In this document: positions 1 through 23,443 of the stretch, one piece after another
How the letters are laid out: every line of letters starts with the position of its first letter
Position numbering within the stretch: the first letter of the stretch is position 1
IMG/VR virus record: IMGVR_UViG_3300042446_000085
Coordinates: 1 to 23,443 of that record
DNA: 23,443 bases
Origin: a virus
Direction: 5' to 3' (one strand)
The notes under the pieces: model-generated
What the model saw: the letters and a program-made list of their open reading frames with translations, nothing else
Told to the model about the DNA's origin: nothing
Database searches by the model: none
Position numbers and translations under genes: made by a program

Positions 1-135
1 CAGATCACAATCATCACAAGGCGTGGGTGTGCTGTCAGCTTCGAATATTAGATCTTCTGGGCTGTCAGTGCCGCGCCACTTGCGCCGCATACGGCCAATA
101 GGCTCTATTTTTTTATTGAAAAGTACTTTGTCCAT
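1..135 (-). CDS. Unrecognised protein, N-terminal part only (runs off left edge)
   Basis: An open frame of 45 codons starts at an ATG at 135 and continues past base 1 without a stop. The visible part begins MDKVLFNKKIEPIGRMRRKW, is basic in its first 20 residues, then becomes acidic and ends with a CDDC motif (residues 40-43). It follows the coiled-coil membrane protein by 26 bases in the same direction, so it is probably the next gene of the late operon. There is no clear Shine-Dalgarno sequence; the upstream bases are occupied by a 16-bp palindrome. I do not recognise a family. Confidence 0.6.
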   Translation of the reverse strand, partial: MDKVLFNKKIEPIGRMRRKWRGTDSPEDLIFEADSTPTPCDDCDL

Positions 136-136
136 C

Positions 137-152
137 ACTGATAATTATCAGT
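137..152. promoter_or_regulatory. 16-bp perfect palindrome just upstream of a start codon
   Basis: The bases read ACTGATAATTATCAGT, identical on both strands, directly before the ATG at 135. It has no loop and no T-run, so it does not look like an intrinsic terminator. An operator for a dimeric DNA-binding protein is possible, but this is inferred from symmetry alone, and short AT-rich palindromes can arise by chance. Confidence 0.3.
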
Positions 153-161
153 TTGGATTGA

Positions 162-446
162 TCAGTTCAATATTTTGGACAGTAGATCTAAGTGCCCAGT
201 GACCCAACCTAGTACGGCTAGGCCACCCATACCAATATAAAGCCACTTGTCATTGAACTTTTCTACTTCATTTAGTTTCTTAGCTAATTCAGCGTGTTGG
301 GCGCAACTGGCTTCATACATGGTGTCCAACTTTTCAGTCAGTGCCTCACGAGTTTCACCGATGCTAACCTTCAAGTCATCAACCTTTTCTGCGAGGCTTT
401 CAACTTTGGTTTCAACTACTGATATGCGTTCTGCTTGTGTAGGCAT
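162..446 (-). CDS. Coiled-coil, single-membrane-span protein (XhlA / holin-accessory type)
   Basis: A 94-residue protein starting MPTQAERISVVETKVESL. Residues about 5-62 form a charged heptad-like coiled coil, and residues about 66-86 (WLYIGMGGLAVLGWVTG) are a single membrane-spanning helix near the C-terminus. This is the layout of haemolysin XhlA-like and holin-accessory proteins, and similar small proteins beginning with a TQxERISVLE-like motif occur beside fibre genes in aquatic phages. A role at the inner membrane in lysis is an inference; no endolysin is in view. I chose the ATG at 446 because GGGAG lies 9 bases upstream. An alternative ATG at 470 overlaps the previous stop (TAATG) and would add eight residues. 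Confidence 0.65.
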   Translation of the reverse strand: MPTQAERISVVETKVESLAEKVDDLKVSIGETREALTEKLDTMYEASCAQHAELAKKLNEVEKFNDKWLYIGMGGLAVLGWVTGHLDLLSKILN

Positions 447-469
447 TTCCCATTTCTCCCAAGGATACA

Positions 470-814
470 TTAACCTAGATTGACCCAAGTCAATGTAATC
501 TCATCCCAGTGCCACATTCCTGGCTCTGTAGGTTTTTCAACAGGAGCATACCAGCGGCATGTGCCTTCGTCTAGCAACCAACTTGGATAAGGCTTAGGTG
601 GTATGAATGCATCACGGATAACATCATAACTAAATCCAGGACCAGCAAAGTTCTTACGGATATTTCCGTTATAGCTGGTCTTTTTCCAAGTTCCGCCACC
701 AAATAAGTTTTGGCAGAAAGCTACTCCGTCTGCTTCTGTGGGTTCATCGCTATTCATAATAACGATGACCTGATCAACTATGTTTTGTTCATTTAATCTT
801 GCGTAATGTGCCAT
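470..814 (-). CDS. Small fibre-associated protein of cyanophage type
   Basis: A 114-residue protein starting MAHYARLNEQNIVDQVIVI. Its parts match a small protein I know from T4-like cyanophages and other aquatic phages: an N-terminal MAHYA-x-L strand, a central WKKTSYNGNIRKNFAGPGFSYD segment with the conserved TSYN and RKNxAG motifs, then DAFIPPKPYPSWLLDE and a C-terminal WHWDE-xxxxWV. It is encoded next to tail-fibre genes in those phages as here. Its function is unproven; a fibre-tip or fibre-assembly role is inferred from context and from the proline/tryptophan-rich C-terminus. The start at 814 is set by AAAGGA seven bases upstream, which overlaps the stop of the large fibre gene; an upstream in-frame ATG at 874 lies inside that gene and is unlikely. 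Confidence 0.7.
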   Translation of the reverse strand: MAHYARLNEQNIVDQVIVIMNSDEPTEADGVAFCQNLFGGGTWKKTSYNGNIRKNFAGPGFSYDVIRDAFIPPKPYPSWLLDEGTCRWYAPVEKPTEPGMWHWDEITLTWVNLG

Positions 815-824
815 AATCTTTCCT

Positions 825-3800
825 TTAACTTGTGAATGTTCCGCTGCCAGTGAATGTATGGTAAGTGAAACCACCTGCTGATGTTATTGTTCCGCCTGTG
901 CCAACTGTGCCACCTGAATAACGGATAATAACAATGCCACTACCACCTGCAAATCCGGCTCCACCATCACCACCGCCTCCACCACCGGTATTGGCAGTTC
1001 CTGCTGAGGCTCCACCTTGAGCGGTGCCGAATCCACCTTGGCCACCACCACCGCTACCGCCAGCACCACCAGCAGCATTGACGTTATTACCGCCTCCACC
1101 ACCACCTGCGTAGGTAGTTCCGTTAAACCAAGTTCTACCTGCTCCACCAACACCTGCAACACTGCCGCTTGTGGCATTTCCACCAACTGCACCTGCGCCA
1201 CCTCCACCACCACCTGGATAGTTAGGAACGTTGAAGCCTCCATTGGATCCACCGTTATTACCTTGACCAGCGGTTCCAGTTCCACCTGCGTAGGTTCCAC
1301 TGCCTGTTTGTCCAGCACCACCACCTGATCCACCTGAACCTGGTGTGTTAGTGCTCCAAGCACCACCGCCACCACCTGTTGAAGTTGATACGCTGGCGAT
1401 ACTTGAGTTATTACCATTACCACCGTTGGATGTGCCACCGCTTACAGTTCCGCCTGCTCCAACAGTGATAGTATAACTTGTTCCACCTGTGACTGATATA
1501 GTGCCAGTTGAATAACCACCTGCGCCACCACCACCTTGATCACTGGCTCCACCACCGGCAACTACCAGGTAGTCAATGTTATATGAAGGAACAAATACAT
1601 CAGTATCGCCATCAATATAACGCCAATCATTCAATGTAGTATTGTAGTAGGCCAATTTGCCTGCATTGTCTGTAATGCTGGCCAATAATCCACTGCTGGT
1701 AGTTAGACTCTGTGTTCCACTTGCGGTACTTAATGTAATGCCAGGTCCTTGTGCTCCTGTTGCACCTACTGAACCAGTGAAACCAGTTGCACCATTAGTG
1801 CCTGCTGAACCAGTGAAACCAGTTGCACCATTAGTGCCTGCTGAACCAGTGAAACCAGTTGTGCCCTGAGTACCTTGGCTACCAGTATAACCGATATTGC
1901 CTTGGCTACCTGTGTAACCAACTTGGGCACTGCCGTTTAATGTTAAACTTCCATCCGCCACGCTTAGTGCATTACCACCAAGATAGATAGTGGCAGTTGA
2001 AACATACAAACTACGCCACTGTGTGCTGGTTGATCCTAGATCCCAAGTGCTGTCTGCATCAGGTAGTAGGTGTGTGCCAACCTTGACATTGCCGTTGTGC
2101 GGGTCAAGAATTAAATCACCATTACCGTGTGTGGTCAATGTAGCGTCAGCATTGTTGTCACCAATTCTAACTGTGTCAGCATTTAGGTTGATGTTGGCTG
2201 TGCCGTCTGCAACAATGTTAAAATCTTCCCCAGTTGGACCTTCTAGGTCTCCAGCTTCTATCTTAACTACGCCAGCAGTCAGTGTAACAGTGGCTGTGGT
2301 GAATTCTGCAATGTCAATACCAACCGGATCTCGCAGTTGAATTAGATCACTGTCAAAGTGAGTAAATCCACTGCTAATTTCTGCTCTCAGTGTTTCATCA
2401 AGATCATTGAATCTATGGTTAGGACTGAATAAATTGACTTCACTGTTATTGACAGCCAATATTCTAGTACCACTGTTGCTGATAGTAACTGTTCCGTCTG
2501 AGGCAAGATCTAAGTTGCTGGCAACATCGTCACCTGAACTTAGAAACATACCTTGATAGTATGGATTTACTATTCTTGGTTTAGTTCCATCAATACCAAC
2601 TTGAATTCTAGCAGTGTCTAAATTAACCGTGTCGGAAGTTAATCCAATTGTGGCTGTGCTAAATGACGCAACGTTTGAATTGCCGGCATCGGCTTGTATT
2701 ACAACACCGAACGAGGTAACGCTTAGGAAACCTGTGCTACTTCCGTGTCCTGTTGTCAATTGAAGATCGTAAGCACCATTACTAGAGATAAGAGCCGGAG
2801 CACTGCCACTACCAAATCCAGCACCATTACTGTTAAGATTTAAGAATTGTGTGCTACCAGTTGAATTGTAGAAAACATGACTGTTACTATTATAAATGTT
2901 AAATCTATCACTTAATTCTAAACGAGTTGTTTCACTGGTTGTGCCGCTATTGACAGTGTTAAATGTAATTGATGCACCACGAGCACTGCCTGTAAAAGTT
3001 TCTAACGCATTGACTCTAATTTGAGCACCACGCGATCCATTACCAGTTTGACTGTTAGCAGTTTGTCCGTTAAACAATAATCTACCAATATTGTCTCCAC
3101 GTAGAATAGCGTTTCTACGACCACTAACACCGTTCTTACGACCACTAACAAATGTAATTGCATTAGTGTCATTCAGGGTAGTGTTGTCAGCACCACTGTT
3201 CATAGTCATTGAACTTACAGTCTGACTTGTGCCCACTGTGTAGGTTCCAGTACCGCCTGTGGCAGTTCCTAAGGCTGTAATGAATGTGCCCGAAGTGACT
3301 CCAGTGGCATAAACTCTTTGACCAATGCTTAAAACTCCACTGCTAACTGCCGTAACGTCCAGTGTTGTTCCACTGATACTGGCTGTGAATACTGCGGCAT
3401 CTTCACTTGGAACACCTAAAATTACATGCTTGGAATTGATGGATAAAATACTAGTAGCACCATGGCCAGAGTGTGTATCAATACCATTGCTCATTGTCAA
3501 TGTGGCAAATGTGTTGTCTGCCTGTCCTAACAATAAACTGTGTGTAGGTGGAGCACTGCTTGATCCAGCTGTTTGTGCAGTCAATATGTCAAAGTGTCTG
3601 CTGGTTGAGTTTAATTGAACGCCTAGTGGCTGACTCTGAATAAACCAGCGAGCACCTGCGTTGGTTGCTGTGGTTGCATTACCTGCCCAGTTTTCTGTAG
3701 CCAGTGCAACAAAACGGACTGCATTGAATTGTTCTTGACTCCAGCGAGTACCGTCATAACCACCAAAGTTGATTACACCTAATCCAGCACCGCTTAGAAC

Positions 3801-4628
3801 AGCGGTTGGACTTGTGTGTGTTCCACGACTGCCTTCAAGAAACAGTTGTGCTGTGCCCATAGTGGTAGTGGTAACAGTTCCTGGAAAGTTCTGACCAAAA
3901 CCACGGACTACTGCACTGGCCATTATACCACTAGTGTAGTTGCTGACTACCAATGCTGGGCTTTGTGTGTTGGCAGTGGCAATCAGTGCTAGACCGTTGC
4001 TATCAACTGGATAACCACCTGCTGAAACTACATCTTGAGTAACAACACTGTTGAATATTACATTGCTGTTTGTGTTTAATGTTTGGTTTGCACTTATACC
4101 AGCACTACCAGTGAAACCAATATCACCTTTACTACCGACGAATCCAGTATCACCTTGACTACCAGTGTAGCCAGTTGCACCTTCACCAGAACTACCTGTA
4201 TAACCTAGATCACCTTTACTACCAGTGAATCCATTAGTTCCGTTTGTGCCAGCACTGCCGGTATAACCTAGATCGCCTTTACTACCAACAAATCCAGTTG
4301 TGCCTTGTGATCCAGTAAATCCTGTAGTACCTTGACTACCTGTGAAACCCGTAGGTCCAATTAATTCTGCTCGACTCGTAATGGCTGTTCCGGTGTCGGC
4401 TGCAAATACCAATGTGTTGATAGTTGCAATATTATCTATAGTAATATCATAAAATTCTACACTGTCTAAAGGACCAACTAATTGCTCAGGACTGGCCAAT
4501 ACACCACCAATAGTAACTCCGTCACCTATGTATAATTTTTCGGTATCTGTAGTAAAGACTGGTTCGCCTTCTGCAAATACTGTTGTTAATCTTTGGGCAT
4601 CTGTGCCGCGTCTAATTTGTAATCCCAT
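825..4628 (-). CDS. Large tail fibre: Mtd-like N-terminus, collagen-like repeats, glycine-rich adhesin C-terminus
   Basis: A 1267-residue fibre. Residues about 3-42 ([11 protein letters not shown] to IGDGVTIGG) match the major-tropism-determinant N-terminal domain found at the base of many phage fibres, which probably attaches it to the tail. Residues 91-177 are Gly-X-Y collagen-like repeats (GFT, GSQ, GYT, GSA triplets), interrupted once near residue 149. Residues 180-900 are Ser/Thr/Asn-rich with beta-helix-like character, including an [20 protein letters not shown] segment typical of phage fibres. A second collagen-like block spans about 904-962. From about 1018 (DYLVVAGGG) to about 1240 the chain is glycine-rich, like polyglycine-II adhesins such as the S16 gp38 tip, ending in [13 protein letters not shown]. 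The role inferred is receptor binding. AAGGAAAGATT precedes the ATG. Confidence 0.88.
1743..1919 (-). repeat. Second collagen-like block of the large fibre
   Basis: About 59 codons encode uninterrupted Gly-X-Y triplets dominated by GYT, GSQ, GAT, GFT and GSA. It sits between the long beta-rich shaft and the glycine-rich tip domain, a likely rigid triple-helical spacer placing the adhesin away from the shaft. It contains the 36-bp DNA tandem repeat listed separately. Confidence 0.8.
1771..1861 (-). repeat. 36-bp tandem repeat, about 2.5 identical copies
   Basis: Two exact copies of a 36-base unit lie at 1771-1806 and 1807-1842, followed by 19 bases of a third copy at 1843-1861. The unit is 12 codons long and encodes a [12 protein letters not shown]-type dodecapeptide, so gain or loss of a unit keeps both the reading frame and the Gly-X-Y phase. 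Confidence 0.9.
4098..4358 (-). repeat. First collagen-like block of the large fibre
   Basis: About 87 codons encode Gly-X-Y triplets ([21 protein letters not shown]). The phase slips once by two residues (GE near residues 148-149). The DNA repeats are imperfect, unlike the exact tandem copies in the second block. Confidence 0.8.
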
Positions 4629-4640
4629 AATCTTTCCTTA

Positions 4641-4991
4641 TTATACAATTGGACCGAAGTCAATCGTGTTAATGAATACTGTGCCCGCATTTGGCACATT
4701 GATGCCATTAGGGAATGTAACAGGTTGTCCGCCTGCTCCATATATATTTGCTGTTGCTACGCTGGCAAAACTGACATTGTCAAAGGTATTCAAACTTTGA
4801 TTGTAGTTGCTAGTTCCAAATCCACTGACACTTATTGGTTGTATATTATTAACAACATTTACCGTAGCAGTGGTCTGATAGATCAACACACTGTCTGGAG
4901 TGTTGGTCAGTGCCAAGCTCAGCGGTGTGGTAATGGTTGCAGTAAAGTTATAAGTTACCTGCGTGACCGTAAAGGCGAAGGTATAGGCCAT
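4641..4991 (-). CDS. Small fibre-associated protein, function unknown
   Basis: A 116-residue, hydroxyl-rich, beta-prone protein. No catalytic motif is visible. Residues about 65-97 contain NQSLNTFDNVSFASV followed by AGGQPVTFPNG. A closely matching stretch ([15 protein letters not shown], then [10 protein letters not shown]) occurs in the neighbouring 1267-residue fibre just after its first collagen block. The shared motif suggests a common fibre-shaft element, so this protein is probably a structural part of the fibre base or shaft. The start is well supported by AGGAGG five bases before the ATG, overlapping the end of the upstream gene. Confidence 0.6.
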   Translation of the reverse strand: MAYTFAFTVTQVTYNFTATITTPLSLALTNTPDSVLIYQTTATVNVVNNIQPISVSGFGTSNYNQSLNTFDNVSFASVATANIYGAGGQPVTFPNGINVPNAGTVFINTIDFGPIV

Positions 4992-4992
4992 T

Positions 4993-5508
4993 TTAGCCTC
5001 CTACAGTAATCGCTGTGAATAATGGACTTGTGCTTAGTGTCGGATCGCCTGGAGTAACACCTGGCTCCCATGCTAACAAGAATGCCCATCTATGAGTGTT
5101 AATCTGCACTGGCGTTGTTGCACTGGTCCAAGTAACACCTACAATGGTAATAGGCACATTGGCACGAGCATCAGGAAGAACTGGACCAGTGTATAAATTA
5201 CCAGGAATAGTAATATTAACTAATCCACTAGCTGCATTGGTAACACTGATAAAACTGCTTGTTGAGACAACTCCTACGGGAAAATACCCAGTAACTTGGC
5301 TGTTAGCGAAATTAGGCTGTCCTGTGTTGCGATCAAATTGCACTGTATCAACAACTATGGTTTGATAATCAACTTTAAATGTCCAACCAACAATACTGGT
5401 TGCAAAATTATAGTTTAGTGTTCTCTGAGTAGAGGGAAAGATCTGTTCGATCTGAATGTTGTCAGCACCACCAAGATACTGAGCAAAGTTTAAGACGCCT
5501 GCGGCCAT
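4993..5508 (-). CDS. Fibre-base protein paralogous to the N-terminus of the 1477-residue fibre
   Basis: A 171-residue protein that aligns along almost its whole length with residues 1-157 of the next fibre upstream. Shared landmarks in the same order are GVLNFAQYL/GILDYKRYL, FPSTQRT/FPSNQQT, NSQVTGYF/DSQVIGYF, ITIPGNLYTGPVLP/ISIPANMYSGPILP, NVPITIV/HVPLTVV and WEPGVTPGDPT/WEPGVEIGDPT. It lacks the long shaft and glycine-rich tip, so it looks like a free-standing copy of the fibre's attachment domain, perhaps an adaptor joining a fibre to the tail. That role is inferred. AGGAG lies upstream of the ATG; the 5' leader holds a 9-bp hairpin. Confidence 0.65.
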   Translation of the reverse strand: MAAGVLNFAQYLGGADNIQIEQIFPSTQRTLNYNFATSIVGWTFKVDYQTIVVDTVQFDRNTGQPNFANSQVTGYFPVGVVSTSSFISVTNAASGLVNITIPGNLYTGPVLPDARANVPITIVGVTWTSATTPVQINTHRWAFLLAWEPGVTPGDPTLSTSPLFTAITVGG

Positions 5509-5532
5509 GAGTTATTCTCCTAAGGGATGAAA

Positions 5533-5554
5533 GATAGTGTCTAGGGACACTATC
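5533..5554 (-). terminator. Perfect 9-bp stem, 4-base-loop hairpin between fibre genes
   Basis: On the minus strand GATAGTGTC, loop CCTA, then GACACTATC, followed by only TTT. It lies 92 bases after the 1477-residue fibre's last coding bases begin to end and 24 bases before the next ATG. The stem is strong enough to form in RNA, but the short U-tract makes it a weak terminator; it may instead protect the 3' end of the upstream mRNA or shape the 5' leader. Confidence 0.5.
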
Positions 5555-5562
5555 AGTTCGAG

Positions 5563-5570
5563 TATTTATA
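5563..5570 (-). promoter_or_regulatory. TATAAATA element (T4-type late-promoter-like)
   Basis: The minus strand reads TATAAATA in the 92-base gap between two fibre genes, 9 bases upstream of the 9-bp hairpin and 54 bases before the next ATG. It equals the T4 late-promoter core. No T4-like late sigma or clamp gene is in view and AT-rich DNA gives this octamer by chance, so the assignment is tentative. Confidence 0.25.
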
Positions 5571-5600
5571 GACTATTCTATAAAGCTGGGGTTTATACTG

Positions 5601-8600
5601 TTAAAATATAACGCTTCCGTTTGAAGTCCATTTGTAATATCGGTAGTCACCAACTTCTGTTATTGTTGCGTTAATGGTGTAGGCAACAGGTATAATATTT
5701 TTAAGTGTTCTTATAATAACAACACCACTACCACCTGCACCACCGTTTCGGCCACCAACACCACCTCCGCCACCTCCGCCAGTATTGGCTGTGCCCGATG
5801 TTCCAATTAAATTACCAAAACTGCCACCAGCTCCGCCACCACCTACGCCACCTGCGCCTGGAGGGAATCCATTGAAGTTGGTAGATCCACCGCCACCACC
5901 TGCGTAGGTAACGCCGTCTAACCATGTCTTTCCTGCACCACCTGCACCGCCATACCCATATGGAGGATCTAAGAATGGTGGAGGTGGAAAATATGAATCA
6001 GCATTACCGCCAACTGCGCCTGCACCACCGCCACCTCCACCAAAGATATTGTCAAGGTAGGAAGTAGCATTGCCACCTGCATTGCCTTGCCCAGCAACGC
6101 CATTGCCCACTGCACCGCTGCCTGAGCCGCCACCTGATCCTCCATTGTCACCGAATGTCTTTTGGCCTATTCCGTTAGAACCGCCAAATCCACCACCAAC
6201 AGCAACTATAGATCCAAAGCTACTAGGTTTTCCTGACATAGCTCCTGTGTATATAGAATTAATAATAGAAACAGTTTGTGATTGTGTTGAAGAATATCCA
6301 TAGACACTGCCAACTGGAGCTCCTCCCTGACCTATAATAATTTCAATCTGTTCTCCAAATACAATGCTTTGTGTTCCTGTGACCATTGCGCCTGCTCCAC
6401 CTCCACCAGATCCATGAGCAGGATTATATCCGCCTGCACCCCCGCCGCCGACAACTAGATAATCTAATGATGGGCGTGTAGATGTAGAACTTGCGTAGAT
6501 ATCAAATGGATTAAATCTACCATACTCTAATGGTAAAGAAAGTGTTCCCGGCCATTTTGCATGTAAAGTAGTTGTGATATCACCATCTGGGATTGCACCA
6601 CTAGGTAAATCTAATCTAGCCACTTGTCTATCAGTAGCAAATGAATAGGTAGTGGTTGTTGTAAAATCTGGATCAAAGAACATTAATGTATCATTGCGTC
6701 CTGTTGTTCCCGGAACAGTTTTACCCTTTTGTCCTAGACCAAATGCCATTGCCCATTCATTGTAGAATTCAGCAAGATTATCAGCCTCTGCGTTTCCTGG
6801 ATTAGTAGATGCCCAATACTTCTGACCATAGTCAGTGTATCGTTGATCTTCTATTGTGCTGTATGGCAAAGTAGATATACTGCCCGGAACACCGGTAGCT
6901 GGATAACCACTTAGTTTATAAGTGTTGTTTTTAACAGCACCGGTTGTGGGATCCTGCCAATTATCAATCCAAGCAAATGTAGTATAGTACTGTCCTGTAG
7001 CTGCTTGATTTAATGCAGGTCCAGGAGAAGTGTTTGGTGAAGTAGGAGGCAGGAATGCTGTTGGTTTAACAACGTCTTGACTTCTGTTTAGGCTTGTTGA
7101 AAACTTAACAAGCCTAAATCCACCATTAGGAATAGTAGTTCCATCACTATAAGTGCTGGTGGTAACTGGATTAGGCAAAGTTAGTTCTTCAGTTCCACCA
7201 CCGATGTTGTGTTTAAATTCTGTATTGGCCTGAGGAATTGTAGGAGTAAATTTAAACAGCTTGACCTTAATAGTGCTTCTTGACTGTGTGCCTGCCTTTT
7301 GTGCAGCATTTTCAATAGGCTTAGTCCATTCAACTTCTCCAATGTATTCAACTAGATCAATGTATCTTGTCTTAACTGGATTTTGATAAATCTGTGTTAG
7401 ATAATTTGTTTCATCAATAGCATTAGAAACATTATATCTTGTGCCAGTTACTCTGCTAGTATATGGTTGAACTTTGAAATACAATCTTGTAGGAGTTGAT
7501 GTGGTCATGGCAGTAGTTCTATTACCATAGAAATCACTGGCTAAACCTACAACATTATAACCATCTGCTGTGCCAATGGTATCAGTTTTGTAAATGTCAA
7601 ACAGTTCAACTTGAACAGTTCCAGTCTGTTCATAATCGAATAATCTGTTTATCGATCCTGCACCAGCAGGGGTGCCAGCAGGCGCACTATTAACAGGTGC
7701 TCGAATAACACTTGGCAAATTGAATGTGTAGGCAAGACTTGTTATAGTACTGACAAAGTCTTTAGTCCAAGTTGTTCCGGTGGTAATTGGATCTAAGATT
7801 TCACTGATGTTGGTTCCAGTGACTAGACTTAGGTTGTAATTGCTACCATTATAATACTTGAATAGTCTAAAGGCATTGACTGTCTTGACATTCTCTGAAT
7901 ACTTTTGAACACCGAAATAGTTTTTATTTAGAATAAATTGATCAGCAGTTTGGTTATTAATGTTTGTTCCAAATTCAATCTGCAATCCCTGAGTTGTAAA
8001 TCTACGTGATGTGTAATCGAAACCTTGACGGAATCTTATTGGCACTCCATTTCTTACTCTAACTACGACATCTGGTTCAGCATTCCAAGGAATGTATGGT
8101 GCTCCAGCTGCTGAAGTAAGTGAATCCCATTTCCAAGTTCTGTTAAAGTCTTGAACAGGTTGAGCAGTAAAGATATCATAAGATGCTGTGCTGCTGCTCC
8201 AACCAGCATAACCTTTTAGACCTACATTAAGTGCTCTATAACTATCAAAGTTTCTTTCTATGCCTCCGCCTGCTGCTGCCGCAGATCCACTCTTGACACT
8301 TGAAGTTGTTTGAACAGTGGTCAATACCATTCTAGACCAACTGCTGGTATCAATCTCCATTACATTGTATAAGAATGTTACAGTATTGACCAATGTAATG
8401 GTGTTGAGGGCAGATACTTTAACAATGTCATTAGTTGGTGTTCTGTCTAGTGTAACTATAGGAGTTGGCACCAAATCATTGCCTAGTCTAACTATGTGTG
8501 TTAGAGTATTACTGGTGCTGGGCAAGTTAGCATTGATTAAACTCTGTCCTAAATCACCAGGATAACTGGCAGTGATAGTCCAAGTGCCAGTTGTGGTTAT

Positions 8601-10034
8601 CAATATATTACTCACAGTAAAACTACTAGATCCACTGTTGTTGCCTGAAAATAATACTGTGCTAGTGCTGCCATTGTTTGCTATTAGGCTAATGTTGGTA
8701 TAATAGGTAGCAGTGTTAGTGCCCACTGTTATATCAAAGGTTTCATCAAAATAAGTTGAAGTGCTACTCTGTGTTATGGTCAGTGGGAAGGGTTGTCCTA
8801 CAACAGTCACGCTGGTACTAGTGGCAACATTTATAGTAGTTGATGTTGAACCAGCACGATATCTACCCAATGTTTGATAACCCCAATTGCTGGTCACAGT
8901 TTCCACATTGGACACAAACAAAGTGGCAGTATATCGTGTGCTGTTCTGTGTGCTGGTTGTTATGGTGTATTGTGTTTCAGGATACAATCTTGCCACATCA
9001 ATCATTGAACTATCAACTGTAAAGTTAGCCGAAGCTTGTCCATTGACAAAGTTGCTGTTTAATATATTTGTTTCAGTAAAAGGTGTAAATCCATTGACCA
9101 ATTTGATACTAACTGGATTAGAAATAGCAACACCTGTGGCAGTGAATGCCGGATCTGCAATAACACCTAATCTATAATTTACTATATGATTAGGAAAATA
9201 ATATGCTAGGTTTGGTGTAAAAGTCGAAGTGGTTACAATTAAAGGAACACCTGCTTCAACACGAACATTTAAGGTATTCGAAGTTGCTGAACGATATATA
9301 CCTCTAGGCTGACTCACTGCATAGATGTCATAAGTTCCAATAGGCAAATTAGGATCAGTAGGCAATACCAATGTAGCCACAGTGCCCGTAAAGAAACTGG
9401 TGCCTAATATAACATCAGTGCCAGTGCTTACTCTAAAAAATCTTACTCTAGTTGCATTAACACCTAGATCAATAGCCATATCTGTAGTGGCTGTCAATGT
9501 TAGATTGTCACCAAATACAATGCCAGCTTCACCTGTTAGTGTAAGATTGCTAGGTATGGAATAAATTGGAAAGAAATTAAAATCTTCAGTAGGGTCACCA
9601 ATCTCAACACCTGGTTCCCAATTTTGTATGAATCCTATTTGTTGTGCATAGGTAGTGACCCCATCAAACCACTCAAGATGCACCACTGTCAATGGGACAT
9701 GAAAGTCACCACCTGGCAAGATAGGACCACTATACATATTTGCAGGAATACTGATAACACCTGAACTATACTGAGTGGCTGTGCTGCCTTCAAAATAACC
9801 TATAACTTGACTGTCTTCGACATTAGGAATGTAGCCAGTGGCCTGACTTGAATAACTGACCTTATCCAGTATCAATGTTTCCCAACTGATGGTTGCTGGC
9901 CAAGATGCGGTGCCGCCGCCTGCCACTGCAAAGTTATACGTCTGTTGATTACTAGGAAAGGTTTGACCTAAATTCGTCAGAGTTTGAAGTGTATTTAGGT
10001 ATCTTTTGTAGTCTAAAATGCCGGTTTGTGCCAT
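5601..10034 (-). CDS. Giant tail fibre with Ig-like repeats and glycine-rich adhesin C-terminus
   Basis: A 1477-residue protein, the largest in the window. Residues 1-157 form an attachment-type domain duplicated as a separate gene downstream. Residues about 160-265 and about 380-520 are Ser/Thr-rich beta strands resembling bacterial Ig-like repeats (NLTLTATTDMAIDLG, then GTATLVLP-type turns and GTYDIYAV). The middle, about 540-1180, is a long mixed region with many aromatic residues that I do not recognise. From LDYLVVGGGG at about 1190 to VVIIRTL at about 1440 the sequence is glycine-rich, like polyglycine-II phage adhesins, and ends with YRYYKWTSNGSVIF. It directly follows the J-like tip protein, so a central or side fibre that binds the receptor is likely. 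The stop of the upstream gene overlaps the AAGGAAAGATT ribosome site. Confidence 0.85.
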   Translation of the reverse strand: MAQTGILDYKRYLNTLQTLTNLGQTFPSNQQTYNFAVAGGGTASWPATISWETLILDKVSYSSQATGYIPNVEDSQVIGYFEGSTATQYSSGVISIPANMYSGPILPGGDFHVPLTVVHLEWFDGVTTYAQQIGFIQNWEPGVEIGDPTEDFNFFPIYSIPSNLTLTGEAGIVFGDNLTLTATTDMAIDLGVNATRVRFFRVSTGTDVILGTSFFTGTVATLVLPTDPNLPIGTYDIYAVSQPRGIYRSATSNTLNVRVEAGVPLIVTTSTFTPNLAYYFPNHIVNYRLGVIADPAFTATGVAISNPVSIKLVNGFTPFTETNILNSNFVNGQASANFTVDSSMIDVARLYPETQYTITTSTQNSTRYTATLFVSNVETVTSNWGYQTLGRYRAGSTSTTINVATSTSVTVVGQPFPLTITQSSTSTYFDETFDITVGTNTATYYTNISLIANNGSTSTVLFSGNNSGSSSFTVSNILITTTGTWTITASYPGDLGQSLINANLPSTSNTLTHIVRLGNDLVPTPIVTLDRTPTNDIVKVSALNTITLVNTVTFLYNVMEIDTSSWSRMVLTTVQTTSSVKSGSAAAAGGGIERNFDSYRALNVGLKGYAGWSSSTASYDIFTAQPVQDFNRTWKWDSLTSAAGAPYIPWNAEPDVVVRVRNGVPIRFRQGFDYTSRRFTTQGLQIEFGTNINNQTADQFILNKNYFGVQKYSENVKTVNAFRLFKYYNGSNYNLSLVTGTNISEILDPITTGTTWTKDFVSTITSLAYTFNLPSVIRAPVNSAPAGTPAGAGSINRLFDYEQTGTVQVELFDIYKTDTIGTADGYNVVGLASDFYGNRTTAMTTSTPTRLYFKVQPYTSRVTGTRYNVSNAIDETNYLTQIYQNPVKTRYIDLVEYIGEVEWTKPIENAAQKAGTQSRSTIKVKLFKFTPTIPQANTEFKHNIGGGTEELTLPNPVTTSTYSDGTTIPNGGFRLVKFSTSLNRSQDVVKPTAFLPPTSPNTSPGPALNQAATGQYYTTFAWIDNWQDPTTGAVKNNTYKLSGYPATGVPGSISTLPYSTIEDQRYTDYGQKYWASTNPGNAEADNLAEFYNEWAMAFGLGQKGKTVPGTTGRNDTLMFFDPDFTTTTTYSFATDRQVARLDLPSGAIPDGDITTTLHAKWPGTLSLPLEYGRFNPFDIYASSTSTRPSLDYLVVGGGGAGGYNPAHGSGGGGAGAMVTGTQSIVFGEQIEIIIGQGGAPVGSVYGYSSTQSQTVSIINSIYTGAMSGKPSSFGSIVAVGGGFGGSNGIGQKTFGDNGGSGGGSGSGAVGNGVAGQGNAGGNATSYLDNIFGGGGGGAGAVGGNADSYFPPPPFLDPPYGYGGAGGAGKTWLDGVTYAGGGGGSTNFNGFPPGAGGVGGGGAGGSFGNLIGTSGTANTGGGGGGGVGGRNGGAGGSGVVIIRTLKNIIPVAYTINATITEVGDYRYYKWTSNGSVIF

Positions 10035-10043
10035 AATCTTTCC

Positions 10044-11942
10044 TTAAATTCCGCCGTAGTCATTAGGGTTCCAAGCAAAGCCTACTGATGTCGATGTGCT
10101 TAATGCACTATAACTAGAACCTAAACCTGCTCTAGCCTTGAAGTAAAATGTGCCTTCAATGGGCAATGACACAATGTCAGTGACTGTGCTGCCCGGGGCA
10201 AATCCACCTATGCTGCTGTATTCATTGGCAAAGTAACTAAAATTACCTGTGCTGGTTGTATTATACCACCATTGTATTTCGTTAGGCGCTGTGCTAGTTG
10301 GACTTATTGTGGTGCTTAATCTAAAGCTAGGTGTAGTAGTTGAGATAATTTCCACTGTGGGCACACTTGGTGCTGGCAAACTTGCTGACCCACCAAATGT
10401 AGGAATACCACTGCCCGGAGTGTCCGCCGAGTCAGTCAATGTTTCATCAGTGTAAATTGTTGAATCATATTCTAGTGCAGTGACTTCTACAGTGATAGTA
10501 CCTTCCTCGCCTTCAACTTCACGCAGTTTAGTAATGCGGAATAACTTGTCAGTGAATCCATAAACATCATTAGTGACCTTGACAACATCGCCTGCTTCAC
10601 ATTGTATTGCTGAATAGTCAGCACGGAATGAAATGATCTTATCCACACGACTCTGCTTCAATTCAATTAGACCAATTCGTGCAGCGTGTAGCGCATTATT
10701 GACCATCTCTAATCTCATGCTGAGGTTATTGGCAGGTTCTAGATCATTCATTTCGCTAGGATCAATAGCACCCTTAAAGTAGTCATTCTGATCACGAATC
10801 TTGCGGCTGGCAAATTCAACCTCTAGTTGATTGTATAGATCTTCTAAGTTGGTTGCTGTGATGCCCACTTCACCTAGTATGTTGTCGTCATTAAATTCAA
10901 ATGCATTATCTAATTCATCAACAGTGGCTGCACGATTGTTCAACAATTTCCATTGACCTTCACTGTAATCAAATGTGGTCCATGCTGCACAACCTTGACT
11001 GATCTTTTCAATAGAGTTTTTAACAGTGTCACCTGTTGATATAACTCCGTTGATTACATAGCGAGCCTGTGTGCTGGTTGTAGTGCCATCACCTTCAAAC
11101 TGATTGGCTGGAATTTGGTTGCTGTAATTAAAAACACTCAACGGATTCGCACTGCTGATGCTGGTGGTAGTATTGATCTGTTGAACAGGAATGGCTGCTC
11201 CGTATCGCTCCGAAGTCATGTAGTCATACCATACTAGACCAGGGTTGCTTAGTGTGTTGCTTAGTTGGAATGTAATTTGTCCCAGTCCAGTAATGCCTTT
11301 TTCACCATTGTAGTCAATCTGAATAACTGCAAACACAAGGTCATTCAACATGTAATTGGTATCACTTTCACCTAGTGTAGTTTTTGCATTTTCAGTATTG
11401 CCAGTTGATTGTGGAGGAAATATTTGACTGCTGCTGTTAGTGTTACCCGAATAGACACGCACACGGATAAGTCCATCGAAGTTGGTGTTGCTATCACCAA
11501 GACCGTTTTGGTCAATACTGCTACGCACAATGTGGCTTTCACCAGCGTCAGTGTCGAATACTAACTTCTGATCATTCCAATAGATATCGCCAACTGAGAA
11601 GACTCCGGTCTGTGTCTTTTCACTGATAGCCAAAACATAGGTCATTGTTTTATTTTCATTACTGATACGGGCGTCAGTAACTGTGCCTTTGGTATTAACA
11701 GTACCATAGACTACGGGTATTTTGTTGTTAGTTGCTGGGGGGAATTGAATTCTAACTCCGGGATCCTGTGCTGTTCCGCCAGCACCACCAGTTAGACCCA
11801 ATAGCCTTGAAGTGGCCAATGCCAAGCCCACTGCCACAACTGAAGTGACAAAGGCAACACCGGCTGCTCCTAATACCGCAGCACCACCAATACCAATGGC
11901 TGCTGTGACAATATAACTTGCTGCAAGAGTAAAGACAGCCAT
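10044..11942 (-). CDS. Tail tip attachment protein (lambda gpJ-like)
   Basis: A 632-residue protein, about half the length of lambda J. Residues 1-50 are strongly hydrophobic with Ala/Gly-rich helices, as in lambda gpI, suggesting an I-J fusion or a similar membrane-active start. Residues about 60-540 resemble the J/phage-tail-3 core: IPVVYGTVNTKGTVTDAR, VFAVIQIDYNGEKGITGLG, WYDYMTSERYGAAI, and FRADYSAIQCEAGDVVKVT leading to FRITKLREVEGEEGTITVEV and a final EYDSTIYTDE. The last 90 residues look like one Ig/fibronectin-type domain. It follows the GNAT gene and precedes the giant fibre, matching the position of J at the end of the tail operon. It probably closes the tail tip and carries the fibre. 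Confidence 0.82.
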   Translation of the reverse strand: MAVFTLAASYIVTAAIGIGGAAVLGAAGVAFVTSVVAVGLALATSRLLGLTGGAGGTAQDPGVRIQFPPATNNKIPVVYGTVNTKGTVTDARISNENKTMTYVLAISEKTQTGVFSVGDIYWNDQKLVFDTDAGESHIVRSSIDQNGLGDSNTNFDGLIRVRVYSGNTNSSSQIFPPQSTGNTENAKTTLGESDTNYMLNDLVFAVIQIDYNGEKGITGLGQITFQLSNTLSNPGLVWYDYMTSERYGAAIPVQQINTTTSISSANPLSVFNYSNQIPANQFEGDGTTTSTQARYVINGVISTGDTVKNSIEKISQGCAAWTTFDYSEGQWKLLNNRAATVDELDNAFEFNDDNILGEVGITATNLEDLYNQLEVEFASRKIRDQNDYFKGAIDPSEMNDLEPANNLSMRLEMVNNALHAARIGLIELKQSRVDKIISFRADYSAIQCEAGDVVKVTNDVYGFTDKLFRITKLREVEGEEGTITVEVTALEYDSTIYTDETLTDSADTPGSGIPTFGGSASLPAPSVPTVEIISTTTPSFRLSTTISPTSTAPNEIQWWYNTTSTGNFSYFANEYSSIGGFAPGSTVTDIVSLPIEGTFYFKARAGLGSSYSALSTSTSVGFAWNPNDYGGI

Positions 11943-11944
11943 AA

Positions 11945-12397
11945 TTATTCCTTAATATAAGTTCGTTCAGTGCATCTAAAGCCACGACGCTCTAGATCAC
12001 ATGAATCAGTTGATGTCATCATGCTGGTAAAATATGCAGTAATCTTACCTTGCTGTTTGAGTTCATCTCCTTTTAGACAGTATTGCTTGAACAATCTACC
12101 TGCCGTTGTTGAATTTCTTTTCTCAGGCACCACATACCAAATCAATTCACGTAGTTGTGTGTGCTTGGGATTCCATATGTTGGGTTCTCTGATAGCAATC
12201 AATATGCCCACTGGTTCTTCATCATCAAACGCCAACCACACATAACCATTGTTGAGAAATGTGAAGGCCAACTTGCCCAAGTGCTCAACGTCCTTACTGG
12301 CTTCTAATCCTTGATCGTAGCTGGTATCGGTGAGGAACCGCTGCATCAACTTGATCATGTGACGTGCATCCATAAGTGTGTGGGCCTGCTTGATCAT
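11945..12397 (-). CDS. GNAT-family N-acetyltransferase in the tail-tip module
   Basis: A 150-residue protein with the GNAT fold order: an N-terminal strand and helices, strand pair VWLAFDDEEPVGILIAI (53-69), a central strand ELIWYVVPEKR (84-94), and the acetyl-CoA loop and following helix RNSTTAGRLFKQY (94-106). The C-terminal part has RRGFRCTERTYIK, the usual last strands. It would transfer an acetyl group from acetyl-CoA; the substrate cannot be read from sequence. It overlaps the upstream minor tail gene by TAATG and its stop overlaps the ribosome site of the J-like gene, so it is co-expressed with the tail tip. It occupies the place where lambda has K and I. A role in modifying a tail protein or a host target is inference. 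Confidence 0.75.
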   Translation of the reverse strand: MIKQAHTLMDARHMIKLMQRFLTDTSYDQGLEASKDVEHLGKLAFTFLNNGYVWLAFDDEEPVGILIAIREPNIWNPKHTQLRELIWYVVPEKRNSTTAGRLFKQYCLKGDELKQQGKITAYFTSMMTSTDSCDLERRGFRCTERTYIKE

Positions 12398-13038
12398 TAC
12401 GCACCGTCTCCACTAAAGTCAGGTGTTGGTGATGTGCTTGCTGGAGCAGTAAAGGGCTTACCAAAGTCGAACTGACTGTCAGCCAATGCTTTCACTCGAT
12501 ACATACCTGTGTCGCCAGGATACCAAAACTGTTGATCAGCATCATTAGTTCTGCGTCCAGTATATTTCTTTTCCATGATAGCATGAATACTTGAACACTG
12601 AATACCAATGGTGTTGCTGGTCAATAGGTTGTCTTGATCCCAGTTTTCACTTAGACTGTAGTTGCTGATATATCCACTGAAGCGTAGATATACTTGTTGG
12701 GCATCATAGTTGCCTGAAGTAGGATCAAAGAATGCACGATAGATCTGTATCTTGCCACCTTTAATGTTGCTGTTTAACACGATGCCCATGTAGTTAGGAC
12801 TTCCATCATCAGGTGGCAATCCACTTAGTTGGATACCAATCTGATTGTTGGTTGTCTTAAGGTCATCCTGCATTTCACTCATGCCCATAAAGTGTCCCAA
12901 CTGTGTGTAGGTGTTGCCATTATACACAATAGGACTGTAGGCATTGCTGATATAGTAGGTGTTGGTATTGACTGTGATGTCAATCAACAGACAATGTTTA
13001 ATGCCAGGATTTGATAATGCTGGAATTACTGTGCTCAT
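12397..13038 (-). CDS. Minor tail protein in the lambda L position (DUF2163-like)
   Basis: A 213-residue protein. Its layout resembles the DUF2163/BR0599-type tail proteins: a start that sets an input strand (HCLLIDITVNTNTYYISN), YNGNTYTQLGHFMGMSEM, a beta-rich core with GIQLSGLPPDDGSPNYMGI and GGKIQIYRAFFD, then RFSGYISNYSLSEN and a closing KKYTGRRTNDADQQFWYPGDTGMYRVKALADS that is typical of phage tail-hub proteins. Family assignment is from pattern memory. The ATGA overlap with the preceding gene and TAATG overlap with the GNAT gene place it within a translationally coupled tail-tip cluster. It is probably part of the tail hub or initiator complex. Confidence 0.6.
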   Translation of the reverse strand: MSTVIPALSNPGIKHCLLIDITVNTNTYYISNAYSPIVYNGNTYTQLGHFMGMSEMQDDLKTTNNQIGIQLSGLPPDDGSPNYMGIVLNSNIKGGKIQIYRAFFDPTSGNYDAQQVYLRFSGYISNYSLSENWDQDNLLTSNTIGIQCSSIHAIMEKKYTGRRTNDADQQFWYPGDTGMYRVKALADSQFDFGKPFTAPASTSPTPDFSGDGA

Positions 13039-13682
13039 ATAATTCTCTCAATAAGTTCGAAGTCGCCTGTGTATTGAACTTGTTGCATAGGAATAAGTTG
13101 GAATGTTGGCAGTCCTGAAACCACAACTCGCCATGTGCAACTATTTCCCACTGCTAGTCCTTGACCACTAAGTGTAACACCTTCGCTAGTAATTATAGGT
13201 CTATGCAGAGTCACTGAAGTAGTTGTGGTTAGTCCTCTTACCACAGTATCGACCACTGCGTAAGGATAGCGACTGTTCTCAGGTTGAATTAAATCACCCT
13301 TGGCAAATACCACAGTGCTGCTGCTGACACTGGGCAAATTAGTGATAACAAAACTGCTGGTACCCACTGACTGTATGTCTAATGCATTTAATTGACCCTG
13401 TGTCAATTCACCCATATAACTGGTGATATAACGTGTGCCCGCTGAATTGCTTAGGCTAATTTGATATTCAGCAACACGATCATTTAGGTTGATAACTTCT
13501 ATGAATCCTCTACTGGCAGTCCAAGGCAGGCTACCCGGTGGAGTAATCTTAAACTTCCAAGGTTGTGCAGTGGCACGCTCTGCTGTTTTAATCCTTTGGC
13601 TACGACTCATAGTCTGACCAACTATTCTACGTCTGTCGATCTCAATTTGCTGTGCCTTATCAATAATATTTTGCACTGACAT
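13035..13682 (-). CDS. Minor tail protein in the lambda M position
   Basis: A 215-residue protein directly after the tape measure, with its ATG overlapping the tape-measure stop (TAATG). The first 40 residues are charged and helical; the rest is beta-rich, including WKFKITPPGSLPWTASRGFIE, ITSYMGELTQGQLNALDIQ and a C-terminal FQLIPMQQVQYTGDFELIE. No enzyme motif is seen. Its position corresponds to lambda M, and the C-terminal motif recurs in aquatic siphovirus tail proteins as I remember them. I infer a distal tail or hub component. The downstream gene starts inside its stop codon (ATGA). Confidence 0.55.
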   Translation of the reverse strand: MSVQNIIDKAQQIEIDRRRIVGQTMSRSQRIKTAERATAQPWKFKITPPGSLPWTASRGFIEVINLNDRVAEYQISLSNSAGTRYITSYMGELTQGQLNALDIQSVGTSSFVITNLPSVSSSTVVFAKGDLIQPENSRYPYAVVDTVVRGLTTTTSVTLHRPIITSEGVTLSGQGLAVGNSCTWRVVVSGLPTFQLIPMQQVQYTGDFELIERII

Positions 13683-16264
13683 TATCTGCTCCTAGTGGGT
13701 TGGCTTCTACGGCCCTGTTCTGTGACAGCGTAGATGAAACTTGGATCCTTGGCAACTAGGCTACGGAAACTTGCAGCATCAACTGCCTGTATGTTGTAAT
13801 TGACTGTGGTCTGTCCGCCACTGCTGCTTGGCGATTGACCGCTGCCCTTCAATGTTGAGTTGTTAATGACCTTACCTGCTGATTGTGGTACGAACAGTTC
13901 TGGACCACGCTCACCAACTATGATAGGTGTGCCGCCCATAACTGGACCACCATTGGCCATACCAAACAGGCTACCCAATGGTCCGCCGATAGCAGCCACG
14001 ATAGCACGGCGAACTGCAATACGCACTAGGTCAGCAATGATACTGTTGGCTAGGCTCTTGAAACTTAACTTGCCTGTTTGAACAAACTGAACAAATGCAT
14101 CTTCCATACCACTAGTGAATGTGCTGAAACTGTCAGCAGCCTGCTTGCCTGCATCATTAGCATCATCTTTGAATTTAGTGAATGCATCTTTAGTGCCAAT
14201 TTTAAATTCTTCTCTCCATGCACTTAGGCTATCAAGATTACCACTTAGATATTGATCGCTGACTCCCAATGCTTTAATCTGTTCATTAGAAATAGCTTTA
14301 TAACCATTAGCAATCTCTCCTAATCCAGCAGCAAGTTGTTCTGCACGCTCTGGTGTTAATCCATCTTCATTATCAAAAGTTGAACTGAATGCACGACCTG
14401 CTTCCAATGCTGCCTTGCGGGCTTCTTCATTGATTGTGGCAATCTGCTTTCTTAAAGGACTTAGACCAGTTTGATCTGTTTGAACTTTTAAATCAACACG
14501 CTTGTCATTGATACTGCGTAATGCATTACCTAGGCTTTCATAACTTGCTGCCTGTTCTCTTAAACGCTCACTAATGTATTCTAAGTTTGAAACTCTTTCG
14601 GCTTCTGTATTCTTAATTGCCTGTTGCTTTTTTAGTTCAGACTCTAAATTCTTACCATTACTGATATGCAAATCATAATAAGTCTTACTCAACTCTTGTA
14701 ATCGGCCTTCTTCATCTACCAGCAATCTAACTTTGTCTTTACTAGCCGCAAGCTCATCATCTTTCAATGACTTCTGTGCTTTAAGTTCAATGCCAATCTG
14801 ACTTTGAATATTACTCAGTTTGCTTTGAAGAGTGTTTTGTTCTTGCAAGTATCGTTGAGTTTCAGCATTGAGTGCAGTGGCAATCTCTTTCTGATCTTCT
14901 GTCATGCCCAACAATTCAGTTTGAAACTTCAGATCAGAAAATAGATAATTGCTAAATGTTTGAGCTTCGGTGTTTAACCCACGATAGGTTGATTGTTGTG
15001 CAGATAATGCTGCCTGCAACTTTCTATAACGATCCATTTCGCGTTCAGCGGCTTTATCACGCACTTCACGCAATTCTTTTTCTTTTCTAGCTCTTTCTTC
15101 GGCATCTTTTTTGCGTTGAGCCATTTCTGCTTGACCATCACCACGGCCACCACCTGCACCACCGACATCAAAATTTACACCTGGGAGATAGTTTAAGTAT
15201 TCTTTTAGTTTGTTGATTGCACCTGTGGTGCTGTCTTGAATGAATCCCCAATATCCTGCAATACTGGCCAATACTGGACCTGCAATAGTTTTTAATGCTG
15301 CGAAAGCTGGCCCAGCTAACTCAGCCATGCTTACTAATAATGCTTTGATAACTAACCACATTCTGTGGAAGGCACCGCCAGCACCTTCTGTGGCACGCAC
15401 TATTGCACCAAACCCTGTGCCTAAGTTTCTAAATAACTCAAATAGATTTTTAGCACCACTGGCAACAGCTAACAATGCAGCATAGAATAATCTCACTCCT
15501 GCAATGATCTTACCGCCAACAAATATTGAAGCCAACACTGCACCAACCGCAATCACTGCCTGAATGAATTTTCTAAATCCTTCAACACCAACATTTAACG
15601 ATGTGACTAATTCAGTAATAGGACGAAGTGCATCTAACAGTGCAATTTTAAAATCTGTCAGTGTCTTGTCAATTGCACCTTGTGCATCCGCTGCTGATTT
15701 TATTGCTGCTGCATATTTTGCAGATTCAGCAGTGGCCTGTGCATAACTGCCGGCAACTCCAGCAAGACCAACATTGCGAATTTCTTTACCTAACAGTTTA
15801 GTGCTAAGAACACTGCGTTGTGAAGCATCACTAATATTAGCCAAACCAGCAATAGTTTTGCTTAGTATATCCTGTTCGCTAAGTGTGCGTAGATCGTTTA
15901 ACGAAATGCCAATTGATGCAAATGCTTTTTGTGTATCTTCGCCACCATCTGCTGCTTCACCGATTGCACCAACTAATTTTAATATGGCTTTCTGTGCTCC
16001 TTCAGCACTTCCACCATTGTCAATCATTGCACGACTTAGGCCTAAAATATTAGCAGTGGCAATGCCTGTTGAATCACTAATGTCAGTAATGCTGTCAGCA
16101 AGACCAATGGCCTGCGAAATAATAGCACCTAAACTGATACCTGCCAATGCTGTTTTAAGTCCAGCAAAGGTGTTGTTAAGTCCGGTAACTGATTTCTGTA
16201 AGTTGGCTAAGTTTCGCTCTGCTTGGCTTGTATTAACCTGGACATCATATGATAGATCTGCCAT
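13682..16264 (-). CDS. Tail tape measure protein (lambda gpH type)
   Basis: An 860-residue protein, close to the length of lambda gpH, so a tail of similar length is expected. Residues 1-60 are helical with a hydrophobic segment. Two hydrophobic helical regions span about 230-270 and about 300-345 (FIQAVIAVGAVLASIFVGG; LAGPAFAALKTIAGPVLAS). Residues about 380-600 are charged, Lys/Glu/Gln-rich coiled coil. The C-terminal 120 residues hold the lambda-type ending: FKSLANSIIADLVRIAVRRA followed by MANGGPVMGGTPIIVGERGPELFVP. It sets tail length during tube assembly and is thought to be ejected with DNA. It follows the chaperone pair and gp10-like gene as expected. Confidence 0.93.
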   Translation of the reverse strand: MADLSYDVQVNTSQAERNLANLQKSVTGLNNTFAGLKTALAGISLGAIISQAIGLADSITDISDSTGIATANILGLSRAMIDNGGSAEGAQKAILKLVGAIGEAADGGEDTQKAFASIGISLNDLRTLSEQDILSKTIAGLANISDASQRSVLSTKLLGKEIRNVGLAGVAGSYAQATAESAKYAAAIKSAADAQGAIDKTLTDFKIALLDALRPITELVTSLNVGVEGFRKFIQAVIAVGAVLASIFVGGKIIAGVRLFYAALLAVASGAKNLFELFRNLGTGFGAIVRATEGAGGAFHRMWLVIKALLVSMAELAGPAFAALKTIAGPVLASIAGYWGFIQDSTTGAINKLKEYLNYLPGVNFDVGGAGGGRGDGQAEMAQRKKDAEERARKEKELREVRDKAAEREMDRYRKLQAALSAQQSTYRGLNTEAQTFSNYLFSDLKFQTELLGMTEDQKEIATALNAETQRYLQEQNTLQSKLSNIQSQIGIELKAQKSLKDDELAASKDKVRLLVDEEGRLQELSKTYYDLHISNGKNLESELKKQQAIKNTEAERVSNLEYISERLREQAASYESLGNALRSINDKRVDLKVQTDQTGLSPLRKQIATINEEARKAALEAGRAFSSTFDNEDGLTPERAEQLAAGLGEIANGYKAISNEQIKALGVSDQYLSGNLDSLSAWREEFKIGTKDAFTKFKDDANDAGKQAADSFSTFTSGMEDAFVQFVQTGKLSFKSLANSIIADLVRIAVRRAIVAAIGGPLGSLFGMANGGPVMGGTPIIVGERGPELFVPQSAGKVINNSTLKGSGQSPSSSGGQTTVNYNIQAVDAASFRSLVAKDPSFIYAVTEQGRRSQPTRSR

Positions 16265-16267
16265 GGC

Positions 16268-16558
16268 TTATTTCCTTTTCATAATTGCATCTGTGGTCTT
16301 CTTAACGAAAGCCTCAGTGGGTCTTGTCATACCATCAGGTGCCTGACGACTACGACCATCATCTAACTGTTGTGCATACGGGTAAGCGGCAACGATAGTG
16401 TCTTTCTTTAGAACAGTACGACTACGAGCATTGCCAGTCTTGATAGGAGTATGAGCCTTAAAGAAGGTGTAGGCCTGTCCAGGCACTGCATCCAACTGTG
16501 CTATTTTCTTCTTAACACTTGTGCTAATCTTATCAACACCTATCTTTAATGAAATCAT
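16268..16558 (-). CDS. HK97 gp10-like tail/neck protein
   Basis: A 96-residue basic protein. It contains HTPIKTGNARSRTV, then a strand and YPYAQQLDDGRSRQAPDGMTRPT. This matches the HK97-gp10 pattern in which a proline-rTG element is followed by YA-xx-(L/V)-(E/D)-xG and a final helix. The family functions in head-tail joining or tail completion. Its ATG overlaps the stop of the frameshifted chaperone frame (ATGA). Finding it between the chaperone and the tape measure is unusual; the usual place is before the major tail protein. Confidence 0.65.
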   Translation of the reverse strand: MISLKIGVDKISTSVKKKIAQLDAVPGQAYTFFKAHTPIKTGNARSRTVLKKDTIVAAYPYAQQLDDGRSRQAPDGMTRPTEAFVKKTTDAIMKRK

Positions 16559-17087
16559 GCTCTATCCTTTATCTTTAGCAATTCTTCTGTTGAAACTTCA
16601 GGCACATAACCTTCTTGGCTAGCATCCTGAAAGTGTCTCTCCAGTGACATTGCAGTGTCCATAATTACTAGATCAAATGTGTTTGCCCTTACTATGACTT
16701 CACTGGGCAACATTCCATAGCGTTTGCTCAGATTATCAATTGTTATGATTAAACTTGATTCGATACTGTTAGGATCTATGGACTCCTGTGTTACTTTCCC
16801 AGCGTTTCTACTACCTTGCCAATAACTTTGGTCATTACATTGGTAGGCAAAACTAATCCGTCCTTGACAACAGGCGCACCCTCTTCATCAAGAACCATAT
16901 CATTTACGGCAGCAATCAATTCACTCATGTCCTCGCCCTTCATCTGTGCCAGACGGATAAACTTGTCCATAGGCTGACGATCCCAGATCCAGAACTCTAG
17001 GGCTTCACCGAACTCTTTAACGACATCCTCGTCTGCGATTTCGATCTTAACTAATTGTGGTTTTGCTGCTAATTGTGTGAGTTTCAT
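16555..17087 (-). CDS. Tail assembly chaperone, -1 frameshift fusion (gpGT-like)
   Basis: The -1 frame is open from the slippery site to a TGA at 16555-16557, with no start of its own needed. It adds 79 residues to the 98-residue G-like protein, giving about 177 residues. The extension reads VTQESIDPNSIESSLIITID, then LSKRYGMLPSEVIVRANTFD and IMDTAMSLERHFQDA, the RYGxLPSEV pattern that is common in T-type chaperone domains. In lambda, gpG and gpGT bind the tape measure and recruit tail-tube subunits without entering the virion; the same role is inferred here. The stop overlaps the ATG of the gp10-like gene, so frameshifted ribosomes could reinitiate there. Confidence 0.85.
16791..17087 (-). 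CDS. Tail assembly chaperone, short form (gpG-like)
   Basis: A 98-residue acidic protein beginning MKLTQLAAKPQLVKIEIADE, with FGEALEFWIWDRQPMDKFIRLA and a C-terminal helix VMTKVIGKVVETLGK. It sits between the tail tube gene and the tape measure, the invariant location of tail chaperones. The stop codon TAA directly follows a lambda-type slippery heptamer, which gives the longer product described above. AAGGA lies seven bases before the ATG, inside the end of the preceding 55-residue gene. Confidence 0.85.
   Translation of the reverse strand: MKLTQLAAKPQLVKIEIADEDVVKEFGEALEFWIWDRQPMDKFIRLAQMKGEDMSELIAAVNDMVLDEEGAPVVKDGLVLPTNVMTKVIGKVVETLGK
16794..16800 (-). promoter_or_regulatory. Programmed -1 frameshift site, GGGAAAG
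   Basis: On the minus strand the zero-frame codons are CTG GGA AAG TAA, so the heptamer is G-GGA-AAG, the same sequence used by the lambda G/T genes. Slipping back one base re-pairs as GGG AAA and continues as GTA ACA CAG. The following -1 frame is open for 79 codons. A weak SD-like AAGG lies about 13 bases upstream of the heptamer; no strong downstream stem was found by eye. Confidence 0.87.
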
Positions 17088-17089
17088 CT

Positions 17090-17257
17090 TTATTCCTTTT
17101 TATCTTTAATGATGTGTAGAACTGCAAGTGCAAACTTGAGCCTACTGTTAATCTTGTCAAGGTCGCCTTGTGCGTGCTTGACTTCAGCAAGAGACTTAGC
17201 AATCTCCGCTTCTAAACTTTTTATCAGATCCTCTTCCGAGAAGTCTCGTAGATCCAT
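17090..17257 (-). CDS. 55-residue charged helical protein
   Basis: A short gene reading MDLRDFSEEDLIKSLEAEIA and ending LHIIKDKKE. It is rich in Leu, Lys, Glu and Asp with heptad-like hydrophobic spacing, so it is probably a small coiled-coil protein. The start is supported by TTAGGAG six bases upstream of the ATG, and the end contains the ribosome site of the next gene, two bases from its ATG. It is the first gene after the intrinsic terminator, just ahead of the tail chaperones. I do not recognise a family; a tail-assembly helper is inferred from position only. Confidence 0.72.
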   Translation of the reverse strand: MDLRDFSEEDLIKSLEAEIAKSLAEVKHAQGDLDKINSRLKFALAVLHIIKDKKE

Positions 17258-17290
17258 ACTAATCTCCTAACTGTATATTTAACGAGAGAT

Positions 17291-17319
17291 AAAAATAGGA
17301 GCAGGTTATGCTCCTATTT
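17291..17319 (-). terminator. Intrinsic terminator after the major tail protein
   Basis: The minus strand forms an 11-bp perfect stem (AAATAGGAGCA paired with TGCTCCTATTT) around a TAACC loop and ends in a run of five T. It begins 18 bases after the tail-tube stop codon. It would limit transcription from the abundant head and tail-tube genes into the less-needed assembly genes, a known strategy in phages; that effect is inferred. Confidence 0.85.
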
Positions 17320-17336
17320 CTTTAGTCTAATTTAAA

Positions 17337-17792
17337 TTAAACTGTGCCGGCAGTTAGGTCACCATTGACACTGATAGTGATTGGTGATACCCATACTGGG
17401 GCTGTTGGATTGACAGTTGGTGCAAGGTTAGTAATAAACCCTGTTCCGCTGACAAACTTGCTACCTGTTGCACGACCGTTGAAATAAACTCGGAAATTTA
17501 CTTCTACTGCATCATTGCTCAGGTCAAACAATCCTGGCACGCCGTTGGTGGCTGCGAAGAATGTTGCACTGTCTAACACTAGGTTAGCTGTGATGCTGTT
17601 GGTTGCAGGTGTTGATACTGCTAATTGCGAGAACACATCTAACTGAGTCCAGTTGAATACGCCCGCTGCGTTGTTGATAGTGACATCCTGTAGAGCAGGA
17701 ACAATGTAACCAGAACTGGTAGTAGAGATACTAGCAGTAGAGATTTGGATTGTTGCGTTGCTTGTAGGAGCACTGACGTTGATGTAAGCCAT
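17337..17792 (-). CDS. Major tail (tube) protein
   Basis: A 151-residue, Ser/Thr/Ala-rich, beta-strand protein beginning MAYINVSAPTSNATIQIS and ending ITISVNGDLTAGTV. It has few charged residues and even beta spacing, typical of the small tail tubes of siphoviruses. Its identification rests mainly on place: after the tail-completion protein, before the terminator and chaperones. The ATG at 17792 is preceded by AAAAGGA with seven bases of spacing. An in-frame ATG at 17837 overlaps the previous gene and lacks a ribosome site, so it was not used. Confidence 0.75.
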   Translation of the reverse strand: MAYINVSAPTSNATIQISTASISTTSSGYIVPALQDVTINNAAGVFNWTQLDVFSQLAVSTPATNSITANLVLDSATFFAATNGVPGLFDLSNDAVEVNFRVYFNGRATGSKFVSGTGFITNLAPTVNPTAPVWVSPITISVNGDLTAGTV

Positions 17793-17805
17793 TGCTTGTT
17801 CCTTT

Positions 17806-18204
17806 TTATGTTGTTGCTTGGTTGATTCGGAATTCAAATGTATAAACTAATACATCTCCATCCTTATCCACTGTGTAATCGCTTTCGCTACCGAAATTGA
17901 CTACATTAATTGTTGTCTTTGCAGATAAAATTCTTGATATGACACTGTCTAACTGACTTGGTGTGTTCTTAGCATCTACTGATAGATAAACTTCTGCAAT
18001 AAGATCATTCTGAAATACTTCATTGCCATTAAGTGTAGGGATCAAAGTTGTTTGTTCCAAACGCTCACGATCAACATAGATCTTCTTCATGTTCTTACGA
18101 TACAGAGGAGTTCCGTTCTGCTCCCAAGGCAATTCTTGACTGACAGCAAACTGTGTAAGTGTGCTGACTGCTGTGGTAATTGCCGATAACAGTTGGGTTC
18201 TCAT
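17806..18204 (-). CDS. Tail completion / tail terminator protein (gpU-like)
   Basis: A 132-residue protein with an N-terminal helix (MRTQLLSAITTAVSTLTQF), a central strand-rich part (KKIYVDRERLEQTTL; LIAEVYLSVDAKN), a helix PSQLDSVISRILSAKT and two closing strands (VLVYTFEFRINQA). This alpha/beta order and length fit the tail-terminator family that caps the tail tube and joins it to the head. It starts immediately after the stop of the head-tail connector and ends 13 bases before the tail-tube ATG. Assignment relies on fold-like pattern and place. Confidence 0.65.
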   Translation of the reverse strand: MRTQLLSAITTAVSTLTQFAVSQELPWEQNGTPLYRKNMKKIYVDRERLEQTTLIPTLNGNEVFQNDLIAEVYLSVDAKNTPSQLDSVISRILSAKTTINVVNFGSESDYTVDKDGDVLVYTFEFRINQATT

Positions 18205-18735
18205 TTATCTAACTCTCACTAAATTGGTTCTAGTTGGTAGTTTTTCAAGTTCAGTGACTGTTCCGTCATTGTTGAAATCATACCATGTTCCATCATCAAT
18301 CAACTCTCTGAACAAGACATCAAACTTGGTTCTATACACGCCTATCTTAACTACTTCTGCATTATCCTGTGCTGAGAAGTCTGCTACCTTAGGCAACAGA
18401 TATTCATACAGAGTAAAATACACACATAGGTCTGTGAAGTCCGCTTGACGACCTAGAATTAAATCAGGGTCAGGAAGCGGAACATCCGGAGTGCTTCGAG
18501 TGTTTGTTGCCCGTCTTTGAGCATCACTAGCTTCAATCGAGTAATAACGCCTCCACCAACTAGTGTTGCGGATCAACTGTAGGATACGACTTGTAGCCTT
18601 GATAGTTAGATCCTCAACTATAGTTTGGTCAGCGATTCCTTCATTGGCCTCAAATAGCCGTTGGTCAGTGCTGGTCACATCCGAGTATTCCGCGAATGCT
18701 ATAACACCTGTTTGTCCTGGGTTAATGAAAGCCAT
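18205..18735 (-). CDS. Head-tail connector protein with EF-hand-like loop
   Basis: A 176-residue protein placed just after the major capsid gene, where siphoviruses encode the gp6-like head-tail adaptor. The centre is helical (VEDLTIKATSRILQLIRNTS; DFTDLCVYFTLYEYLLPKVA), as expected for this family. Residues 153-164 (DFNNDGTVTELE) match the calcium-binding EF-hand loop with D, N, D, T, T and E at positions 1, 3, 5, 7, 9 and 12. Calcium could stabilise the connector ring, but this has not been shown. AGGAG precedes the ATG. Confidence 0.7.
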   Translation of the reverse strand: MAFINPGQTGVIAFAEYSDVTSTDQRLFEANEGIADQTIVEDLTIKATSRILQLIRNTSWWRRYYSIEASDAQRRATNTRSTPDVPLPDPDLILGRQADFTDLCVYFTLYEYLLPKVADFSAQDNAEVVKIGVYRTKFDVLFRELIDDGTWYDFNNDGTVTELEKLPTRTNLVRVR

Positions 18736-18748
18736 TGAAGTCTCCTAA

Positions 18749-19612
18749 TTAGATTGAGCTGTCGAATACTGCGCTTACGCCGTATCCTTCATAGACAACA
18801 CCTGTGCCATACATAGCAGAGCAAACAACATCAGTACCGATAGCACGGGCACGTCTTTGTGTTTCGATCTGAATGTCACGCATTAGACCAAAGCCTAGAG
18901 CGTCGCGGTGGAAAATAGCACCTTGATAGTCGCCAGCAGCGCCGTTAGTAATCAACGGGCAGTTAGCACTTTCAAACACTTGAACACCAAATAAGTTTCC
19001 AACATAACCCATACGTAGGGCTTCGTTAGCAACATCACCATAAGCGCCACCTGTGAAAGCCACAGCGCCTTGAGTTGTCAATGCAGCCTTTAGGTCATAG
19101 GCAATGCTTGGGTGTAGAACAGCTACGATTCCGTCTGTAGGAACAGCAGCAGCCTTCAACTTAGTGATACCTTGCATAACCAATGCAGCAGTAATAGTTG
19201 TAGAACTAGAACCGATCACGTTAGTTGTGAAGTTAGCAAATTGAGCCATTAAGTCTTGGTCAATTTTACGAGCAACTGCTTCACCGAATAAACGGCCTAG
19301 GTCAGCAACCACGTTGCTTGCTGAAGCATTGACAGCTAGGTCAGTAACCATAGTCATCAAACCAACTTGTCCAACGTTGAAAGTAGCAACATCAGTAGAA
19401 ACTGCTGTATTGCTGAAGTCATCACCTTCTGTTAAACTTGCCGCAGTTTGCACTGGGTAAATTGGTACTTGAATTGTTTTGCCTTGTGTAGGGGCTAGAG
19501 AATAGTTCTTAACCAATCCTCTCATGATAGAACGCTCATTAGCTACGAACATTGCCTCTTGGACAATGGTAGGTAATAGGTCGTTTAATGTTACGCTTGT
19601 AGATCCAGCCAT
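18749..19612 (-). CDS. Major capsid protein (HK97-fold)
   Basis: A 287-residue protein starting MAGSTSVTLNDLLPTIVQEA. Features typical of HK97-fold capsids are an N-arm, a strand-loop (GKTIQVPIYPVQTAA), a long spine-like helix region (DLGRLFGEAVARKIDQDLMA), a P-domain segment (DGIVAVLHPSIAYDLKAAL) and a closing strand (GALFHRDALGFGL-like, AIFHRDALGFGLM). There is no N-terminal delta scaffold domain; scaffolding is supplied by the preceding gene. AGGAG lies upstream of the ATG. It would be the most abundant virion protein. Confidence 0.88.
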   Translation of the reverse strand: MAGSTSVTLNDLLPTIVQEAMFVANERSIMRGLVKNYSLAPTQGKTIQVPIYPVQTAASLTEGDDFSNTAVSTDVATFNVGQVGLMTMVTDLAVNASASNVVADLGRLFGEAVARKIDQDLMAQFANFTTNVIGSSSTTITAALVMQGITKLKAAAVPTDGIVAVLHPSIAYDLKAALTTQGAVAFTGGAYGDVANEALRMGYVGNLFGVQVFESANCPLITNGAAGDYQGAIFHRDALGFGLMRDIQIETQRRARAIGTDVVCSAMYGTGVVYEGYGVSAVFDSSI

Positions 19613-19630
19613 AATAATCTCCTGTTAATG

Positions 19631-20299
19631 TTAGGCTATCCCTGCAGACTTTCTATACTCTTGATAGATTTTACGATCTGCTGGGTTTGACATGTTTAAT
19701 TTTGTTATGTCAAATTTCTCTCGTGATTGATTAACATTGCTCTTACTCTGTGTAGTGGCTGGGCCTGCTGATTTAAAGTGCGGGTTGCTGTCTAAGAATT
19801 CTTTAACTAGGTCCTCTACCTTGAAAGGCTGTCCTTTGTCTGAATATCTCACTGTGCCTTTTTCATCTAGCACTTCAACTTCACCCGTTTCACCTAATCT
19901 AAGATTAGACTTTAATAACGCTTGCACCTGCTTGGGATTTACTGCACCTAATTGTGCTGCCGTATTGACCAAGGGCATATCTACAGTGTAAGATTTAATA
20001 ATCTCATCACGCTTGCTTATTTCTGCATCTTTCTTAGCAGCCAGTTCAGCAATGATTTTATCAAAGTCGCCACGCTTCTTTTGAAGCTCTAGCTGTTGCT
20101 GTTCATGTGTTGCTCGTAATTGACGCAGTTCGTCAATATCACCTAGGTCGGCAAGTGTCTTTTCGTACTTCTTCTGGACTGCACCTTTTGTGCGGGCCAT
20201 CATGTTATCGACTTCTTCTTGCGTATAAGTTTTTACTGACTGTGCCTGGATTGTTTCGGAAGACCCAGTATCTTCATTAGCCAATGTATTGTCTGACAT
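19631..20299 (-). CDS. Capsid scaffolding protein
   Basis: A 222-residue, highly charged protein. Residues 25-110 form a long Lys/Glu/Gln-rich coiled coil (EEVDNMMARTKGAVQKKYEK onward). A following segment (LVNTAAQLGAVNPKQVQALL) is conserved in phage scaffolds, and the C-terminal 60 residues are polar with NPADRKIYQEYRKS. It lies between portal and major capsid genes, the normal place for a separate scaffold. It should guide capsid assembly and leave before packaging. AAAGG lies ten bases before the chosen ATG. No protease motif is visible. Confidence 0.8.
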   Translation of the reverse strand: MSDNTLANEDTGSSETIQAQSVKTYTQEEVDNMMARTKGAVQKKYEKTLADLGDIDELRQLRATHEQQQLELQKKRGDFDKIIAELAAKKDAEISKRDEIIKSYTVDMPLVNTAAQLGAVNPKQVQALLKSNLRLGETGEVEVLDEKGTVRYSDKGQPFKVEDLVKEFLDSNPHFKSAGPATTQSKSNVNQSREKFDITKLNMSNPADRKIYQEYRKSAGIA

Positions 20300-20332
20300 C
20301 GTCGCATCGCCTTTATAAGTTAAAGTAGGTTA

Positions 20333-20385
20333 ATGACTCCGGGATGAAGTCATCAGTGTTTCTATTTATTGAATGTGCAATAAAT
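20333..20385 (-). other. Two adjacent inverted repeats in the gap before the scaffold gene
   Basis: In the 88-base gap between the 28-residue gene and the scaffold gene, ATGACT/AGTCAT forms a 6-bp stem with a 9-base loop (20333-20353), and an AT-rich 8-bp stem ATTTATTG/CAATAAAT encloses a 6-base loop (20364-20385). Neither ends in a T-run on the minus strand. They may be RNA structures or chance. Confidence 0.35.
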
Positions 20386-20387
20386 GG

Positions 20388-20474
20388 TTATCGTTTAGGT
20401 GGTTTAGGACGCTTTTTGTTCTTTGCAGTACGCATTCCACGAACTGGTAGGGGGCTGTGTTCTTGTTGTTCCAT
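20388..20474 (-). CDS. 28-residue basic peptide between portal and scaffold
   Basis: A short frame reading MEQQEHSPLPVRGMRTAKNK and ending RPKPPKR. Ten of its 28 residues are Lys or Arg, concentrated in the C-terminal half. AAAGGA lies seven bases before the ATG, better than the ribosome sites of several larger genes here, and the ATG is 17 bases after the portal stop. I do not recognise it. A basic tail could bind DNA, RNA or an acidic partner such as the scaffold; this is inference. A chance ORF of this size is possible, but the ribosome site argues against it. Confidence 0.55.
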   Translation of the reverse strand: MEQQEHSPLPVRGMRTAKNKKRPKPPKR

Positions 20475-20491
20475 TTTGTTTTCCTTTAGGT

Positions 20492-22051
20492 TTAACTTTC
20501 GTACTCTTCCATTGCTTCCCACTTGGCACACCAGAACACTGCACGAACTGGAGCGTCAAACTTGGTGCAATACAATTCACCGGGCTTGTAATATTCACAG
20601 TTACCGCAGTTTTGTCCTGCAGGAACATCTGGGTTATCTGCTGGTTGATATGCTGCTGGCAAGTTAGCGTTGATCTCTTCACCATCAGGATACAGTCTGC
20701 CTGGCTGTGGGTTAGGATCGATGAAAGGCAAGCGAGCCTTTTCTTCGCCCAACATTTCAACTATGTGTTCATCAATGATGCGGAATACAACAGGGTCAGT
20801 GGCTGCTGCCTTGGCCTGCTGTAGGTGTGTAAATTCTCTGTCATCATCCTGGATTGAGAATGTGTCCGGGTACTTGATTTCGCCCATCCATACACGATTC
20901 TGATACTGCCCATACAATTGCCAAATCTGTTCTTCAGCAAGTTCTAGGTTGTCTGCTTTCTCACTTAGTTTTGCACTTAGTAAGTTGAACTCCACTTCCA
21001 TAGCAATGCCGCTTTGCACTTTCTTAACAGTACTGCGAACTCCGCCTGTGAATGAAATGCGATCAATGGCTTCAACCAACTTGTCTATGGTGGTATGAAT
21101 GTTGCCCACGCTGGTTCCACCTGCTTCTAGGTAGTAGGGGTTAAGTCCAGGATCACTGCCTTCTTGCAATTGAATGATAGCACCAGCACCACTTCCTAAC
21201 TGTGCTGTAGGCGGAACCACTAGACTAGGGTGTCCATCTAAGCGGATTGCCTGTTCATTCTCAGAAGTTAAGTTATAGATTTGGCGCTGTAGATCTGAGA
21301 TGTCATTGATATCACTAACGCCAATGTCCTTGGTGATACCACGCTGGTTATAGACCAACACTGCGGGGATCTTGCCCAACTGATTCTCTTCTTCAGTTTC
21401 TAAGTAGGCTTCTTTCTTAACATCATCCATTATCCAAGTCTTGATTGACTCACGGGTCCATTCTTTAATAACTGTCAGCTTGTCAATGACTTCTTCAACA
21501 TACTTAAAATAAACCAACTCATAACGTCCGCTAGGAGTACGCTCCCACTTCCAATCACTTACCACTAAAGGTGTGATAAGATTCACATAGGGGCGCACAC
21601 CAGCAGCCTGCTCTTGTGCTGCTGTGACTAGATCAAAGTTAGGCTTGGCCATAACAACCCAAGCGTGTCCAAATACGCTAGACCAAATGCTGACCTGCTT
21701 CATAAAACTGTCGAAGTCTCTGCCTTCCATGTCAGCATCACGTAAAAAACTTTCAACATCGGGCAAATATTCCCAATCGTTCAAATCACGTTCCGCAGTT
21801 TCACGGAATAAGAAACTTACATAAGTCTGAATAACTGACTGTGCGTGATTGTCTAGGGGTGTGTTGTCAAGGCGTGCGTTGTATTCGTTTTCTGTTTCTA
21901 GAACATACTTGGTCAAGTGTCCTGAACGACGATATTCTTCTCCGCCAACATATGATTCATATAGAAACTGCCAGCGATCTCTGTTTCTCATGTAGAGCCA
22001 GTGCGTTGATGCAAGGGCTGTGTAGTCGTCTAGTAGCGTTTGATTAGCCAT
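20492..22051 (-). CDS. Portal protein with C-terminal four-cysteine domain
   Basis: A 519-residue protein directly after the large terminase, five bases from its stop, where portal genes lie. N-terminal landmarks are WLYMRNRDRWQFLYESYVGG and HAQSVIQTYVSFLFRE; the middle has TPLVVSDWKWERTPSGRYEL, KIPAVLVYNQRG, a DISDLQRQIYNLTSENEQAI stem-like helix, and ISFTGGVRSTVKKVQSG before a long helix. It forms the ring through which DNA is packaged. The last 40 residues carry Cys482, Cys485, Cys495 and Cys508 in a CX2CX9CX12CX2W array, unusual for a portal and suggestive of a zinc or iron-sulphur site. AGGA overlaps the terminase stop upstream. Confidence 0.85.
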   Translation of the reverse strand: MANQTLLDDYTALASTHWLYMRNRDRWQFLYESYVGGEEYRRSGHLTKYVLETENEYNARLDNTPLDNHAQSVIQTYVSFLFRETAERDLNDWEYLPDVESFLRDADMEGRDFDSFMKQVSIWSSVFGHAWVVMAKPNFDLVTAAQEQAAGVRPYVNLITPLVVSDWKWERTPSGRYELVYFKYVEEVIDKLTVIKEWTRESIKTWIMDDVKKEAYLETEEENQLGKIPAVLVYNQRGITKDIGVSDINDISDLQRQIYNLTSENEQAIRLDGHPSLVVPPTAQLGSGAGAIIQLQEGSDPGLNPYYLEAGGTSVGNIHTTIDKLVEAIDRISFTGGVRSTVKKVQSGIAMEVEFNLLSAKLSEKADNLELAEEQIWQLYGQYQNRVWMGEIKYPDTFSIQDDDREFTHLQQAKAAATDPVVFRIIDEHIVEMLGEEKARLPFIDPNPQPGRLYPDGEEINANLPAAYQPADNPDVPAGQNCGNCEYYKPGELYCTKFDAPVRAVFWCAKWEAMEEYES

Positions 22052-22055
22052 GTTA

Positions 22056-23285
22056 TTATCCTATTTTATGTCCCCACTGCCTTACAGGCGGAGTGGTAGT
22101 TGGTTGTCTAATGGGGAACAAATAATCCACCATGTATCTCAGTGAGTCATTAAGGTGATCAAACCCACTGTCTTTATCCGGTATGCTAGTGCCTTCTTTA
22201 TAAGTCTGTTTCTCGAGACACTCGATAGCATATTTACACTTGGGGTCGAAGAACAGTGTAGTAACCCCACTAGAACTTAACAGTTTGGCATTGACAGCGT
22301 TGATTCCGTCGCGGACTGCATTGTGTGCGTGTGGTGCTTTCACTGTGAAACCTGCTGTTCTCAGTATGGTATGATCAGTACGACCACCCGCTGAAGTCTT
22401 ACGCTGTGCTCCTGCTGGGTCAGGGTAGGCTATGATGGTGTGTCCTGGGTAGCGTGTTTTTACTTCTTCTACCAGTTCTTCAGTGTTAGATCCAAATATC
22501 TTAAACTCATCAATGATGTGCATGGTGTTGCCAGTCTTTACACCTAACACTGCTGACATTGGGTCAATGTTAAAATCAACGCCCAGATGCAGTTCTTTAG
22601 GCAGTGGATCAGTGTAGGCTTTTACGTTATGCTTGCGATCAAATGCGTAGAATATCCTGCCCGAGAATGTTTCAAATGTTGCACGAAACTCTTGGTTGAA
22701 TGTGCGAGCATCTAGACTGCGGCGTGCTGCTTCTATTTCAGTTATTGAAACATTGCCGCCTTGCTCTGTAGTGTATTGAAAACTGGCCCACTCATCAGGA
22801 TACTCTTGTGCTAGGTCATATAAGTCTTTGGCCCAGTTCATACCTTTAGGTGTGCCAATAAACAGTGCAGAACCCATCTTGTCTGCTAGCGTGGGTCTAA
22901 GAGTTTCAGTCCAGGCTTCTTCATCAATGTCCGCAAACTCATCCATTACTAGAAAGTCTAAGCCCACACCCCTTAAACTGTCATAGTTGTCCGCACCTTT
23001 AAGACTAATTGTTGAGCCATTCTTCAGTTCGAAACTCATATTAGTTTCATTGATCTTACTGACCCAACGCAGTTCTTGTAATTTCTTACGCAACTTCTTA
23101 AACACAACCATCTTGGCCTGTTTGTATGTAGGATAAACGGCCCAAACTTCCTTGTCAGGCAGTCGTGCTGCCTTGCATAGTTCTCTGATAGCCAAGTGAG
23201 TCTTACCAAAACGGCGGCCAGCAATGACCACTTTGAATCGCTGTGGTGCATCTATAATTTCACGTTGTGGATTACTTAAAGGCAT
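22056..23285 (-). CDS. terL: Terminase large subunit
   Basis: A 409-residue packaging ATPase-nuclease. The Walker A motif AGRRFGKT is at 22-29, Walker B FLVMDE at 111-116, and the coupling motif GTPKG at 144-148. The nuclease domain shows GVDFNIDP (Asp237), a second acidic motif YPDPAG (Asp289), and DHLNDSLRY near the end (Asp376/Asp380). It cuts concatemeric DNA and pumps it through the portal using ATP. The ATG overlaps the stop of the small membrane-peptide gene (TGATG) with no clear ribosome site of its own, so it probably depends on coupled translation. Length is typical of the family. Confidence 0.95.
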   Translation of the reverse strand: MPLSNPQREIIDAPQRFKVVIAGRRFGKTHLAIRELCKAARLPDKEVWAVYPTYKQAKMVVFKKLRKKLQELRWVSKINETNMSFELKNGSTISLKGADNYDSLRGVGLDFLVMDEFADIDEEAWTETLRPTLADKMGSALFIGTPKGMNWAKDLYDLAQEYPDEWASFQYTTEQGGNVSITEIEAARRSLDARTFNQEFRATFETFSGRIFYAFDRKHNVKAYTDPLPKELHLGVDFNIDPMSAVLGVKTGNTMHIIDEFKIFGSNTEELVEEVKTRYPGHTIIAYPDPAGAQRKTSAGGRTDHTILRTAGFTVKAPHAHNAVRDGINAVNAKLLSSSGVTTLFFDPKCKYAIECLEKQTYKEGTSIPDKDSGFDHLNDSLRYMVDYLFPIRQPTTTPPVRQWGHKIG

Positions 23286-23386
23286 CAGTGTGGTCTAAAC
23301 AATTCAATCAGTATGCTGATTACTGTGATGGCAACAAGGAACCAAACAGTTTGATCAACAGAGATCAATGATTGTGCCGCTGTCAT
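23285..23386 (-). CDS. 33-residue single-span membrane peptide upstream of terL
   Basis: A short frame beginning MTAAQSLISVDQTVWFLVAI and ending IELFRPH. Residues about 14-30 form one hydrophobic helix with a short polar N-terminus and a basic C-terminus. GGAG lies nine bases before the ATG. The ATG overlaps the upstream stop (ATGA) and its own stop overlaps the terL ATG (TGATG), so three genes are tightly coupled. I do not recognise a family. A membrane peptide at this place is unexpected; it may be a small holin-like or leader peptide, which is inference. Confidence 0.65.
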   Translation of the reverse strand: MTAAQSLISVDQTVWFLVAITVISILIELFRPH

Positions 23387-23443
23387 TCGTCATCGCTCCA
23401 CGGCAATGGCGTGTTGGCTTCACTGTCAATTGGGTTGTCGCTC
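23383..23443 (-). CDS. C-terminal end of the gene before terL (small terminase position)
   Basis: The last 19 codons of a gene entering from the right edge, reading SDNPIDSEANTPLPWSDDE before TGA. The tail is acidic. Its place two genes ahead of terL fits a small terminase subunit, but 19 residues are not enough to identify it. The stop overlaps the ATG of the 33-residue peptide. Confidence 0.55.
   Translation of the reverse strand, partial: SDNPIDSEANTPLPWSDDE

Follow-up and report, generated by a model that had tools for sequence, protein, structure and literature searches.

Iron-sulphur clusters in phage particles have so far been described in the tail tip, where the hub protein of the lambda gpL, RcGTA and R4C type, a virion structural protein of many phages, holds a cluster through four cysteines (PMC10721106, PMC10276861). 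Portal proteins are known for C-terminal additions of other kinds. In 80alpha/SaPI1 and in R4C the portal crown faces the DNA and is built from the C-terminus, whose last ~30 residues are disordered (PMC10541612, PMC10276861); described crown extensions include this disordered tail of 80alpha/SaPI1 and the barrel of P22 (PMC10541612). Our literature search, largely of papers available without subscription, found none on domains resembling high-potential iron-sulphur proteins (HiPIPs) in phage head proteins. The same search, with the same scope, returned no paper that discusses phage proteins machine-annotated as HiPIPs or fusions of such domains to portal and Dps proteins. Here we describe a portal protein that ends in a domain of this kind, encoded in a virus record of 23,443 bases (the whole stretch that was analysed, hereafter the window).

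The portal gene and its neighbourhood

By profile matches and modelled fold, the 519-aa product of the gene at 20492..22051 (minus strand, as are all window features given below with a strand) is an SPP1 gp6-like phage portal. It matches SPP1_portal PF05133 in Pfam (E 1.6e-8) and the portal family phrog_145 (E 2.5e-55), and its full-length model resembles solved portals (E 1.9e-15 to 8xb5). The gene sits between the terminase large subunit (22056..23285, minus) and the genes of the head scaffolding protein (19631..20299, minus; phrog_206 E 5.6e-13 and context) and the major capsid protein (18749..19612, minus), with terminase and capsid both assigned by profile matches and context.

Several other features of the window were recorded. 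Two large tail proteins (825-4628 and 5601-10034) have a common glycine-rich C-terminal region, and the first contains collagen-like GFTGSQG repeats as well. Among the tail genes, a 150-aa ORF (11945-12397) is similar by eye to GNAT acetyltransferases. Short ORFs of 98 and 96 aa (16268-17087) precede the likely tape-measure gene, a place in which one would expect to find a frameshifted tail assembly chaperone.

Conservation of the four-cysteine domain

The preliminary description had read a CX2CX9CX12CX2W pattern at the portal end (20528-20608), with a Trp just before and another three residues after the last Cys; pattern and quoted bases proved exact, and the two residues are Trp507 and Trp511. 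The four cysteines, which conservation marks as predicted cluster ligands, are Cys482 (20606..20608, minus), Cys485 (20597..20599, minus), Cys495 (20567..20569, minus) and Cys508 (20528..20530, minus), the last being flanked by the two tryptophans. The portal has no other cysteine. Pfam HIPIP, AlphaFold2, Foldseek and hhalign results together support a HiPIP-like domain of residues 463-511 (NLPAAYQPADNPDVPAGQNCGNCEYYKPGELYCTKFDAPVRAVFWCAKW; 20519..20665, minus).

For conservation we relied on 80 portals collected by core patterns, that is, found without using the tail, which avoids a bias towards the domain. The domain was present in 22 of these, with every cysteine intact. All 22 retain Cys482, Cys485, Cys495, Cys508, Trp507, Pro465, Val502 and Tyr468, the last an invariant residue upstream of the cysteine cluster (20648..20650, minus) that may correspond to the conserved tyrosine of HiPIPs; Trp511 is kept in 21/22. 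Aromatic residues around the cysteines are conserved in the phage domains (Y468, Y487, Y488, F498, W507 and W511). Mean identity in this set was 0.70 for the domain vs. 0.60 for the portal core, placing the domain 10th among 162 sequence windows. An apparent rank as the most conserved part of the portal (0.886 vs. 0.60 for the core), obtained from loci fetched with the domain pattern itself, was rejected as inflated by selection.

Loss of the cysteines in close relatives had been named beforehand as the result that would speak against a domain. All of them are kept wherever the domain is present, and there are also close relatives that are without the whole domain, e.g., L009, with 79% identity in the portal core.

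Relationship to high-potential iron-sulphur proteins

The resemblance to HiPIPs that the preliminary description drew from cysteine spacing extends to homology beyond spacing, as judged by Pfam, PDB profile search, hhalign and predicted fold. The profile check that it had proposed for the portal tail gave a match to HIPIP (PF01355) above the curated cut-off of 22 bits when the last 57 residues were searched in isolation (24.4 bits, E 3.6e-5), although the full-length portal scored only 19.3 bits, below that cut-off. Among 32 diverse members of the phage domain family, HIPIP was matched by 18, every other Pfam family by at most one, and zinc-binding families by none. The best single-sequence PDB match of the domain was the HiPIP PioC, a 54-residue chain (E 0.029), and HiPIPs made up 13/16 PDB matches of a profile built from eight phage domains (best E 0.003). 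That profile also found a genuine betaproteobacterial HiPIP, L095 (PF01355 E 3e-17), and a larger phage-domain profile, scored against 17 bacterial HiPIPs, gave E below 0.001 for 15, with E calculated within this small panel. In a scan of genome contigs, in which chromosomal carriers are poorly sampled, the phage profile picked out a single locus, a bacterial HiPIP.

Profile-profile alignment of the phage domains with bacterial HiPIPs (hhalign) gave a probability of 94.7%, compared with at most 3.7% in 40 column-shuffled controls in which the cysteine columns were held fixed, and 0.1% for the reversed alignment. Since shuffles with fixed cysteines score so low, the match is not due to cysteine spacing alone.

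The phage domains have the CX2C ... C ... CX2[FYW] layout of the HiPIP family. They depart from HiPIPs in two respects. The long middle loop of the larger HiPIPs is absent, in agreement with the shorter middle initially remarked on, and one position of the family signature has changed. A PROSITE-type HiPIP signature reads C-x(6,9)-[LIVM]-x(3)-G-[YW]-C-x(2)-[FYW]; in its strict form it was found in 15/17 bacterial HiPIPs vs. 0/32 phage domains. It fails in the latter because an aromatic residue stands where HiPIPs have Gly ahead of [YW]-Cys, and once the Gly position was freed and F allowed beside Y/W, 31 of the 32 phage domains fitted. By homology and predicted fold, the portal tail domain is a true member of the HiPIP family.

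Predicted fold and position on the portal ring

AlphaFold2 was run on 68 residues of the portal tail with 29 homologues. The best model of the isolated domain reached a pLDDT of 93.4, and the five models were uneven (mean pLDDT 93 to 48). Foldseek comparison of this model with the PDB placed HiPIPs at ranks 1-14 and in 16/20 matches in all, with TM values of 0.46-0.56 and a best E of 0.065, which is supportive, not decisive by E-value. Comparison with viral models returned prohead proteases, XkdF, Dps, a portal and proteins already named HiPIP; match 25 in BFVD, a weak one, bears the name zinc-ribbon.

A chance four-cysteine pattern, with no domain behind it, can be discounted almost entirely. 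The small size of the region is the one point in its favour. Clustering alone argues otherwise (p about 4e-4 for four randomly placed cysteines of 519 residues falling within 27 residues; 1e6 trials), and the 22/22 conservation and the hhalign result with its cysteine-fixed controls rule it out, with the PDB profile and fold results pointing the same way.

A more substantial alternative is that the HiPIP-derived fold now binds zinc in a purely structural role, stabilising or shaping the C-terminal tail of the crown. Zinc is often bound at four-cysteine sites, no redox partner is visible here, the HiPIP glycine ahead of the last cysteine has been lost in the phage clade, and there is the one weak zinc-ribbon match in BFVD. 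The sequence, however, matches no zinc family, HIPIP alone recurs among the Pfam results, and the PDB profile matches are nearly all HiPIPs; the conserved aromatics around the cysteines would suit a hydrophobic [4Fe-4S] pocket, and close relatives manage without the domain. We regard this structural zinc reading as rather improbable, and on the choice of metal we think it likely that the site holds a [4Fe-4S] cluster rather than zinc.

In the full-length portal model the domain region is of low confidence, which is consistent with a flexible link to the rest of the protein. The domain would occupy the place of the disordered crown tail; by analogy with the crown C-termini of other portals, it would lie inside the head. 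HiPIPs are small, soluble, exported electron carriers, whereas the domain described here ends a 519-aa portal, at whose start inspection revealed no export signal.

Exchange of the portal tail among phages

Most of the 80 core-fetched portals (55) carry other, Cys-poor tails, and 3/80 are truncated before the tail. Mapped on a portal-core tree, presence of the domain changes 13 times, and 12 of these changes are forced by well-supported branches. The boundaries of exchange can be seen in DNA. Between the window and its nearest relatives, L011 (with a longer, different Cys domain) and L009 (with a Cys-free tail), DNA homology ends at codon ~437 and returns before the scaffold gene, and this homology break delimits an exchangeable cassette at the 3' end of the portal gene (20370..20740, minus). 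Likewise, the pair L061/L176 has ~90% DNA identity on either side of a swapped block of ~315 nt. As read from these sequences, change of the portal tail is by module exchange, not slow decay.

Two further tail types were observed. The commonest alternative has a conserved PHxMxxPxTGExxxARTxxEHLxxxAxGxxH motif (L009, L180, L191 and many of L167-L242). A helical-looking tail of ~50 aa, IQxMIMxGxTNxEIxxxxPxxTxxDI, appears to be another exchangeable portal module; it follows the HiPIP-like domain in L021, L022, L025, L189 and others and stands alone on the portal in L167, L168 and L176.

The scaffold and capsid of L009, which has no domain, are 77% and 85% identical to those of the window; therefore, basic assembly would not need the domain. 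The same identities led us to disfavour an essential role in scaffold docking. Each of nine domain-bearing records examined, and then five more, has a single copy. Where the portal is without the domain, no hidden second copy was found in 14 IMG/VR contigs (12-33 kb, possibly incomplete), and none lies elsewhere in the L009 contig. Nor was a ferritin or Dps found elsewhere in 20 contigs with or without the domain, these contigs again being possibly incomplete.

Frequent exchange could also reflect evasion of host defence, with the portal tail as a hypervariable cassette that escapes portal sensors (e.g., of the Avs4 type) and the HiPIP-like domain as one interchangeable filler. At least 12 switches of tail type on the portal tree, the sharp boundary near codon 437 and the swapped ~315-nt block would fit such an explanation, as would PDB 8dgf, in which a portal-sensing defence protein is bound to a portal. 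Within the HiPIP type, however, there is strong sequence conservation rather than diversification, the same domain is found on other proteins (see below), and the 8dgf sensor is not established as a reader of the portal C-terminal tail. We therefore consider sensor evasion very unlikely as the main explanation.

Other carriers of the domain

The domain is not confined to portals. In L089 (1339-2010), L093 (244-918) and L098 (3365-4156) it stands at the C-terminal end of a Dps/ferritin-like protein of 223-264 aa, with a HIPIP match in the domain and PF00210 in the Dps part (E about 1e-19 to 1e-20). In L089 the fusion gene directly follows a domain-less portal, both genes being complete enough for this to be seen. 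A Dps protein occupies the same post-portal slot in L194 (1478-2332), with the long Cys domain that is found on the L011 portal. The Dps/ferritin fusion in a phage head gene block, directly after the portal in L089 and L194, is itself unusual.

The long form, seen in L011 (1-1356), L194 (in the Dps gene above) and L248 (4566-5300), has CX2C...C-X12-C-X2-W plus one extra middle Cys. In phage DSL-LC01 and Manatee Spring phages it bears the annotation HiPIP, but Pfam HIPIP does not match it. All four combinations of short or long form with portal or Dps carrier occur.

The short form is also present in prohead-protease or DUF5824 proteins (Pontimonas phage phiPsal1, L090 and L120), in ADP-ribosyltransferases (L099 and L143; phrog_802 match) and in a HAD phosphatase/kinase-like protein (L128). 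In the Pelagibacter phages HTVC026P, HTVC202P and HTVC111P it is a separate 68-aa protein, which in HTVC026P is gp22, encoded upstream of the terminase gene and outside the head block; a profile search found no copy in pelagiphage HTVC112P. Carriers with neighbouring genes examined are mostly products of head-block genes or head-protein-like.

This range of carriers raises the possibility that the domain serves for docking or loading, holding proteins on the head or within it; its metal would then be structural only, and the carriers would be head-associated cargo. Fusion to functionally unrelated enzymes suits a location tag, as does the preponderance of head-block and head-protein-like carriers, and ADP-ribosyltransferases of the T4 Alt kind are carried inside phage heads, which would fit the ADP-ribosyltransferase carriers with their phrog_802 match. 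Yet the portal requires no anchor, at most one copy was found per record examined, so the tag is not on cargo and portal at once, domain-less portals share the same scaffold and capsid, and in the pelagiphages the domain has a gene of its own that lies outside the head block. On these grounds we judge a docking module to be unlikely.

Proposed function

Our preferred reading is that the last ~50 residues of the portal probably form a compact HiPIP-family domain at the crown end, most likely binding one [4Fe-4S] cluster through Cys482, Cys485, Cys495 and Cys508. Placed on the C-terminal crown, up to 12 copies would lie at the inner, DNA-facing mouth of the ring, where the predicted cluster could act as a head-resident redox or iron-handling accessory. 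It might, for example, take up or donate electrons and so keep oxidative damage to the packaged DNA low, or it might be a redox-sensitive switch on the portal. Such an accessory role is the most likely function in our view, but it is put forward tentatively. Dps proteins are known for oxidising and storing iron and for binding DNA. It can be argued from Dps as an alternative carrier, and from the equivalence of the two Cys forms, that metal chemistry near the head is a selected trait. It can likewise be argued from the patchy presence of the domain that the benefit is conditional; the domain would help in certain hosts or habitats, and basic assembly could proceed without it.

Two observations stand against a redox function: the HiPIPs known so far carry electrons after export, with no partner for such transfer visible here, and the ADP-ribosyltransferase and phosphatase carriers have no obvious redox role. 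The fuller proposal is speculative and somewhat doubtful. In it, up to twelve [4Fe-4S] clusters with redox activity would ring the portal mouth inside the head of some tailed phages, or the same cluster would be mounted on a Dps/ferritin-type protein instead, and this exchangeable module would sense or buffer iron or redox conditions while DNA is packaged or stored or enters the cell. Sequence and models suggest that some phage heads may contain iron-sulphur clusters. If true, an exchangeable HiPIP-type domain on portal or Dps proteins would put redox or iron chemistry beside packaged DNA and would bear on the open question of phage-borne iron. The question is already open to experiment, since pelagiphages in culture encode the domain as a free 68-aa protein (HTVC026P gp22 and its homologues in HTVC202P and HTVC111P).

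Comparison with known systems

The closest known relatives are the HiPIPs (PF01355), especially PioC of Rhodopseudomonas palustris TIE-1, which has the same CX2C-Xn-C-X12-C-X2-[aromatic] layout and is similar to the phage domain in size (54-residue chain), in hydrophobic and aromatic surroundings, and by profile and fold. HiPIPs are free carriers, whereas the phage domain is fused to a portal, has an aromatic residue for Gly before [YW]C and comes without an export signal. By homology the domain belongs to the HiPIP family; its setting is new, and one signature position differs. Some tailed-phage proteins already carry a machine annotation as HiPIP (e.g., in Synechococcus phage S-SRM01 and uncultured Caudovirales in BFVD, Actinomycetia phage DSL-LC01 and Manatee Spring phages); they too have a HiPIP-like Cys domain but, unlike the portal fusion, are mostly separate or differently fused proteins.

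The portal extensions of 80alpha/SaPI1 and P22 are likewise lineage-specific crown additions facing packaged DNA; they differ from the tail of the window portal in being helical or disordered, without cysteines or a domain of metal-binding type. The lambda gpL type lies in the tail tip, not the portal, and has unrelated cysteine spacing (173, 182, 205 and 212 in gpL). Its Fe-S domain is conserved across homologues, whereas the HiPIP-like domain of portals is an optional cassette.
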